Source: Rhodococcus rhodnii NBRC 100604 (GTDB taxonomy: Bacteria; Actinomycetota; Actinomycetes; Mycobacteriales; Mycobacteriaceae). Taken from it: a stretch of 64,000 nt of DNA. Location of the stretch: the NCBI RefSeq assembly GCF_001894925.1, contig NZ_BCXD01000012.1, forward strand, positions 62,001 through 126,000, in the 5' to 3' direction. A program made the position numbers and the translations under genes. Of this stretch, positions 1 to 64,000 are shown piece after piece (within the stretch, counting starts at the first letter, position 1; the number at the start of each line of letters is the position of its first letter). The notes beneath the pieces are model-generated. The model did no database searches and was not told where the DNA came from. It was given only the letters and a program-made list of their open reading frames with translations.

Positions 1-893
1 TGGACTTCCGGCAGCTCAGATACTTCCTCGCCGTCAGCGAGGAGTTGAGCTTCAGCAAGGCGGCCGAGCGCTGCTTCATCTCGCAGTCGGCCATCAGTCA
101 TCAGGTGACCAACCTCGAACGGGACCTGGGAACCAAACTGTTCGAGCGCTCGACGCGAGTCGTGCGGCTGACCTCGGCCGGGTCGCGACTCACCCCGATC
201 GCTCAGCAGGTCCTCGCCCTCGAAGCGCAGGCGTACGCCGTCGCGCGCGAACCTCGCAACCGGATCCGGATCGCGGCGAACATGAGCTTCGGCGCCCAGG
301 CTCTCGACGCGATCGCGCGCGTCCGTGAGCAGCACCGCGAACTCGACGTCGAGTTCGTCATCAAGAGCTTCGCCGATCGTGTCGACGCGGTGGCGTCCGC
401 CGACGCCGACATCGCATTGATCCGCGGCACGGCGGTCCGTCCCGGTCTCGAAACGGTCCCCCTCGGCATCGAGGACCTCGTGATCGTGACGTCCCGGGAG
501 CACCCGCTCTCGGCGTTCTCGACCGTCGAGTTGGGCGAACTCGCGCCCTACCCGCTGCTGCTGCCGCCGCGGGGCAATCAGGTCCTGCTGCACCACATCG
601 TCGACGACGCCTTCCGTGAAGTGGGCCGACGGGTGCAACTCGGCCCGGCGATCGCTCGCGATCACACCGCAACCCTCGAGGTGATCGGCAACCCGCGCGC
701 GTGGACCGTGCTGTATCCCAGCACCGCGGAGGAGAACCGCCGTACCGGCCTGCACTTCATGCGGGAGGTGAAGGGCAGGCTCCGGGTGCCGGTGAGCGGC
801 GTCGTGCGCAGTGGCGTCACACCGAGTCCCGCCCTCGGAGTCGTGATCGACGCGTTGCGGCGTTCGATCGTCGACACCGAGGGCGGTGAGTGA
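1..893 (+). CDS. LysR-family transcriptional regulator (start cut by one base)
   Basis: A DNA-binding regulator with an N-terminal winged HTH (about residues 1-60) and a LysR substrate-binding domain. The frame is open from the first base: codons before the TTG at 45 read D-F-R-Q-L-R-Y-F-L-A-V, the classic LysR N-terminus. The first two bases 'tg' would complete an ATG/GTG whose first base lies just outside the window. The protein is thus about 297 residues and essentially whole. HTH residues such as S-K-A-A-E-R-C-F and S-H-Q-V-T-N-L-E fit the family. The ligand is not predictable. The usual LysR target, a divergent neighbour, would lie outside the window to the left. It ends 11 bases before a convergent gene. 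Confidence 0.9.
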   Translation, partial: DFRQLRYFLAVSEELSFSKAAERCFISQSAISHQVTNLERDLGTKLFERSTRVVRLTSAGSRLTPIAQQVLALEAQAYAVAREPRNRIRIAANMSFGAQALDAIARVREQHRELDVEFVIKSFADRVDAVASADADIALIRGTAVRPGLETVPLGIEDLVIVTSREHPLSAFSTVELGELAPYPLLLPPRGNQVLLHHIVDDAFREVGRRVQLGPAIARDHTATLEVIGNPRAWTVLYPSTAEENRRTGLHFMREVKGRLRVPVSGVVRSGVTPSPALGVVIDALRRSIVDTEGGE

Positions 894-904
894 CGCCCGG
901 GAAC

Positions 905-1855
905 TCAGGCGGCCGGGCGGGTGCGTCGCGAGGCCTTGACGAAGCCGTCGACCGCATCCCACACCGAGATCGCGACGACGATCACGGCGACCCAGGTGGC
1001 GGTGAGCGTCGCGCCGGACCAGCCGAGGTGTTCGACGAACTGCGGGTTGAACAGTGTGTCCGACGTGAACAGCCAGACGCCGATGCCCACCCACCCGAGG
1101 CACACCACCGCGTTGAGCACCGCGGTCGCGCGGGTGTAGCCGGCCCGGAACACCCAGACCGTCTGCGCCATCTCGACGACGATCAGGCCGAACACGAACG
1201 GCAGCAGCGTGTTCCACAGTTCCGGATCCAGAATCGGGATGCGCTCGCCGCCGTCGAAGATCGGCGAGCCGAAGTGCTGCCACACGAGCAGCGCCGCGAA
1301 GAGGCCGAGGAAGAGCAGGCCGGCCACGGTGTCGCCGATTCGGTGCGGTGAGGCGCTCGTCGGGAGTTCGGGGAGTTGCTCGGGTGTCCAGCGCATGCTG
1401 TCCGCGGCCTGCGGGGCGAGGCGCTCGACGATCGCGAAGACGGCGGTCGTCCAGAAGATCGTGTGGACGGCACCGGTCAGGGCCGTCACCACGGCGCCGG
1501 CGGCGACGGGCCCGACTCCGGCGCCGTCGCTGATCCGTCCCAGCGCGTCCACCGCCGCGAGGATCGGCAGGATGATCGCGAGCGCGATCACGGTCGTCCG
1601 CTGCCACAGGAAGTAGAAGCGTGGCCCGACGAGATGCATCGGGGTGCCACGGTAGGTCGCCGCGACCTGGAGCGGGTCGCCGAGGGTCTGCAGGGCGCGC
1701 TGCTCGGCGTCGTCCGCCGCAAGACCCGAGGACTGCAGGTCCTCGGCCGTGTCCGTGATGCGTTCGCGCAGTTCGCGATCGAGGTTCTGGCGCTCGTCCT
1801 TGTCGGCGACGAACCGCGTCGCGGCGTAGACGTAGCGATCGGTGAGGGTACTCAT
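905..1855 (-). CDS. Membrane protein with N-terminal permease-prefix (HAAS-like) domain
   Basis: 316 residues. The first 65 or so are soluble and helical (R-E-L-R-E-R-I-T-D-T-A-E-D-L, then E-Q-R-A-L-Q-T-L-G-D-P). This resembles the HAAS/permease-prefix domain that often accompanies PadR regulators. Six or so hydrophobic segments follow, near residues 85-105, 118-140, 178-198, 215-235, 242-262 and 285-305. The gene starts one base after the stop of the upstream padR-type gene, so the two are surely co-transcribed. In other genomes such pairs consist of a PadR repressor and a membrane protein whose job is unclear. No transport or enzyme motif is visible and I assign no function. Confidence 0.8.
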   Translation of the reverse strand: MSTLTDRYVYAATRFVADKDERQNLDRELRERITDTAEDLQSSGLAADDAEQRALQTLGDPLQVAATYRGTPMHLVGPRFYFLWQRTTVIALAIILPILAAVDALGRISDGAGVGPVAAGAVVTALTGAVHTIFWTTAVFAIVERLAPQAADSMRWTPEQLPELPTSASPHRIGDTVAGLLFLGLFAALLVWQHFGSPIFDGGERIPILDPELWNTLLPFVFGLIVVEMAQTVWVFRAGYTRATAVLNAVVCLGWVGIGVWLFTSDTLFNPQFVEHLGWSGATLTATWVAVIVVAISVWDAVDGFVKASRRTRPAA

Positions 1856-1856
1856 G

Positions 1857-2186
1857 TCAGTGTTCCTCCGTCAGTTCTGTGAGGCTCGCATCGAGCCGGC
1901 GCCATTCGTCGATCAGTGCGTCTGCCAAGTGAATTCCGGCTTCGCTGGTCCGGTAGAACTTCCTGGGCCGCGATTCGTCGGTGTTCCACTCGCTGTCGAG
2001 CAGTCCCTGTCGCTCGAGGCGGCGCAGCAGGGGATAGAGCGTGTTGCCGTCGACGGTGATTCCGGCGTCGTCGAGGGTTCCGAGCAGGGCATAGCCGTAG
2101 CCCGGCGTCTTCAATGCGGTCAGCGCCGCCATCACCACCGTTCCGCGGCGCAACTCCTGCAGGTGTCCTGCCGTCACATCGTCCAT
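1857..2186 (-). CDS. PadR-family transcriptional regulator
   Basis: A small winged-HTH repressor of about 109 residues. Visible PadR features are L-R-R-G-T-V-V-M-A-A-L followed by G-Y-G-Y-A-L-L and the wing-region pattern N-T-L-Y-P-L-L-R-R-L-E-R-Q-G-L-L, ending in a short dimerisation helix. Two in-frame ATGs exist, at 2195 and 2186. I chose 2186 because the predicted -10 box overlaps the upstream one and lies seven bases before the downstream one, which fits a leaderless mRNA. It is the first gene of a two-gene unit with the membrane protein. Operator-like repeats in its own promoter suggest autorepression. Confidence 0.9.
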   Translation of the reverse strand: MDDVTAGHLQELRRGTVVMAALTALKTPGYGYALLGTLDDAGITVDGNTLYPLLRRLERQGLLDSEWNTDESRPRKFYRTSEAGIHLADALIDEWRRLDASLTELTEEH

Positions 2187-2193
2187 GCGTCTC

Positions 2194-2223
2194 ATAATGA
2201 TGTGCGACGCACACTATTGTCAA
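2194..2223 (-). promoter_or_regulatory. Promoter of the padR-membrane protein operon
   Basis: Read on the minus strand, a perfect TTGACA (-35, bases 2218-2223) is followed after 18 bases by CATTAT (-10, bases 2194-2199). The ATG at 2186 is seven bases beyond it, predicting a leaderless transcript. Confidence 0.6.
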
Positions 2224-2248
2224 CCACGATCTTCATGTACGACGCACA
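2201..2248. promoter_or_regulatory. Probable PadR operator, two palindromic sites
   Basis: TGTGCGACGCACA at 2201-2213 is a perfect inverted repeat (6-base arms, one central base). It lies inside the -35/-10 spacer. A second copy, TGTACGACGCACA with one mismatch, is at 2236-2248, upstream of the -35. The centres are 35 bases apart. Position and symmetry fit repression by the adjacent PadR protein; the binding itself is inferred. Confidence 0.6.
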
Positions 2249-2381
2249 ACACTGTCGCGCCCTCCGACACGCCGAGAGTGAAACCGGACGACGGAGCCCG
2301 TCGATCGGAGCGCGATCGCCGCCATGATCACCGCCGACGACATCTCCGTGCTCGACCGGCCGGACACCCGTCCGGGGGGGG

Positions 2382-2654
2382 CTCGGTTTCGCGAAACACG
2401 TCGAGGGCAACGGCTTTCGGGCGCTGCTCGACCGGACCGCTCCGGTCGCCGACGAGGCAGAGAAAGAGGCCGCGCGGCTGGCGGCGGAGTTCGGAACCGA
2501 CCCGGCGCACCTGCTCGGCGCGCCGTTCGCATGGATCGGCACCGTCGACGAAATTCGTGCAGGTCTCGTCCGCCACCGCGAGCGGTGGGGAATCACCCGC
2601 TACACCGTACGAACCCCGAACCTGGACGCCGTACTCGGCGACGAGTCGGGGTGA
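2382..2654 (+). pseudogene. Remnant of an LLM-class F420-dependent oxidoreductase C-terminus
   Basis: Bases 2382-2654, in one frame, encode about 90 residues resembling the C-terminal end of an LLM-class F420-dependent oxidoreductase. Pieces such as G-T-D-P-A-H-L-L, F-A-W-I-G-T-V-D-E-I and E-R-W-G-I-T-R-Y-T-V-R recall this family. No start codon, RBS or N-terminal barrel precedes it: the same frame has a stop at 2325, and the only upstream ATG (2324) is in another frame. A run of eight G (2374-2381) sits at the point where the similarity begins. I read it as a decayed fragment. The rest of the 2196-2661 gap holds only the padR promoter and no other gene. Confidence 0.5.
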
Positions 2655-2661
2655 GGGTGTG

Positions 2662-3534
2662 TCAGACGCCGCGCGCCGAGCGGGCTTCCGTCGATGCGAC
2701 GGGTAGCGACGTGCGGTCGCCGGGCGGGCGGTTGCCGCGCAGCCAGCGGTTGGGGAGTTTGCCGGCGAGTTCGCCGAGCGGCCCGACGGCCGCGCCGAGG
2801 ATCGCGACGGTGTCCTGCAGCAGTTCGACGCTGTCGCTCATGCGCTCGAGGTTCGGCGCCAGCGAGGTCAGCGTCTGCGACAGCGACACGATCTGATCGA
2901 GCGGCCCGCCCTCCGCGATGAGGCGCTCGAACGCGCCGTTCTCGGCGAGCAGCGTCTCGAGGATGCCGTTCTGGGCGAGCGCGCGGTCGATGACGCCGCC
3001 CTTCGCGGTGAGCCGTTCGACGGCGCCGTCGTCGGCTGTGAGGCGTTCGAGCGGGCCGTCCTCGGCAGTGAGGCGATCGAGCAGCCCGCCGGGCGCGAGC
3101 AACCGGTCGAGCGGTCCGCCTTCGCTGAGGACGCGTTCGAGCGCGCCGTCGTCGGCGAGGACGCGGTCGAGCGGTCCGCCCTTCTGGAGCAGCCGATCCA
3201 CCGGCCCGCCTTCTTCGAGCAGCCGATCGAGGGTGCCGCCCTGGCGCGTGAGACGGTCGACGGGACCGCCGGCCTCGAGCAGCCGGTCGAGTGGGCCACC
3301 CGGCGCCAGCGCCTGGCCGAGGGGGCGGTCGTTCGCCGTGAGACTGGAGATCTGGTAGAGCATCTGCAGCGGAGCGCCGGTGTTCGACAGTCCCGAGACG
3401 CTCTCGGTGACGATCGCCGTGCTCGACACGGCGGAGCGGGCACTGCCCAGTGCGACCTGCGCGACGCCGATGGAGGCGTCGGTGACGGCGAGACCGATCT
3501 TGACCGGAGCGGCGATGAGCGACACCAGGTTCAT
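2662..3534 (-). CDS. Protein of unknown function with fourteen tandem decapeptide repeats
   Basis: 290 residues from ATG 3534 (a GTG at 3543 is the alternative). Residues 1-70 are mostly hydrophobic to amphipathic (N-L-V-S-L-I-A-A-P-V-K-I-G-L-A-V). They are followed by fourteen contiguous ten-residue units at about residues 78-217, with consensus x-G-G-P-L-D-R-L-L-x. Position 3 is Gly almost throughout, 6 is D/E, 7 is usually R, and 5, 8 and 9 are hydrophobic. A region without repeats (218-260) and a basic, Pro-rich tail follow. There is no signal peptide and no catalytic motif. The strict heptad-like hydrophobic spacing suggests a solenoid or an extended amphipathic rod lying on a membrane or polymer. 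Function unknown. It is divergent from phoP, whose upstream box it shares. Confidence 0.7.
   Translation of the reverse strand: MNLVSLIAAPVKIGLAVTDASIGVAQVALGSARSAVSSTAIVTESVSGLSNTGAPLQMLYQISSLTANDRPLGQALAPGGPLDRLLEAGGPVDRLTRQGGTLDRLLEEGGPVDRLLQKGGPLDRVLADDGALERVLSEGGPLDRLLAPGGLLDRLTAEDGPLERLTADDGAVERLTAKGGVIDRALAQNGILETLLAENGAFERLIAEGGPLDQIVSLSQTLTSLAPNLERMSDSVELLQDTVAILGAAVGPLGELAGKLPNRWLRGNRPPGDRTSLPVASTEARSARGV
2884..3303 (-). repeat. Decapeptide-coding tandem repeat (14 x 30 bp)
   Basis: Fourteen in-frame 30-base units within the preceding CDS. On the plus strand they show as recurring 'gcggtcgagcggtccgcc'-like blocks. Units differ at many third positions and some residues, so the array is old or selected at the protein level rather than a recent duplication. 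Confidence 0.85.
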
Positions 3535-3592
3535 GGTGATCACTGTAACCCCGGACACAGCCTCGGGCGCCGTGGGGAGAGAGCGTCGACGC

Positions 3593-3621
3593 TCACAGCG
3601 AGCTCCCAGGAAACGCCCAGC
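3593..3621 (+). promoter_or_regulatory. PhoP-type box upstream of phoP (three direct repeats)
   Basis: TCACAGC (3593-3599), TCCCAGG (3604-3610) and GCCCAGC (3615-3621) repeat with an exact 11-base period. The mycobacterial PhoP box is TCACAGC-N4-TCACAGC, so the first two units are a near match. The box begins 62 bases before the chosen phoP start. A weak -10 (CACACT, 3642-3647) is 20 bases beyond its end, a geometry suited to activation, here autoregulation. Confidence 0.65.
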
Positions 3622-3654
3622 TTCCCGGTGACGTGCCACGGCACACTGACGATC

Positions 3655-4365
3655 GTGACCGACCACGCCACGCCCGAAGCCCGCATCCTGCTCGTCGACG
3701 ACGAGCCGACGATCATCGAGCTGCTCACCGTGAGCCTGAAGTTCCAGGGATTCGAGGTGCGATCGGCGGCGACGGGCGCCGAAGGGCTCGACGTCGCGCG
3801 CTCGTTCCGGCCCGATGCCCTCGTGCTCGACGTGATGATGCCGGGTATGGACGGCCTTGGCCTGCTCAAACGGCTTCGCGCGGACGGTGTGGACGCACCG
3901 GTGCTGTTTCTCACCGCCAAGGATTCGGTCGAGGAAAAGGTCTCGGGGTTGACCCTCGGGGCCGACGATTATGTGACGAAGCCCTTCAGCCTCGAAGAAG
4001 TGGTCACCAGGCTGCGGGTGATTCTGCGCCGTGCGGGTCGACTCGACGCCGCCGTCGCGTCGCCGCGCGTGACGTTCGCCGACCTCGAACTCGACGACGA
4101 CACCCATGAGGTGTGGAAGGCGGGCGAGCCCGTCTCGCTCTCGCCGACCGAGTTCACCCTGCTGCGGTACTTCATGGTCAACGCGGGCACGGTGCTGAGC
4201 AAGCCGCGCATCCTCGATCATGTCTGGAACTACGACTTCGGCGGCGAGGTGGGCGTCGTCGAGTCGTACGTGTCCTATCTGCGGCGCAAGGTGGACACCG
4301 GCGAGACGCCGCTCATCCACACGCTGCGGGGCGTCGGCTACGTGATGCGCGAACCGCGGCGGTGA
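3655..4365 (+). CDS. phoP: Response regulator PhoP (OmpR family)
   Basis: 236 residues from GTG 3655, with a receiver domain at 8-125. The acidic pair is D15/D16, the phospho-acceptor is D59 in L-V-L-D-V-M-M-P-G-M-D-G and the lysine sits in Y-V-T-K-P-F-S. A winged-helix output domain (about 140-236) follows, with V-V-E-S-Y-V-S-Y-L-R-R-K. The sequence is strikingly close to M. tuberculosis PhoP, including S-L-K-F-Q-G-F-E-V, L-S-P-T-E-F-T-L-L-R-Y-F and the C-terminal H-T-L-R-G-V-G-Y-V. An in-frame GTG at 3628 would add nine residues. I prefer 3655 because a -10-like CACACT ends seven bases before it. phoR follows at once. In mycobacteria PhoP controls envelope lipid and stress genes. Here it probably regulates itself and the glycosyltransferase operon at 9582. 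Confidence 0.93.
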   Translation: MTDHATPEARILLVDDEPTIIELLTVSLKFQGFEVRSAATGAEGLDVARSFRPDALVLDVMMPGMDGLGLLKRLRADGVDAPVLFLTAKDSVEEKVSGLTLGADDYVTKPFSLEEVVTRLRVILRRAGRLDAAVASPRVTFADLELDDDTHEVWKAGEPVSLSPTEFTLLRYFMVNAGTVLSKPRILDHVWNYDFGGEVGVVESYVSYLRRKVDTGETPLIHTLRGVGYVMREPRR

Positions 4366-4367
4366 CG

Positions 4368-5786
4368 ATGCCCGGGGTCCGCACGCTTCCGCTGCGCTTC
4401 GGTCTCGTGCTCGCGGTGGTGCTGCTCACCGCCGTGGGCTTGCTGGCCAGCGGCGTCGCGGTGACGTCGGCGCTCGAGAACTCGCTGACGCGGCGCGTCG
4501 ACACCCAGCTCGAGGAGGCTGCGCAGGGCTGGGCGCGCCCGCTCGGCCCGCCACCGCGCGAGCTGGCGGGTGAGCCCGGGCCGGCGCGACCGCCCAGTTC
4601 GTTCTTCGTCCGCACGGTCGCACCCGACGGCACGGTGCTCCGGCAGGTCAACGACGGCGACGTCACGCCGTCGCTCCCCGACGCACCGGTGACCACGCCG
4701 ACGACAGTCGGTTCCGACGACGGCGATCAGCACTGGCGTGTGCTGTCCACGACCGGCTCCGACGGGACGACCACGGTCGGGCTCAGCCTCGCCGAGAACG
4801 ACGACACCGTGCAGCGGCTCGTCGTGCTGCAGGCACTGATCGGGCTCGGCGTCCTGGCCGCCGTCGCGGTCGCCGCCTATTTCGTCGTCCGGCGCTCGCT
4901 GCGGCCGCTGCGCGAGGTCGAGACCACGGCGGCCGCGATCGCGGGAGGTGACCTGCATCGGCGGGTCCCCGCGCGTGACCGCCGCACCGAGATCGGCCGG
5001 CTCTCCCACGCGCTCAACGGGATGCTCGCGCAGATCCAGCAGGCGTTCGCGGCCACCGCGGCGTCCGAGGACGCGGCGCGCCGCTCGGAGGAGAAGATGC
5101 GGCGTTTCGTCGCCGACGCGAGTCACGAGCTCAGGACGCCGCTGACGACGATCCGCGGGTTCGCCGAGCTCTATCGTCAGGGAGCGATGCCCGACACGGA
5201 CGCACTGATGAGCCGGATCGAGGGCGAGGCGTCGCGGATGGGACTGCTCGTCGAGGATCTGCTCGTGCTCGCGAGGCTCGACGCGCAGCGCCCGCTCGAC
5301 CGGCGCCCCGTCGACCTGCTCGCGGTGTGTTCCGACGCCGTGCACGCCGCGCGCGCGACCGCCCCGGATCGCGCGATCTCGCTCGTCGTGCTCGACGGTC
5401 CCGGCACACCCGAGGTCGTCGGCGACGATGCGCGGCTGCGGCAGGTGGTCGGCAATCTGCTCGGCAACGCCGTCGCGCACACGCCCGCCGACGCCGATGT
5501 CGTGGTGCGGTTGGGGACGACAGCGGATTCGGTCTTCGTCGAGGTCTCCGACACCGGGCCCGGCCTGTCGGAACACGATGCGGCCCATGTCTTCGAGCGC
5601 TTCTATCGCGCGGACACGTCACGGACACGCGCGAGTGGTGGATCGGGCCTGGGGTTGTCGATCGTCGCGGCCCTCGTCGCCGCGCACGCCGGCCGGGTCT
5701 CGGTGGAGTCGATGGCCGGCGAGGGAGCGACGTTCCGGGTCGAGCTGCCGCGCGAAGGCCTGTCAGGCAGCGCCCTCGAGCCGTAG
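4368..5786 (+). CDS. phoR: Sensor histidine kinase PhoR
   Basis: 472 residues, against about 485 in M. tuberculosis PhoR. Features in order: TM1 near 10-32, an extracytoplasmic sensor segment, TM2 near 150-174, HAMP (R-R-S-L-R-P-L-R-E-V-E onward), and an H-box D-A-S-H-E-L-R-T-P-L-T-T with phospho-acceptor H253. The ATPase boxes follow: N-L-L-G-N-A-V-A-H-T, D-T-G-P-G-L and G-G-S-G-L-G-L-S. It pairs with PhoP, whose stop lies two bases upstream. An in-frame GTG at 4362 would overlap that stop and add two residues. Its end overlaps the convergent ogt gene by 24 bases. Confidence 0.93.
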   Translation: MPGVRTLPLRFGLVLAVVLLTAVGLLASGVAVTSALENSLTRRVDTQLEEAAQGWARPLGPPPRELAGEPGPARPPSSFFVRTVAPDGTVLRQVNDGDVTPSLPDAPVTTPTTVGSDDGDQHWRVLSTTGSDGTTTVGLSLAENDDTVQRLVVLQALIGLGVLAAVAVAAYFVVRRSLRPLREVETTAAAIAGGDLHRRVPARDRRTEIGRLSHALNGMLAQIQQAFAATAASEDAARRSEEKMRRFVADASHELRTPLTTIRGFAELYRQGAMPDTDALMSRIEGEASRMGLLVEDLLVLARLDAQRPLDRRPVDLLAVCSDAVHAARATAPDRAISLVVLDGPGTPEVVGDDARLRQVVGNLLGNAVAHTPADADVVVRLGTTADSVFVEVSDTGPGLSEHDAAHVFERFYRADTSRTRASGGSGLGLSIVAALVAAHAGRVSVESMAGEGATFRVELPREGLSGSALEP

Positions 5787-6356
5787 CAGCGCTGTCTTCG
5801 TGTCGAGTCCGCCCAGGTAACCGCCGAGGCTCCCGTCCGTGCGCAGCACCCGGTGGCACGGCACCACGACGGGCAGCGGGTTGGTGGCGCACGCAGAGCC
5901 GACGGCCCGTGCGGCGCGGGGACTGCCGATGCGGGCGGCGAGTTGCGCATAGGTCGCGGTGGTGCCGTACCGGATCGTCGGCAGCAACTGCTGTACCTCG
6001 CGCCGGAACCTGCTCGACAACGCGAAGTCGAGCGGGACGTCGAACTCGCGGCGCCGGCCCGCGAAGTACTCGTCGAGTTCCCGGCGCACCGCATCGAGCC
6101 GCCGCGGTGCACGCAGAATCCGCGGGCTCACCCGGCGGGCGATGCCGGCGAGTACGGCGTCGTGATCCTCGTTGTCGAACACGACACGCAGCAACCCGCG
6201 CTCGGTCGCTGCGAGCAGCAGTTGCCCGATCGGCGAGTCGATCGGCGCGAGTGCGACGTCGAGGACGCCGACGTCGTCGGCACGCTGTTCGAGGCGATCG
6301 TGCAGAGCCGCGAGCCGGGCGTCGGATGCCGTGATCGTGGGGAGTGCGTCGTTCAT
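5763..6356 (-). CDS. ogt: Methylated-DNA--protein-cysteine methyltransferase
   Basis: Suicide repair enzyme that removes O6-alkyl groups from guanine by transfer to its own cysteine. 197 residues. The N-terminal domain is ribonuclease-like (P-I-G-Q-L-L-L-A-A-T-E-R-G-L-L). The C-terminal DNA-binding domain has Y-G-T-T-A-T-Y-A-Q-L-A, a helix with R-A-A-R-A-V-G-S-A, and the active site V-V-P-C-H-R-V with C167. The length is slightly above the usual 160-180 because of an N-terminal extension. Monocistronic and convergent with phoR. Confidence 0.95.
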   Translation of the reverse strand: MNDALPTITASDARLAALHDRLEQRADDVGVLDVALAPIDSPIGQLLLAATERGLLRVVFDNEDHDAVLAGIARRVSPRILRAPRRLDAVRRELDEYFAGRRREFDVPLDFALSSRFRREVQQLLPTIRYGTTATYAQLAARIGSPRAARAVGSACATNPLPVVVPCHRVLRTDGSLGGYLGGLDTKTALLRLEGAA

Positions 6357-6408
6357 GACCGGTAGACGCCGGGCGACCGCGGGATGTGAGGTCCGGCAGG
6401 TCGGCGGG

Positions 6409-6837
6409 TCAGCGGCTCGACACGTGCTCGCCGTCGCCCTGCTCGCGCAGCGCCGCCTTGATGCGCTCGGCGGCGTCGTCCATCGACTCCGGCGACGGGT
6501 CGCGTTCGGCGTTCGCGAAGTCGAAGTTGCCGAGCTCGTACGCGGGAAAGACGTGCACGTGCAGGTGCGGGACCTCGAGGCCCGCGATCACGAGCCCGGC
6601 GCGCGGTGCGTCGAAGGCGGCGACGACGGCCTGCCCGACCGTCTGTGCGACCGAGGTGATCTTCGCCCACAGCGCGGGATCGATCGACTGCCAGTTGTCG
6701 ACCTCGTCACGCGGGACGACGAGGGTGTGACCCTGCGTGAAGGGATTGATGGTGAGGAAGGCGACGACGTCGTCGTCCTCCCACACGAACCGACCCGGAA
6801 ACTCGCCGCTGATGATCTTGCTGAAGACGGAGGCCAT
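6409..6837 (-). CDS. HIT-family nucleotide-binding protein
   Basis: 142 residues from ATG 6837. The histidine triad H-L-H-V-H-V-F is at 91-97 (H91, H93, H95), and the N-terminal [10 protein letters not shown] is typical of Hint/HIT hydrolases acting on nucleoside phosphoramidates or dinucleotides. The substrate is not predictable. The M. tuberculosis neighbour of phoPR (Rv0759c) is also a HIT protein, supporting orthology. The start is backed by a TACCCT -10 box six bases upstream. Confidence 0.92.
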
Positions 6838-6843
6838 GACGTC

Positions 6844-6849
6844 AGGGTA
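6844..6849 (-). promoter_or_regulatory. -10 box of the HIT gene, leaderless
   Basis: TACCCT on the minus strand ends six bases before the ATG at 6837, so the transcript probably begins at the start codon. Confidence 0.45.
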
Positions 6850-6898
6850 GGTCACGAAAACCCACACGGCGGAGAGCACCATCGTCGACTGTGGAGAT

Positions 6899-9517
6899 GT
6901 GAACCAGCCGCGCAACAGCGCGAACCGGCCGGGCACCGACCGGCCGGACATCGGCCGTGGGCTCTCGACGGACGAGGCCCGCCGCCGACTGGAGCGCGAC
7001 GGGCGCAACGAACTGCCGCAGTCGACGCCGAAGCCGCCGTGGCGGCTGTTGCTCGCGCAGATGACGCACCTGTTCGCGGGCATGCTGTGGGTCGCGGCGC
7101 TCCTCGCGCTGCTCGCGCGGATGCCGGTCCTCGCGGCCGCGATCGCGGTCATCGTGGTGCTCAACGGCGTTTTCGCGTTTCTCCAGGAGTACCGCGCCGA
7201 TCAGGCGGCGCAGAAGCTGCGCTCACTGATGCCGGCGACTGCCCGGGTGCGGCGCGACGGCGCGGTGACCACCGTCGACGCCGCCGAACTCGTCCCCGGC
7301 GACGTCGTGCTGCTGTCGGCGGGAGATCGCATCGGAGCGGATCTGACCCTCGCCGACGTGGACGGGCTGGGAATCGACGCGTCGGTCCTCACCGGCGAGA
7401 GCGTGCCCGAGCATCCCGGTCGCGGCGACACGGTGCACTCGGGGACCTATGCCGTGGAGGGCGACGCGGTCGGCGTCGTCTCGGCGACCGGGTCCCACAC
7501 CTCGTTCGCGAACATCGCGTCGCTGACCGAGCACGCCTCGCGGCCGCAGAGCCCGCTCACGGTGCAGCTGCACCGGTTGGTCCGCTCGATCGCGGTCCTG
7601 GCGCTGTGCATCGGCGTCGGGCTGGCCGCGGTGGCACTGCTGCTCGGAACGTCGGTGACCCAGGCGCTCGTGTTCGGCATCGGTGTCACCGTGGCGCTCG
7701 TCCCGGAGGGGCTGCTGCCCACGGTGACGCTCTCGCTCGCGCACGGCGCGCAGCGCATGGCGAGCCGTCACGCTCTCGTCCGCCGGCTCGAAGCGGTGGA
7801 GACGCTGGGCGCCACGACCTTCGTCTGCACGGACAAGACCGGAACGCTGACACGTAACCAGATGGCGGTGTCGCAGGCGTGGACGACGGCGGGCCCCGTG
7901 ACCGTCGAGGGCGACGGCTACGACCACGCCGGAACGGTGCACGGGGACCCGGACGCGGTGTCGGTACTCGCGGCCGCCGCGACGGGCGCCGCCGCCTGCG
8001 TCGTCGGCCGTGCCGTGCACCACGGCGACAGCTGGATCGCGGAGGGCGATCCGCTCGACGCCGCTCTCGACGCGCTCGCGTGGCGGGCGGGAGTCGGCAA
8101 TCCCTCGGTCGACGCGCGGTTGCCCTTCACCCGGAAGACGATGAGCAGCGCTGCGGCGGTCGACGGTGTGGGCTATCTGCTGGGCGCGCCCGAAGCCGTG
8201 CTGGCGCGGTGCACGCGCGGGCTCGACGGCAGCCACGCGGAGCTCGATACGCTCGCGAGCCAGGGCCAGCGCGTGATGGCCGTCGCGCGCCGCCCCCTGA
8301 CGGCCGACCCGAGCACGCAGACACTGCAGGACACCGTGTCCGGCGACATGGAACTGCTGGCACTGCTCGCCGTCGCCGACCCGCCGCGCGAGGGCGTGGC
8401 CGAAGCGATCGAGGTGTGCCGCGACGCCGACATCCGCATCGCGATGGTGACCGGCGACAGCACCAGGACGGGCGAGGCGGTGGCCCGCAAGATCGGGCTG
8501 CTCGGCGACAAGGGAGTCGTGGTCGACTCGTCGGATCTCCCGAAAGACGATGCAGCACTGGCGAATCTGCTCGACTCGCCCGACGGCGCCGTCATCGGCC
8601 GGGTCCAGCCCGCCGACAAGCTGCGGATCGCCCGTGCGATGCGCTCGCACGGCCACGTCGTCGCGATGACGGGTGACGGGGTGAACGACGCCGCAGCCCT
8701 GCGTGAGGCCGATGTCGGTGTGGCGATGGGAAAGTCGGGCAGCGACGTCGCACGATCGGCGGCCGATCTCGTTCTCCTCGACGACCACTTCGCCACGATC
8801 GTCGACGCGATCGAACTGGGCCGGTCGACCTTCGCCAACATCCGTCGCTTCCTCACCTATCACCTCACCGACAACGTCGCCGAACTGGTGCCGTTCGTGG
8901 CGTGGGCGCTGTCGGCCGGGTCGCTTCCGCTCGCCCTCGGCGTGCTGCAGGTTCTCGCGCTCGACATCGGCACCGACATGCTGCCGGCGCTCGCACTGGG
9001 GGACGAACCGCCGGACAAGCGAACGATGCGCGGCCGCAGCCGGCTTCGCGCCATCGTCGACGGCCGCCTGCTGCGGCGTGCGCTGCTCGTCCTCGGGCCC
9101 ACCGAGGCGGCGGTGTCGATGGTGGCGTTCGTCGTCGTGCTGCTGCTCGGTGGCTGGCGCTGGGGGGAGAGCGCCGATCCGGTGGTGCTCGCGACCGCGT
9201 CGGGCAGTGCGTTCGCCGTGATCGTGCTCGGTCAGATGGCCAACGCGTTCGCGTGCCGGAGCGAGGAGGATCCGGTGTGGCGGACGGCGCTGACCGGCAA
9301 CCGGCCACTGCTCGCCGCGATCGCCGTCGAATGCGTCTTCCTCACGGTGATCCTGGGGGTGCCGTGGCTCGCGGACCTGTTCGGTGGCCGGTGGCCGAGT
9401 TGGGAGGGCTGGCTGTTCGCGGTGTTCGCGGTTCCCGCGGTGATTCTGGTCGACGCGGCATACAAGGCGCGGCGCCGAGCGAGGGCCGAGCACGAGTACG
9501 CCGCCGGGACGCGCTGA
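6899..9517 (+). CDS. Cation-transporting P-type ATPase (P2 type)
   Basis: 872 residues, with all P-type landmarks in order: actuator loop T-G-E-S (about 165), P-E-G-L in the ion-binding membrane helix, phosphorylation site D-K-T-G-T-L-T (D312), and hinge T-G-D-G-V-N-D-A (about 591). About ten membrane helices are present, including [14 protein letters not shown] near 700. The P-E-G-L motif and the C-terminal cation-ATPase domain place it with the P2 group (Ca/Na/K/Mg-like) rather than the CPx metal pumps; the ion is undetermined. The GTG start has only a close-by GGAG (two-base spacing), so initiation may be leaderless. No accessory gene is linked. Confidence 0.9.
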
Positions 9518-9520
9518 GCC

Positions 9521-9549
9521 TCACAGCAATCTCCCAGCCCGATTCCAGG
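9521..9549 (+). promoter_or_regulatory. PhoP-type box upstream of the glycosyltransferase operon
   Basis: TCACAGC (9521-9527), TCCCAGC (9532-9538) and TTCCAGG (9543-9549) have an exact 11-base period. The box begins 61 bases before the ATG at 9582, against 62 bases for the matching box before phoP. The first two units match the mycobacterial PhoP box apart from one base. Strong candidate for direct PhoP control. Confidence 0.65.
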
Positions 9550-9581
9550 GCCGGTCCACCTCGGGATCCGACGCTGGCAGC

Positions 9582-10874
9582 ATGACCACCGAATCCCTCC
9601 CCGGCTCCGTCCCCACCGGACTGCGCCGACCGGGCCCAGCCCATGCCCGACCGCGCCGGACCACCGCGCTCGACGTCGTCGTGCCGGTGTACAACGAGGA
9701 GGCGTCGCTCGAACGATGCATCCGTAGCCTGCACGACCATCTGGCGACCGAGGTCCCGTACTCGGCGCACATCACGATCGCCGACAACGCGAGCACCGAC
9801 GCGACGCTCGCCGTCGCGCACCGACTCGCGGAGGAGGTGCCGGGAGTCCGCGTCGTCCATCTCGACGAGAAGGGCCGTGGCCGTGCGCTGAAGGCGGTGT
9901 GGTCGACGTCGGACGCCGACGTCGTCGCCTACATGGACGTCGACCTGTCGACGAAGCTCGACGGCTTCATGCCGCTGGTCGCGCCGCTGCTGTCCGGACA
10001 CTCCGACATCGCGATCGGGTCCCGGCTCGCGCGATCGGCCCGCGTCGTCCGTGGCCCGAAGCGGGAATTCGTCTCCCGCAGCTACAACCTCATCCTGCGA
10101 ACCACCCTGCGGGCACGGTTCAGCGACGCACAGTGCGGGTTCAAGGCCGTGCGCTCCGAGGTCGCGCACGAGTTGCTTCCGCTCGTGCAGGACGGTGGCT
10201 GGTTCTTCGACACCGAACTGCTCGTCCTCGCCGAGCGCGCCGGACTGCGGATCCACGAGGTTCCGGTCGACTGGATCGACGATCCGGACAGCCGAGTCGA
10301 CATCGTCGCCACCGCGGTCGAGGACCTCCGCGGCGTCTGGCGGGTGGGACGCGCACTCGCGACCGGACGCGTTCCGCTGCGCAGCATCACCGCCGCCGCG
10401 GGACGCGACGTCCCGGCAGCGGGCGAACCGAAGGGAACGCTCGGACAGATGGTGCGTTTCGGCGTCGTCGGTATCGCCTCCACGATCGCGTACGCCCTTG
10501 TCTACCTGCTGCTGCATCCGCTGACCGGGGCGCAGGCCGCCAACGCGCTCGCACTGCTCGTCACCGCGATCCTCAACACCGCCGCCAACCGCGCCTTCAC
10601 CTTCGGGGTACGCGGCCGCGCCGGCGCCGCGCGTCACCACCTGCAGGGGCTCGGCGTCTTCGCGGTCGGCCTGGTGCTCACGAGCGGCTCGCTCGCCGTC
10701 CTGCACCGCGCGGTGCCGGATGCCTCACGGGGCCTCGAACTCGCCGTGCTGGTCACCGCGAACCTCGTCGCCACGATCACCCGATTCGTCGCACTGCGAT
10801 GGGTGTTCCGGGTCCGCGATCGTGTCGATCCGCCCGCCGGAACGGACTCCACCACCGAGGGGAGCGCGCTGTGA
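9582..10874 (+). CDS. Bifunctional GT2 glycosyltransferase / GtrA membrane protein
   Basis: 430 residues. Residues 28-250 are a GT-A fold family-2 transferase: V-V-V-P-V-Y-N-E-E, D-N-A-S-T-D-A-T, and D-x-D as Y-M-D-V-D-L. It resembles polyprenyl-phosphate glucose/mannose synthases, with C-G-F-K and F-D-T-E-L-L. Residues from about 285 form a GtrA domain of four membrane helices. The inferred role is to load a sugar on polyprenyl phosphate and help flip it for the GT39 enzyme encoded next, whose GTG overlaps this stop by four bases. A PhoP-type box precedes it. The pair resembles B. subtilis ykcC/ykcB. Confidence 0.88.
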   Translation: MTTESLPGSVPTGLRRPGPAHARPRRTTALDVVVPVYNEEASLERCIRSLHDHLATEVPYSAHITIADNASTDATLAVAHRLAEEVPGVRVVHLDEKGRGRALKAVWSTSDADVVAYMDVDLSTKLDGFMPLVAPLLSGHSDIAIGSRLARSARVVRGPKREFVSRSYNLILRTTLRARFSDAQCGFKAVRSEVAHELLPLVQDGGWFFDTELLVLAERAGLRIHEVPVDWIDDPDSRVDIVATAVEDLRGVWRVGRALATGRVPLRSITAAAGRDVPAAGEPKGTLGQMVRFGVVGIASTIAYALVYLLLHPLTGAQAANALALLVTAILNTAANRAFTFGVRGRAGAARHHLQGLGVFAVGLVLTSGSLAVLHRAVPDASRGLELAVLVTANLVATITRFVALRWVFRVRDRVDPPAGTDSTTEGSAL

Positions 10875-12982
10875 CCACCACACTCGACACCGCCGTGGCG
10901 AGCCCGGCGAGCGCACCGCGATCGCGCCCCCGCGAGGTCTGGGCACTCGGCGCCCTGCTCGTGGGGACGGCGGTGGCCTATCTCGTGAATCTGAGCGCGT
11001 CGGGATGGGGAAACTCGTTCTATGCGGCTGCGGTACAAGCGGGTTCGCAGTCGTGGACCGCCTTCTTCTTCGGTTCGTCCGACGCCGCGAACTCGATCAC
11101 CGTGGACAAACCGCCGGCGTCGCTCTGGGTGATGGGGCTCTCGGTGCGGCTGTTCGGGCTGAACTCGTGGGCCCTGCTCGTGCCGCAGGTCCTCATGGGT
11201 GTCGGATCGGTGGCGTTGCTCTACTTCGTGGTGCGGCGGCGATTCGGTGTCACGGCGGGATTGCTCGCCGGCCTCGTCCTCGCACTCACGCCCGTCGCGG
11301 TCCTGATGTTCCGCTTCGACAACCCCGACGCGCTGCTGGTGCTGCTCATGATCGGCGCCGTCTGGGCGCTGTTGCGCGGTGTCGAGGACGGCCGTACCCG
11401 ATGGCTCGTACTCACGGGCGTCTTCGTCGGTTTCGGCTTCCTCACCAAGCAGTTGCAGGTGATGCTCGTCGTTCCGCCGCTCGCGCTGACCTATCTGCTC
11501 GCGGGCCCACCGGCCTTCGGGAAACGGCTCGCACAGTGTTTCGCCGCGCTCGGAGCGGTGATCGTCTCGGCGGGTTGGTGGATCGCGATCGTCGAGTTGT
11601 GGCCCGCGGACTCGCGGCCGTGGATCGGTGGCTCCCAGAACAACTCGATCCTCGAATTGACGCTGGGCTACAACGGATTCGGCAGACTCAGCGGAAACGA
11701 GACCGGCAGCGTCGTGCCGGGCGGCGCCGGTGACGCTGGCGGAGCGGGGATGCCCGGCGGCGGACCGGGCGGCGGAATGTGGGGGAGCACCGGCATCGGC
11801 CGGATGTTCGACGGCGAACAGGGTGGTCAGATCGCCTGGCTGATCCCCGCGGCGCTGCTGCTCGGCGGCGTCGCTCTCGTCCTGCTGCGCCGCGCACCGC
11901 GCACCGACGTCCGCCGAGCGACCGTGATCGTCTGGGGCTTGTGGCTCCTCGTCACCGGCCTCACGTTCAGCTTCATGGCGGGGATCTTCCACGCGTACTA
12001 CACGGTGGCGCTGGCGCCGGCGATCGCGGCACTGGTCGGCGCGGGCGCCGTCACGGCCTGGCGTCACCGCGAGCGCACGTGGGTGCGGATCGCGCTGGCA
12101 GCCGCCGTCGCGCTCACCGCTGTCATGGCGTGGATCCTGCTCGGCCGCTCGCCGGAGTTCGTGCCGTGGCTCCGCGTGACGGTCGTCGTGGCGGGGGTGC
12201 TCGCCACGATCGGCGTGCTCGTACCCCCCGTGACGTCGGGACGCCTCGCGGCTGTGACATCGGGACGCCTCGCGGCTGTGACGATCGCGGCGGCGTTGTT
12301 CACCGGTCTCGCCGGGCCGACGGCCTACGCCGTGAACACCATCGCGATCCCGCACGAGGGGTCGATCGTGTCCGCCGGCCCGGCGGTGGCAGGCGGTGGC
12401 CCCGGTGGGATGGGTGGCCCTGGTGGGATGGGCGGCCCCGGTGGCATGGCCGGCCCGGGTGGCCAGGGAGGCCCGGACGGTCGGGGAGCCGGCATGGGCT
12501 TTCCCGGCGGCGGCGCGCAGGACGGCGGCTTTCCCGGTGGGGGAGCACCGGACGGCGGCGCGCAGGACGGCGGCATGCCCGGCGGCGGCATGCCCGGCGG
12601 TGGCATGCCCGGCGGTGGTCTGCTTCGGGGCAGCGAGCCGAGCGAGGAACTCACGTCACTGCTTCTCGCCGACGCCGACGACTACACCTGGGTCGCGGCG
12701 ACCGTGGGTTCCAACAGCGCCTCGGGATATCAGCTCGCGACGCAGCGACCGGTGATGCCGATCGGCGGATTCAACGGCAGCGACCCGTCGCCGACGCTCG
12801 AGGAGTTCCAGCAGTACGTGACCGACGGCGAGATCCACTACTTCCTCGCAGGTGGCATGGGAGGCGGACCCGGCGGTGGGGGTACCGGGAGCGCGATCGC
12901 CCAGTGGGTCAAGGACACCTTCACGGCCACGACGATCGGCGGCACGCAGGTGTACGACCTCACGGCGCCGTCCGCGGCATGA
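10871..12982 (+). CDS. GT39/ArnT-like membrane glycosyltransferase with Gly-rich segments
   Basis: 703 residues from GTG 10871. A polytopic GT-C enzyme (about 11-12 helices) with an early periplasmic loop S-I-T-V-D-K-P-P, where the acidic residue is expected to be catalytic. It should use a polyprenyl-phosphate sugar, made by the upstream GT2 protein, to glycosylate an envelope acceptor. Unusual features are a Gly/Met/Pro-rich insertion near residues 278-305 and a longer one near 507-590 made of P-G-G-M-G-G / M-P-G-G-G units. A soluble C-terminal domain (600-703) follows. A tandem copy of S-G-R-L-A-A-V-T lies near 455-470. YkcB-type proteins have similar Gly-rich stretches. The acceptor is unknown. 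Confidence 0.85.
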   Translation: MTTTLDTAVASPASAPRSRPREVWALGALLVGTAVAYLVNLSASGWGNSFYAAAVQAGSQSWTAFFFGSSDAANSITVDKPPASLWVMGLSVRLFGLNSWALLVPQVLMGVGSVALLYFVVRRRFGVTAGLLAGLVLALTPVAVLMFRFDNPDALLVLLMIGAVWALLRGVEDGRTRWLVLTGVFVGFGFLTKQLQVMLVVPPLALTYLLAGPPAFGKRLAQCFAALGAVIVSAGWWIAIVELWPADSRPWIGGSQNNSILELTLGYNGFGRLSGNETGSVVPGGAGDAGGAGMPGGGPGGGMWGSTGIGRMFDGEQGGQIAWLIPAALLLGGVALVLLRRAPRTDVRRATVIVWGLWLLVTGLTFSFMAGIFHAYYTVALAPAIAALVGAGAVTAWRHRERTWVRIALAAAVALTAVMAWILLGRSPEFVPWLRVTVVVAGVLATIGVLVPPVTSGRLAAVTSGRLAAVTIAAALFTGLAGPTAYAVNTIAIPHEGSIVSAGPAVAGGGPGGMGGPGGMGGPGGMAGPGGQGGPDGRGAGMGFPGGGAQDGGFPGGGAPDGGAQDGGMPGGGMPGGGMPGGGLLRGSEPSEELTSLLLADADDYTWVAATVGSNSASGYQLATQRPVMPIGGFNGSDPSPTLEEFQQYVTDGEIHYFLAGGMGGGPGGGGTGSAIAQWVKDTFTATTIGGTQVYDLTAPSAA
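12230..12277 (+). repeat. 24-bp tandem duplication in the GT39 gene
   Basis: Two adjacent 24-base units (12230-12253 and 12254-12277) differ by one base and encode V-T-S-G-R-L-A-A twice. This is a recent in-frame duplication in a loop between membrane helices. Confidence 0.8.
12397..12630 (+). repeat. Gly-rich coding repeat in the GT39 gene
   Basis: Short imperfect units built on 'ggtgggatgggcggcccc' and 'ggcggcatgcccggc' encode runs of P-G-G-M-G-G and M-P-G-G-G. Such a track is prone to length variation between strains. Confidence 0.75.
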
Positions 12983-13005
12983 CGCCGAGCGCCGACTGTT
13001 GCGCT

Positions 13006-13029
13006 CGTCACGAGTGGCTTCCCGTGACG
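13006..13029 (+). terminator. Hairpin after the glycosyltransferase operon
   Basis: CGTCACG (13006-13012) and CGTGACG (13023-13029) are perfect 7-base arms with a 10-base loop, 23 bases past the GT39 stop. There is no U tract. It could be a weak terminator, or part of the operator cluster before the mce gene, because the same CGTCAC motif recurs at 13033. Confidence 0.35.
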
Positions 13030-13063
13030 TAGCGTCACACGTAGTCTCCGCAACGAACATACT
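13024..13063 (+). promoter_or_regulatory. Operator-like palindrome and -10 box of the Mce gene
   Basis: GTGACG-TAG-CGTCAC (13024-13038) is a perfect 6-base inverted repeat placed about 20 bases before a CATACT -10-like box (13058-13063). GGAG at 13076-13079 then gives good spacing to the GTG at 13085. It looks like a repressor or activator site; the protein is unknown. Confidence 0.4.
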
Positions 13064-13084
13064 TTCTCGAATTGTGGAGTCTCC

Positions 13085-14434
13085 GTGGCTGATTCACCGT
13101 CCGTCGGCGAGTACGACGGGATGTCGGTGGGTCGCCGGCGAATGCTGGGGGTGGCCTTCTTCGTCGTGATCGGGTTGTTCGTCGCGACGTGTGTCGCGAT
13201 CTACGACCGGACGTTCGTCGATGTCGTGGCCGTCCGCCTCGTGACCGACTCGGCGGGCAACGCCCTGCCGCAGCAGGCCGACGTCAAGCTCCGCGGCGTC
13301 ACCGTCGGGCGGGTCGCCAGAACCGCTGCGGACGGTGATGCCGTCACCGTGGACCTCGATCTCGATCCCGCCCACGCCGCGCGGATTCCGGCGAACGTGA
13401 CGGCGCGGCTGCTGCCCAAGACGCTCTTCGGCGAGCGGTACGTCGCGCTCGTCGATCCCGATCTGCCGTACGGGATGCTGGGCGACGGCGCCGTTGTGCG
13501 GCAGGACTCGAGTGGTGACGCCGTCGAGATCACCGCCGTCCTGGACGACCTGCTGCCGCTCCTGCAGGCCGTGCCGCCCGACGATCTCTCGGCGACGCTC
13601 GGCGCGCTCGCGCAGGGTTTGAGCGGCCGCGGCACCGAACTGGGCCACACGCTCGATCGGCTCACCGAGACGGTGAGCGCGCTCGGTGCCGAACTGCCGA
13701 ACATCGAGGCCGCGACCCACGGTCTCGGCGATTTCGCCGAGACCTACTCGGATTCCGTCCCCGACCTCGTCTCGGCGCTCGACAACCTCCGTTCGGTGGG
13801 GTCGACACTCGTCGAGAAGCGCACGACCCTCGACGCACTGTGGCGGACCGGGCACCTCGCCGCGACGGACACCGCCGATCTGCTCACCGCGAACGCCGAC
13901 TCCGTCATCGCGTTCGCCGCCGACTCTCGCGAGGCGCTGCAGATCCTCGGGCGCTACTCGCCGGAGTTCGGCTGCGTGCTCGCGGGGTTCGCGCGCACCG
14001 CTCCGGAAGCGCGCGAGATCATGGGCGCCGACGACCCGTATCCCGGCATCCGCGCTACGGTCCAGCTCACCAATCCCCGTGGCCGCTACCTGCCGAATCA
14101 GGACGAGCCGCGCATGCTCGACGATCGCGGCCCGAACTGCCGCGAGGACTACCGGGACGCGGGGGAGCCGTTCCCGCAGTATCCGGGGACGCCACACAAC
14201 GACGGGTCGTACGCGCCGCCGTCACGCAATCCCGGTTCGGCCGCCATGACGATCCTGCCCGCACCCGAGGGAGTCCCCGACGTCGTGCCCGGATACGCGG
14301 GCTCGGCGGCGGAGCGGGCGACGCTCACCGCGATCTACTCCGAGGCGACCGGGCTCGACGCCGACGCCGTCCCGGGCTGGACCGCGGGCGTGGGCGCCGC
14401 GGCGTTCCGGGGTGCGACCGTCGAGGTTCGCTGA
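13085..14434 (+). CDS. MCE-family (MlaD-type) protein, solitary
   Basis: 449 residues. There is one N-terminal membrane anchor (about 20-42), then an MlaD/MCE domain (about 47-125) with L-P-Q-Q-A-D-V-K-L-R-G-V-T-V-G-R-V. A long helical region (about 150-300, V-S-A-L-G-A-E-L-P-N-I-E) typical of actinobacterial Mce proteins follows, then a Pro-rich tail. Mce proteins form hexameric channels that carry lipids to YrbE permeases. The layout most resembles MceA-type subunits. No yrbE, mceB-F or mkl gene is adjacent, so it is an orphan that either works with a distant set or has another role. A good RBS (GGAG, 5-base spacing) supports the GTG start. Confidence 0.85.
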   Translation: MADSPSVGEYDGMSVGRRRMLGVAFFVVIGLFVATCVAIYDRTFVDVVAVRLVTDSAGNALPQQADVKLRGVTVGRVARTAADGDAVTVDLDLDPAHAARIPANVTARLLPKTLFGERYVALVDPDLPYGMLGDGAVVRQDSSGDAVEITAVLDDLLPLLQAVPPDDLSATLGALAQGLSGRGTELGHTLDRLTETVSALGAELPNIEAATHGLGDFAETYSDSVPDLVSALDNLRSVGSTLVEKRTTLDALWRTGHLAATDTADLLTANADSVIAFAADSREALQILGRYSPEFGCVLAGFARTAPEAREIMGADDPYPGIRATVQLTNPRGRYLPNQDEPRMLDDRGPNCREDYRDAGEPFPQYPGTPHNDGSYAPPSRNPGSAAMTILPAPEGVPDVVPGYAGSAAERATLTAIYSEATGLDADAVPGWTAGVGAAAFRGATVEVR

Positions 14435-14464
14435 CGCACGTGACCGGCCGAGACGGCCGACCTC

Positions 14465-14470
14465 TAGGCT
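14465..14470 (+). promoter_or_regulatory. -10 box of purD, leaderless
   Basis: TAGGCT ends six bases before the GTG of purD. No Shine-Dalgarno is present, so translation probably starts at the mRNA 5' end. Confidence 0.5.
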
Positions 14471-14476
14471 GAGTGC

Positions 14477-15736
14477 GTGCGCGTACTCGTCATCGGCTCC
14501 GGTGCCCGTGAACATGCCCTGCTCCTCGCGTTGCGACGCGATCCCGGTGTGACCGGTCTGATCTGCGCTCCCGGTAACGCGGGGACCGCGAAGATCGCCG
14601 AACAGCATCCCGTCGACGTCGCGTCGGGAGAGGCCGTCGCCGCGCTCGCGCAGCGGACCGAGGCCGACCTCGTGATCATCGGGCCAGAGGTCCCACTGGT
14701 GCTGGGCGTCGCCGACGCCGTGCGGGCCGCGGGTGTCGCGTGCTTCGGGCCGTCCGCCGACGCCGCCCGTATCGAGGGGTCGAAGGCGTTCGCGAAGGAC
14801 GTCATGGCCGAGGCGGGCGTGCGGACCGCGCACAGCGAGATCGTGGACAACCCCGCTCACCTCGACGCTGCCCTCGACCGCTTCGGCCCGACCTGGGTCG
14901 TCAAGGACGACGGGCTCGCGGCGGGCAAGGGCGTCGTCGTCACGGCGGACCGCGTCGCCGCGCGTGCTCACGCGGCGGGCCTGCTCGAGAGCGGCCACCC
15001 GGTGCTGCTCGAATCATTCCTCGACGGGCCGGAGGTGTCGCTGTTCTGCGTCGTCGACGGCGAGACCGTCGTGCCGCTGATCCCGGCGCAGGATCACAAG
15101 CGGGTCGGCGACGGCGACACGGGACCGAACACCGGCGGGATGGGCGCGTACACGCCGCTGCCGTGGCTGCCCGAGTCCGTCGTCACCGACATCGTCGAGA
15201 GTGTCGTGAAACCCGTTGCCGCCGAGATGGTCCGGCGCGGCTCGCCGTTCCAGGGGCTGCTCTACGCCGGCCTCGCGATCGGCACCGACGGCCCCGCCGT
15301 CGTCGAGTTCAACTGCCGCTTCGGCGATCCCGAGACGCAGGCCGTCCTGGCGCTGCTCGACAGCCCGCTCGGCGAGCTGCTGAACGCCGCGGCGACCGGC
15401 ACGCTCGCGGACGCCGAGCCCCCGCGGTGGCGCGACGGCTCGGCGGTCACCGTCGTTCTCGCGGCCGAGAACTACCCGGCCGCCCCGCGCACGGGCGACG
15501 TGATCACGGGCGCCGACGGCGAGGGAATCCTCCACGCGGGCACCACGATCACGGACGGCAAGACGGTTTCCGCGGGCGGCCGCGTGCTCGCGATCGTCGG
15601 GACCGGACGAGACCTCACGGCGGCGCGCGACGAGGCCTACGCGCGGCTGGACGGAATCAAGCTCCCGGGCGGGCACTACCGCACCGACATCGGCCTCGCC
15701 GCGGTCGAGGGCCGCATCACGATCCCGGGAGCCTGA
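14477..15736 (+). CDS. purD: Phosphoribosylamine--glycine ligase
   Basis: Second step of purine synthesis: ATP-dependent joining of glycine to 5-phosphoribosylamine to give GAR, in the cytosol. 419 residues. The N-terminus [12 protein letters not shown] is diagnostic. The ATP-grasp core has [11 protein letters not shown] and [18 protein letters not shown], then [12 protein letters not shown]. Length and motifs are complete. GTG start with a TAGGCT -10 six bases before. Monocistronic, convergent with ssuD. Confidence 0.97.
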
Positions 15737-15749
15737 TCGCCGATCAGGC
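15731..15749. terminator. Bidirectional hairpin between purD and ssuD
   Basis: GCCTGATC (15731-15738) and GATCAGGC (15742-15749) pair perfectly with a 3-base loop across the two convergent stop codons. It has no U tract, as is common in actinobacteria. Confidence 0.5.
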
Positions 15750-16877
15750 CGGGGCGCCGACGAGGCCCGCGGTGCTCGGGTCGGGGCTGGTGACCCCGCG
15801 TCGGTCGAGGATCGGGCGGACCCCCTCCGCGAAGTGGTACGCCTCCTCGAGGTGTGGGTATCCCGACAGGACGAACTCGTCGAATCCGGCATCGTGATAC
15901 TCGGCGACGAGGTTCGCGACCTCCTCGTGGCTGCCCACGAGTGCGGTGCCGGCGCCGCCGCGCACCAGGCCGACGCCCGCCCACAGGTTCGGGTGGATCT
16001 CGAGCGAGTCGGTCCGTCCGCCGTGGAGCGCGGCCATGCGCCGTTGCCCCTCGGAATCGGAACTCGCGTGCAGCCGGTGTGCGCGGGCGATCTGTTCCGG
16101 TGAGAGCGCGGCGAGCAACCGGTTCGCCACCGCCCACGCCTCCTCCGACGTGTCCCGGCTGATCGTGTGCAACCGGATGCCGAACCGCAGTGTCCGCCCT
16201 TCGGCGTGAGCGAGGGCGCGGACCCGCTCGATTTTCGCCGCGGCGTCCTGCGGGGGCTCGCCCCACGTGAGGTAGGTCTGCACGTGCCGTGCGGCCACGC
16301 CGAGCGCGGGAGCCGACGACCCACCGAAGTAGAACTCGGGCAACGGGTCCGGCGCCTCGGAGACACGTGCGTCGGCGACGCGATAGAACTCGCCCTCGAA
16401 GTCCACCGACTCCTCGGTCCAGATGCGCCGCACGATCGTGAGGAACTCGTCGGTGCGCGCGTACCGGCGATCGTGATTCGCCCAGTCCCCGAAGCGGCGC
16501 TGTTCCGAGTCGTCACCGCCGGTGACGACGTTGAGCAGCACGCGTCCACCCGAGAACCGTTGCAGGGTCGCGGCCTGCTGGGCCGCGAGGGTCGGGGGAG
16601 TGAGGCCGGGACGGAAGGCGACGAGGAACTTCAGCCGCTCGGTCTGCGACAGCAGCGCCGCGGACGCGAGCCAGGCGTCCTCGCACCACGTTCCGGTGGG
16701 CGTCAGCACTCCCTCGAAGCCGAGGCGGTCCGCGGCCTGCGCCACCTCCGAGAGGTAGCGCAGACTCGGCGGCCGATAGCCGTCCGGCCGGGTGTGGTGC
16801 GACGACGCGTGCGATGCACCGACGATCGAGCGGCTGTCACCCGAGGTGGGCAGGAACCAGAAGATCCTGGCGGTCAT
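15744..16877 (-). CDS. ssuD: Alkanesulfonate monooxygenase (FMNH2-dependent)
   Basis: 377 residues of the bacterial-luciferase (LLM) fold. It releases sulfite from alkanesulfonates using FMNH2 and O2. Visible family stretches are I-F-W-F-L-P-T-S-G-D near the start, F-L-V-A-F-R-P-G, L-L-N-V-V-T-G-G-D and E-F-Y-F-G-G-S-S. It is the last gene of the ssuC-ssuB-ssuA-ssuD run, 28 bases after ssuA, where GAGGAGAC provides the RBS. It needs a flavin reductase (SsuE or similar), which is not in the window. Confidence 0.93.
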   Translation of the reverse strand: MTARIFWFLPTSGDSRSIVGASHASSHHTRPDGYRPPSLRYLSEVAQAADRLGFEGVLTPTGTWCEDAWLASAALLSQTERLKFLVAFRPGLTPPTLAAQQAATLQRFSGGRVLLNVVTGGDDSEQRRFGDWANHDRRYARTDEFLTIVRRIWTEESVDFEGEFYRVADARVSEAPDPLPEFYFGGSSAPALGVAARHVQTYLTWGEPPQDAAAKIERVRALAHAEGRTLRFGIRLHTISRDTSEEAWAVANRLLAALSPEQIARAHRLHASSDSEGQRRMAALHGGRTDSLEIHPNLWAGVGLVRGGAGTALVGSHEEVANLVAEYHDAGFDEFVLSGYPHLEEAYHFAEGVRPILDRRGVTSPDPSTAGLVGAPA

Positions 16878-16905
16878 GATGTCTCCTCGTGAGTCGTGCG
16901 AGTCG

Positions 16906-17958
16906 TCAGTTGGCTGCCACGGAGGTGTACTCGGTGAGTGCGCCCTCGTAGCGGGGATCGACGAAGTCCGCGAACGGTTGTCCGTCCTGGATCTGGCCCG
17001 ACTCGACGAACACGTCGTAGAGCTGTTGCTGCGACGCGATCACGTCGTCGTCCAGCGAGATCGCGGGACGCAGGCTGCGACCCTGGGCGAGTTCGCCGGC
17101 CACCGGGTCGATCCCGACCGCGGCCGAGTACTCCGCCGCCCATTCCTGCGGGTTCTGCTGCGCCCACTGCGATGCCCGCGCGAGCCGGACGGCGAAGTCC
17201 TCGAGCGCGGAGTTCTTGCGTGCGTCGGCCAGTGCCGTGTCGGCCGCGATACCGAAGCCGTATCCGTTGGCCACTCCTTCAGCGGTGACGAGAGTTCGTG
17301 CGCCCGAGTCGGTCTGGGCGATCGCGGTGTACGGGTCCCAGATCGCCCAGGCGTCCACCTGCCCACCCTGGAATGCGGTGAGTGCGTCCGCCGGCTGCAG
17401 GAAGACGAGTTCGACGTCCTCCGGCGTGAGGCCGTTCGCTTCCAGTTGCAGCAGGATGTGGCCGTGGGCCGAGCTTCCCTTGCCCACTGCGATCTTCTTG
17501 CCGCGCAGGTCCGCGACGGACGTCAGGGGCGAGTCGGCGGGGACGAGCACCTGGTCGCCCGTCGCGGTGTTCGAGTATGCCGTGACGACCTTGATCCTCG
17601 CGTTCGCGGCAGCGCCGAACACGGGTGGAGTGTTGCCGGTGACAGCGAAATCGATCTGGCCCGCGGTAGCGGCCTCGACTTGTGGTGGGCCCGACGTGAA
17701 CGTCGAGAATGCGACCGCGTACGGCGTGTCGTCCAGCTCGCCGGCGGCACGCAGCAGAGATTCGGTGCCGCCCTTCTGATCCCCGATGTTCAGCGTGACG
17801 TCGGTGAGTTCGGCGACCGGAACGGCGTCCGGCGCCTCGTCGGGCCCGGCGTCGGCGCCGCGCGACACGCAGCCGGCCAGCATCGCAGCGGCGACGGTGG
17901 CGCACGCCGCGACTCCGGCGACTCTGCGCAGGCGTGGGGATCGGAGGGTCGGACGCAT
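16906..17958 (-). CDS. ssuA: Sulfonate ABC transporter substrate-binding lipoprotein
   Basis: 350 residues with a basic N-terminus, a hydrophobic segment and lipobox L-A-G-C (C30), so it is anchored on the outer face of the membrane. The body is a NitT/TauT/SsuA-type periplasmic-binding fold: I-G-D-Q-K-G-G-T, D-F-A-V-T-G-N-T-P-P-V and G-Q-V-D-A-W-A-I-W-D-P-Y. It captures aliphatic sulfonates for the SsuBC transporter encoded just upstream. Confidence 0.93.
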   Translation of the reverse strand: MRPTLRSPRLRRVAGVAACATVAAAMLAGCVSRGADAGPDEAPDAVPVAELTDVTLNIGDQKGGTESLLRAAGELDDTPYAVAFSTFTSGPPQVEAATAGQIDFAVTGNTPPVFGAAANARIKVVTAYSNTATGDQVLVPADSPLTSVADLRGKKIAVGKGSSAHGHILLQLEANGLTPEDVELVFLQPADALTAFQGGQVDAWAIWDPYTAIAQTDSGARTLVTAEGVANGYGFGIAADTALADARKNSALEDFAVRLARASQWAQQNPQEWAAEYSAAVGIDPVAGELAQGRSLRPAISLDDDVIASQQQLYDVFVESGQIQDGQPFADFVDPRYEGALTEYTSVAAN

Positions 17959-18000
17959 GGTGGTTCCTTCGAGGTGAGTGGTGCTCGGTGAGAGTAGGTT

Positions 18001-18732
18001 TCAGTGCTCGCGGACGCCCAGCGCGTCGAGTAGCCGGGCGCGGGCTCTGGCGAAGCCGAGGGCGCTGCGGTCGCGGGGACGTGGCAGATCGACTTCCACC
18101 TCGTCGGCCACGGCACCGTCCTCGAGGACGATCACGCGGTCGGCGAGGGCGACGGCCTCGTCGACGTCGTGCGTCACGAGGAGGATGCCGAAACCGTGCT
18201 CGCGCCAGAGGGAGAGCAGTAGCGCGTGCATGCTGAGGCGGGTGAGGGCGTCGAGTGCGCCGAACGGCTCGTCGAGCAGGAGCAGTCGAGGCTCGGCGAC
18301 GAGCGCCCGCGCGAGCGAGGCCCGCTGCGCCTGGCCCCCGGACAGCGTGCCCGGCCACGCGTCCTTCTTGTCGACGAGGCCCACCTCGTCGAGGGTGCGG
18401 TCCGCTGCTGCGAGCGCAGCGCGTCGGCGCACTCCCTCGATGTTGAGCCCGTAGGCGACGTTGTCTCGGACGCTGCGCCACGGAAACAGTCGCGGCTCCT
18501 GGAACGCGACGGCAGGTGACCCGGCGACGGAACTCTCGCCCGAGTGATCGTCCGACAAGCCCGCGAGAACACGCAGAATTGTCGACTTGCCCGAACCGGA
18601 ACGCCCGACGAGAGAGACGATCTCGCCTGCGCCGATCGCGAGGTCGATATCGCGGAGTACGTGATGGGAGCCGTACCACTTGTCGACGCCGCGCAGGCGG
18701 CCGACGGTGGCAGTGGTGTCGAGGGTTGTCAT
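18001..18732 (-). CDS. ssuB: Sulfonate ABC transporter ATP-binding protein
   Basis: 243 residues from ATG 18732, with Walker A G-R-S-G-S-G-K-S-T (43-51), signature L-S-G-G-Q-A-Q-R and Walker B L-L-L-L-D-E-P-F-G-A-L-D. The switch histidine is in V-T-H-D-V-D-E-A. The family is typical of NitT/TauT/Ssu importers. An upstream in-frame ATG at 18753 would overlap ssuC by eight bases. The chosen start has a GGAAAG motif six bases before it. Confidence 0.93.
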   Translation of the reverse strand: MTTLDTTATVGRLRGVDKWYGSHHVLRDIDLAIGAGEIVSLVGRSGSGKSTILRVLAGLSDDHSGESSVAGSPAVAFQEPRLFPWRSVRDNVAYGLNIEGVRRRAALAAADRTLDEVGLVDKKDAWPGTLSGGQAQRASLARALVAEPRLLLLDEPFGALDALTRLSMHALLLSLWREHGFGILLVTHDVDEAVALADRVIVLEDGAVADEVEVDLPRPRDRSALGFARARARLLDALGVREH

Positions 18733-18745
18733 GATCCGCTTTCCG

Positions 18746-19594
18746 TCAGGCACGCGCGTCGGTGCGGTAGCGGAGGGCCCGGGCTTCGAGGAGCCGGACG
18801 ATGCCGTCGGTGGCGATGCCCATCAGTGCGTAGACGACGAGGCCGAAGATGATGGTGTCGACGCGCAGGAAGTCGCGAGCGTTGTTGATGATGAAGCCGA
18901 TTCCGGCGTCGGAGTTGATCTGCTCGGCCACGATGAGCGAGAGCCAGGCGATCGCGAGCGACTGCCGCAGCCCGACGAGGACCTGAGGGGCCGTGCTCGG
19001 CAGGATGATGGTCCGGAAGCGCTGCCACCACGTGAAGCCGAGGACACGGGCCGTCTCGAAGTACTTCCGGTCGATCTGCCGGATACCCGAGAACGTGTTG
19101 AGGTACAGCGGGAAGGCGACGCCGAGCGCGACGAGCAGGATCTTCGGCGTCTCACCGATCCCGAACCACAGGATGAACAGCGGAATCAGGCCGAGGTGGG
19201 GGAGTGCACGCAGCATCTGCAGCGGCGGGTCGACGGTCGCCTCGGCGAACCGGGAGAGCCCGACGAGTGCTCCGAGCGCTATGCCGATCGCGCCACCGAT
19301 GAGAAGCCCCTGTACGACGCGGGTTCCGGACACGAGCAGCGCATCGGCGAGCTGGCCGTTGCCGACCAGTTCGAGTCCTGCATCGGCGATGAGGGTCGGT
19401 GCGGGCAGGATGCGTTCGGGGATCAACCCGAGGAAGCTCCCGAGCTGCCAGAGTCCGAGCAGCGCGAGCGGCGACAGGACACGCAGAATCGTCCATCGGT
19501 GGCGCTGCCACCCGGATGCACGGGCAGGTGCCCGTCCGGCGACCGGCGCGCGCACCGGGGCCGCGGGCGCGGTGACGGGCGTGGACGTGACCAT
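18746..19594 (-). CDS. ssuC: Sulfonate ABC transporter permease
   Basis: 282 residues, with six membrane helices after a polar Ala/Pro-rich N-terminus. The EAA loop reads E-T-A-R-V-L-G-F-T-W-W-Q-R-F-R-T-I-I-L-P and contacts SsuB. It is the first gene of ssuCBAD. Sulfur starvation is the expected inducer; no regulator is linked. Confidence 0.93.
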   Translation of the reverse strand: MVTSTPVTAPAAPVRAPVAGRAPARASGWQRHRWTILRVLSPLALLGLWQLGSFLGLIPERILPAPTLIADAGLELVGNGQLADALLVSGTRVVQGLLIGGAIGIALGALVGLSRFAEATVDPPLQMLRALPHLGLIPLFILWFGIGETPKILLVALGVAFPLYLNTFSGIRQIDRKYFETARVLGFTWWQRFRTIILPSTAPQVLVGLRQSLAIAWLSLIVAEQINSDAGIGFIINNARDFLRVDTIIFGLVVYALMGIATDGIVRLLEARALRYRTDARA

Positions 19595-19635
19595 CGGGTA
19601 CCTCTCGACGATGTGCGGGCGTGGGACGACGGAGT

Positions 19636-19664
19636 CGGCACGGAGCGAATCCCGCTCCGTGCCG
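19636..19664 (-). terminator. Strong hairpin between the SDR gene and ssuC
   Basis: Twelve-base perfect arms (19636-19647 and 19653-19664, CGGCACGGAGCG and its complement) enclose a 5-base loop, about 75 bases past the SDR stop and 42 before ssuC. Most likely the terminator of the transporter-SDR operon. An operator role for ssuC is the alternative. Confidence 0.5.
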
Positions 19665-19739
19665 TCCTACGCTCCCGCACGGGCCGCGCCGCGCCGATAC
19701 TTCGAATCGCCGTGATCTTTTCTCCCGCCGCGCATCGGA

Positions 19740-20477
19740 TCAGCGCGCCGTCCAGCCGCCGTCCATCGCGTACGACGCGCCGGTGACCATCGCGGCGTCG
19801 TCCGAGCACAGCCACGCGACGAGCGAGGCGACCTCGTCAGGCCGGACGAGCCGTTTGATCGCGCTCTCGGTGAGCATGATGCGTTCGATCACGTCCGACT
19901 CCGGGATGCCGTGCACGCGAGCCTGCTCCGCGATCTGCCGGTCCACGAGCGGGGTGTGCACGTAACCGGGATCGACGCAGTTGCTCGTGACGCCGTGCGG
20001 CGCGCCCTCGAGCGCCGTCGTCTTGGAGAGCCCTTCGAGTCCGTGCTTGGCGCTGACGTACGCCGACTTGTAGGGCGAGGCGCGCAGCCCGTGCACCGAG
20101 GACACGTTGACGATCCGCCCGAATCCCCGCTCGTACATCGCGGGCAGCGCCGCGCGCACGAGCAGGAACGGCGCCTCGAGCATGAGCCGGTGGATGCGAC
20201 GGAAGTCGTCCGGCGCGAACGTCTCGATGGGAGAGACGGTCTGGATGCCGGCGTTGTTCACGAGGACGTCGACGTCGAGCGTCAGGTCTTCGAGTGCTGC
20301 GGTGTCGAGGAGATCGACATGCCATGCGTGACCGCCGATCTCGGTCGCGACCTCCTTCGCCGCGAGCTCGTCCACGTCGGCGACCGTGACCTCGAGCCCG
20401 CGGCTCGCGAGGGTGCGCGCGCACGCGGCGCCGATCCCGCTGCCGCCGCCCGTGACGAGCGCCGTCGTGCCGCTCAC
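19740..20477 (-). CDS. SDR dehydrogenase, 3-hydroxybutyrate dehydrogenase-like
   Basis: 245 residues from GTG 20477, whose GTGA overlaps the transporter stop. Classical SDR marks are T-G-G-G-S-G-I-G (9-16, NAD-binding), N-N-A-G (74-77), catalytic S near 126-127, and Y140-x3-K144. The segments S-V-H-G-L-R-A-S-P-Y-K-S-A-Y and V-D-P-G-Y-V-H-T-P-L-V match D-3-hydroxybutyrate dehydrogenases, which oxidise hydroxybutyrate to acetoacetate. The coupling with an MHS-type importer supports a hydroxy-acid substrate, though the exact one is inferred. Confidence 0.85.
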   Translation of the reverse strand: MSGTTALVTGGGSGIGAACARTLASRGLEVTVADVDELAAKEVATEIGGHAWHVDLLDTAALEDLTLDVDVLVNNAGIQTVSPIETFAPDDFRRIHRLMLEAPFLLVRAALPAMYERGFGRIVNVSSVHGLRASPYKSAYVSAKHGLEGLSKTTALEGAPHGVTSNCVDPGYVHTPLVDRQIAEQARVHGIPESDVIERIMLTESAIKRLVRPDEVASLVAWLCSDDAAMVTGASYAMDGGWTAR

Positions 20478-21853
20478 GCGGGGACGCCGCTCGTGCGCAC
20501 GGGGGCCTCGCCGGTCGCGCGGGCGTCGGCTTCGTCGAGTGCTTCGAGCGAGGCGCCCGACGTCTCGCGCGCGAACCAGACGGCGACGAGCGTGATCACC
20601 GAGGCGCCCGCGAGGTAGATCGCGATGGGCAGCGACGAGTCGAACCGCCCGAGCAGCGAGGTCGCGATGATCGGTGCGAGCGAGCCCGCGACGATCGATG
20701 TCACCTGATAGCCCAGGGACACACCGGAATACCGCATCCGCGTCGGGAACATCTCGGCCATGATCGCGGGCTGCCCGGCGTACATGAACGCGTGGAACAC
20801 GAGGCCGATGACGACGGCGGCGATGATGAGCAGGTTGTCTCCGGTGTCCATCATGGGGAACGCGAAGAAGCCCCACGTCGCGGCGGTGAGCGCGCCGAGG
20901 AAGTAGACGGGGCGGCGGCCCAGCGTGTCGGAGAGCCGTCCCGCGATCGGGATCACGACGATGTGCACGGCGTGCGCGGCGAGCATCCACCACAGGATGT
21001 GCGCGGTGTCTGCGCCCACGACGACCTTGAGATACGTGATGGAGAACGTGACGACGAGGTAGTACATGACGTTCTCCGCGAAGCGGAGCCCCATCGCGGT
21101 GAACACGCCGCGCGGGTAGCGGCGCAGCACCTCGACGGCGGAGAACGACGACTGCCGCAGCTCGGCGGCCTCCTGCTGGGCGCGGACGAAGATCGGTGCG
21201 TCGGTCACCTTGGTGCGGATGTAGTAGCCGACGAGCACGATCAGCGCCGAGAGCCAGAACGCGACGCGCCAGCCCCACGACAGGAAGGCGTCGTCGGAGA
21301 GGCTCGTGGTGAGAATCAGGAGAACCACTGTGGCGAGCAGGTTTCCGGCCGGGACACCTGCCTGCGGCCAGGACGCCCAGAACCCGCGCGAGCGGTTCGG
21401 GCTGTGCTCGGCGACGAGCAGGACGGCGCCGCCCCATTCGCCGCCGACCGCGAACCCCTGGACGAAGCGCAGCGTCACGAGCAGTGCGGGTGCCCGGTAC
21501 CCGATCTGCCCGAACGTGGGCAGGCAGCCCATGAGGAAGGTCGCGACGCCGACGAGCAGCAGGCTGAACTGCAGCAGTTTCTTGCGTCCGAACTTGTCGC
21601 CGAAGTGCCCGAACACGATTCCGCCGAGCGGGCGGGCGACGAAGCCGACGGCGTACGTCACGAAGGCCGCGAGGATCGCGTCGAGTTCGTTTCCGCCGGC
21701 GGGGAAGAAGACCTTGCTGAACACCAGCGTCGCCGCGGTGCCGTAGAGAAAGAACTCGTACCACTCGACGACGGTGCCGGCCATCGACGCCGCGACGACG
21801 CGGCGTAGTCCGGTCGGGCCGTCGGTGGTGGATTGCGCAGTCGCACGTGCCAT
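20474..21853 (-). CDS. MFS transporter, metabolite:H+ symporter (MHS) family
   Basis: 459 residues, 12 helices. The N-terminus T-V-V-E-W-Y-E-F-F-L-Y-G-T and the loop G-H-F-G-D-K-F-G-R-K are MHS hallmarks (ShiA, ProP, KgtP relatives). Helix-4 region R-F-V-Q-G-F-A-V-G-G-E-W-G-G is also typical. It should import a small organic acid by proton symport. The co-transcribed SDR gene suggests 3-hydroxybutyrate or a similar hydroxy acid. GAGGAG eight bases before the ATG gives a good RBS. Divergent from a LysR gene, the likely regulator. Confidence 0.9.
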   Translation of the reverse strand: MARATAQSTTDGPTGLRRVVAASMAGTVVEWYEFFLYGTAATLVFSKVFFPAGGNELDAILAAFVTYAVGFVARPLGGIVFGHFGDKFGRKKLLQFSLLLVGVATFLMGCLPTFGQIGYRAPALLVTLRFVQGFAVGGEWGGAVLLVAEHSPNRSRGFWASWPQAGVPAGNLLATVVLLILTTSLSDDAFLSWGWRVAFWLSALIVLVGYYIRTKVTDAPIFVRAQQEAAELRQSSFSAVEVLRRYPRGVFTAMGLRFAENVMYYLVVTFSITYLKVVVGADTAHILWWMLAAHAVHIVVIPIAGRLSDTLGRRPVYFLGALTAATWGFFAFPMMDTGDNLLIIAAVVIGLVFHAFMYAGQPAIMAEMFPTRMRYSGVSLGYQVTSIVAGSLAPIIATSLLGRFDSSLPIAIYLAGASVITLVAVWFARETSGASLEALDEADARATGEAPVRTSGVPA

Positions 21854-21959
21854 GACCACTCCTCGGTGTGTGATGTAGACCACTGCGTCGAAGTATCGGA
21901 GTGGGCCGGGCGTGCACACAATGATGTGTTCTGCGCCACAGATCTGCGAATATGCACAG

Positions 21960-22925
21960 ATGCGTTCCGACGCCGCGACGGCACCGAACCCCGACGACCT
22001 GCTCGTGCTGCTCGCGGTCGGGCGCACCGGGCGCTACACCGCGGCAGCCGACGACCTAGGGCTCAACCACACGACCGTCGCTCGGCGCATCGAGAGTCTC
22101 GAGAAGGCGCTCGGCGGACGCGTTCTCGCGCGCGGCTCGGCGGGGTGGGAACTCACGGAACTCGGCCGTCGTGCGTTCACCGCCGCCGAGGGGGTCGAGG
22201 ACGCGCTCGGCGGACTCGTCGCGGCGGCGAGCGGAACCTCGTCGCTCGGGGGAGTGGTGCGCATGTCGGCGACCGACGGCTTCAGCGCGTACCTCGCCGC
22301 GCCGGCCGCTGTCGCGGTGCGGCGCCGCCACCCCGCGATCACCGTCGAGATCGTGACGGCGACGCGGCTCGCCTCGCAGCACCGGTCGGGCCTCGACATC
22401 GAGGTCGTCGTCGGGGAACCGCACGTGCACCGCGCCGAGGCGATGCGGCTCGCCGACTACACGCTCGGGCTGTACGCGTCGCACACCTACCTTCGCGAGC
22501 ACGGCGTTCCGCGGACTCGCGGCGAACTCGCGCAGCATCCGATCGTGTATTTCGTCGACTCGATGCTGCAGGTCGACGATCTCGATCTCGCGCGCACGCT
22601 CGCGCCGCAGATGAGCGAATCGGTCACCTCCACCAACGTCTTCGTCCACGTCGAAGCGACACGTGCGCACGCGGGCGTCGGGTTGCTGCCGGCGTTCATG
22701 GCGGATCGCCACGCCGATCTCGTGCGCGTCCTTCCGGGAATCGGCGCGACGCTGACCTATTGGCTCGTCGCCCGCACCGAATCGTTCCGGCGTCCCGAGG
22801 TGGCCGTCGTCGTCGACGCGATCCGCGCCGTCGCCCACGCGAACCGCGATGCGCTGCTGGGACGCGCTACCGTCGACGAGTGCACACCGAATCACGACGC
22901 TCGGCGATCGAGCCGTTCCATGTGA
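21960..22925 (+). CDS. LysR-family regulator
   Basis: 321 residues from ATG 21960. The HTH is N-terminal (D-L-L-V-L-L-A-V-G-R-T-G-R-Y-T-A-A-A, then T-T-V-A-R-R-I-E-S-L-E). A LysR effector domain runs from about 90. Divergent from the MHS transporter-SDR operon across a 106-base gap that holds the two promoters, so it probably controls that operon and itself. Its last 46 bases overlap the next gene. Confidence 0.9.
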   Translation: MRSDAATAPNPDDLLVLLAVGRTGRYTAAADDLGLNHTTVARRIESLEKALGGRVLARGSAGWELTELGRRAFTAAEGVEDALGGLVAAASGTSSLGGVVRMSATDGFSAYLAAPAAVAVRRRHPAITVEIVTATRLASQHRSGLDIEVVVGEPHVHRAEAMRLADYTLGLYASHTYLREHGVPRTRGELAQHPIVYFVDSMLQVDDLDLARTLAPQMSESVTSTNVFVHVEATRAHAGVGLLPAFMADRHADLVRVLPGIGATLTYWLVARTESFRRPEVAVVVDAIRAVAHANRDALLGRATVDECTPNHDARRSSRSM

Positions 22926-24037
22926 TGGACATGTGGAAGGCCGCCGCCCAGCGGCAGCGGACGCACGGCGACGTCCTCTCGCTCGCCGCCGGCCAGCCGT
23001 CCACTCCCGCGCCCGCCGCCGTCCTCGCGGCCGCTCGCCACGCGATCGACAACGAATTGCTCGGGTACACCGAGACTTTCGGGATCCTCGCACTACGCGA
23101 GGCGATCGCGGCGCATCACGCCCGTGAGTCGGGGATCGAGGTCGACGCCGAGGACGTCGTCGTCACCACGGGCTCGTCGGGCGCGTTCTCGCTGCTGTTC
23201 CTCGCAGCGTTCGATCCGGGCGACGTCGTCGCCGTCGCGCGACCCGGATATCCCGCCTACCGGAACACTCTCGAAGCGCTGGGCTGCCGTGTCGCCGAAC
23301 TCGACTGCGGCCCCGAGACCCGCTATCAGCCGACCGTCGCGATGCTCGACTCGATGCCCGAGCGCCCGGTGGGCGTCGTCGTCGCGAGCCCCGCGAACCC
23401 GACGGGAACGGTGATCGACGCCGACGAGCTCGCCGCGATCGCGCGCTGGTGCGACGACAACGACGCCCTGCTGGTCTCCGACGAGATCTACCACGGCATC
23501 GGCTTCGGCGAGTACGCGACGAGCTGCGCGTGGGAGACCTCGCGCAGCAGCGTCGTCGTCGGATCGGTGTCGAAGTACTTCTCGATGACGGGCTGGCGGC
23601 TGGGCTGGATGCTCGTGCCCGAACATCTGCGCCGCCCGCTACAGCGGCTCGCGTCGAACCTCACGGTGTGCCCGCCGGCGCTCGCGCAGCACGCCGCCGT
23701 CGCCGCGTTCACCCGCGAGGCGCGCGCCGAACTCGACTCGCACGTCCAGCGGTACGCCGCGAACCGTTCGCTGCTGCTGGACGGGCTGCCGGCGATCGGC
23801 CTCGGCCGGCTCGCGCCCGCCGACGGCGCCTTCTACGTCTACGCCGACATCGCCCATCTCACCGACGACTCGACGGCGTGGTGCACGCAGTTGCTCGCCG
23901 ACACCGGGGTCGCGCTCGCCCCGGGCGTCGACTTCGACACCGCGTACGGCAACCGGACGGTGCGGCTCTCGTTCGCGGGAGCGACCGGTGACATCACCGA
24001 CGCGCTGTCGCGGCTCGGCGGGTATCTGTCCAGCTAG
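22880..24037 (+). CDS. PLP-dependent class I/II aminotransferase
   Basis: 385 residues, fold type I. Substrate-binding A-G-Q-P near 37-40, N-P-T-G near 173-176, D201 and Y204 in S-D-E-I-Y, and PLP lysine K232 in S-V-S-K-Y-F-S-M-T-G-W-R are all visible. I prefer GTG 22880 because the conserved E-P-F-H-V-M-D-M-W lies before the later in-frame ATG at 22925. That ATG shares its first base with the LysR stop, so translation is coupled either way. The amino donor and acceptor are not predictable. Confidence 0.87.
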   Translation: MHTESRRSAIEPFHVMDMWKAAAQRQRTHGDVLSLAAGQPSTPAPAAVLAAARHAIDNELLGYTETFGILALREAIAAHHARESGIEVDAEDVVVTTGSSGAFSLLFLAAFDPGDVVAVARPGYPAYRNTLEALGCRVAELDCGPETRYQPTVAMLDSMPERPVGVVVASPANPTGTVIDADELAAIARWCDDNDALLVSDEIYHGIGFGEYATSCAWETSRSSVVVGSVSKYFSMTGWRLGWMLVPEHLRRPLQRLASNLTVCPPALAQHAAVAAFTREARAELDSHVQRYAANRSLLLDGLPAIGLGRLAPADGAFYVYADIAHLTDDSTAWCTQLLADTGVALAPGVDFDTAYGNRTVRLSFAGATGDITDALSRLGGYLSS

Positions 24038-24111
24038 CCGCGGGGTCCGGGCGGCGGGGGATTAGTCCGCATTCTCCCATGAGGCCCGCCTCCGGCTGGC
24101 ACCATGAGGTC

Positions 24112-24771
24112 GTGTCCACCGCGGCAACACCCAAAGGCGAACGGCGTCGGCAATCACTCGTCGACGCGGCCGCCGATCTGCTCGCGGAAGGTGGCTTCGA
24201 CGCCGTGCGGCACCGCGCCGTCGCCTCGCGCGCGGACCTGCCGCTCGCGTCGACGACGTACTACTTCGAGTCGCTCGACGAACTCATCGCCGCGGCCGTC
24301 GAACGGATCGCGACGCGCGAACTCGACACGATGCGCGCCCACGTCCGCCGGCTCGATCACCGTCCCGGCGACGACGCCGAGACCGTCGACGTCCTGGTGG
24401 ACCTGCTGGTCGGGCCGCACGACGAACCCGAGGAGAACGAACGCGAGCGGCTCGTCGTCCGGTACGAGTGGATCGTCGCGGCGGCGCGGCGCGAGCAACT
24501 GCGCGGCGTGCAGATCGATCTCCGCGAACAGCTCGCCGACGTCGTCGCGGACGCCCTCGACCGGCTCGGCCGCGACCCCGACGCGCGGCTGCGCAAGCTG
24601 CTCGAGATCGTCGACGGCGCGATGATCTGGGCACTCGGGCGGCGCGACGTCAACGTGCGCGAGGAGACCCGTTCGCTGCTGCTCGACGTCATCGGGATCA
24701 TGGCCCCGCTCGCGTCCGCCACCGCCGAGTCCACCGACATCCACATCGTGGATTCCCGCGCCGCGGAATGA
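24112..24771 (+). CDS. TetR-family regulator
   Basis: 219 residues. The N-terminal HTH (about 12-58) has R-R-Q-S-L-V-D-A-A-A-D-L-L-A-E-G-G-F-D-A-V and T-T-Y-Y-F-E-S-L-D-E-L. A helical ligand domain follows. Start GTG 24112, with GAGG two bases before. It sits alone between the aminotransferase and purB, so the target is unclear. Confidence 0.85.
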   Translation: MSTAATPKGERRRQSLVDAAADLLAEGGFDAVRHRAVASRADLPLASTTYYFESLDELIAAAVERIATRELDTMRAHVRRLDHRPGDDAETVDVLVDLLVGPHDEPEENERERLVVRYEWIVAAARREQLRGVQIDLREQLADVVADALDRLGRDPDARLRKLLEIVDGAMIWALGRRDVNVREETRSLLLDVIGIMAPLASATAESTDIHIVDSRAAE

Positions 24772-24809
24772 CGGGCCTTACCGCCCGGATCGGGCATCGC
24801 GTCGCACAC

Positions 24810-24815
24810 TAGACT
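24810..24815 (+). promoter_or_regulatory. -10 box of purB, leaderless
   Basis: TAGACT ends eight bases before the GTG of purB, with no Shine-Dalgarno between. The same hexamer precedes purL. Confidence 0.5.
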
Positions 24816-24823
24816 GGACGAAC

Positions 24824-26263
24824 GTGAGCGCCGATTCCGCAGGTAGTGCGATTCCCGACGTCCTGGCATCCCGTTACGCGAGCCCCGAGCTCGTCGAACT
24901 GTGGTCGCCGCGCACCAAGGTGATTCTCGAGCGGAGGCTGTGGCTCGCCGTGCTGCGCGCCCAGCTCGAGCTGGGCATCGACGTGCCGGACGGTGCGATC
25001 GAGGACTACGAGCGGGTGATCGAGAACGTCGATCTCGCGTCGATCGCGCAACGCGAGCGCGTCACCCGTCACGACGTGAAGGCGCGCATCGAGGAGTTCA
25101 ACGCGCTCGCCGGCCACGAGCAGATCCACAAGGGCATGACGAGCCGTGACCTCACGGAGAACGTCGAACAGCTCCAGATCCGGCAGTCGCTCGTCCACGT
25201 CCACGATCACGGCGTCGCGATCGCCGCGCGGCTCGCCGAGCGCGCCGCCCAGTACGGCAGCATCGTCATGGCCGGCCGCTCGCACAACGTCGCGGCGCAG
25301 GCCACGACCCTCGGCAAGCGGTTCGCGTCGGCCGCCGACGAACTGCTCGTCGCGCTGACCCGGTTGCGCGAGCTCATCGACCGGTACCCGCTCCGCGGCA
25401 TCAAGGGGCCGATGGGGACGGCACAGGACATGCTCGACCTGCTCGGCGGCGACGACGAGAAGCTCACGCGCCTCGAGCAGTCCATCGCGGCGCACCTCGG
25501 GTTCTCGTCGGTGCTCACGAGCGTCGGCCAGATCTACCCGCGCTCGCTCGACCACGACGTCGTGTCGGCGCTCGTGCAGGTCGCCGCGGGCCCGTCGTCG
25601 TTCGCGCACACGATCCGCCTCATGGCCGGGCACGAACTCGTCACCGAGGGCTTCCAGCCGGGGCAGGTCGGGTCGTCGGCGATGCCGCACAAGATGAACA
25701 CCCGCTCGTGCGAGCGCGTCAACGGCCTGCAGGTGGTGCTGCGCGGCTACGCGTCGATGGCGGCCGAGCTCGCGGGTGCACAGTGGAACGAGGGCGACGT
25801 GTTCTGCTCGGTCGTCCGCCGCGTCGCGCTGCCCGACTCGTTCTTCGCGATCGACGGCCTCATGGAGACGTTCCTGACGGTCCTCGCCGAGTTCGGTGCG
25901 TACCCGGCGGTGATCGAGAACGAACTGCAGCGCTACCTGCCGTTCCTCGCGACGACGAAGGTCCTCATGGCCGCGGTGCGAGCAGGCGTCGGACGCGAGA
26001 CGGCGCACGAGGCGATCAAGGAGAACGCCGTCGCCGTGGCGCTCGCGATGCGTGAGGAGGGCCGCGAGCCGGATCTGCTCGATCGGCTCGCCGACGATCC
26101 GCGACTGCCGCTCGGTCGCGACGAGCTCGACGTGCTGCTCGCCGACAAGTCCGCGTTCAGCGGTGCCGCCGAGGCGCAGGTCGCGGAGGTCGTCGCGGCC
26201 GTGGAGCGGCTCGTCGACGCCAACCCCGAGGCAGCGAAGTACGCCCCGTCGCCGATCCTCTAG
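24824..26263 (+). CDS. purB: Adenylosuccinate lyase
   Basis: 479 residues. Cleaves SAICAR to AICAR and adenylosuccinate to AMP. The fumarase-superfamily signature G-S-S-A-M-P-H-K-M-N is at about 283-292, and T-S-R-D-L-T-E-N-V lies near 107. The protein is full-length. Its stop overlaps the convergent MarR gene by four bases. Confidence 0.97.
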   Translation: MSADSAGSAIPDVLASRYASPELVELWSPRTKVILERRLWLAVLRAQLELGIDVPDGAIEDYERVIENVDLASIAQRERVTRHDVKARIEEFNALAGHEQIHKGMTSRDLTENVEQLQIRQSLVHVHDHGVAIAARLAERAAQYGSIVMAGRSHNVAAQATTLGKRFASAADELLVALTRLRELIDRYPLRGIKGPMGTAQDMLDLLGGDDEKLTRLEQSIAAHLGFSSVLTSVGQIYPRSLDHDVVSALVQVAAGPSSFAHTIRLMAGHELVTEGFQPGQVGSSAMPHKMNTRSCERVNGLQVVLRGYASMAAELAGAQWNEGDVFCSVVRRVALPDSFFAIDGLMETFLTVLAEFGAYPAVIENELQRYLPFLATTKVLMAAVRAGVGRETAHEAIKENAVAVALAMREEGREPDLLDRLADDPRLPLGRDELDVLLADKSAFSGAAEAQVAEVVAAVERLVDANPEAAKYAPSPIL

Positions 26264-26676
26264 ACGGCGGAGCCGCCCACCTTCTGCAGGAGGCGGCGCA
26301 ACTCCGCCCGCTCACCGGGGGTCAGGGTCGCGAAGAACTCGTCGGCGTCGGCATCGCGGGCGTCGCGCAACTCGGCGAGCACGCGCCGGCCCTCCTCGGT
26401 CGTGCGGACGCACGTCGCGCGGCGGTCCTGCTCGTCGGGGACGCGTTCGGTGAGGCCGCGTTCGTCGAGGCGATCGACGACCTCCGTCGCCGACCGCGGC
26501 GCGATCCGCAGCTCACGGGCGATCTCGCCGAGCCGGGGACGTTCCTCGCGTTCGATCACGCGCAGTGCCCGGAACTCGTGCGGCGAGAGCTGCCACGGCT
26601 CGAGCGTGCGGAACCAGCGCCTGCGCAGTGAGTGCGCCGTCTCGATCACGAGATCGCGGAGGGAGTCGTCACGCAT
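26260..26676 (-). CDS. MarR-family regulator
   Basis: 138 residues. The winged HTH has L-S-P-H-E-F-R-A-L-R-V-I, L-G-E-I-A-R-E-L-R-I-A-P-R-S-A-T-E-V-V-D-R-L and the wing D-E-Q-D-R-R-A-T-C-V. Divergent from the ABC exporter gene with a palindrome between them, so it probably represses that exporter and itself. The effector is unknown, likely a toxic small molecule. Confidence 0.9.
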   Translation of the reverse strand: MRDDSLRDLVIETAHSLRRRWFRTLEPWQLSPHEFRALRVIEREERPRLGEIARELRIAPRSATEVVDRLDERGLTERVPDEQDRRATCVRTTEEGRRVLAELRDARDADADEFFATLTPGERAELRRLLQKVGGSAV

Positions 26677-26689
26677 GATGCTGAGCTTA

Positions 26690-26726
26690 CCTCACTTGAC
26701 AGGTGCCATACTGTGAGGCAACCTCA
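26690..26726. promoter_or_regulatory. Probable MarR operator between marR-type gene and ABC exporter
   Basis: TGAGG-CAA-CCTCA (26714-26726) is a perfect 5-base inverted repeat. CCTCAC at 26690-26695 forms a second inverted pair with GTGAGG at 26713-26718. A TTGACA lies at 26696-26701. Confidence 0.5.
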
Positions 26727-26760
26727 ATAAGTATCTTTCTTCAGGAGAGGGGGTGGTTCG

Positions 26761-28583
26761 ATGGAGAGCCCCCGACGCGGTGGTCCCGCCAAGCTCGACC
26801 CCGCAGACCGCGAACAACTCGATCGCCGACCGGTGAGCCTGCGGCGGATCGGGCGACTGTTCGCCCCGTACCGCATCAGGATCGCGATCGTCGTCGTCCT
26901 CATCGTCGCGGCATCGCTCGTCACGCTCGCCAATCCGTTCCTCGTGCGCGCGGTGATCGACCGCGCCATCCCGGACCAGGACGTCCCGCTGCTGGTGTGG
27001 GCCGTCGCCGCGATGATCGGCATCACGATCGTGAGTTCGGTGCTCGGCGTCGTGCAGACCTGGATCTCGACGACCGTCGGCCAGCACGTCATGCACGACC
27101 TGCGCACCCGCGTGTTCGATCACCTGCAACGCCAGTCGCTCGGCTTCTTCACCCGCACCCGTGGCGGTGAGGTGCAGTCGCGGCTCACCAACGACATCGG
27201 CGGGATGCAGTCCGTCGTCACCTCCACCGCGACGTCGATCGCCGCGAACGTCACCACCGTCGTCGGAACGGCGGTCGCGATGGCGGCGCTGAGCTGGCGG
27301 CTGTCGCTGCTCTCGCTCGTCGTCCTGCCGCCCGCGATCTGGGTGACCCGCAAGGTCGCCAGGATGCGCCGGGAGATCACGACGCAGCGCCAGCGCACGC
27401 TCGCCGACATGCAGACCCAGATCGAGGAGGGCCTGTCGATCGGCGGAGTGCAACTCGGCAAGACCCTCGGCGCGGGACCCGCGCTCTCGGAGCGATTCGG
27501 CGACACCTCGCACCGTCTCGTGGATCTCGAAGTGCGATCACAACTCTCGGGTCGCTGGCGCATGGCGACGATGAACATCGTCTTCGCCGCGATTCCCGCC
27601 CTGCTGTATCTCGTCGCAGGCCTGCCGGCGACGTCGGGCGGGATGACGATCGGAACGCTCGTCGCCTTCACAGGGTTGCAGGGCGCGCTGTTCCGGCCCC
27701 TCATGAGCCTGCTCGACGTCGGCGTGAGCGTCGCGAGTTCGCTCGCGCTCTTCAGCCGCATCTTCGAGTACCTCGATCTTCCGGTCGACATCGCCGACCC
27801 GGAGAAGCCGGTCGCGATGCCGCCCACCACGCCGGGGGCGGTGCGTTTCGACGACGTCGGATTCCGCTACGAGGGCGCCGACCGTGATGCGCTGGACGGC
27901 ATCGACATCGACGTTCCCGCCGGATCGTCGCTCGCGCTCGTCGGCGAGACGGGTTCGGGCAAGACGACACTCGCGTCGCTCGTGCCGAGGCTGCACGACG
28001 TGGAGAGCGGCGCCGTGCGGATCGACGGCGTCGACGTCCGCGACATCGCCCTCGCCGATCTCGCCGGCATCGTCGGCGTCGTGGCGCAGGAGACCTATCT
28101 GCTGCACGCGAGCATTCGGGAGAACCTGCGCCACGCGCGGCCCGACGCGACCGACGCGGAGATCGAGCAGGCGGCGCGCGCGGCACAGGTGCACGACCTG
28201 ATCGCGTCGCTGCCCGACGGATACGACACCGTCGTCGGTGCGAGGGGACACCGGTTCTCCGGTGGTGAGAAGCAGCGCATCGCTCTCGCGCGGACGCTGT
28301 GCGCGATCCGCGGATCCTCGTGCTCGACGAGGCGACGAGCGCACTCGACAACGACACCGAGCGTGCCGTCCAGGCCGCGATCGACACCGCGAGCCGCGGC
28401 CGCACGACCATCACCGTCGCGCACCGGCTTTCGACGATACGCGACGCCGATCGCATCGTCGTCCTCGATCACGGACGGGTCGCCGAACACGGCACGCACG
28501 ACGAACTCGTCGCACGGGGCGGCAAGTACGCGCACCTGCTTGCTCGCAGTGACGAGCACGGGCGAATCGCCGTCGCAGGCTGA
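26761..28583 (+). pseudogene. ABC exporter (permease-ATPase fusion) with a one-base frameshift
   Basis: A half-transporter with a six-helix export domain (about 30-320) and a nucleotide-binding domain: Walker A G-E-T-G-S-G-K-T-T near 397, Q-loop V-V-A-Q-E-T-Y-L, signature F-S-G-G-E-K-Q-R. The first frame reads to R-T-L at 28299. Walker B, the D-loop and the H-loop ([21 protein letters not shown]) continue in another frame to 28583. One missing base in what should be CTGCTGCGC (now CTGTGCGC) explains it. Without repair the protein would lose its catalytic acid and switch histidine and run on to 28662. It may be a natural null allele or a sequencing error. RBS AGGAGAGGGGG is intact. Confidence 0.8.
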
Positions 28584-28661
28584 GCGCCGGGGCGCCACGT
28601 TTCGAGTCGGTTACGTCCGGCGTCACCGGTTGCGTATGGCGAGTATCACCCGCATGCTCTA

Positions 28662-28686
28662 ACTGTATTCAACACTGTATGCAGTT
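28662..28686 (+). promoter_or_regulatory. Direct and inverted repeats before the flavin oxidoreductase gene
   Basis: ACTGTAT occurs at 28662-28668 and 28674-28680, 12 bases apart. AACTG (28661-28665) and CAGTT (28682-28686) form flanking inverted arms. The cluster is 15 bases before the GTG and overlaps the expected promoter. A GntR- or TetR-type site is possible; no regulator is adjacent. Confidence 0.4.
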
Positions 28687-28700
28687 TGATCGGAGTTGAC

Positions 28701-30635
28701 GTGACGTTTCCCGCTCTGTTCTCGCCCGGTCGCATCGGACCCGTGGAGATCCGCAATCGCGTGCTCAAGTCGCCGCAGAGTACGGCGACGTCGAACCCCG
28801 ACGGCACCGTGACGCAGCGAACGGTGAATCACTATCGCCGACTGGGCGAAGGGGGCGTTGGGCTCGTCATGCTCGAATACAGCCACGTCGACGACGACGC
28901 GAGCAAGGCGATCCACAACCAACTGGGCAACTCGCGCCGCGAGCACGTCGCCGGACTCGGTTGGGTGGCCGACGAGGTTCACTCGACCGGCGCGAAGGTC
29001 GGCTTGCAGATCGCTCACGGCGGGCGGCAGAAGTTTCTCGGGACCGCGCCCATCAAGTCGGCGACCGACTCGTCGTGGTCCGACATCGAAGATCAGTACG
29101 GCGTGGTGCCGACGCCGATGACGATCGATGAGATCGACGGGGTGGTGACGGCTTTCGGCCAGGCTGCGGCGCGGGCGCATGCGGCGCGCTTCGACATCGT
29201 CGAGGTACATGCGGGACACGGCTATCTGATCACGAACTTCCTTTCGCCACACACCAATTGGCGCGACGACGAGTACGGCGGCAGCTTCGAGAACCGAGCG
29301 CGCCTGCTTCTGCGCATAGTCGACGAGATCCGAGCTTCGGTGCCGCGGGCGTTCCCCCTGAGCATCCGGCTGTCGGTGAGCGACTACGAGCCGGACGGGA
29401 TCCCGATCGACGAGACCGTCACGTTGGCACGGCTGCTCGAGGAGCACGGCGTCGACGTACTGCACTGCTCGGGCGGCCATCACGCGGGACTCGAGTGGGA
29501 GGTCAGCCCGTGGTATCAGGTACGGACGCCGCACCGATGGGGGTGGGAAGCGATCAAGGCGGCGGTCACCATCCCGGTCATCGCGTCCGGCTCGATCGTC
29601 GATCCCGAGACGGCGGAAGACATCGTGGCGTCCGGGTCGGCCGATTTCGTCTCGCTCGGTCGGCCGATGCTCGCTGATCCGGACTGGGTCGCCAAGGCAC
29701 AGTCGGGGCGGGTCCTCGAGATCACGCCGTGCATTCGATGCAACGACGGTTGCCTGCATCGCGGACTCAACCAGGGGCGCAGCGCGGGCTGCAGCGTCAA
29801 TCCCTCGGTGACAGAAGAGGGACGGTTCCCGATCGAACTCGCACCCTCGCCCCGCGAGGTGGCCGTCGTCGGAGGCGGCCCGGCTGGCTTGAAAGCCGCT
29901 GCGATCCTCCACGATCGAGGACACACCGTCACGATCCACGAACCGGGCGAGCTCGGTGGTGCGCTGGCTCACGCGAACGGTTTCGAGGTCAAACGCGATC
30001 TGTCGGCGCTCGTCCGTCACCTGGTGCACGAGGTGGCGCGGCGCGGCATCACCGTCGTCCCCGAGTTCGCGACCGCGGAGTCGCTGTGCGCCGGGGGCGC
30101 AGAGACCGTCGTGATCGCCACCGGCGCGGTGCCGCGGAAGCCGCACTTCCCGATCTCGGGGGAGCACCGGATCCTCCACGCAGGCGATGTCCGTTCCGTC
30201 GACGTACCGCGTGGTGACGTCGTGGTGATCGGAGGTGGGCTTCAGGGATGCGAAGCGGCGCTGCGCCTGGCGGAGACGGGCAGCGCGAAGGTGACCATCG
30301 TCGAGCAGGGGCCCCGGATCCTGGCGAACGACGAGGTCTTCACCGATCGTGAGCGTCTGCCGTTGTTCCTCGACGCCGCGTCGGTGGAGATTCGGACAGC
30401 CGCGGCCGTGACCGCGATCGACGAAGCGGGAGTGCATGTCCGGAGCGACGCGGGAGAGGACGTGCTGAACGCCAACACGGTGGTGCTGGCGTTGGGCCGC
30501 GCGAACGACGAGTCTCGGCTCGCCGCAGACCTACGCGACCGCGGAGTCGCGGTATCCGTGATCGGCTCGGCGGAGCGGCCGGGCAGGGTGTTCGACGCCA
30601 TCCACTCCGCGTTCTTCACGGCGCGGCAGGTATAG
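28701..30635 (+). CDS. NADH:flavin oxidoreductase, 2,4-dienoyl-CoA reductase type
   Basis: 644 residues from GTG 28701 (GGAG six bases before; the upstream in-frame TTG at 28686 lacks this). The N-terminal old-yellow-enzyme barrel (1-340) binds FMN and has H-A-G-H-G-Y-L-I-T-N-F-L-S-P and N-R-A-R-L-L-L. Four cysteines for a 4Fe-4S cluster follow at C344, C347, C351 and C364. The C-terminal FAD/NAD(P) domains have V-V-G-G-G-P-A-G near 388 and V-I-G-G-G-L-Q-G. Length and order match FadH-like and BaiCD-like enzymes that reduce enoate double bonds. The substrate is undetermined. Confidence 0.9.
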   Translation: MTFPALFSPGRIGPVEIRNRVLKSPQSTATSNPDGTVTQRTVNHYRRLGEGGVGLVMLEYSHVDDDASKAIHNQLGNSRREHVAGLGWVADEVHSTGAKVGLQIAHGGRQKFLGTAPIKSATDSSWSDIEDQYGVVPTPMTIDEIDGVVTAFGQAAARAHAARFDIVEVHAGHGYLITNFLSPHTNWRDDEYGGSFENRARLLLRIVDEIRASVPRAFPLSIRLSVSDYEPDGIPIDETVTLARLLEEHGVDVLHCSGGHHAGLEWEVSPWYQVRTPHRWGWEAIKAAVTIPVIASGSIVDPETAEDIVASGSADFVSLGRPMLADPDWVAKAQSGRVLEITPCIRCNDGCLHRGLNQGRSAGCSVNPSVTEEGRFPIELAPSPREVAVVGGGPAGLKAAAILHDRGHTVTIHEPGELGGALAHANGFEVKRDLSALVRHLVHEVARRGITVVPEFATAESLCAGGAETVVIATGAVPRKPHFPISGEHRILHAGDVRSVDVPRGDVVVIGGGLQGCEAALRLAETGSAKVTIVEQGPRILANDEVFTDRERLPLFLDAASVEIRTAAAVTAIDEAGVHVRSDAGEDVLNANTVVLALGRANDESRLAADLRDRGVAVSVIGSAERPGRVFDAIHSAFFTARQV

Positions 30636-30638
30636 GAG

Positions 30639-32051
30639 TCAGCGCACGGCTTCGGCTCGTCGTCCCGGCATGAACGCGGCGACGGCGATCATGGCGACGG
30701 CGCACAGGAAACAGCCGACGAACACCGGATGGATTCCGGCCGCGACCTCGGTGGGTGCGGCGTCGTCGAGGGACGTGACGCGGGAGCCGACGATCGCACC
30801 GAAGATCGCGATGCCGACGGCGGATCCGATCGAGCGGGCGAACATGTTCGTCGCCGTCACGACGCCGCGATGGTTCCATTCGACACTCGCCTGCGCCGCG
30901 ATGAGCGTCGGGCTCGCGGTCAGTCCCATGCCGAGGCCGACGACGAATGCTGCCGCTGCGATCTGCCAGATCGCGGCGGATTCGTCGAGCAGAAGCAGCA
31001 GAGCGGTACCGACGCTCGCTGCCACCGCCCCGACGAGCGCGGACACCCGGAACCCGGCGCGCAGATAGAGCTTGCCCGCGTTCGACGCGGCGATCGGCCA
31101 GCCGATCGTGAGGGTCGCGACGGCGAAACCCGCGACGAGCGGGCCGACGCCGAGCGCGCCCTGCGCGAACGTCGGGACGTAGCTCGTCAGGCCGAGCACG
31201 ACGGCGCCGATCAGCAACGACAGCACGGTGCTCGCGACGAGGACGCGCCGCGTCAGCACCCAGAGCGGCAGGATCGGCTCGGCCGCGCGTCGCTCAACGA
31301 GGACGAAGGCAACGAGCAGTACGCCCGCCGCGCCGAACACCCCGATGCTCGTCGGCGACGCCCACGCCCACTGCTGGCCGCCCTCGAGCAGCCCGAGAAT
31401 CGCGAGTGTCGCGCCGCCCGCGAGAAGCATCGCCCCCATGTAGTCGATGCTGCGCTTCTCGCGCGGCGCCGTCTCGTGGAAGTTGCGCAGCAGAACGACG
31501 GCGGCGATCAGGCACAGCGGGATGTTGACGAAGAAGATCCACCGCCACGTGAGGTATTCCGCGAACAGACCACCGAGAGACGGGCCGAGGACGGCCGACA
31601 TGCCCCACACGCTCGCGAGATAGCCCTGAGCCTTGGCGCGTTCGGCGACCGTGTAGATGTCGCCGGCGATCGTGAGGCTCATCGGTTGCACGGCACCGGC
31701 GCCGAGCCCCTGGATGGCGCGGAACGCGATGAGCGCGGGCATGCTCCACGCGAGGCCGCACAGAATCGAACCGACGAGGAACGTTGCGATCCCCGCGAGC
31801 ATCACGGGCTTGCGGCCGACGATGTCGGAGAGCTTCCCGCTGATCGGCGTCGCCACGGCCTGCGCCAGCAGGTACGCGGAGAACAGCCACGGGAAGGATG
31901 TGAAGCCGCCGAGGTCGTCGACGATGGTGACCACCGCCGTCACGATGATCGTGGCATCCAGCGCCACAAGCGACGTCGTCAGCATCAGCGATGCCAGGAT
32001 CGGTCCACGCTCGGACCGGAACCCGACGCTCACTGAGGTGTCGTTCGCCAT
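30639..32051 (-). CDS. MFS transporter, multidrug-resistance type
   Basis: 470 residues from ATG 32051. DHA-type exporter marks are L-V-A-L-D-A-T-I-I-V-T-A-V in helix 1, G-K-L-S-D-I-V-G-R-K-P-V in loop 2-3, and F-R-A-I-Q-G-L-G-A-G in helix 4. Motif C-like A-V-L-G-P-S-L-G-G is in helix 5, indicating drug:H+ antiport. There are about 13-14 hydrophobic segments. Convergent with the flavin reductase gene (3-base gap). No regulator is adjacent. Confidence 0.87.
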   Translation of the reverse strand: MANDTSVSVGFRSERGPILASLMLTTSLVALDATIIVTAVVTIVDDLGGFTSFPWLFSAYLLAQAVATPISGKLSDIVGRKPVMLAGIATFLVGSILCGLAWSMPALIAFRAIQGLGAGAVQPMSLTIAGDIYTVAERAKAQGYLASVWGMSAVLGPSLGGLFAEYLTWRWIFFVNIPLCLIAAVVLLRNFHETAPREKRSIDYMGAMLLAGGATLAILGLLEGGQQWAWASPTSIGVFGAAGVLLVAFVLVERRAAEPILPLWVLTRRVLVASTVLSLLIGAVVLGLTSYVPTFAQGALGVGPLVAGFAVATLTIGWPIAASNAGKLYLRAGFRVSALVGAVAASVGTALLLLLDESAAIWQIAAAAFVVGLGMGLTASPTLIAAQASVEWNHRGVVTATNMFARSIGSAVGIAIFGAIVGSRVTSLDDAAPTEVAAGIHPVFVGCFLCAVAMIAVAAFMPGRRAEAVR

Positions 32052-32175
32052 GCAAAGCACCCTATGTGGTGTGGGAATCGGCACCCGCACCAGCACGCGG
32101 ACATGGGCGACCTCCATCGCGACCTGTCGATGGATGCAGCGCTCGACGTCGGATGCCGCGATCGCGCCGCAGACC

Positions 32176-33471
32176 TCAGGCCCCGGCGGCCCAGAACGCC
32201 GGTGAGTCGGGTTCGGTGTCGTAGACCTGCCCGTCGGGCATCGTCCAGCGCAGCAGCCCGTCGCCGAGTTGCTGTACGGCCATGCGGCCCTGGGTTTTCC
32301 AGCGGTGGTGGCGTCGGCAGAGGCAGGCGAGGTTCGCTTCCTCGGTCCTGCCGCCCTCGCTGGAATTTGCGTGGTCGAACGGGATCGTGTGGTCGATGTC
32401 GCACGACGTTGCGGGGACCGGGCAGTGCGGGAAGCGGCACACCCCGTCACGCGCGCGGATCCGGTCCGCGAGGGCACGAGGGATGCGATAGCGCAGGGCC
32501 GCGATGTCCGGTGCCGGCTCGACCGGATCGACTGCACTGACGTGGATCCGCTGCGTCGCGGAGTACGCGATCGCCTCACGCACGGTCTCTGGATCGAGCG
32601 GACCCACACCGGGCAGGAACCCGACGCCCACGATTCCCGCGGAACCGGCGGCACCGGCACCGAACGATCCGCCACCGATCGATCCGTCGCTCACGACGAT
32701 CTGCACCAACGGCCCCCGCTTGCCCGCGGCCGGAACAGCGGTCGCGCAGTCGTCACGCCCACACCCACACGTGAGCCGCCCACTCCCATCGGCCAGAGCG
32801 ACAAGTGCATCGGCATGACGCTGCGGCATGGAGCGCTCGTCACCCGCGCAGACATCGCCGATGGCCATCTCCTTCAGCCGGTTCCAGATCGTGGCGGCAT
32901 CCAGTGACGGCAGCTCACCGGACAGGAACGCCATGCCGTCGTCGCACTGCATGACCGAGATGTACCGCTCCTGTTTCGCGCGAGCAGCGCGTTCCGCGAA
33001 CCCCGCCCGGTCGTACCGCGCCACCAAACGACGGAGTCGTCCGCTCAAGCGTGCCGGCGATAGCCGGTCGATCGGGCCCCGCGCGAACAGCGCAGCCTCC
33101 ACGATGCGAGCTTTCTCGTCGGACAGGTTCTGCAGCAGGTTGTGGATCGTGCGGACCTGCGCCAGATCCAGCTCACCCACCGAGAATGCCCCGTCCGTCA
33201 ACAGCAGCCGCGCGTCGAGCTCGCGGCACAACGTGATCGCGAACCACACCCGGCCTTCACTCATCCCGAGTGCCAGCGCGACCTCGTTCGCCGCCGACTC
33301 CCCGGGAACGAGCCCGAACTCGGACTCCTCCGCCGCGACTCGCGCCGCGTGGAATCCGCCGATCGCACGGATCTGCCGATACTCCGCACGCGCCAACACG
33401 CGCTTGGACTCGACCAGTCCCGATGCCTCTACCAGCTCGTTTCCCGAGCCGCCCCCACCCGAATCGAACAT
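32176..33471 (-). CDS. DUF222 / HNH endonuclease domain protein
   Basis: 431 residues from ATG 33471. The N-terminal DUF222 region (about 20-280) is helical. The C-terminal HNH nuclease motif reads C-D-I-D-H-T-I-P-F-D-H, then N-L-A-C-L-C-R-R-H-H-R-W-K, with zinc-type cysteines (C-R-F-P-H-C). This family (13E12-type) is multicopy in many high-GC actinobacteria, has no settled role and often behaves like a mobile or variable element. A TAGGCT -10 seven bases before the ATG predicts leaderless expression. Codon use looks like its neighbours. Confidence 0.88.
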   Translation of the reverse strand: MFDSGGGGSGNELVEASGLVESKRVLARAEYRQIRAIGGFHAARVAAEESEFGLVPGESAANEVALALGMSEGRVWFAITLCRELDARLLLTDGAFSVGELDLAQVRTIHNLLQNLSDEKARIVEAALFARGPIDRLSPARLSGRLRRLVARYDRAGFAERAARAKQERYISVMQCDDGMAFLSGELPSLDAATIWNRLKEMAIGDVCAGDERSMPQRHADALVALADGSGRLTCGCGRDDCATAVPAAGKRGPLVQIVVSDGSIGGGSFGAGAAGSAGIVGVGFLPGVGPLDPETVREAIAYSATQRIHVSAVDPVEPAPDIAALRYRIPRALADRIRARDGVCRFPHCPVPATSCDIDHTIPFDHANSSEGGRTEEANLACLCRRHHRWKTQGRMAVQQLGDGLLRWTMPDGQVYDTEPDSPAFWAAGA

Positions 33472-33478
33472 GTAAGCG

Positions 33479-33484
33479 AGCCTA
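33479..33484 (-). promoter_or_regulatory. -10 box of the HNH gene, leaderless
   Basis: TAGGCT on the minus strand, seven bases before the ATG at 33471; the same hexamer as before purD. Confidence 0.4.
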
Positions 33485-33583
33485 TACCGACCCACCGACA
33501 CACCGTCGCGTCCGACGGTTCGGCGCGTGCCGGCCCTCTTCATGGGTCACGATGACAGGGTCCACGACGTCAGGTACAGCTCG

Positions 33584-34201
33584 ATGAAGATCGACTTCAA
33601 GAAGACCCTCGACACCTACCGGGCACGACGCGGAGTGTTCCGGATCGTGGAGGTGCCACCCCTGCGTTACCTCATGATCGACGGCCACGGTGATCCCAAC
33701 ACGTCGCGCGAGTACGTCGATGCACTCGCGGCGCTGTATCCGGTCGCCTACACGCTGAAGTTCGCGAGCAAACGGGGACTCGATCGCGACTACGTCGTTC
33801 CGCCGCTGGAGGCGTTGTGGTGGGCCGAGGACATGACGTCCTTCACCGTGAATCGCGACAAGTCGCAATGGGAGTGGACCGCCATGCTCATGGTCCCCGA
33901 CTGGGCCGGTGACGACATGGTCGCCGCGGCGATCGAGACCGTCGGCGCGAAGAGCGATCCGCCGGCGGCACTCGGCAGGATCCGGATCGAGACGCTTCGC
34001 GAGGGAACGGTCGTCCAGACACTGCACGTCGGTTCGTACGACGACGAAGCCGCCGTGCTCGCGGAACTGCACGACGACTTCGTCCCGAACTCCGGATTGC
34101 GCATGACCGGACGGCATCACGAGATCTACCTCAGCGACCCGCGACGAGTCGAGCCCGCGAAGCTCCGGACGATCCTGCGGCAACCGGTCGTCCCGGCCTA
34201 G
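33584..34201 (+). CDS. GyrI-like domain protein
   Basis: 205 residues from ATG 33584. The stretch E-V-P-P-L-R-Y-L-M-I-D-G-H-G-D-P-N is typical of stand-alone GyrI-like (SOUL/GyrI superfamily) small-molecule-binding proteins, as is E-A-L-W-W-A-E-D. No DNA-binding domain is fused. Homologues are thought to bind or hydrolyse lipophilic compounds; the role here is unknown. Its end overlaps the convergent MFS gene by four bases. Confidence 0.75.
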   Translation: MKIDFKKTLDTYRARRGVFRIVEVPPLRYLMIDGHGDPNTSREYVDALAALYPVAYTLKFASKRGLDRDYVVPPLEALWWAEDMTSFTVNRDKSQWEWTAMLMVPDWAGDDMVAAAIETVGAKSDPPAALGRIRIETLREGTVVQTLHVGSYDDEAAVLAELHDDFVPNSGLRMTGRHHEIYLSDPRRVEPAKLRTILRQPVVPA

Positions 34202-35589
34202 CTTCGCTGGGTGGCGTTGCGCGGCAGTGCGAGTGCGAGAAGACCGATCGCCGCAGTGGCACCCAGCGGAATCCACAACGGTGCTGTGCCGATGTCGGCG
34301 GTCCACGCGGTTCCGGCGCCGAGCACCACGGCGAGGAGTGCGACTCCGGTCGCGCCGCCGAGTTGGTTGACGACGAACAGCGTGGTGCTACCGGCGGGAA
34401 CGAGTGCTTCGGGGAGATCGCGATAGAGAGTGGAGACGGTCGGACCGCCGATGAAACCGATGCCGAGCCCGATCACCGCCGTAGTCAGTGCGAACACCAC
34501 CGTCGAGGTTCCGGCGTCGGACCCGACGAGGCCGGCGAATCCGCCGAGCGAGACCATCGCTCCCGCCGGGACGAGGATGCGTGCCGAGATGTGATCGTTG
34601 AGCCGGCCCGCGAACGACATCGCGACGAGTGTTCCTGCGCCGTAGGGGATCATGAGCAGCCCTGATGTGGTCGGGTCGAGCCCCGCGACACCCTGATAGA
34701 ACTGCGGCAACCCGAAGAACAGCGGGTAGATCGCACCGCCGAGAAGCGCCATGATCAGTACGCACACCCTGAACGAGGACTGCCGGAAGGTCGCGAGGTC
34801 GACGATCGCCCGACCTCCGAGTCGTCGCGCCCACCAGACGAAGCCCGCACCCGCGGCGATCCCGGCACCCAGGGCGAGGGCGACGACGGCATCGATCCCG
34901 CCGCGAGCGCCGAGTCGGGAGAGCCCGAACAAGATGCTCGCGCTCGTCGCGGCGAGCAGTACCAGTCCCAGCAGGTCGAGGCGCGCGGGTACTCGTGCGT
35001 CACGGGTCAGCGCGACGAACGATGCGGCGAGGACGACGGCTCCCGCCGCGGCCGTCAGCGCGAATATGGCTCGCCAACCCCACTGATCCACGACGACTCC
35101 GCCGAGTGGCGGGCCGGCGAGTGGTGCGATCGCCATGACGGCGGCGACGGAACCCATGACTCGTCCCATCCGCTCCGGACCGGCGGCGCGTGCCAGAGCC
35201 GTGAGCATGATCGGCTCGAGTGCGCCGCCCGCGAGGCCCTGGAAGGCCCGGGCCACGAGCAGAGCAGCGGGACCGGGCGCCACGGCAGCAGCCGCGGCGG
35301 CGAGCACGAACGTGCCGAGCGCCACGAGCCATGTGGCCCGGACGCCGAATCGGATTGCGGCCCAGCCGCTCAATGGGATTCCGATGCCCGCTGCGAGGAG
35401 GTAGAGGGTCGCGATCCAGTGGCCGGACGCCGCACCCATGTCGAGGTCGGTGGTGATCGGCGCCTGCGCCACTCCGGCGAAGGTCACGGCGAGGAGGGCC
35501 AGCGCTCCACCCGGGACGAGGACGGCTGCGGAGCGGGCCAGTGACGGTGGAGCCTCGGTAGACAATGAAGTCTCGATAAATGAACTCAT
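34198..35589 (-). CDS. MFS efflux transporter under TetR control
   Basis: 463 residues from ATG 35589, about 14 hydrophobic segments. DHA2-like layout: I-T-T-D-L-D-M-G-A-A-S-G-H-W-I-A-T-L-Y-L-L, A-R-A-F-Q-G-L-A-G-G and I-A-P-L-A-G-P-P-L-G-G. It probably exports a hydrophobic compound. The start codon lies inside a 35-base palindrome shared with the divergent TetR gene, so induction on release of that repressor is expected. Confidence 0.88.
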   Translation of the reverse strand: MSSFIETSLSTEAPPSLARSAAVLVPGGALALLAVTFAGVAQAPITTDLDMGAASGHWIATLYLLAAGIGIPLSGWAAIRFGVRATWLVALGTFVLAAAAAAVAPGPAALLVARAFQGLAGGALEPIMLTALARAAGPERMGRVMGSVAAVMAIAPLAGPPLGGVVVDQWGWRAIFALTAAAGAVVLAASFVALTRDARVPARLDLLGLVLLAATSASILFGLSRLGARGGIDAVVALALGAGIAAGAGFVWWARRLGGRAIVDLATFRQSSFRVCVLIMALLGGAIYPLFFGLPQFYQGVAGLDPTTSGLLMIPYGAGTLVAMSFAGRLNDHISARILVPAGAMVSLGGFAGLVGSDAGTSTVVFALTTAVIGLGIGFIGGPTVSTLYRDLPEALVPAGSTTLFVVNQLGGATGVALLAVVLGAGTAWTADIGTAPLWIPLGATAAIGLLALALPRNATQRS

Positions 35590-35615
35590 GGGTTCATAAT
35601 GAACCCATGAGTTCA
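35581..35615. promoter_or_regulatory. 35-bp perfect palindrome, TetR operator
   Basis: TGAACTCATGGGTTCAT (35581-35597), a central A, then its exact reverse complement to 35615. Each half is itself a near-palindrome of TGAAC..GTTCA type, so two repressor dimers could bind side by side. It covers the MFS start codon and its -10 (CATTAT), and lies 44 bases before the TetR gene. Confidence 0.8.
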
Positions 35616-35646
35616 ATCGATGCAACCCTTGATTCGTGAGAGCGGA

Positions 35647-35652
35647 TAGAAT
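35647..35652 (+). promoter_or_regulatory. -10 box of the TetR gene, leaderless
   Basis: TAGAAT ends seven bases before the ATG at 35660, with no Shine-Dalgarno between them. Confidence 0.45.
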
Positions 35653-35659
35653 CGCTCCC

Positions 35660-36292
35660 ATGACCGTGCCCACGACGAGGACCGACCGTCCACGAACCGG
35701 CAAGCGGGACGCGATCCTCGCCGCCGCGCTGGAGGTCTTCGGGCGTGACGGCTACGCCGACGCGAGCGTTGCGGCGATCGCCCGTGTCGCGGGCGTCGCG
35801 AAGCCGACGGTCTACAACCACTTCGACGACAAGAACACGCTGTTCGGCGAGGCCATGAGGTGGGGGATGGCACACGCGAACGAGCGAACCGACGGTGTGA
35901 TCGGCGCGTTCGATCCGAGTGCCGACGACCTGCGCGGCGAACTGGAACGCGTCGGCGAGGGCATCGTCGGCTGCCTTCGCGAACCCGTCGGGCGGAACGT
36001 GATGCGCCTGCAGTGGGGTGAACGTTCGCGCTGCCCGAGCCTCGCCGAAGAGGGCCGTCGCAACCGCGACCGCACGATCGACCGGCTCGCCGGAAAGCTC
36101 GCACGATTGAGCAACGCGGGTCGCCTCTGCGAGGTCGATCCCGAGCGGGCGGCGCGGCAGTTCCTCGTCCTCGTCGTCGACGACCTCCCCGCCATCAGCG
36201 GGTTCGGCGAACACGCTGTGCCGGATGCGCAGCTCGACGCGTTCGTGCGCGAAGGCGTCGACACGTTCCTCGCGGCGTTCGCACCTCGCTGA
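35660..36292 (+). CDS. TetR-family repressor of the divergent MFS gene
   Basis: 210 residues. The HTH (about 14-60) has R-D-A-I-L-A-A-A-L-E-V-F-G-R-D-G-Y-A-D-A-S-V and V-A-K-P-T-V-Y-N-H-F-D-D-K. The C-terminal domain resembles the TetR_C group with R-L-Q-W-G-E. It shares the intergenic 35-base palindrome with the MFS gene, so local repression is very likely. Confidence 0.92.
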   Translation: MTVPTTRTDRPRTGKRDAILAAALEVFGRDGYADASVAAIARVAGVAKPTVYNHFDDKNTLFGEAMRWGMAHANERTDGVIGAFDPSADDLRGELERVGEGIVGCLREPVGRNVMRLQWGERSRCPSLAEEGRRNRDRTIDRLAGKLARLSNAGRLCEVDPERAARQFLVLVVDDLPAISGFGEHAVPDAQLDAFVREGVDTFLAAFAPR

Positions 36293-36324
36293 CCGACCCC
36301 CGCCCGGCGAACCACGGGCACATA

Positions 36325-36330
36325 TAGGGT
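36325..36330 (+). promoter_or_regulatory. -10 box of purC, leaderless
   Basis: TAGGGT ends seven bases before the GTG at 36338; an overlapping TATAGG is also present. No Shine-Dalgarno. Confidence 0.45.
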
Positions 36331-36337
36331 TGGCATC

Positions 36338-37222
36338 GTGCGTCCCACTCTCGACAGCTACCCCCGTCTGGCCGGCGGCAAGGTCCGCGACCTCCACGTG
36401 ATCGACGACCGTCATCTCCTGCTCGTCGCGAGCGATCGGATCTCCGCGTACGACCACGTGCTGAGCACTCCGATCCCGGACAAGGGGCGCGTCCTCACCG
36501 CGATGAGCGTGTTCTGGTTCGGGCTGCTCGACGCGCCGAACCACCTCGCGGGCGATCCGGACGATCCGCGGATCCCGGAGTCCTTGTTGGGTCGCGCTCT
36601 CGTCGTCGACCGACTGAGGATGGTCCCGATCGAGTGCGTCGCCCGGGGCCACCTCACCGGATCGGGCAAGACCGAATACGACCGCAGCGAGTCGGTGTGC
36701 GGCGTGCCGCTCCCGCCCGGGCTCGTGGAGGCGAGTGCGCTGCCGGAACCGATCTTCACGCCCGCCAGCAAGGCGGAACTCGGGGACCACGACGAGAACA
36801 TCACCTTCGAGCAGACGCAGGAGAAGGTGGGCGAGACGCTCGCGGCACGACTGCGCGACGAGACTCTCGCGATCTACTCGCAGGCGTCCGAGTACGCGCG
36901 CGGGCGGGGAATCATCCTGGCGGACACCAAGTTCGAGTTCGGCCTCGACGGCTCCGGCTCGCTGATCCTCGCCGACGAAGTCCTCACGCCCGACTCGTCG
37001 CGGTTCTGGCCCGCGGACGGGTTCGAGGCCGGACGCGTCCAGCCGAGCTTCGACAAGCAATACGTGCGGGACTGGCTCACCGGACCCGAATCGGGCTGGG
37101 ACAGAAGCTCGGACACGGCGCCGCCGCCACTGCCGGAGGACGTCGTGGCCGCCACGAGAACGAGATACATCGAAGCGTACGAACGCATTTCGGGACTGAG
37201 TTTCGACGACTGGTTGGGGTGA
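36338..37222 (+). CDS. purC: Phosphoribosylaminoimidazole-succinocarboxamide synthase
   Basis: 294 residues. Joins aspartate to CAIR with ATP to give SAICAR. Motifs: G-G-K-V-R-D-L-H near 10, S-D-R-I-S-A-Y-D (27-34), [11 protein letters not shown] near 105, and [10 protein letters not shown] near 195. It follows the eukaryote-like long form common in actinobacteria. ptrB starts three bases after its stop. Confidence 0.97.
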
Positions 37223-37225
37223 CCT

Positions 37226-39367
37226 ATGACCGACACGAACGCCGGCGCAGCTTCTGCACCCGTGGCGAAGCAGGTACCGACGACACGTGAGCACCACGGG
37301 CACACGTTCGTCGACCAGTACGAATGGTTGCGCGACAAGGACGACGCCGAGGTCGTCGCGTATCTCGAAGCGGAGAACGCGTACACCGAGCAGCAGACCG
37401 CGCATCTCGCGCCGTTGCGGGAGAAGATCTTCCAGGAGATCAAGTCGCGCACCCAGGAGACCGACATGTCGGTCCCGACGCGCATGGGGTCGTGGTGGTA
37501 CTACGGCCGCACCGAAGAGGGCAAGTCGTACCCCATCCAGTGCCGCTGTCCCGTCGCGTCCGAGGACGACTGGACGCCGCCCGAACTGGTTCCCGGGGTC
37601 GTGCCCGACGGCGAGCAGATCCTGCTCGACGGCAACGCCGAAGCCGAAGGGCACGAGTTCTTCTCGCTCGGCGCGTTCTCGATCAGCGAGGACGGCACTA
37701 TGCTCGCCTACTCGACGGACGTCGTCGGCGACGAGCGCTACACGCTCCGGTTCAAGGACCTCGCCACGGGCGAGCTGCTCGCCGACGAGATCACCGGAAC
37801 GGCACCGGGCGCGACGTGGACGCTCGACCACTCGCACGTCTTCTATCTCACGGTCGACGACATGTGGCGCCCGGACACGGTGTGGCGTCACGAGATCGGC
37901 ACCCCGCGTGCCGACGACGTGTCCGTCTTCCACGAGCCGGACGAACGCTTCTGGGTCGCCGTCGGATCGACGCGCAGCGAGAAGTACATCATGATCTGGG
38001 TCGGCTCGAAGATCACGAGCGAAGTGCGCGTACTCGATTCGCAGGAGCCGACGGGTGAGTTCCGGATCGTCCTGCCGCGGCGCGAGGGAGTCGAGTACAG
38101 CGTCGAGCACGCCGTCGTCGCGGGCGAGGATCGCTTCCTCATCCTGCACAACGACGTCGTGAACGGCGCGAAGGCCGACAACTTCGTCCTCGCCGACGCC
38201 CCCGCCGACGACCCCACGAATCTGCGCATTCTCATCGATCACCGGCACGACGTCCGGCTCGAGGACGTCGACGCGTTCGCCGATCACCTCGTGCTCGGCT
38301 ACCGGCGCGACGCGCTCACGCGGCTCGCCGTCTGGAAGCTCACCGACGCCGGATACGGCGACCCGAGCGAGATCGACTTCGACCAGGAGATCTACAGTGT
38401 CGGCGCCGGCTCGAATCCGGAATGGAACCAGCCCACGCTGCGGCTGCTGTTCACGTCGTTCGTGACCCCCGCGCAGATCTACGATCTCGTCCTCGAGACG
38501 GGGGAGATGCGGCTGCTCAAGGAGCAGCCCGTCCTCGGCGGATTCGACAGCTCCGAGTACGAGGAGCGGCGCGAATGGGCGGTCGCACAGGACGGCACGC
38601 GCATTCCGCTGTCGATCGTGCGCCGCATCCCCGACCTTGAGCCGCAGGGTCCGGTGCCCGTACTGCTCTACGGATACGGCTCGTACGAGGCGAGCATGGA
38701 TCCGGCGTTCTCGGTCGCGCGGCTCTCGTTGCTCGATCGCGGCGTCGAGTTCGTCGTCGCGCATGTCCGCGGCGGCGGCGAGATGGGCCGCCACTGGTAC
38801 GACAACGGCAAGACGCTGAGCAAGAAGAACACGTTCACCGACTTCGTCGCTGCTGCACGGCATCTGGTCGCGACCGGACGCACGACCCCCGAGCTCGTCG
38901 TCGCCGACGGCGGCAGCGCGGGCGGTCTGCTCATGGGCGCCGTCGCGAACATGGCGCCGGAGCTGTTCGCGGGCATCCTCGCGAACGTGCCGTTCGTCGA
39001 TCCGCTCACGTCGATCCTCGATCCGTCGTTGCCGCTCACCGTCATCGAGTGGGACGAGTGGGGAAATCCGCTCGACGATCCCGAGGTGTACGAGTACATG
39101 CGCTCGTACAGCCCGTACGAGAACGTCGAGGCCAAGGACTATCCCGCGATTCTCGCGATCACGAGCATCAACGACACGCGGGTGCTCTACGTCGAGCCCG
39201 CGAAGTGGGTCGCGAAGCTCCGTGCGACGAAGACCGGCGACGCGCCGCTGCTGCTCAAGACGGAGATGAGTGCGGGGCACGGCGGCGTGAGTGGCCGCTA
39301 CGAGAAGTGGCGTGAGGTCGCGTTCGAGTTCGCGTGGATCCTCGACGTTCTCGGCCTGGCGAAGTGA
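37226..39367 (+). CDS. ptrB: Oligopeptidase B (S9 serine peptidase)
   Basis: 713 residues. An N-terminal beta-propeller (about 80-420) gates a C-terminal alpha/beta-hydrolase with nucleophile G-G-S-A-G-G (S564). The Asp lies in S-I-N-D-T-R-V and the His in S-A-G-H-G-G. It cleaves short peptides after basic residues in the cytosol. In M. tuberculosis H37Rv the locus is annotated as two pieces (ptrBa, ptrBb); here it is intact. Tight spacing to purC suggests co-transcription. Confidence 0.94.
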   Translation: MTDTNAGAASAPVAKQVPTTREHHGHTFVDQYEWLRDKDDAEVVAYLEAENAYTEQQTAHLAPLREKIFQEIKSRTQETDMSVPTRMGSWWYYGRTEEGKSYPIQCRCPVASEDDWTPPELVPGVVPDGEQILLDGNAEAEGHEFFSLGAFSISEDGTMLAYSTDVVGDERYTLRFKDLATGELLADEITGTAPGATWTLDHSHVFYLTVDDMWRPDTVWRHEIGTPRADDVSVFHEPDERFWVAVGSTRSEKYIMIWVGSKITSEVRVLDSQEPTGEFRIVLPRREGVEYSVEHAVVAGEDRFLILHNDVVNGAKADNFVLADAPADDPTNLRILIDHRHDVRLEDVDAFADHLVLGYRRDALTRLAVWKLTDAGYGDPSEIDFDQEIYSVGAGSNPEWNQPTLRLLFTSFVTPAQIYDLVLETGEMRLLKEQPVLGGFDSSEYEERREWAVAQDGTRIPLSIVRRIPDLEPQGPVPVLLYGYGSYEASMDPAFSVARLSLLDRGVEFVVAHVRGGGEMGRHWYDNGKTLSKKNTFTDFVAAARHLVATGRTTPELVVADGGSAGGLLMGAVANMAPELFAGILANVPFVDPLTSILDPSLPLTVIEWDEWGNPLDDPEVYEYMRSYSPYENVEAKDYPAILAITSINDTRVLYVEPAKWVAKLRATKTGDAPLLLKTEMSAGHGGVSGRYEKWREVAFEFAWILDVLGLAK

Positions 39368-39370
39368 CGG

Positions 39371-40057
39371 TCACACCGGAACGTAGGTGATGACGGGGCG
39401 CCCCGGTTTTCCGTATTCGGGGCGCCGCGCCAGCATCCCGTCCTTGACGAGCTGTTCGAGGTAGCGCCGTGCCGTGACGCGCGACATGCCCAGCGCGCTC
39501 GCGACCTCCGCGGCCGTGAGGGGAGTGTCCGACTCGCGGACCCGCGTCACGACGGCGGAGAGGGTCGGTGCGGCAACGCCTTTCGGTGTCGTCGCGGTGA
39601 CGTCGGGGGTGCGCAGTGCGGCCATCGCGCGGTCGATGTCGTGCTGGCTCAACGTCCGCCCCGGCGGCAGCGATTCGCGGAACGCGCGATAGCGTTCGAG
39701 CTTGTCGCGGAACGCCGCGAACGTGAACGGCTTGAGCAGATAGAGCGCGACACCGCGCGCCACGGCCGTCCGGACGACGTCGAGGTCTCGTGCCGACGTG
39801 ATCGCGATGACGTCGGGATTCGGGACGACCGCGTTCATCGCCGCCGCGATGTCGAGTCCGCTCACGTCGGGGAGGCCGAGGTCGAGCAGGACGAGATCGA
39901 TCGGCTCGGCCGTCTTCGCCGCCGCCGAGAGTGCGCGCATCGCGCCGTGCCCGTCGTGGACGACGCCGCAGGTCGTGAACCCCGGAATCCGTTCGAGGTA
40001 CGACCGATGGGCGTCGGCGATGCGCGGTTCGTCGTCGACGATCAACACCCGGATCAC
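39371..40057 (-). CDS. Response regulator of the DcuR/CitB family
   Basis: 228 residues from GTG 40057. The receiver domain has D8/D9, phospho-acceptor D59 in L-L-D-L-G-L-P-D and lysine in L-L-K-P-F. The C-terminal HTH region has L-T-A-A-E-V-A-S-A-L-G-M-S-R-V-T-A-R-R-Y-L-E. GTGA overlaps the kinase stop. With the kinase it should switch on C4-dicarboxylate or citrate uptake; dctA, divergent across the kinase, is the obvious target. Confidence 0.92.
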   Translation of the reverse strand: MIRVLIVDDEPRIADAHRSYLERIPGFTTCGVVHDGHGAMRALSAAAKTAEPIDLVLLDLGLPDVSGLDIAAAMNAVVPNPDVIAITSARDLDVVRTAVARGVALYLLKPFTFAAFRDKLERYRAFRESLPPGRTLSQHDIDRAMAALRTPDVTATTPKGVAAPTLSAVVTRVRESDTPLTAAEVASALGMSRVTARRYLEQLVKDGMLARRPEYGKPGRPVITYVPV

Positions 40058-41664
40058 GACGCACCACCGTACGGCAGCACGACATCCGGCAGCACTACGG
40101 TGATCGACGACTCCGGCTCGCGCCGTGCGGCCATCGTCCCGTGGTGGCGCTCGACGATCCGCCGCACGAGCGCGAGACCGAGCCCGCGGCCCGCCGGGCC
40201 GGTCGCCTTCGTCGTGTAGCCGCGTGCCGACGCACGCTCCAGAGCGGCGTCGTCCAGCCCGGGTCCACTGTCGGACACCGTGATCCGCAGCCCGCCGTCG
40301 GTGCGCGCGATCGCGATCTCGACCCATCCCTCGCCGGGCTGATCGGCCGCGGAATCGATCGCGTTGTCGACGAGATTGCCCAGTACCGTGATCGCCTCGT
40401 GGGTTCCGAGCGGGGCCGTGCCGTCGAGCCGCGTGTCGTCGGTGACGGTCAACTCGACGCCCCGCTCGGCCGCCTCGCCCGTCTTGCCGAGCAGCAGCGC
40501 CGCGACGGCGGGATCGTGCACGGCGGCGGTGATCGTGTCGACCAGCCCCTGCGAGAGCCGAAGATCCGCGGTGCCGAACGCGGCTGCCTCGTCGTAGCGC
40601 CCGAGTTCGACCATCGTCACCATCGTGTGCATCCGGTTCGCCGACTCGTGCGCGTGCGACCGGAGCGTCTCCGCGAAACTGCGCACCGAGTCGAGTTCCC
40701 CGAGCGCGTTCCGCAGTTCGGTGCGGTCGCGCGCCGTGAGGACGGTGCCGATCGTGCGGCCCTCCCACAGCACGGGTCTGCGGTCCACGACGAGCACGCG
40801 GTCACCCGCGACGTGCAATTCGTCGCCACCCGACGCCGCGACGAGCGACTCGGGCAGGTCCGCGATCCGGACGGTGCCGTCGGGCAGGGCGAGGAGCTGC
40901 CGCGCCTCGTCGTTGACGAGATCGAGCAGCTCGTCCGGACCCGCCCCTGCCGGAATCACGATCAGTCCCTCGCCGATCGAGTGGAGGATTGCGTCGCGGT
41001 GCTCGTAGAGACGTCGCAGCTCGTCCGGTTCGAGCCCGAGCGTCTGGCGCCGCAGCCGCCGGCTCAGCGCGAGCGACGCCCCGGCCGCGAGCACGAGACC
41101 TGCCGCCGCGACGGCGAAGATCTGGGGGAGCGCTCCCGCGACGCGATCGCCGATCCGCTCGCGCGTCACACCGACCGACACGAGCGCGACGACGTCGTCC
41201 CCCGAGAACACCGGCGCCACCGCCCGAACGGACGGGCCGAGCGATCCCGTGAACGTCTCGGTGAACGTCTCTCCCGCGAGCGCGCGGTCGATCGATCCGG
41301 TGAACGCGCCGCCGATGAGCGACGGGTCGGTGTGGGTGTAGCGCGTGCGATCGGGCGCCATCACGACGACGAAGTCCACACCCGTCGCCGCACGGATCCG
41401 CTCGGTCTCGGGTTGCAGGACGGCCGACGGGTCGGGCGCGCGTACGGCGTCCGCGGTGCCGTCGCTCAGTGCGAGCGTCGCGGCCACCTCGGTGACGGTG
41501 TGCTCGGCGTCGCTATCGGCCTCACGCCGCTCGTCGACGATGGTCAGCGCGATTCCCAGCGACACGACCGCGACGAGCACGACCAGCTGCCACACGAACA
41601 GCCGACCGGCGAGGGTATGGGGCCGGGGCAGGATGCGCACCCCGAATCGCCTGGTCCGTGACAC
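40054..41664 (-). CDS. Sensor histidine kinase of the DcuS/CitA family
   Basis: 536 residues from GTG 41664 (AGGAGAG, 4-5 bases before). TM1 is near 20-40. An extracytoplasmic PAS-like sensor (about 45-175) has the family stretch T-H-T-D-P-S-L-I-G-G. TM2 near 190-212 and a cytoplasmic PAS domain follow. The dimerisation box is S-H-A-H-E-S-A-N-R-M-H, then N-L-V-D-N-A-I-D-S, D-S-G-P-G-L and G-R-G-L-G-L-A. DcuS/CitA kinases bind C4-dicarboxylates or citrate directly. Divergent from dctA. Confidence 0.93.
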   Translation of the reverse strand: MSRTRRFGVRILPRPHTLAGRLFVWQLVVLVAVVSLGIALTIVDERREADSDAEHTVTEVAATLALSDGTADAVRAPDPSAVLQPETERIRAATGVDFVVVMAPDRTRYTHTDPSLIGGAFTGSIDRALAGETFTETFTGSLGPSVRAVAPVFSGDDVVALVSVGVTRERIGDRVAGALPQIFAVAAAGLVLAAGASLALSRRLRRQTLGLEPDELRRLYEHRDAILHSIGEGLIVIPAGAGPDELLDLVNDEARQLLALPDGTVRIADLPESLVAASGGDELHVAGDRVLVVDRRPVLWEGRTIGTVLTARDRTELRNALGELDSVRSFAETLRSHAHESANRMHTMVTMVELGRYDEAAAFGTADLRLSQGLVDTITAAVHDPAVAALLLGKTGEAAERGVELTVTDDTRLDGTAPLGTHEAITVLGNLVDNAIDSAADQPGEGWVEIAIARTDGGLRITVSDSGPGLDDAALERASARGYTTKATGPAGRGLGLALVRRIVERHHGTMAARREPESSITVVLPDVVLPYGGAS

Positions 41665-41799
41665 GACTCTCCTGAACGAAAAGACCACAACCTTCTGTTC
41701 CCGGCACACCGACAGCAAGATGACCGACGTGCGTGATGCCGGTCACAAAAATGTGCGCGGTCTCACCGGGACCACCGTAAGTGATGTTGGGAGGACGTG

Positions 41800-43209
41800 A
41801 TGAGCTCAGCCGAGGCGACCGCCACGGAGGGCGCGCCGCGCAGGAAACGCGACAGGACGCATTGGCTCTACATCGGTGTGATCGTCGCCGTCGTGGCCGG
41901 TGTCCTCGTCGGATGGCTCGCCCCAGGTGCCGGCAAGTCGGTGGGCGTGCTCGGAACGATGTTCGTCGACCTGATCAAGATGATGATCAGCCCGGTCATC
42001 TTCTGCACGATCGTCCTCGGCATCGGCTCCGTGAAGGCCGCCGCGAAGGTCGGCAAGGTCGGCGGCATGGCGCTCGTGTACTTCCTCGGAATGTCCACGG
42101 CCGCACTCGGTATCGGGCTCGTCGTCGGCAATCTCCTCGATCCCGGGACCGGGCTGAACGTCGATCCGGCGTCGGTCGGCTCGGGCGCAGCGCTCGCCGA
42201 GCAGGCGCACGAGAGCGGCGGGACGATGGACTTCGTCGCGTCGATCATCCCGACGTCGCTGCTGTCCTCGCTCACGGCGGGCAGCGTGCTGCAGACCCTC
42301 TTCGTCGCGCTGCTCGTGGGGTTCGCGCTGCAGAGCCTCGGCGAGACGGGGGAGCCGATCCTGCGCGGCATCGGTCACCTGCAGAAGCTCGTGTTCAAGA
42401 TCCTGTCGATGATCCTGTGGCTCGCGCCGATCGGCGCCTTCGGTGCGATCGCGAACGTCGTCGGGCAGACGGGGCTCGAGGCCGTCGTTCAGCTCGCGGC
42501 ACTCATGCTCGGCTTCTACCTCACGTGCGTGATCTTCGTGTTCGGTGTGCTCGGCACGATGCTCCGCGTCGTCGCCCGCGTGTCGATCTTCAAGCTCGTG
42601 AAATACCTCGGACGCGAGTACCTGCTCATCTTCGCGACGTCGTCGTCCGAGTCCGCACTTCCTCGCCTCATCGCGAAGATGGAGCACGTCGGAGTCGAGC
42701 GCTCCACGGTCGGCGTCGTCGTCCCCACGGGCTACTCGTTCAACCTCGACGGCACCGCGATCTACCTGACGATGGCCTCGATCTTCATCGCGGACGCGAT
42801 GGGACAGCCGCTCACGCTCACCGAGCAGATCTCGTTGCTGCTCTTCATGATCATCGCGTCGAAGGGCGCCGCGGGCGTCAGCGGCGCGGGTCTCGCGACG
42901 CTCGCCGGCGGCCTGCAGAGCCACCGTCCCGACCTGCTCGACGGCGTCGGGCTCATCGTCGGCATCGACCGCTTCATGTCGGAAGCGCGCGCCATCACCA
43001 ACTTCTCGGGCAACGCCGTCGCGACGCTGATCATCGGTGCATGGACGGGCAGCTTCGACGCCGAGCGCGCTCGCACGGTGTTCTCGGGCGAGATCCCGTT
43101 CGACGAATCCTCGATGGTCGACGATCACGGCGCCGGTGACGAGCGCACGGTGATCGAGACCGGGACGACCGAGCCCGCCGCGACCCCGGCCGAACGGATC
43201 CGCGGTTAG
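41800..43209 (+). CDS. dctA: C4-dicarboxylate:cation symporter (DAACS family)
   Basis: 469 residues from ATG 41800 (GGGAGG five bases before; a GTG at 41797 is too close). Family marks include M-M-I-S-P-V-I-F-C-T-I-V-L-G-I-G, the serine-rich A-T-S-S-S-E-S-A-L-P, G-Y-S-F-N-L-D-G-T-A-I-Y, and G-A-A-G-V-S-G-A-G in the re-entrant loop. It imports succinate, fumarate and malate with cations. The divergent DcuSR-type pair should control it. Confidence 0.94.
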   Translation: MSSAEATATEGAPRRKRDRTHWLYIGVIVAVVAGVLVGWLAPGAGKSVGVLGTMFVDLIKMMISPVIFCTIVLGIGSVKAAAKVGKVGGMALVYFLGMSTAALGIGLVVGNLLDPGTGLNVDPASVGSGAALAEQAHESGGTMDFVASIIPTSLLSSLTAGSVLQTLFVALLVGFALQSLGETGEPILRGIGHLQKLVFKILSMILWLAPIGAFGAIANVVGQTGLEAVVQLAALMLGFYLTCVIFVFGVLGTMLRVVARVSIFKLVKYLGREYLLIFATSSSESALPRLIAKMEHVGVERSTVGVVVPTGYSFNLDGTAIYLTMASIFIADAMGQPLTLTEQISLLLFMIIASKGAAGVSGAGLATLAGGLQSHRPDLLDGVGLIVGIDRFMSEARAITNFSGNAVATLIIGAWTGSFDAERARTVFSGEIPFDESSMVDDHGAGDERTVIETGTTEPAATPAERIRG

Positions 43210-43219
43210 GTTGGTGCGT

Positions 43220-43717
43220 ATGACCACATCGCTGCAGAACATCGGAATCCGGACGCTCGGCGGCAATCCCATGTCGCTCGGAGAGTACGACGGCCGCGCC
43301 GTCCTCGTCGTCAACGTCGCGTCGAAGTGCGGGCTGACCCCGCAGTACGCGGCACTCGAGAAGCTCGCGACCGAGTACGCCGACCGAGGGCTCACCGTCG
43401 TGGGTGTTCCGTCCAACCAGTTCGCCGGCCAGGAGCCGGGGACTCCCGAGGAGATCGCGACGTTCTGCTCGACGACGTACGGCGTGACGTTCCCGCTGAC
43501 GGAGAAGATCGACGTCAACGGCGAGCAGCGGCATCCGCTGTACGACGAGCTGACGCAGAAGGCGGACGACGCGGGCGAGGCCGGCGACGTGCAGTGGAAT
43601 TTCGAGAAGTTCCTCGTCGCGCCCGACGGCACGGTCGCGCGGCGCTTCCGGCCGCGGACCGAGCCGGACGCTCCCGAGGTGATCGAGGCGATCGAGGCGG
43701 TCCTGCCGCCCCGCTGA
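43220..43717 (+). CDS. Glutathione peroxidase-family peroxiredoxin
   Basis: 165 residues from ATG 43220. The peroxidatic site N-V-A-S-K-C-G-L-T uses cysteine C37, not selenocysteine. V-P-S-N-Q-F-A-G-Q-E-P-G and V-Q-W-N-F-E-K-F-L-V supply the rest of the tetrad. Such bacterial enzymes usually take electrons from thioredoxin. A TAGGTT box (43207-43212, overlapping the dctA stop) seven bases before the ATG may give its own leaderless transcript. Read-through from dctA is also possible. Confidence 0.93.
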   Translation: MTTSLQNIGIRTLGGNPMSLGEYDGRAVLVVNVASKCGLTPQYAALEKLATEYADRGLTVVGVPSNQFAGQEPGTPEEIATFCSTTYGVTFPLTEKIDVNGEQRHPLYDELTQKADDAGEAGDVQWNFEKFLVAPDGTVARRFRPRTEPDAPEVIEAIEAVLPPR

Positions 43718-43738
43718 CCGCTGTTGAACAGCAATGCT

Positions 43739-43772
43739 GACGAAACCCCAGGAGTGGTCCTGGGGTTTCGTC
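43739..43772. terminator. Bidirectional-looking intrinsic terminator after the peroxidase gene
   Basis: GACGAAACCCCAGGA (43739-43753), loop GTGG, then the exact complement to 43772: 15 paired bases, starting 22 bases past the stop and ending 36 before the MarR gene. Confidence 0.85.
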
Positions 43773-43785
43773 GTCGATGGCGGCA

Positions 43786-43810
43786 ATATCGACAGCTACA
43801 CTGTCTATAT
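43786..43810. promoter_or_regulatory. MarR operator overlapping its own start codon
   Basis: ATATCGACAG (43786-43795), 5-base spacer, CTGTCTATAT (43801-43810): ten-base arms with one mismatch. The right arm ends inside the ATG at 43809. Strong candidate for autorepression by the encoded MarR protein. Confidence 0.65.
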
Positions 43811-44321
43811 GACGCGTGCGGAATCACTCGACACCGGCCGGACCACCGACATCCCGGGAGACATCCCGCCCGCGGTCTCGGCAGAAGTCTCGGCGTTCCG
43901 CGACGACGTCACGACGTTCTTCCGCCGCCTGCGCAGCGAGCGTCGCGACCACAAGCTCACCCCGACCCAACTCCAGGCGCTCGGACATCTCGAACGACAC
44001 GGGCCCATGACGGCCATCGCGCTCGCCCGCCGCGAGCAGGTGACGCCGCAGTCGATCGCTCGCACGATCGCGCATCTCGAGGGCGAGGGGATGCTCACGC
44101 GAGGCCCCGATCCCGACGACGCGCGGGCGAGCCTGATCTCGCTCACCGACGCCGGCCGCGAGCGCGTGCGCGACGACCGCGTCCTGCGCTCGCGCTGGCT
44201 CGCCGATCTCCTCGAACGCGAGTGCACCCCGCACGAGCGGGAGGTCCTCTTTCTCGCGGGACGCATCATGCGTGGGCTCGGCGGGGACCCGGACCCCGGC
44301 GAGCGGGGCGCTCGGCAGTGA
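43809..44321 (+). CDS. MarR-family regulator
   Basis: 170 residues. HTH with L-T-P-T-Q-L-Q-A-L-G-H-L, V-T-P-Q-S-I-A-R-T-I-A-H-L-E and wing D-P-D-D-A-R-A-S-L-I. First gene of a three-gene run (MarR, MFS, DUF2334) joined by 4-base overlaps. It very probably represses the whole run through the palindrome at its start. Confidence 0.92.
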   Translation: MTRAESLDTGRTTDIPGDIPPAVSAEVSAFRDDVTTFFRRLRSERRDHKLTPTQLQALGHLERHGPMTAIALARREQVTPQSIARTIAHLEGEGMLTRGPDPDDARASLISLTDAGRERVRDDRVLRSRWLADLLERECTPHEREVLFLAGRIMRGLGGDPDPGERGARQ

Positions 44322-45799
44322 CCCGCGCAGCCACCGACACCGCCGCGCCACGCACCCCGCGCGCCGTTCCCACGTCGATCGCCCTCGGGCTCGGCTCCGG
44401 CACCATGCTGCAGGGCCTCAACTCGTCGATGATCGCCGTCGCGCTCGTCGCGATCGCCGCGGACTTCGGCAACGGTCCCGGCATCACGTGGGTCATCTCC
44501 GCGCTCTACATCGCGACGGCCGTCTCGGCGCCGACGGCGGGCAGGCTCGGCGTCCTGGTCGGGCCCCGCAAACTCTTCCTCGGCGGGCTCGCGCTCGTCG
44601 CCGTCGGATCGCTCGTCGGTGCACTCGCCCCGTCGCTCGGCTGGCTCATCGCGGGCCGCGTGATCCTCGGCATCGGCACCGCCGCGCAGTATCCGACGGC
44701 CATGACGATCGTGCGGTCGATCGCCACCCGCACCGGCGGCGAGACCCGTTCGGCCCTCGCGATCCTCACCGTGTGCGCGCAGACGATGGTCGCGCTCGGG
44801 CCGACCGTGGGCGGCGTGCTCGTCGGCCTGTTCGGGTGGCAGTCGATCCTCTGGATCAACATCCCCATCGTCCTCGTGTCGGCGGTGTGGGTGCTGTGGC
44901 GGGTGCCGCGCGACGACGCGCTGGCCGCCGACGCCGGCGAGCCGGCGCCGTCGTCCCTCCGCGCGCTCGTGCACTCGATGGATCTGCCCGGGATGGCGCT
45001 GTTCCTGCTCACGGTGTCGGGCGCGATGTTCGTGCTGCTCTCGCTCACGACCGATCCGCTGTGGTGGCTCGCGCCCGGCGTCGTCCTCGTCGCGGTGGCC
45101 TTCGTGGTCTGGGAGGCGCGCGTCCGCGAGCCGTTCATCGACGTGCGTGCGATCGCGGGCAACACGGCGCTCGCGGCGACGTTGTCCCGCACGCTCGTCA
45201 CGTACACCGCGTTCTACTGCATCTTCTTCGGCCTTCCGCAGTGGCTGCAGGTCTCGCGCGGGTTCTCGACGAGCCAGGCGGGCCTGCTCATGCTGCCCGT
45301 CGCGGGTGTCGGCATCATCGGCACCATCGTCGCGTCGCGTATGTACGCCACGGCAGGGCCGAAGTGGACCCTCGGCATCGGGACGGCCGCGCTCGCCGTC
45401 GGCGGCGTCCTGCTGATGACGCTCGAGAACGCCGCGACGCCCGTCGTCGCCCTCGTCGCCGTCGCCTGCGTGCTCGGCATCCCGAACGGCTTCAACAACA
45501 TGGGCAACCAGAACGTCGTCAACGCCGTCACGACGGTGCGCGACGTGGGCACGGCGCTCGGCCTCTACCGGATGATCCAGTACATCGGCGCGAACCTCGC
45601 TGCGGTCGTCATCGCCCTCGCGACGCACGACGTCGGGCCCGGCGACCAGGGCATCGCGCGGATCGGGGCGTTCATCGCCGTCGTCGGCGTCGTCCTGCTC
45701 GTCGGCGTGATCGCCTCGCGATCGCTGCGCGGACTTCGCCCGCGCCACACGTCCGATTCGCCCGGAGTTCACGATCGCGAGGCACACTCGCAGACGTGA
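44318..45799 (+). CDS. MFS multidrug exporter (DHA2/EmrB-type)
   Basis: 493 residues from GTG 44318. Helix 1 has L-Q-G-L-N-S-S-M-I-A-V-A-L, then P-T-A-G-R-L-G-V-L-V-G-P-R-K, with motif C-like V-A-L-G-P-T-V-G-G and about 14 helices. Overlaps the MarR stop by four bases and the next gene by four, so translation is coupled. Expected to export the MarR ligand. Confidence 0.9.
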   Translation: MTRAATDTAAPRTPRAVPTSIALGLGSGTMLQGLNSSMIAVALVAIAADFGNGPGITWVISALYIATAVSAPTAGRLGVLVGPRKLFLGGLALVAVGSLVGALAPSLGWLIAGRVILGIGTAAQYPTAMTIVRSIATRTGGETRSALAILTVCAQTMVALGPTVGGVLVGLFGWQSILWINIPIVLVSAVWVLWRVPRDDALAADAGEPAPSSLRALVHSMDLPGMALFLLTVSGAMFVLLSLTTDPLWWLAPGVVLVAVAFVVWEARVREPFIDVRAIAGNTALAATLSRTLVTYTAFYCIFFGLPQWLQVSRGFSTSQAGLLMLPVAGVGIIGTIVASRMYATAGPKWTLGIGTAALAVGGVLLMTLENAATPVVALVAVACVLGIPNGFNNMGNQNVVNAVTTVRDVGTALGLYRMIQYIGANLAAVVIALATHDVGPGDQGIARIGAFIAVVGVVLLVGVIASRSLRGLRPRHTSDSPGVHDREAHSQT

Positions 45800-46494
45800 C
45801 CGCGCAGCTGATCGTGTCGGTGTCGGGAATCCGGGCACTCACGCGATCCCACGCCGAGACGTTCGCCGCCGAGATGGACGAGCGCGGTGTGCCGCTGTCG
45901 CTCTTCGTCGCACCCCGCGCGAAGGAGCACTATCGGCTCGTCCGCGACGACGCCACGCAGGACTGGCTCCGGCAGCGCCGCGCCCACGGCGACGCCATCG
46001 TCCTGCACGGCTACGACCAGGCGGCGACCTCGCGGCGCAGGGCGGAGTTCGCGGCGCTGTCGCGGCACGAGGCGCTGTTGCGGCTCGGTGCCGCCGATCG
46101 CGTCCTCGAGCACGCGGGCCTGCGGACGCGGCTCTTCGCCGCACCGCGCTGGAACCTGTCGAGCGGAGCCCTCGCGGCGCTGCCCGCCGCGGGATTCCGG
46201 ACCGCCGTCACCGCCAACGGCACCCTCGACACCACGACGTGCGAACTCACGCGCACCGGGCTGCTCAGCATCGGTGCGGGCTCGGCGACCGAACCGTGGT
46301 GGTGCCGCGCCGTCGTGCTCAGCGCCGAACGGCGTGCGCGGCGAGGCAACACCGTGCGACTCGCCGTCACCGCGACGCAGCTCGGCCGTTCCGGGCCCAG
46401 ACGGGCCGTGCTCGACGCCGTGGACCTCGCGCTGCACCACGGCACGGTGCCCGCCGTCTACGCGTGGGAGAAGCGGCTGCGCCGCGCCGCGTGA
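45796..46494 (+). CDS. DUF2334 domain protein (polysaccharide-deacetylase-like)
   Basis: 232 residues from GTG 45796. The pattern L-I-V-S-V-S-G-I, S-L-F-V-A-P-R, I-V-L-H-G-Y-D and F-A-A-P-R-W-N-L-S fits DUF2334, a carbohydrate-esterase-like barrel. In related proteins the H-G-Y/H-G-x pair binds metal. No signal peptide, so it acts in the cytosol. A link to the drug exporter is implied only by coupling. Confidence 0.75.
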   Translation: MTAQLIVSVSGIRALTRSHAETFAAEMDERGVPLSLFVAPRAKEHYRLVRDDATQDWLRQRRAHGDAIVLHGYDQAATSRRRAEFAALSRHEALLRLGAADRVLEHAGLRTRLFAAPRWNLSSGALAALPAAGFRTAVTANGTLDTTTCELTRTGLLSIGAGSATEPWWCRAVVLSAERRARRGNTVRLAVTATQLGRSGPRRAVLDAVDLALHHGTVPAVYAWEKRLRRAA

Positions 46495-46504
46495 GAGCAG
46501 GTCG

Positions 46505-47149
46505 TCAGAGTTCGACCGACTCCTCGTCGGCGACGACGCGGAACTCGGTGCCCTCGGGCGCCATCTCCGGGTAACGGCCGAAGAAGATGCCGCGGCCGGC
46601 GTCGCCGAGGATGCCGTGATGGATCGGGACCGCGACCCGCGGCGCCACGGCACGCAGGTAGTCGATCGACTCCCAGATCTTGAGCCACGGCGCCGCCGCG
46701 GGGAGCGCGAGGACGTCGACCTTCTCGTCGGGAACGAACAGCGAGTCGCCCGGGTGCATGAATCGCGCCCGGTTCTCGGCGTCGCCGACCAGGTACGCGA
46801 TGTTGTCGATGAGCGGGATGTCCGGGTGGATCACCGCGTGCATCCCGCCCGTGCCCGCGACGTGCACGTTCGCGACGTCGAACTCGTCGCCCGGCCGCAC
46901 GGGCGTCCAGTCTCCGCCGAGCTGCTGCGCGGTCTGCGGGTCGGCGTAGCGCGCGGCACCGGGGTTGCCGTCGACGAGCGCGGGCAGGCGGGTGGTGTCG
47001 ACGTGATCGGGATGCTGGTGCGTGATCATGATCGCGTCGAGATCCGTGACGCCTTCGAACCCGTGCGACAGGTTGCCCGGGTCGAAGAGGATCTTCGTGC
47101 CGCCGAGTTCCACGAGCACGCAGCTGTGTCCGAAGTGAGTCAGATGCAT
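46505..47149 (-). CDS. MBL-fold metal-dependent hydrolase
   Basis: 214 residues. The metal site T-H-Q-H-P-D-H-V-D (H44, H46, D48, H49), G-T-G-G-M-H, H-P-G-D-S and V-P-I-H-H-G are those of the UlaG/RomA-like beta-lactamase-fold group. N-terminal H-L-T-H-F-G-H-S-C is typical. Substrate unknown. Divergent from purS. Confidence 0.9.
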   Translation of the reverse strand: MHLTHFGHSCVLVELGGTKILFDPGNLSHGFEGVTDLDAIMITHQHPDHVDTTRLPALVDGNPGAARYADPQTAQQLGGDWTPVRPGDEFDVANVHVAGTGGMHAVIHPDIPLIDNIAYLVGDAENRARFMHPGDSLFVPDEKVDVLALPAAAPWLKIWESIDYLRAVAPRVAVPIHHGILGDAGRGIFFGRYPEMAPEGTEFRVVADEESVEL

Positions 47150-47220
47150 CCCTCGAGTATCACCGGCCCGGCGCGGCCGGTGGTGAAACGACGCGCTGCG
47201 GGCCGCCGCGGACCGACCGG

Positions 47221-47255
47221 TAAACTCGGCAGCGGCCGATACGCCCCCATCGGCC
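47221..47255 (+). promoter_or_regulatory. purS promoter -10 and leader hairpin
   Basis: TAAACT (47221-47226) is a good -10 box. Seven bases later GGCCGAT (47234-47240) pairs with ATCGGCC (47249-47255) around an 8-base loop at the predicted 5' end of a roughly 50-base leader. GAGGAG then precedes the GTG at 47282. Confidence 0.5.
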
Positions 47256-47281
47256 CGCCGTACCTACCGAGGAGCGTTCGC

Positions 47282-47521
47282 GTGGCCCGTGTCGTCGTCG
47301 AAGTCATGCCCAAGGCCGAGATTCTCGACCCGCAGGGTCAGGCCGTCGCGAAGGCGCTGCCGCGTCTCGGATTCAACGGCGTCACCGACGTGCGCCAGGG
47401 CAAGCGGTTCGAGCTCGAGGTCGACGGCAGCGTCGACGACGCGCAGCTCGAGCAGATCGCCGAAGCGCTGCTCGCGAACACCGTGATCGAGGACTGGACC
47501 GTCCGCCGGATCGAGGCGTGA
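47282..47521 (+). CDS. purS: Phosphoribosylformylglycinamidine synthase subunit PurS
   Basis: 79 residues, the usual size. Small dimeric subunit that bridges PurL and PurQ in the FGAM synthase complex. Visible: [17 protein letters not shown] and F-E-L-E-V-D-G. The GTG start has GAGGAG seven bases before. purQ follows with a start two bases after its stop. Confidence 0.96.
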
Positions 47522-47523
47522 GC

Positions 47524-48201
47524 ATGACCGCACGCATCGGGGTCGTCACCTTCCCCGGCACGCTCGACGACGTCGACGCCGCGCGCGCCGTCCGGCTCGC
47601 CGGTGGCGAGGCCGTGAGCCTGTGGCACGGTGACGCCGACCTCCGCGGCGTCGACGCCGTGATCGTTCCCGGCGGCTTCTCGTACGGCGACTACCTGCGC
47701 TGCGGCGCGATCGCCCGGTTCGCCCCCGTCATGGGCAAGGTCGTCGAGGCAGCCGGGAAGGGCATGCCCGTCCTCGGTATCTGCAACGGCTTCCAGGTGC
47801 TGGCCGAAGCGGGCCTGCTGCCGGGTGCGCTGACCCGCAACGAGGGCCTGCACTTCGTGTGTCGCGACCAGTGGCTGAAGGTCGAGAACACCTCGACCGC
47901 GTGGACGAGCCGTTACGACGCCGGCGCCGAGATCCTCGTGCCGCTCAAGTCGGGCGAGGGCCGCTACCAGGCGCCGCAGCACGTCCTCGACGAGCTCGAG
48001 GGCGAGGGCCGCGTCGTCTTCCGTTACTCGGGTGACAACCCGAACGGGTCGCAGGGCGCCATCGCGGGCATCTCGTCGGCGAACGGCCGCGTCGTCGGCC
48101 TCATGCCGCACCCCGAGCACGCGACCGAGCCGCTCACCGGCCCGAGCGACGACGGTCTCGGCATGTTCTATTCGGTCCTCGACGCCGTCGTCTCCGCCTG
48201 A
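47524..48201 (+). CDS. purQ: Phosphoribosylformylglycinamidine synthase subunit PurQ
   Basis: 225 residues. Class-I glutamine amidotransferase that feeds ammonia to PurL. Nucleophile C87 in G-I-C-N-G-F-Q; catalytic His and Glu in L-M-P-H-P-E-H-A. An in-frame GTG at 47518 overlapping the purS stop would add two residues. Co-transcribed with purS, while purL is 6.6 kb away. Confidence 0.97.
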
Positions 48202-48271
48202 TCGGTCTCTCTGCGCGACCAGGACCGTCTCCGCCCGGTAACGATCTCGCCCCAAACCGGGGACGTCGTGG

Positions 48272-48335
48272 CCTCCTCGTGATTGGGTGTCGGCACATGC
48301 CCAGAGTGCATGTGCGACTGCGTGCGACGAGGAGG
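48272..48335 (+). promoter_or_regulatory. Nested stem in the DUF4185 leader that pairs with the Shine-Dalgarno
   Basis: CCTCCTCGT (48272-48280) is the exact complement of ACGAGGAGG (48327-48335), which contains the RBS of the next gene. Inside that loop, GCACATG (48293-48299) pairs with CATGTGC (48309-48315). A TAACGA -10-like box (48239-48244) would put both stems in the mRNA. Translational control is inferred. Confidence 0.5.
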
Positions 48336-48341
48336 ATGCGG

Positions 48342-49676
48342 GTGCCGAACGTTCGATCGAGTTCCTTCCGGTGGGGTTCGGCCCGGTGGTGTTCGGCGCT
48401 GTCGGCCGCGGCGGTCGCCGCGGGGTTGTCGGTCGCGGTGGCGACTCCGGCCGCCGCGCAGGGCGGCCCGTGCGGGCAGACGTCCGGAAGCAGCAGCGGC
48501 AGCACGGTGTTCGGTAGTTCCACCGGATCGTTCCGTGACTTCGGCCTGCCGTGGCTGTCGGGTCCGCCCGACGGCGGCGTCCCGCAGCTCATCGGGCGTA
48601 CGCAGGCGATCGAGATGGTCACGGGCCCGGGCAGCCCGAACGAGACCATCGAGCGGTTCAGCGTCTCCGGCACCGACCTCGGCATCATGTGGCCGAGCGG
48701 CGGCGAGGTCATGATGGCCTTCGGCGACACCGTCGGCGACTGCGAGACGCCCGATGCCGACTGGCGGAGCAACGTCCTGTTCCGCAGCAGCGACACGAAC
48801 CTCGAGGACGGCATGCGGATCGACTCGTCGCCGCTCGACGCCCCGGGGCACTCCAAGCAGATCATCGACGGGCTCCTCGACCTGCCGCCCGGAAGCCCCG
48901 TCGAGTACACCGTGATCCCCACGGCCGGTGTCTCGATCGGTTCCGATCAGTACGTCCGCTACATGTCGGTGCGCAGCTGGGACACGCCGGGCAACTGGAC
49001 GACGAACTACTCCGGTCTCGCGCGCTCGACGGATGGCGGCGAGAACTGGACCACCGAGCCCGGCACGGCGCGGGTGCCCGCGCCCATCCCCGAGGTCACC
49101 ATCCCGGGGCTGCCGTCGGTCGCGGCCGCGAACGCGAACTTCCAGCAGAGTGCCTACGTCACCGGCGACGACGGCTACATCTACGAGTTCGGCACCGGTT
49201 CGGGCAGATTCGGGCCCGCGCGTCTCGCGCGCTTCGCGCCCGAGCAGGTCAACGACCTCGCGGCCTACCAGTACTGGAACGGGTCGGCGTGGGTCGACGA
49301 CATCGCGGCCGCCGACGTCGTCATCCCCGGCACCGTGAGCGAGCTGTCGGTGCAGTGGAACGACTACCTCGGCAAGTACGTCGCGATGTTCACCGATCCC
49401 GTGCGCGGCCTCGTCATCCGGCAGGCGGACGACCTCGAGGGGCCGTGGAGCGGAATGCAGACGCTGCTCAACGGCGCGCTGCTCCCGTCGCTGTACGACG
49501 GCTTCATGCATCCGTGGTCGGACGGGCGCTACCTGTACTTCGTCGCGACGACGTGGAACCGGTACAACGTCATCTACATGCGCAGCGACCTGCAGGGCCT
49601 GCAGATGTCGGCGACCGATCAGGCCGACCGGCTCGATCCGCAGACGACGCTGGAACGGATCGACTACCCGGGGTGA
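48342..49676 (+). CDS. Secreted DUF4185 protein, possible GH183-type endo-D-arabinanase
   Basis: 444 residues from GTG 48342 (GGAGG six bases before; the ATG at 48336 touches the RBS). A Sec signal peptide ends near P-A-A-A-Q-G-G (about residues 38-40). The rest is a five-bladed-propeller-type DUF4185 domain: M-A-F-G-D-T-V-G-D, Y-V-R-Y-M-S-V-R-S-W, L-A-R-S-T-D-G-G-E-N-W and M-F-T-D-P. From recall, some DUF4185 proteins were shown to be endo-D-arabinanases (family GH183) acting on mycobacterial arabinogalactan. That would suit remodelling of the host's own wall, but activity here is inferred. Confidence 0.8.
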   Translation: MPNVRSSSFRWGSARWCSALSAAAVAAGLSVAVATPAAAQGGPCGQTSGSSSGSTVFGSSTGSFRDFGLPWLSGPPDGGVPQLIGRTQAIEMVTGPGSPNETIERFSVSGTDLGIMWPSGGEVMMAFGDTVGDCETPDADWRSNVLFRSSDTNLEDGMRIDSSPLDAPGHSKQIIDGLLDLPPGSPVEYTVIPTAGVSIGSDQYVRYMSVRSWDTPGNWTTNYSGLARSTDGGENWTTEPGTARVPAPIPEVTIPGLPSVAAANANFQQSAYVTGDDGYIYEFGTGSGRFGPARLARFAPEQVNDLAAYQYWNGSAWVDDIAAADVVIPGTVSELSVQWNDYLGKYVAMFTDPVRGLVIRQADDLEGPWSGMQTLLNGALLPSLYDGFMHPWSDGRYLYFVATTWNRYNVIYMRSDLQGLQMSATDQADRLDPQTTLERIDYPG

Positions 49677-49717
49677 CGGTGGCGTCCGGCACGGCGCGGG
49701 CCTGACATGATGGGGGC

Positions 49718-51001
49718 ATGACCCTCACGACGTGGACCAACGCCGAAGGCCTGTGCGATTTCGTCGACGCGTCGCCGTCGCCGTTCCACGTGTGTGCGAC
49801 GGCGTCGGCAGCACTGCTCGCGAGCGGCTTCGTCCGGGTCGACGAGACGCAGTCGTGGCCGAGCGAGCCCGGCCGGTACTTCGTCGTCCGGGGTGGGTCG
49901 CTCATCGCGTGGAGCACCGAATCGGTCTCGCGCACAGCGCCGTTCCGGATCGTCGGCGGCCACACCGACAGCCCCAACCTCCGCGTCAAGCAGCATCCGG
50001 ATCGCGTCGCCGCCGGGTGGCGGATCGTCGCGCTCGAGCCCTACGGCGGCGCGTGGCTGAACTCGTGGCTCGACCGCGACCTCGGGGTGTCGGGCCGGCT
50101 GAGCGTGCGCCGCGGCGCGGTCGCCGAGGACGTCCTGGTGCGGGTCGATGATCCCGTCCTGCGCGTCCCGCAGCTCGCGATCCACCTGTCGGAGGATCGC
50201 AAGGGCGTGCACCTCGATCCGCAGCGGCACGTCGACGCCGTGTGGGGTCTCGGCGACACCCCGCGGTCGTTCCTCGCCTACATCGCCGATCGCGCCGAGG
50301 TGGCCCCGGACGACGTCCTCGGCTTCGAGCTCATGACGCACGACTGCGCGCCCAGCCGGGTCACGGGTGTCGACTCCGAGTTCGTCAGCGCGCCACGCCT
50401 CGACAATCAGGGAACCTGCTACGCCGGCATGCACGCACTGCTCGCCGCGGCGGACGCGCCCGGCGACTTCGTCCCGGTGCTCGCCCTCTTCGATCACGAG
50501 GAGGTCGGCAGCATGTCCGAGCGCGGCGCGTTCTCGGATCTGCTGAACTCCGTGCTCGAGCGGATCGTGCTCGCGCGCGGCGGCGGCCGCGAGGAGTACC
50601 TGCGGGCCAAGGCCGGGTCGCTCGTCGCGTCGGGCGACATGGCCCATGCGACGCACCCGACCCAGCCCGAACGGCACGAACCGCTGCATCGCATCGCGCT
50701 CGGCGGCGGCCCCGTCCTCAAGGTCAACCAGAATCTGCGGTACGCGTCCGACTCGCGCGGCGAGGCCGCGTTCGCGCTCGCGTGCGCGCAGGTCGGGGTG
50801 CCGCTGCAGCGATACGTCCATCGGGCCGATCTCCCGTGCGGTTCGACGATCGGCCCGATCACGGCCTCGCGCACCGGAATCACGACCGTCGACGTCGGAG
50901 CGCCGCAGCTCGCGATGCACTCGGCGCGAGAGATCATGGGAGCAGCGGACATCCGGATGTACTCGGACGCGCTCGCGGCCTTCCTCAGCCCCGAGGACTG
51001 A
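49718..51001 (+). CDS. apeB: M18 family aminopeptidase
   Basis: 427 residues. Zinc aminopeptidase of the aspartyl/vacuolar type. Metal ligands lie in [15 protein letters not shown] and at the C-terminus [16 protein letters not shown] also fits the family. Cytosolic, usually a large oligomer. M. tuberculosis has the equivalent gene (pepC) between purQ and purL, as here. Confidence 0.93.
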
Positions 51002-51027
51002 CCGACGCCGCGGGACCGGCCGAGACC

Positions 51028-51269
51028 GGATCGTTCCCGGTGACTCTGAGCGGCGCCTTCGGTGAGACCGTCGTCGACGACGCGCCGCAGCGCCCGCTCG
51101 CGCCCGTCGTCCAGTTCGACACCGAACCCGACGCGGACTCGTGGGAGGCCTCGTCTCCATCCCCAAGCCCGTCGGTGTCCCGGCCGCGCTCGCGTTCCCG
51201 TCCGGCCCGTCGCTGACGTGGGCGACCGAGCAGATCACCCCGCTGGTGGCCGACGCCGTCGCCGAGTAG
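51028..51269 (+). pseudogene. Remnant of an iron-siderophore substrate-binding protein gene
   Basis: Two shards remain. Bases 51028-51100 encode G-S-F-P-V-T-L-S-G-A-F-G-E-T-V-V-D-D-A-P-Q-R, the typical start of a FecB/FepB-type mature domain. Bases from about 51144, in another frame, encode G-L-V-S-I-P-K-P-V-G-V-P through T-P-L-V-A-D-A-V-A-E and a stop at 51269, like the C-terminus of the same family. No start or signal peptide and nearly 250 codons missing. Fills most of the 51002-51420 gap. Confidence 0.5.
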
Positions 51270-51313
51270 TCGGGCCGTCGCTCGTTCGCGACTCGCGTCT
51301 GCGGGCCGGGCGT

Positions 51314-51370
51314 CTCTTTGCCCATCCATAGCGAACGCCTAAGAGTGTCATTGCGCACCGCTCTTTGCCC
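51314..51370 (+). promoter_or_regulatory. Direct repeat before the TRAP operon
   Basis: CTCTTTGCCC occurs at 51314-51323 and 51361-51370, 47 bases apart, in the 150 bases between the remnant and dctP. Possible activator half-sites; nothing else stands out in this gap. Confidence 0.3.
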
Positions 51371-51420
51371 TCTGTGACGGAGGCCACTTGAATTGCCTCA
51401 TCCCACAGAAGGTGAGTGCA

Positions 51421-52632
51421 ATGACGCAACGAACGACCCGCGCGGCCTGCGCGGCAGTTCTCGCCGGGGCGATGACCGCCACGGCGTGCGGCGGTGGCCA
51501 CGACATCACCGGCGCGAGCCTGAGCGAGATGGAGCCGCTCACGCTGCGCTACGCCGACTACACGTCGGCGTCGTCGGCCGGGCCGTTCCAGGCGTTCGCG
51601 GACGAGGTGGAGGAGCGCTCCGGCGGCGTCGTCACGTTCGACCAGTTCTGGGGCGGATCGCTGCTCAAGGGTGCCGACATGGCGCAGGGCATCCGCGGGG
51701 GAGTCGCCGACATCGGCATGTTCACGCCCAGCTACTACCCGTCCGAGTACCCGGTGACGGACTGGATGACGAAGCTCGGCAGCGCCGTCGAATCCGAGTA
51801 TCCGCTCGGCGCGATGCAGGCGTTCGGCGCACTCTCGGACTTCGCACTCAACGAGCCCGCCGTCACCGAGCAGTTCGAGGACCGCGGCATGAAGCTGTTG
51901 TTCACCTGGACTCCGGCGAGCAACTACCACCTCGCGTGCAAGGAACCCGTGACCTCCCTCGCCGACGCCGCCGGCAAGCGCGTCCGCAGCGGTGGCGCGT
52001 TCAACTTCACCGAGATCGAAGCGATGGGAATGGTCCCGGTGAGCCTCCCGACCGGCGAGATCTACGAGGGTCTGCAGCGCGGCGTCATCGACTGCACCGT
52101 CGTCAGCGCGAAGATCCTCGTCTCCCTGGGGATCTGGGAGGTCGCCAAGCACTACGTCGAGGTGCCGCTGACCGGGTACACGCAGTTCCTCGTCATGAAC
52201 CTCGACGTGTGGGACTCGCTGCCACCCGACGCGCAGCAGGCGATGTGGGATGCGCTGCCGACCTGGCACGAGGAGTACCTGCGGCAGGAGTCGCTGATCC
52301 TCGAACAGCGCAAGTTCGACGAGGGGCCCGAGCACGGCGTGCAGTTCCACACCGCCGACGACGCGATGGTCACCGCACTGCGTGACCATCAGCAGCAGGT
52401 GCGCGCGAGCCTCGCGAGCGACGCACCTCCCGGCATCGACGATCCCGCCGCCGTGATCGACCGGTACCGCGCGACGCTCACGGAATGGCGCGAACGGCTG
52501 GGAACGGCGGGCTACGACGAACCCGCACCCGAGTCGGCCGATCCCGAGGAGACCGCGCTCGACCTCGCCCCTTTCCGGACCGACATGGAGAACGAGGTCT
52601 TCGGGCCGCTGCGACCGGGAGACGACCGATGA
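51421..52632 (+). CDS. dctP: TRAP dicarboxylate transporter solute-binding lipoprotein
   Basis: 403 residues from ATG 51421 (AAGGTGAG before it). Signal peptide with lipobox-like T-A-T-A-C at about 19-23. DctP-family core: F-W-G-G-S-L-L-K-G-A-D-M, G-V-A-D-I-G-M-F, G-K-R-V-R-S-G-G-A, P-T-G-E-I-Y-E-G-L-Q-R-G-V-I-D. Binds an organic acid outside the membrane and delivers it to DctQM. ATGA overlap with dctQ. Confidence 0.93.
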   Translation: MTQRTTRAACAAVLAGAMTATACGGGHDITGASLSEMEPLTLRYADYTSASSAGPFQAFADEVEERSGGVVTFDQFWGGSLLKGADMAQGIRGGVADIGMFTPSYYPSEYPVTDWMTKLGSAVESEYPLGAMQAFGALSDFALNEPAVTEQFEDRGMKLLFTWTPASNYHLACKEPVTSLADAAGKRVRSGGAFNFTEIEAMGMVPVSLPTGEIYEGLQRGVIDCTVVSAKILVSLGIWEVAKHYVEVPLTGYTQFLVMNLDVWDSLPPDAQQAMWDALPTWHEEYLRQESLILEQRKFDEGPEHGVQFHTADDAMVTALRDHQQQVRASLASDAPPGIDDPAAVIDRYRATLTEWRERLGTAGYDEPAPESADPEETALDLAPFRTDMENEVFGPLRPGDDR

Positions 52633-53192
52633 CCGTCACCGAGAACATCACGCCCACACCGCGACACGAGCGTGGACGCTTCGATCGCGTGTTCGCCGCG
52701 ATCGTGTTCGGGTGCGCCACCGTCGCCGGTCTGACCACCGTGTTCATGGCACTCCACATCGCCGTGGACGTCACCGGCCGCAACCTCTTCAACAGCCCGC
52801 TGCCCGGCACCCTCGAGATCACCCAGAACTGGTCGATGGTGATCGTCGTGATGCTGTCGATGGCCTACGCCGAGCGCGCCGGCGAACACATCGGGGCGAC
52901 CCTGCTCACGGCGAACCTCACCGGACCCACCAAGTGGTTCTCCGACGTTCTCGTGCGCGCCGTCGCCCTCGTGATGGTCGCGGCCCTCACGTGGTACTCG
53001 ATCGTCGCCGCCGTGTTCGCGACCGAGGTCCGGCAGGTCGCCCTCGCCGCGATCGCCGTGCCCGTGTGGCCCGTGAAGATCGTGCTCGCCGTGGGCTTCG
53101 CCCTGTTCACCGTCCAAATCCTGCTCTCGCTCGTCGCGGTACTGCGAGCGGGACCCGGCGCATCGAAGGACTCCGATGGCACTGCACGCTGA
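52629..53192 (+). CDS. dctQ: TRAP transporter small permease
   Basis: 187 residues with four membrane helices, including I-A-V-D-V-T-G-R-N-L-F and the conserved N-W-S-M-V-I-V-V-M-L. It partners the large permease. Start overlaps dctP stop by four bases; its own 3' end overlaps dctM by 17. Confidence 0.92.
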   Translation: MTVTENITPTPRHERGRFDRVFAAIVFGCATVAGLTTVFMALHIAVDVTGRNLFNSPLPGTLEITQNWSMVIVVMLSMAYAERAGEHIGATLLTANLTGPTKWFSDVLVRAVALVMVAALTWYSIVAAVFATEVRQVALAAIAVPVWPVKIVLAVGFALFTVQILLSLVAVLRAGPGASKDSDGTAR

Positions 53193-54684
53193 AGCCCCGC
53201 AGCACGATCCCGCTGGCGTCGCGCCCGGCCCCGGCGACGGGACCGGATCGAACGAGAAGCGCTGGAACACCGGCTATCTGGTGCTGGTCGGTGCGGCGGC
53301 CGTCCTCGCCCTCGTGGTGCTCTTCACTCCCACGATGGAGGACACCACCGTCGGTCTGCTCACCATCGTGCTCGCGATCATGTTGCTCGCCACTGGAATT
53401 CACGTCGGTATCGCGATCATGGCGGCCGGCGCGCTCGGGTTGTGGAAGCTCGCGGGGACGAGCGCGGTGGCGGTGACACTCGAGGACGTCCCCTTCGCGT
53501 CCGCCGCGAGCTGGAGCCTGTCGGTGATCCCGCTGTTCATCCTCATGGGCATCGCGATGGGCAAGTTCGCGCTCACCGCGAAACTCTTCTCCGCGGCGGA
53601 ACACTGGCTCGGGAAGCTCCCCGGCGGGCTCGCCGTCTCCACCAACTACGCGGGCGCCGGGCTCGCGGCGTCGAGCGGCAGCACGATCGCGATCACCTAC
53701 ACGCTCGGCCGCACGACGATTCCCGAGATGATCCGCGCCGGCTACAAGCCGTCGCTCGCGACGGGCGTCGTGGCGATGTCGGGCAGTCTCGGCATGCTCA
53801 TCCCGCCGAGCGTCGTCCTCGTCATCTACGCGGGCGTCGCCGAGACGCCCGTCGGCCCGCAGTTGCTCGCCGCGCTCGTCCCCGGCCTCGTGACGGCGTT
53901 CGCGTACGGGCTCATGATCATGATCCGCTGCACGATCGACCCGACGCTCGCGCCGCGGACCGGCCGCACCTACACGTGGCGCGCACGCTGGCGCTCGCTC
54001 GTCGACGTCACGCCCGTCACCTTCATCATGGTGCTGCTCATCGGCGGCATGTATTCGGGACTCTTCACACCGACCGAGGCCGGGGCGTTCGGTGCGATCG
54101 CCGCCGTCCTGCTCGGCTGGCTGTTCGGCCCCGACCGCAGCGTCCGCTTCCTCGGCCGCACCCTCGCGGCGTCGCTCCGCGAGACGGCGGCCGGCGTCGC
54201 CTCGATCTTCCTGCTGCTCATGGGCGTTCACGTGCTCACCAGAGTCGTCGCGCTCAGCGGCGTCGCCGACGTCCTCACCGACCGGGTCACGGCACTCGGG
54301 CTCTCGCGGGTCGCGTTCCTGCTCCTGCTGATCGTGGTCTTCCTGATCCTCGGCATGTTCATGGAGGGGCTCGCGCTGATCCTGCTGACGGTGCCGATCC
54401 TCATGCCGGTGCTCGCGGTGTACGACGTCGATCTGGTGTGGTTCGGCGTCTTCATGATCATCCTGGTGGAACTCGCGCTCGTGACACCGCCGATCGGACT
54501 GCTCAGCTACATCGTCCATCGCATCGCGCAGAACCCCGACGTGAACCTCGGAACGCGGATCACGCTGTCGGACGTGTTCAAGGGGACCGCGTGGTTCGTC
54601 GCGGTGAGCGGGGGAGTGCTCGTCCTCCTCGTCTTCTGGCCCGATCTGGCACTGTGGCTGCCGGGAACGTCCTCTGCGGAGTGA
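53176..54684 (+). CDS. dctM: TRAP transporter large permease
   Basis: 502 residues, about 12-13 helices. The DctM signature S-A-A-S-W-S-L-S-V-I-P-L-F-I-L-M-G and A-A-S-S-G-S-T-I-A-I-T-Y-T-L-G carry the ion-substrate path, with S-L-G-M-L-I-P-P-S. Na+- or H+-driven uptake. Last gene of dctPQM; purL follows 87 bases on with its own promoter. Confidence 0.94.
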   Translation: MALHAEAPQHDPAGVAPGPGDGTGSNEKRWNTGYLVLVGAAAVLALVVLFTPTMEDTTVGLLTIVLAIMLLATGIHVGIAIMAAGALGLWKLAGTSAVAVTLEDVPFASAASWSLSVIPLFILMGIAMGKFALTAKLFSAAEHWLGKLPGGLAVSTNYAGAGLAASSGSTIAITYTLGRTTIPEMIRAGYKPSLATGVVAMSGSLGMLIPPSVVLVIYAGVAETPVGPQLLAALVPGLVTAFAYGLMIMIRCTIDPTLAPRTGRTYTWRARWRSLVDVTPVTFIMVLLIGGMYSGLFTPTEAGAFGAIAAVLLGWLFGPDRSVRFLGRTLAASLRETAAGVASIFLLLMGVHVLTRVVALSGVADVLTDRVTALGLSRVAFLLLLIVVFLILGMFMEGLALILLTVPILMPVLAVYDVDLVWFGVFMIILVELALVTPPIGLLSYIVHRIAQNPDVNLGTRITLSDVFKGTAWFVAVSGGVLVLLVFWPDLALWLPGTSSAE

Positions 54685-54700
54685 CGAGGGGCGGCGACGG

Positions 54701-54748
54701 TAGACTGACGAATCGGCGACACTCGCGTACCGGTGTAGCCGATTCGTC
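54701..54748 (+). promoter_or_regulatory. purL promoter -10 with adjoining inverted repeat
   Basis: TAGACT (54701-54706) is followed directly by GACGAATCGGC (54707-54717). After 20 bases comes its exact complement GCCGATTCGTC (54738-54748). The start codon is at 54772. As DNA it would span the transcription start like a repressor site. As RNA only part would be transcribed if the start is at the usual distance. Confidence 0.55.
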
Positions 54749-54771
54749 TGTCACGGGAAGGACCACGTTCA

Positions 54772-57090
54772 GTGTCTCCGCAGGTCGATACCGTCGAGAA
54801 CGCCACCGCGACGCCGGAGGTGGACCAGCCCTGGAAGGAACTCGGCCTCAAAGAGGACGAGTACGTCCGTATCCGTGAGATTCTCGGCCGTCGCCCGACC
54901 GACGCCGAGCTCGCGATGTACTCCGTGATGTGGAGCGAGCACTGCTCCTACAAGTCGTCGAAGGTGCACCTGCGCTACTTCGGCGAGACGACGACCGACG
55001 AGATGCGCTCGAACATGCTCGCGGGTATCGGCGAGAACGCCGGCGTCGTCGACATCGGCGACGGCTGGGCCGTCACCTTCAAGGTCGAGAGCCACAACCA
55101 CCCGTCGTACGTCGAGCCCTACCAGGGCGCCGCGACGGGTGTCGGCGGCATCGTCCGCGACATCATGGCCATGGGCGCGCGCCCGATCGCCGTCATGGAT
55201 CAGCTGCGCTTCGGCCGCGCCGACGCCCCCGACACCCGTCGTGTCGTCGACGGCGTCGTGCGCGGAGTCGGCGGCTACGGCAACTCGCTCGGCCTGCCGA
55301 ACGTCGGCGGCGAGACCGTCTTCGACGAGTCCTACAACGGCAACCCGCTCGTCAACGCGCTGTGCGCGGGCGCGATGCGCGTCGAGGACCTGCACCTCGC
55401 GTTCGCGTCCGGCACCGGCAACAAGATCGTCCTGTTCGGCGCGCGCACGGGCCTCGACGGCATCGGCGGCGTCTCGGTGCTCGCCTCGGAGACTTTCGAC
55501 GGTGACGAGGAGCGTGGCGACGACGAGGTCGGTGGCGCGCATCCGTCGAACAAGGGCCGCAAGAAGCTACCGTCCGTCCAGGTCGGCGACCCGTTCACCG
55601 AGAAGGTGCTCATCGAGTGCTGTCTCGACCTCTACCGCGAGAAGCTCGTCGTCGGCATCCAGGATCTCGGCGGCGCGGGACTGTCGTGCGCGACGTCCGA
55701 GCTCGCCGCCGCCGGTGACGGCGGCATGCACATCCGGCTCGACGAGGCGCCCACGCGCGCCGCGAACATGACGCCCGCCGAGGTGCTGTCGAGCGAGTCG
55801 CAGGAACGCATGTGCGCCGTCGTCACGCCCGAGAACGTCGACGAGTTCATGGCCGTGTGCAAGAAGTGGGACGTGCTCGCGACCGTCATCGGCGAGGTGA
55901 CCGACGGCGAGCACCTCACGATCTCGTGGCACGGCGAGACCGTCGTCGACGTCCCGCCGCGCACCGTCGCTCACGAGGGCCCGGTGTACGAGCGGCCCGT
56001 CGCGCGCCCCGCGACCCAGGACGCCCTCGTCGCGAACACGACCGCGCAGCTCGCGCGGCCCGAGACCGCCGAGGAACTTCGCGCGACGCTGCTGAAGATG
56101 ATCGCCTCGCCCGCGCTGTGCAGCCGCAAGTGGATCACCGAGCAGTACGACCGCTACGTGCGCGGCAACACCGTGCTCGCCGAGCACGCCGACTCCGGTG
56201 TCGTGCGGATCGACGAGGAGACCGGTCGCGGCATCGCGCTCGCGACCGACGCGTCCGGCCGCTACACCCAGCTCGACCCGTACCGCGGCGCGCAGCTGGC
56301 GCTCGCCGAGGCGTACCGCAACGTCGCGGTGACGGGCTCGACCCCGAAGGCCGTGAGCAACTGCCTCAACTTCGGGTCGCCCGAGGACCCTGGCGTCATG
56401 TGGCAGTTCCAGCAGGCCGTCCGCGGTCTCGCGGACGGCTGCGCGCAGCTCGGCATCCCCGTGACCGGCGGCAACGTCTCGTTCTACAACCAGACGGGCG
56501 CCACAGCGATCCATCCGACGCCGGTCGTCGCCGTGCTCGGCGTCATCGACGACGTGCATCGCCGCATCCCCACGGGCCTCGGCCTCGAGCCCGGCGAGAC
56601 GCTGATCCTGCTCGGCGACACCCACGACGAGTTCGACGGCTCGATCTGGTCGCAGGTCGAGCACGGTCATCTCGGTGGCGTGCCGCCGCAGGTCGACCTC
56701 GAACGCGAGCGGCTGCTCGCCGACATCCTGCTCGCCGCCTCGCGCGACGGCCTCGTGTCGGCCGCACACGACCTCTCGGAGGGCGGCCTCGCGCAGGCCG
56801 TCGTCGAGGCCTCGCTCGCGGGGGAGACGGGCTGCCGGATCCTGCTGCCCGAGGGCGCCGACCCGTTCGTGACGCTGTTCTCGGAGTCGGCGGGCCGTGT
56901 GCTCGTGGCGGTGCCGCGCACCGAGGAGACCCGGTTCACCGGAATGTGCAGTGCCCGCGGGCTGCCGTGGGTCCGGATCGGCGTCGTCGACGAAGGCTCG
57001 GATTCGATCGAGGTTCAGGGGCACTTCGCCGTGACGCTCGCGGATCTGCGCGAGGCGCACGAGGGAACGCTTCCTGCATTGTTCGGGTGA
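54772..57090 (+). CDS. purL: Phosphoribosylformylglycinamidine synthase subunit PurL
   Basis: 772 residues, the small form that needs PurS and PurQ. Makes FGAM from FGAR, ATP and ammonia. Visible: [10 protein letters not shown] near 52, E-S-H-N-H-P-S near 104, [12 protein letters not shown], and the second-half [13 protein letters not shown] start with GGAAGGA upstream. Hydrolase gene follows at 57094. Confidence 0.97.
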
Positions 57091-57093
57091 CGC

Positions 57094-58863
57094 TTGGGCG
57101 ATCCCGAGACCGAGACGCCAGATCGGACGCGTGACGACCATCCGCGGCTGATCGATCCCGCACGGTTCCACGTCCCGCCGATCCTCGACGAGACGTGGGA
57201 CTACCTGCGGCTCGACTACACCGGGATCGCCGTCGGGTCGCTGTTCTTCTGCTGGTCGCTCACGCCGTCGCTGCTGCCGCGCGACTGGCTGTTCCAGGGG
57301 CTGATCGGCGGCATCAATGCGGCGATCGGCTACACGCTCGGCACGATCATCGGCTGGGCGGTGAGCCGCTGGCTGCTGCGCGGCCGCAGCTGGTGGCCGT
57401 TGCCGCGGCCGTGGAACGGCGCGCTGCGCGTCTTCGTCGTCCTCACATCGGTGCTCGTGTCGCTCGTCATGCTCGTCTACGGCGCGGGCTGGCAACGCGA
57501 GATCGCGCGGCTGATGAACATGGACGAGACGACGACGTTCGCGTACATCCGCACGATCGCGATGAGCATGCTCGTTGCGGCGACGATCGTCGCCGCCTAT
57601 CGCGTCCTGCGGGAGATCGCGCGGTGGATCGCGGGCCGGCTGATCCGGTTCGCGCACCTCTCGATGCGGACGTCGCTCACCATCGGGGTGTCGGTCGTCG
57701 TCATCGTTCTCGTGGCCCTCGTCAACGGCGTGCTCGTGCGCGGAACGTATTCGGCCGTCAACAACGCGTTCTCGCTCGAGAACGAGGGGACCAGCGAGGG
57801 CGTGCTCCAGCCGACGAGTCCGCTGCGGTCGGGCAGCGACGAGTCGTTCGCCGCGTGGGACACCCTCGGGCTGCAGGGCCGCAACTTCGTCTCGCGAGGT
57901 CTCGACGCACAGGAACTGCAGGCGTCGAGTGGCCGCCCCGCAGCCGAACCGATCCGCGTGTACGCGGGACTCGACACCGCCGAGGACCCCGACGAGCGGA
58001 TGGACGTCGTCATCCGCGAACTCGAGCGGACCGGCGCGTTCACGCGATCGGTGCTCGTCGTCATCCCGACGACGGGGACCGGCTGGGTGAATCCGACGGC
58101 GGCGCAGGCGATCGAACTCGTCCACAACGGCGACAGCGCGCTGGTCGCGAGCCAGTACTCGTACCTGCCGAGCTGGATCTCGTTCGTCGCGGACCGGCAG
58201 AAGGCGATCGACGCGGGCAAACGTCTCGTCGACGCCGTCCACGCGCGCTGGCTGCAGGAACCGGAGGAGACGCGCCCGAAGCTGCTCGTCTACGGCGAGA
58301 GCCTCGGGACCCAGGCGGGGGAAGGCGCGTTCGACTCGCTCGAGGACATCCGCCGCACGGTCGACGGCGTGCTGTGGGTCGGCCCGCCCAACGCCAATCA
58401 GCTGTGGTCGTCGCTCGTCGCGCGCCGCGATCCGGGGACCCTCGAGGTCGATCCCGTGTATGCGGGCGGGCTCGTCGTCCGGTTCGCGAACGACCGGGAG
58501 GACATCGACGACACGACGCGCGAGTGGCTCTCGCCCCGCGTCCTCTACATCCAGCACGCGTCCGATCCCGTCGTCTGGTGGACGACGGACCTGCTGTTCG
58601 AAAGACCCGACTGGCTACAGGAGCCACCGGGCTCCGACCGCACTCCGTCGATGAAGTGGTTCCCGTTCGTGACGTTCTGGCAGGTGTCGGCAGACCTCGC
58701 CAACGCCGCGGGCGTTCCCGACGGGCACGGCCACAACTACGGCACACTGGTTCTGGACGGCTGGGTGGCGATCGCCCAGCCCGAGGGCTGGACGCCGCAG
58801 GACACCGAACGTGCGCGTGCGACCCTCGAGGACTACCGGCACAATTCGGGACCCGAGAAGTGA
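57094..58863 (+). CDS. Membrane-anchored alpha/beta hydrolase (Abhydrolase_9 type)
   Basis: 589 residues from TTG 57094, three bases after purL. The N-terminal part has four or five membrane helices (about 45-210). The C-terminal half is an alpha/beta hydrolase with nucleophile elbow G-E-S-L-G (S403), acid loop H-A-S-D-P-V-V-W-W and histidine in G-H-G-H-N-Y. This matches the actinobacterial Abhydrolase_9 family, whose substrate is unknown but probably a membrane lipid. Next gene overlaps by four bases. Confidence 0.85.
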   Translation: MGDPETETPDRTRDDHPRLIDPARFHVPPILDETWDYLRLDYTGIAVGSLFFCWSLTPSLLPRDWLFQGLIGGINAAIGYTLGTIIGWAVSRWLLRGRSWWPLPRPWNGALRVFVVLTSVLVSLVMLVYGAGWQREIARLMNMDETTTFAYIRTIAMSMLVAATIVAAYRVLREIARWIAGRLIRFAHLSMRTSLTIGVSVVVIVLVALVNGVLVRGTYSAVNNAFSLENEGTSEGVLQPTSPLRSGSDESFAAWDTLGLQGRNFVSRGLDAQELQASSGRPAAEPIRVYAGLDTAEDPDERMDVVIRELERTGAFTRSVLVVIPTTGTGWVNPTAAQAIELVHNGDSALVASQYSYLPSWISFVADRQKAIDAGKRLVDAVHARWLQEPEETRPKLLVYGESLGTQAGEGAFDSLEDIRRTVDGVLWVGPPNANQLWSSLVARRDPGTLEVDPVYAGGLVVRFANDREDIDDTTREWLSPRVLYIQHASDPVVWWTTDLLFERPDWLQEPPGSDRTPSMKWFPFVTFWQVSADLANAAGVPDGHGHNYGTLVLDGWVAIAQPEGWTPQDTERARATLEDYRHNSGPEK

Positions 58864-58895
58864 CACTCACCGCAGTAGTGACACCCACCGCAGTA
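58860..58895 (+). repeat. 18-bp tandem duplication at the CPBP gene start
   Basis: GTGACACTCACCGCAGTA (58860-58877) recurs with one change at 58878-58895, duplicating the start codon region (V-T-L-T-A-V then V-T-P-T-A-V). Confidence 0.75.
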
Positions 58896-59540
58896 CGGCA
58901 TCCGCTCGACCTCCGGGCCGCGCTCGCTCTCGCGGCGGGTGCGGTCGGCTGGAACAATCTCGTCGTCCCGTCGCTCGGTCCGGGTCCGCGCGGACGGACC
59001 GCGATCAACGCGGCGACCGCGGGCGCGGTCGTCGCGGCGTGGCGGCTGCGCGGTCACGGCGCCACCGATCTCGGCCTCGCACGCGAGCAGGTCCGCAGCG
59101 GACTGACGCGGGGCGCCGCGGTCGCCGCCGTCCCGATCGCGGCGTACGCCACGATGCTCTCCGTCCCACCGCTGCGGCGTCGCCTCGCTCGCACCGACCG
59201 CAACGACGTCGCCGAGTGGCTGCTGGTCCACATCCCGCTCGGGACCGTTCTCGTCGAGGAACTCGTGTTCCGCGGCGCACTGCACGCGTCGTCGCGGGCA
59301 CTGCCGCCCGCCGCGGGGATCGCATTGCACGCCGCGGCGTTCGGGCTCTGGCACGCACGCGGTGCGCACCGCGCGGGTGAGTCGGTCGTCGGGACGGTCG
59401 CGTTCACCGGTGCGTCGGCCGTCGTCTTCGACGTGCTCCGCCGCCGGACCGGCAGCGTCCTGGCGCCGGCGCTGCTGCATCTCGCCGTCAACGTCGGCGG
59501 TGCCGGAGCCGCCCTGTGGGCCGGCCGCGCCGCCGCGTGA
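58860..59540 (+). CDS. CPBP-family intramembrane metalloprotease-like protein
   Basis: 226 residues from GTG 58860, in a GTGA overlap with the hydrolase stop. Motif 1 is V-E-E-L-V-F-R-G and later histidines occur in L-W-H-A-R and H-L-A-V-N-V, as in CAAX/CPBP proteases. About six hydrophobic segments. Substrate unknown. A second in-frame GTG at 58878 lies in the duplicated 18 bases. M. tuberculosis has a similar hypothetical gene just after purL. Confidence 0.85.
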
Positions 59541-59554
59541 CGACGCCGCGCGCC

Positions 59555-59560
59555 TAGGAT
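59555..59560 (+). promoter_or_regulatory. -10 box of the SCP-like gene, leaderless
   Basis: TAGGAT ends eight bases before the GTG at 59569. Confidence 0.4.
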
Positions 59561-59568
59561 CGGCAGCC

Positions 59569-59952
59569 GTGCCTCGCAGGACCGTCGACCCCGCCCACAC
59601 CCGCGCCGCGGTGCTCGCCGTCGCCGACTGGCTGCGTGGCGACGCCGACGAACCGCCCCGTGCCGCCGTCGCCGACGCCGTGCGGTCGACCGCACGCACC
59701 CTCGAACACGACGCGCCGGGATCGAGCGTCGAGGTCCGGGTGCCGCCGTTCGTCGCGGTGCAGTGCATCGAGGGACCGCGGCACACGCGGGGGACGCCCC
59801 CGAACGTCGTCGAGACGGATCCGCGGACGTGGCTCGAACTCGCCACGGGCATCACGACGTTCGACGCCGCCGAAGCGGCCGGACGGCTCACGGCGTCCGG
59901 TTCGCGCGCGGCCGAGGTCGCCCACTGGCTGCCCGTCGTCGCGTCGAGCTGA
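59569..59952 (+). CDS. Sterol-carrier-family protein (bacterial SCP-like)
   Basis: 127 residues from GTG 59569. It matches the small actinobacterial protein always found just upstream of purF (Rv0807-like), with [11 protein letters not shown] and [17 protein letters not shown]. The fold is an SCP2-like lipid-binding alpha/beta layer. Role unknown; the strict link to purF suggests functional ties or only shared context. Confidence 0.8.
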
Positions 59953-60027
59953 CCGCCGTGCAGTGGCCCCGGTCACGCATGCCGCGCTCGGCCGCGTCCT
60001 CGGGGAACCGCGCCAGTCCGGTCCACG

Positions 60028-60033
60028 TAGAAT
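60028..60033 (+). promoter_or_regulatory. -10 box of purF
   Basis: TAGAAT lies 43 bases before the purF GTG, giving a short leader with GAGGGAG as the RBS. Confidence 0.4.
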
Positions 60034-60076
60034 CGGGGACGCACGCGACCGCCACCCATCGCGAGGGAGCTATTCG

Positions 60077-61702
60077 GTGACCGAGACCGGACCCGGATCC
60101 ATCCACAACCGAAACCTCCTCGCACCGGATTCGGGGTGCGGGTCGGCCTGTGCGCCGTCCGCCGCGTCCGAGTGTCACGACGTCCCCGAGAACGAACCGC
60201 GCGAGGAGTGCGGCGTCTTCGGTGTGTGGGCGCCGGGCGAGGACGTCGCGAAACTCAGCTACTACGGCCTGTACGCGCTGCAGCACCGCGGCCAGGAGGC
60301 CGCCGGCATCGCGGTCGCCGACGGCTCGCAGGTCCTCGTGTTCAAGGACCTCGGTCTCGTGAGCCAGGTCTTCGACGAGCAGACCCTCGCCGCGATGCGC
60401 GGCCACGTCGCCGTCGGGCACTGCCGCTACTCCACGACGGGCTCGACGACGTGGGAGAACGCGCAGCCGATCTTCCGCACGACCGCCGCGGGCACGGGTA
60501 TCGCGCTCGGTCACAACGGAAACCTCGTCAACACCGCCGAACTCGCGCAGCGCGCGCGGGATTCAGGCGTGACCAACGGCGCCGCGCCCGCCGCGACGTC
60601 CGACTCCGACATCGTCGGTGCGCTCCTCGCACACGGCGCCGCCGACCGGACCATCGAGCAGGCCGCGATGGATCTGCTGCCGACCCTCCGCGGCGCGTTC
60701 TGCCTCACCTTCATGGACGAGAACACGCTCTACGCGGCACGCGACCCGCACGGCGTCCGGCCGCTGTGTCTCGGGCGGCTCCACCGCGGCTGGGTCGTCG
60801 CGAGCGAGACGGCGGCACTCGACATCGTCGGCGCCGCGTTCGTCCGCGACATCGAACCGGGCGAGCTGCTCGCGATCGACGCCGACGGCGTGCGCTCGTC
60901 GCGGTTCGCGGCACCCGAGCCAAAGGGCTGCGTGTTCGAGTACGTCTATCTCGCACGGCCCGACAGCGTCATCTCGGGCCGTTCGGTGCACGGCACCCGC
61001 GTCGAGATCGGCCGCCGCCTCGCGAAGGAACACCCCGTCGACGGGGACCTCGTGATCCCCGTCCCCGAATCGGGTACGCCCGCCGCCGTCGGGTACGCGC
61101 AGGGCTCGGGGATCCCGTTCGGTCAGGGCCTGATGAAGAACGCGTACGTGGGCCGCACCTTCATTCAGCCGTCGCAGACCATCCGGCAGCTCGGCATCCG
61201 GCTCAAGCTCAATCCGCTGCGCGAGGTGATCCGCGGCAAGCGGCTCGTCGTCGTCGACGACTCGATCGTCCGCGGCAACACCCAGCGCGCCCTCATCCGG
61301 ATGCTCCGCGAGGCCGGTGCCCTCGAGATCCACGTGCGCATCGCGTCGCCGCCCGTGAAGTGGCCGTGCTTCTACGGCATCGACTTCGCGTCGCCCGCCG
61401 AACTCATCGCGAACGGCGCGGGCGGATCGACGCCCGACGCCGCCGCGAGCTTCGACGAGATGATCGAGGGCGTGCGCCGCTCGATCGGCGCGGACTCGCT
61501 CGGCTACATCTCCATCGACGGCATGATCGGCGCCACCGAGCAGCCCGCGTCGCGGCTGTGCGCCGCGTGCTTCGACGGCGAGTACCCGATCGAACTGCCC
61601 GCCGAGACCCACATGGGCAAGAACGTGCTCGAGCACATGTTCGGCTCGACGCCGCCGCTCGGCGACACGAACGACAACGTCGACGCGCTCAGCCGCCCCT
61701 GA
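60077..61702 (+). CDS. purF: Amidophosphoribosyltransferase
   Basis: 541 residues. First committed step: PRPP plus glutamine to phosphoribosylamine. Residues 1-44 form a propeptide, cleaved before C45 (E-E-C-G-V-F-G), the Ntn nucleophile. PRPP loop: V-V-V-D-D-S-I-V-R-G-N-T. Four iron-sulfur cysteines as in the B. subtilis type: P-C-F-Y-G and C-A-A-C-F-D-G-E-Y-P are visible. The propeptide is long and holds three extra cysteines (C21, C25, C33). purM follows 99 bases on. Confidence 0.97.
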   Translation: MTETGPGSIHNRNLLAPDSGCGSACAPSAASECHDVPENEPREECGVFGVWAPGEDVAKLSYYGLYALQHRGQEAAGIAVADGSQVLVFKDLGLVSQVFDEQTLAAMRGHVAVGHCRYSTTGSTTWENAQPIFRTTAAGTGIALGHNGNLVNTAELAQRARDSGVTNGAAPAATSDSDIVGALLAHGAADRTIEQAAMDLLPTLRGAFCLTFMDENTLYAARDPHGVRPLCLGRLHRGWVVASETAALDIVGAAFVRDIEPGELLAIDADGVRSSRFAAPEPKGCVFEYVYLARPDSVISGRSVHGTRVEIGRRLAKEHPVDGDLVIPVPESGTPAAVGYAQGSGIPFGQGLMKNAYVGRTFIQPSQTIRQLGIRLKLNPLREVIRGKRLVVVDDSIVRGNTQRALIRMLREAGALEIHVRIASPPVKWPCFYGIDFASPAELIANGAGGSTPDAAASFDEMIEGVRRSIGADSLGYISIDGMIGATEQPASRLCAACFDGEYPIELPAETHMGKNVLEHMFGSTPPLGDTNDNVDALSRP

Positions 61703-61801
61703 CCGGAGCCTGTCTCCGCGGGAGCGGGCAGTCTGTGACGACCGTCGCTCGGGTACCGTGAGGAGGCCCGATACGACTCGACAGGCTGGAGCCGACACCC
61801 C

Positions 61802-62881
61802 ATGACCGACGACCAGACAGGCCGCGCCGGCGCTTCGTACGCGGCTGCGGGTGTGGACATCGAGGCCGGCGACCGCGCCGTCGAGCTGTTCGCGCCGCTG
61901 GCCAAGAAGGCGGGCCGCCCCGAGGTCCTCGGTGGCCTCGGCGGATTCGCGGGACTGTTCGCGCTCAAGGGTGGCTACACCGAGCCCGTGCTCGCGGCGT
62001 CCACCGACGGCGTCGGCACCAAGCTCGCCGTCGCACAGGCCCTCGACAAGCACGACACCGTCGGCCTCGACCTCGTCGCGATGGTCGTCGACGACCTCGT
62101 CGTGTGCGGCGCCGAACCGCTGTTCCTGCAGGATTACATCGCCGTCGGCCGCGTCGTCCCCGAGCGCGTCGCCCAGATCGTCGGCGGCATCGCCCAGGGC
62201 TGCGTCGAGGCGGGCTGCGCGCTCCTCGGTGGCGAGACCGCCGAGCATCCCGGCGTCATGGCCGACGGCGACTACGACCTCTCGGCGACCGGTGTCGGTG
62301 TCGTCGAGGCCGAACGCATCCTCGGACCCGATCGCGTCCGTCCCGGCGACGTCGTCATCGCGATGGGATCGTCGGGCCTGCACTCGAACGGCTACTCCCT
62401 CGCCCGCCGCGTGCTCCTCGAGATCGACCACATGAACCTCGGCGCACACGTCGACGAGTTCGGCCGCACCCTCGGCGAGGAACTGCTCGAACCCACCCGG
62501 ATCTACGCGAAGGACTGCCTCGCGCTCGCCGCCGAGACCGACGTGCGGACGTTCAGCCACGTCACGGGTGGCGGCCTCGCCGGAAACCTCGCGCGCGTCG
62601 TCCCCAAGGGGCTGTACGCCGAACTCGACCGCGGCACGTGGAGCCCCGCGCCGATCTTCGCGATGATCGCGCAGCGTGGCCGCGTCGAACGCGCCGAGAT
62701 GGAGAAGACCTTCAACATGGGCGTCGGCATGGTCGCCGTCGTCGCACCCGAGGACGTCGACCGCGCGATGGCGGTGCTCACCGCGCGCCACGTCGACTCG
62801 TGGACCATCGGAACGATCAAGAAGGCACACGACGCGAACGACGAGCGCGCGCTGCTGGTGGGCGATCACCCGCGGTTCTGA
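61802..62881 (+). CDS. purM: Phosphoribosylformylglycinamidine cyclo-ligase
   Basis: 359 residues. Closes the imidazole ring (FGAM to AIR) using ATP. Marks: S-Y-A-A-A-G-V-D-I-E-A-G, S-T-D-G-V-G-T-K, D-L-V-V-C-G-A-E-P-L-F and G-G-E-T-A-E-H-P-G. GGAG nine bases before ATG 61802. Ends just before a strong terminator. Confidence 0.97.
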   Translation: MTDDQTGRAGASYAAAGVDIEAGDRAVELFAPLAKKAGRPEVLGGLGGFAGLFALKGGYTEPVLAASTDGVGTKLAVAQALDKHDTVGLDLVAMVVDDLVVCGAEPLFLQDYIAVGRVVPERVAQIVGGIAQGCVEAGCALLGGETAEHPGVMADGDYDLSATGVGVVEAERILGPDRVRPGDVVIAMGSSGLHSNGYSLARRVLLEIDHMNLGAHVDEFGRTLGEELLEPTRIYAKDCLALAAETDVRTFSHVTGGGLAGNLARVVPKGLYAELDRGTWSPAPIFAMIAQRGRVERAEMEKTFNMGVGMVAVVAPEDVDRAMAVLTARHVDSWTIGTIKKAHDANDERALLVGDHPRF

Positions 62882-62908
62882 GCGGCGGTCGCGGACACAC
62901 GAACGCGA

Positions 62909-62946
62909 GAAAGAGGAGGAGCCCCGGCCGGGGCTCCTCCTCTTTC
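62909..62946. terminator. Bidirectional terminator between purM and DUF3073
   Basis: A 38-base perfect palindrome: GAAAGAGGAGGAGCCCCGG (62909-62927) followed at once by its complement. A-rich and T-rich ends make it work in both directions, for purM and for the convergent DUF3073 gene. Confidence 0.85.
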
Positions 62947-63021
62947 GTCGTCGTGCTCGTGCCGAGTTCTACTCGTGACGAGTGGTGCACCCCGATGTCG
63001 ACGGGTGCACCTGTGACGGCG

Positions 63022-63192
63022 TCAGCGACGCCAGTCGTCCTCGTCGTCTCGCGAATCGTAGGTGTCGTCACGGTGCGAACCCGAGCTGCCCGAGAGCTCA
63101 CGCTGCAGGCTGTCGAAGTCCGTGTTCGGGACGCTGTACTTCAGCTCGCGTGCAACCTTGGTCTGCTTTGCCTTAGCCCGGCCGCGGCCCAT
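63022..63192 (-). CDS. DUF3073 small basic protein
   Basis: 56 residues from ATG 63192: M-G-R-G-R-A-K-A-K-Q-T-K-V-A-R-E-L-K-Y is the invariant head of DUF3073, and the tail is acidic (D-D-E-D-D-W). Found next to purM across Mycobacteriales (Rv0810c-like). Function unknown; the basic head and acidic tail suggest nucleic-acid or ribosome contact. A TAGAGT box at 63271-63276 (minus strand) would give a leader of about 70 bases. Bases 63193-63383 hold only this promoter region. Confidence 0.9.
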   Translation of the reverse strand: MGRGRAKAKQTKVARELKYSVPNTDFDSLQRELSGSSGSHRDDTYDSRDDEDDWRR

Positions 63193-63383
63193 GGCTGACC
63201 CCCTCGCGCTTTCGCGGGGCAGCCTGGGGAATTTGGCGGCCCCGTGTGAATGTGTAAGTTCCTGCCACACACTCTAGCGTGGAATATCCGCGCGCGCTTC
63301 CATCCACCCCGCGCATGCTTGTTGATTTCATCTCACAGTCGTGTCGTTCCCGGTGAGCGGGCCGCGCTGCGCGCGAATCGCCG

Positions 63384-64000
63384 TCAGAGGATTCCCGGCA
63401 CGGCGCGCACCGTGCCGACGCGGACGCCGCCGCCGAGAACGGGCCGCGACGCGAGGGCGGCGAGATCCTCGTCGCTCGATCCCAGGTGGCGCTCGGCGAG
63501 CGCGGCCGCGAGCGGCAGCCGCGCTCGCTCGCCGCCGTCGTCGATCTTGAACGCGAAGGCCGTCCCGTCGGCGAACGCGCCCGCGAAGACGCCGTCGGCG
63601 CCCGTCTTGCACACGAGACCGTCCACCGTGGACATCAGTGCCAGATCGTCGGCACCGGTCCCCGAAACGAGATAGGGATGGCGGCGCATCGCGTCGGCGA
63701 CGGACGCCTCGGGGCTCGCGATCGGTGCCGACACGAGCCGCGCGAAGGACGCCGCGAGCTGAGCCAGGGTGAGCGGGACGATCGGCAGCCCGCAGCCGTC
63801 GATGCCGAGATCGGGTTCGTCCTCGCCGCCGAACTCGGCGAGCGCCTCGATCACCGCGAGCTGCATCGGGTGCGCGGGGTCGAGGTAGGACTCGAGCGGC
63901 CAGTCGTTGACGGCGCACGCGGCGAGCATCGCGGCGTGCTTGCCCGAGCACTCCATGTACGCGGGGGACGGGGGAGCGTCGGCCGCGATCGCGAGGGCCC
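63384..64000 (-). CDS. Asparaginase, type II/Rhizobium-like (N-terminus outside window)
   Basis: At least 205 residues; the frame stays open to the window edge (A-L-A-I-A-A-D-A-P-P-S-P-A-Y before the first internal ATG), so the start lies to the right. M-E-C-S-G-K-H-A-A-M-L and D-G-C-G-L-P are hallmarks of the asparaginase II family of R. etli type, which hydrolyses asparagine to aspartate and ammonia. The end V-P-G-I-L is intact. No link to its neighbours beyond orientation. Confidence 0.88.
   Translation of the reverse strand, partial: ALAIAADAPPSPAYMECSGKHAAMLAACAVNDWPLESYLDPAHPMQLAVIEALAEFGGEDEPDLGIDGCGLPIVPLTLAQLAASFARLVSAPIASPEASVADAMRRHPYLVSGTGADDLALMSTVDGLVCKTGADGVFAGAFADGTAFAFKIDDGGERARLPLAAALAERHLGSSDEDLAALASRPVLGGGVRVGTVRAVPGIL

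Follow-up and report, generated by a model that had tools for sequence, protein, structure and literature searches.

In Rhodococcus rhodnii, the response regulator PhoP probably controls its own gene and an operon of GT2 and GT39-type glycosyltransferase genes through one and the same repeated box, as judged from the sequence of a 64,000-nucleotide stretch of DNA (the window), its genome and its relatives. As a whole, the data are best explained by phosphorylated PhoP binding at both boxes and activating phoPR and the GT2-GtrA/GT39 genes from leaderless promoters, a reading that we hold to be highly probable. The circuit belongs to a known type; its target is new and widely conserved. PhoP is best known for regulating virulence in Mycobacterium tuberculosis, and the persistence of this wiring in many relatives hints at an old job of the protein.

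Results

Two boxes of the same architecture

Each box consists of three 7-base units with an exact period of 11 bases (Table 1), a regularity reported in the initial annotation that can be read off directly from the sequence. The spacing given there holds as well: the first base of the box lies 62 bases from the start codon of phoP and 61 from that of the GT2 gene, and the gap to a -10-like hexamer has the same length in both. Box 2 is followed by a weak fourth unit (4/7) at 9554-9560. We infer a leaderless start of phoP at GTG 3655.

Table 1. Features of the window, in positions counted from its first base.
Feature	Position	Strand	Basis or remark
PhoP box before phoP (predicted; box 1)	3593..3621	+	sequence; three 7-bp units, 4-bp spacers
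Box 1 units TCACAGC, TCCCAGG, GCCCAGC	3593-3599, 3604-3610, 3615-3621	+	sequence
-10-like hexamer CACACT	3642..3647	+	20 nt past box 1, 7 nt ahead of GTG; weak alone
phoP, OmpR/PhoB-family response regulator, PhoP ortholog	3655..4365	+	Pfam, identity, tree
phoR, sensor histidine kinase (HAMP, HisKA, HATPase_c)	4368..5786	+	Pfam
P-type ATPase gene	6899-9517		
PhoP box before the GT2/GT39 operon (predicted; box 2)	9521..9549	+	sequence; three units
Box 2 units TCACAGC, TCCCAGC, TTCCAGG	9521-9527, 9532-9538, 9543-9549	+	sequence
-10-like hexamer GACGCT	9570..9575	+	20 nt past box 2, 6 nt ahead of ATG; weak alone
GT2 glycosyltransferase, C-terminal GtrA/DPMS membrane domain	9582..10874	+	PF00535, PF04138
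GT39-type membrane glycosyltransferase (PMT_2 + YkcB_C)	10871..12982	+	PF13231, PF24878

Both boxes contain at least two 7-bp units with a 4-bp spacer, the arrangement that defines a PhoP box. The exact sequence TCACAGC-N4-TCACAGC has no match in the whole genome and the second units read TCCCAG[G/C], so the box is a variant of the PhoP site. Across the 4,458,924 bases of the genome, the pattern TCMCAGN5TCMCAGN5TCMCAG with at most one mismatch finds the two boxes of the window only, where simple arithmetic under uniform base composition predicts about 0.05 matches by chance. Allowing up to three mismatches gives six matches (two with one mismatch, one with two, three with three) versus eight for the reversed control, and the four further sites, at two or three mismatches, are no better than that control. 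The pattern TCACAGSN4TCCCAGS matches exactly twice, at the two boxes, and its control not at all. A box model of 44 positions, built from 44 boxes that include the window's own two, likewise returns these two and none else at E<=0.5, under strict filters by which weak matches are lost. The genome-wide motif scan that had been proposed as a check thus leaves two strong sites, at phoP and at GT2.

The regulator and the operon

The regulator is, on the strength of identity and phylogeny, the ortholog of M. tuberculosis PhoP: 175/233 residues are identical, including 65/76 in the C-terminal DNA-binding stretch, receiver (PF00072) and winged-helix (PF00486) domains are present, the score against PhoP is 401 bits and that against PrrA 180, and a tree of 83 regulators places both proteins in one clade (support 96/95). 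After phoR comes a HIT-domain gene on the opposite strand, as in M. tuberculosis. Of the base-contacting residues, V213, E215, S216, Y217 and Y220 are kept, whereas N212 of M. tuberculosis PhoP is Gly in the window, at a position described as touching four bases in the M. tuberculosis structure (PMC4832192); Gly occupies it in 28 and Asn in two of 30 phoP loci, the window's included. We considered whether residue 212 (Asn/Gly) goes with the base at position 3 of the units and rejected the idea, as Gordonia and Williamsia have Asn and yet C or G there.

The calls made in the initial annotation for the PhoP-type regulator, the GT2 protein and the GT39-type protein agree with Pfam and with the comparison to M. 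tuberculosis PhoP. The GT39 gene overlaps the GT2 gene by 4 nt. The best solved relative of GT2 is a dolichol monophosphate mannose synthase (5mlz), and the GT39-type protein matches ArnT (5ezm) weakly. GT2, GtrA-type and PMT-type parts occur together here as they do in GT2/GtrA/GT-C systems of extracytoplasmic glycosylation, and the operon probably carries out envelope glycosylation. GT2 would load a sugar on polyprenyl phosphate, the GtrA domain would flip the loaded carrier and GT39 would pass the sugar to an envelope acceptor. The P-type ATPase gene lying between phoR and GT2 in the window has no match in the retrieved flanks of 80 named GT2 loci.

Conservation of the box

We compared the window's genome with 60 relatives, taking the best 30 loci each of phoP and GT2 (window included), orienting them by alignment to reference proteins and scoring the three units (maximum 21) close to the match on its upstream side, with a threshold of at least 16. 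GT2 is present in 40/61 of these genomes (E<=1e-30), and the PhoP query matches 57/61 (E<=1e-50, paralogs counted). A period-11 box lies upstream of 30/30 phoP and 27/30 GT2 loci, the three exceptions (L059, L061, L062) scoring 15 each. Control periods of 8-10 and 12-15 give 0-5/30 for phoP and 0-8/30 for GT2, and the reverse complement 2/30 and 1/30. After exclusion of 8/60 loci beforehand and removal of eight duplicates, an in-frame start codon is found 61 or 62 nt past unit 1 in 44/44 dereplicated boxes (26 phoP, 18 GT2). The compared species are related, and these counts are not independent. The box accompanies GT2 whether the gene is about 2 kb from phoP (G019), about 15 kb away (G014 and G017) or divergent from it (G032). 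Further GT2 loci from a search of the family score at least 16 in 18/18 cases, some of which repeat named loci with identical promoters.

The same picture extends to named genomes, where we scanned the best 80 of 506 GT2 loci, spanning Rhodococcus (nearest to the window's), Nocardia, Gordonia, Williamsia, Mycobacterium, Streptomyces, Actinoplanes and relatives, Amycolatopsis, Frankia and others. The period-11 box reaches at least 16 in 73/80 and at least 17 in 60/80; other periods do so in 0-5/80 and 0-2/80, and the reverse complement in 1/80 and 0/80. Seven loci stay under 16 (L134, L156, L153, L167, L152, L171, L174). Absence of the box before orthologous GT2 genes, the finding that according to the initial annotation would refute direct control, is the exception both in the first set of loci (3/30) and here (7/80). 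No regulator match over 200 residues was found in the flanks of 32/80 loci, many of them from Nocardia. Linked regulators of at least 70% identity number 19, of which 18 have upstream sequence, and the box is there in 18/18; for linked regulators of lower identity it is found in 24/29, a set in which the reverse complement also reaches 16 in 9/29.

The two genes also travel together. Among 301 genomes of the family (window's included), PhoP is found in 262 (E<=1e-85) and GT2 in 183 (E<=1e-100): 180 have both, 82 PhoP only, 36 neither and three GT2 only (G105, G231, G242). PhoP is thus present in 180/183 GT2-bearing genomes (Fisher p 1.6e-13, in genomes that are related). Of 39 genomes of other genera at the heads of both lists, 36 have the two genes on a single contig, and in all 36 they are on the same strand and within 20 kb; divergent cases are known from other genomes.

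Joint change of the two boxes

In three relatives (G032, G121 and G136), the phoP and GT2 boxes are both repeats of TCCCGGG type with a period of 11, and the start codons lie 61-62 nt (phoP) and 63 nt (GT2) past unit 1. That both boxes were altered together argues for one shared reader, and this joint change is the best single argument for it. The two genes diverge in G032 and G136 and, judging from sequence likeness, in G121 as well, and the change could come in part from repeat exchange within the common intergenic region. The regulators of the three have the recognition helix of the window's protein and differ from it at two flanking residues, a stretch also occurring in L097, whose box is of the usual type; compared with 31 other aligned rows, the DNA-binding domain has no substitution special to the three.

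A sister clade of regulators

Outside the window's family, GT2 mostly adjoins a regulator of another clade with a similar box. In the tree, the PhoP clade (44 rows) has a sister (34 rows; 98/97) that consists of GT2-linked regulators from Streptomyces, Micromonosporaceae, Pseudonocardiaceae, Frankia and others, while L152, a linked regulator of low identity, falls outside both. Since sister-clade rows were taken from GT2 loci or picked for a nearby GT2, this linkage is partly by construction. In two members of the family (L167, L190), a second GT2 sits beside a regulator of the sister clade. The ten rows of the PhoP clade that come from other families have no GT2 within the fetched stretch, and G044, G048, G051 and G055 have no GT2 match at all. 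The box model finds matches before the PhoP gene of G044, G048, G050, G051 and G052. In distant families, no clear box was seen before the GT2 of G052, G050 and G039, nor before the regulators of G055, G047 and G060 or L190 in G034.

Residue 216 separates the two clades, being Ser in 43/44 PhoP rows (Thr in one) and Leu in 33/34 sister rows (Ile in one). Among the 23 unique GT2 promoters that are linked to a lower-identity regulator and reach a score of 16 or more, 96-100% carry A at position 3 of the units, whereas 46 other named GT2 promoters are mixed there (A in 33% for unit 1 and 39% for unit 2). In the M. tuberculosis structure, Ser216 is described as sharing a water that contacts that position-3 A (PMC4832192). 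A tie between the identity of residue 216 and this A is only suggestive, because the two groups are separate lineages.

Discussion

The mechanism that we propose would begin with the phosphorylation of PhoP by PhoR. PhoP would then line up head to tail along the three 7-bp units with their 4-bp spacers, or along four units in many relatives, where a fourth is visible. The array would stop just upstream of the -10 element and cover the -35 region, a position from which PhoP would most likely recruit RNA polymerase as a class II activator. Aligned GT2 promoters have A at -12 in 72-87% and T at -8 in 78-91%, counted from the ATG, a pattern that points to a -10 element and to a leaderless start; transcripts from both promoters may be leaderless. 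In the host, the circuit would comprise two strong sites, one at phoPR itself and one at the GT2-GtrA/GT39 operon. Control of both by PhoP, as predicted in the initial annotation, is supported by the orthology of the regulator, the conserved boxes and their joint change, from which we infer the binding itself. The Gly at residue 212 and the lack of a recognition-helix change to match the altered boxes weigh against it.

It is quite unlikely, in our view, that box 2 is read by another OmpR-family regulator and resembles the phoP box through a shared family motif, even if the sister clade goes with a similar GT2 box in Streptomyces and others. Only two other proteins of the genome match the PhoP query at E<=1e-50 (52% and 43% identical), and both fall outside the PhoP and sister clades and have different recognition helices; the joint change of the boxes and the co-occurrence of PhoP with GT2 in the family also argue against a second reader. 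That the box before GT2 is a remnant without function or a repeat that arose by chance has next to no probability: the weakness of the fourth unit and of the -10 hexamer in the window would fit it, but the box is conserved at a period of 11, other periods are not, and the distance to the start codon is constant, all of which speaks against it.

The repeats alone are silent on the sign of the control, and PhoP might repress from both boxes or act either way according to its phosphorylation state, the more so as the phoP repeats of M. tuberculosis reportedly lie downstream of +1 (PMC3413638), a difference from the window. We consider this improbable: the array is placed upstream of the start, at a constant distance from it, as is the case for activators, and PhoP of M. 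abscessus is described as binding and raising its own promoter (PMC10715180). We therefore keep to activation by PhoP as the preferred reading.

The 11-bp direct repeats (7+4) of the E. coli PhoB pho box also lie just upstream of -10 and serve class II activation. This geometry is common to both systems; the unit sequence and the signal differ.

The M. tuberculosis system is closer, sharing with the window the orthologous regulator, the 7+4 geometry, arrays of more than two motifs (those of three and four are bound in vitro in M. tuberculosis) and phoP autoregulation, which for the window is predicted (PMC4832192, PMC3413638). PhoP is described there as binding repeats in tandem dimers with a strict 4-bp spacing, and with higher affinity for three- or four-motif than for two-motif DNA (PMC4832192). 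The window differs from the M. tuberculosis TCACAGC-N4-TCACAGC in its units, TC[A/C]CAG[C/G] with looser third units, and in having a glycosylation operon as its predicted target. Autoregulation by PhoP, one half of the prediction, was already known (PMC3413638, PMC10715180).

For the other half, thought in the initial annotation to be undescribed, our literature search for PhoP or two-component links to glycosyltransferase, GtrA or GT39 genes, with most subscription journals outside its coverage, found no paper joining PhoP to GT2-GtrA/GT39 and a single related statement, on M. abscessus, that qualifies the claim. In PhoR-defective M. abscessus strains, two genes described as glycosyltransferase genes, MAB_0926 and MAB_0927, are reported to go up with phoP in RNA-seq, the rise of MAB_0926 being confirmed by RT-qPCR; both are absent from the table of genes changed by phoPR deletion at pH 5.7 (PMC10715180). 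The likeness to our operon is by description only, the consulted portion of that report giving neither a box nor a direct link for the two genes.

Two-gene operons of GT2 and a GT-C membrane enzyme are described in Bacillus subtilis (CsbB-YfhO, YkcC-YkcB and YkoT-YkoS), where CsbB-YfhO is required for lipoteichoic acid glycosylation and sigma-factor promoters are given for two of the operons (PMC5836110). The YkcB_C domain also occurs in B. subtilis; the window's GT2 differs in its fused GtrA domain.

The evolutionary reading is, to us, what makes this circuit interesting. As GT2 adjoins a sister regulator with a similar box elsewhere, an older circuit may have passed to PhoP, and the simplest history would be that PhoP took the operon over from the sister regulator. 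We give an even chance to the fuller version, in which control of the operon would be, autoregulation apart, the most ancient conserved role of the PhoP lineage, the sister clade driving the operon from a like box in Streptomyces, Micromonosporaceae and Pseudonocardiaceae, and PhoP taking over in the window's family while the promoter geometry stayed fixed. The system is a candidate case in which the regulator was swapped while the promoter architecture stayed as it was, in a lineage whose first controlled function was probably envelope modification. The joint change of the two boxes can serve to test the evolution of PhoP specificity, and the GT2/GT39 target offers a non-pathogenic setting for asking what PhoPR senses.

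Relatives have additional box sites, of which we looked at 14, naming the products by Pfam for one protein per kind and by eye for the others. Five lie before a dioxygenase-like secreted protein (L228, L229, L235-L237), three before a second PMT-type transferase (L230, L234, L238), three before an HtrA-like protease (L231-L233) and two before a YceI protein (L239, L240); the last (L241) is intragenic and looks like chance. Start distances at these sites vary, being 61-63 nt for L231, L233 and L239.

Candidate PhoP boxes and residue 212

In the structure of M. tuberculosis PhoP, the asparagine at residue 212 touches four bases. At the corresponding position (M. tuberculosis numbering) the PhoP of the window has glycine, as do the examined loci from its own genus, and the examined loci of Gordonia, Williamsia, Nocardia and Mycobacterium have asparagine. 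In three loci from genomes of relatives, L260 (genome G136), L261 (G121) and L262 (G032), the boxes before phoP and before GT2, the glycosyltransferase gene with a GtrA domain, have jointly shifted to TCCCGGG-type repeats that retain the 11-base period, and no change in the PhoP recognition helix accompanies these boxes in the three loci.

Neighboring genes

Features flanking phoP and GT2 in the window
Feature	Position	Strand	Location
Repeat-rich gene	2662-3539	minus	divergent, adjoins phoP
Cation P-type ATPase	6899-9517		between phoR and GT2

The divergent gene carries numerous GPxDRL-type repeats, and the portion scanned (2662-3534) had no match in Pfam or NCBIfam. As to the ATPase, it had no match in the flanking sequence retrieved for the best 80 of the 506 named GT2 loci, and it may therefore be an insertion in the window's lineage.

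Boxes before other genes in relatives

Candidate boxes also precede other genes in relatives. One such gene encodes a secreted, dioxygenase-like protein that contains stretches rich in Gly and Pro (L228, L229, L235, L236 and L237; Pfam scan of L228 only), in genomes of which some carry the GT2 operon and some do not. Other families of the order have such a box before genes for HtrA-like trypsin/PDZ proteases (L231, L232 and L233; L231 alone scanned against Pfam). In the two genomes examined, a two-unit candidate box precedes a YceI-type exported protein gene (L239, the one scanned with Pfam, and L240).
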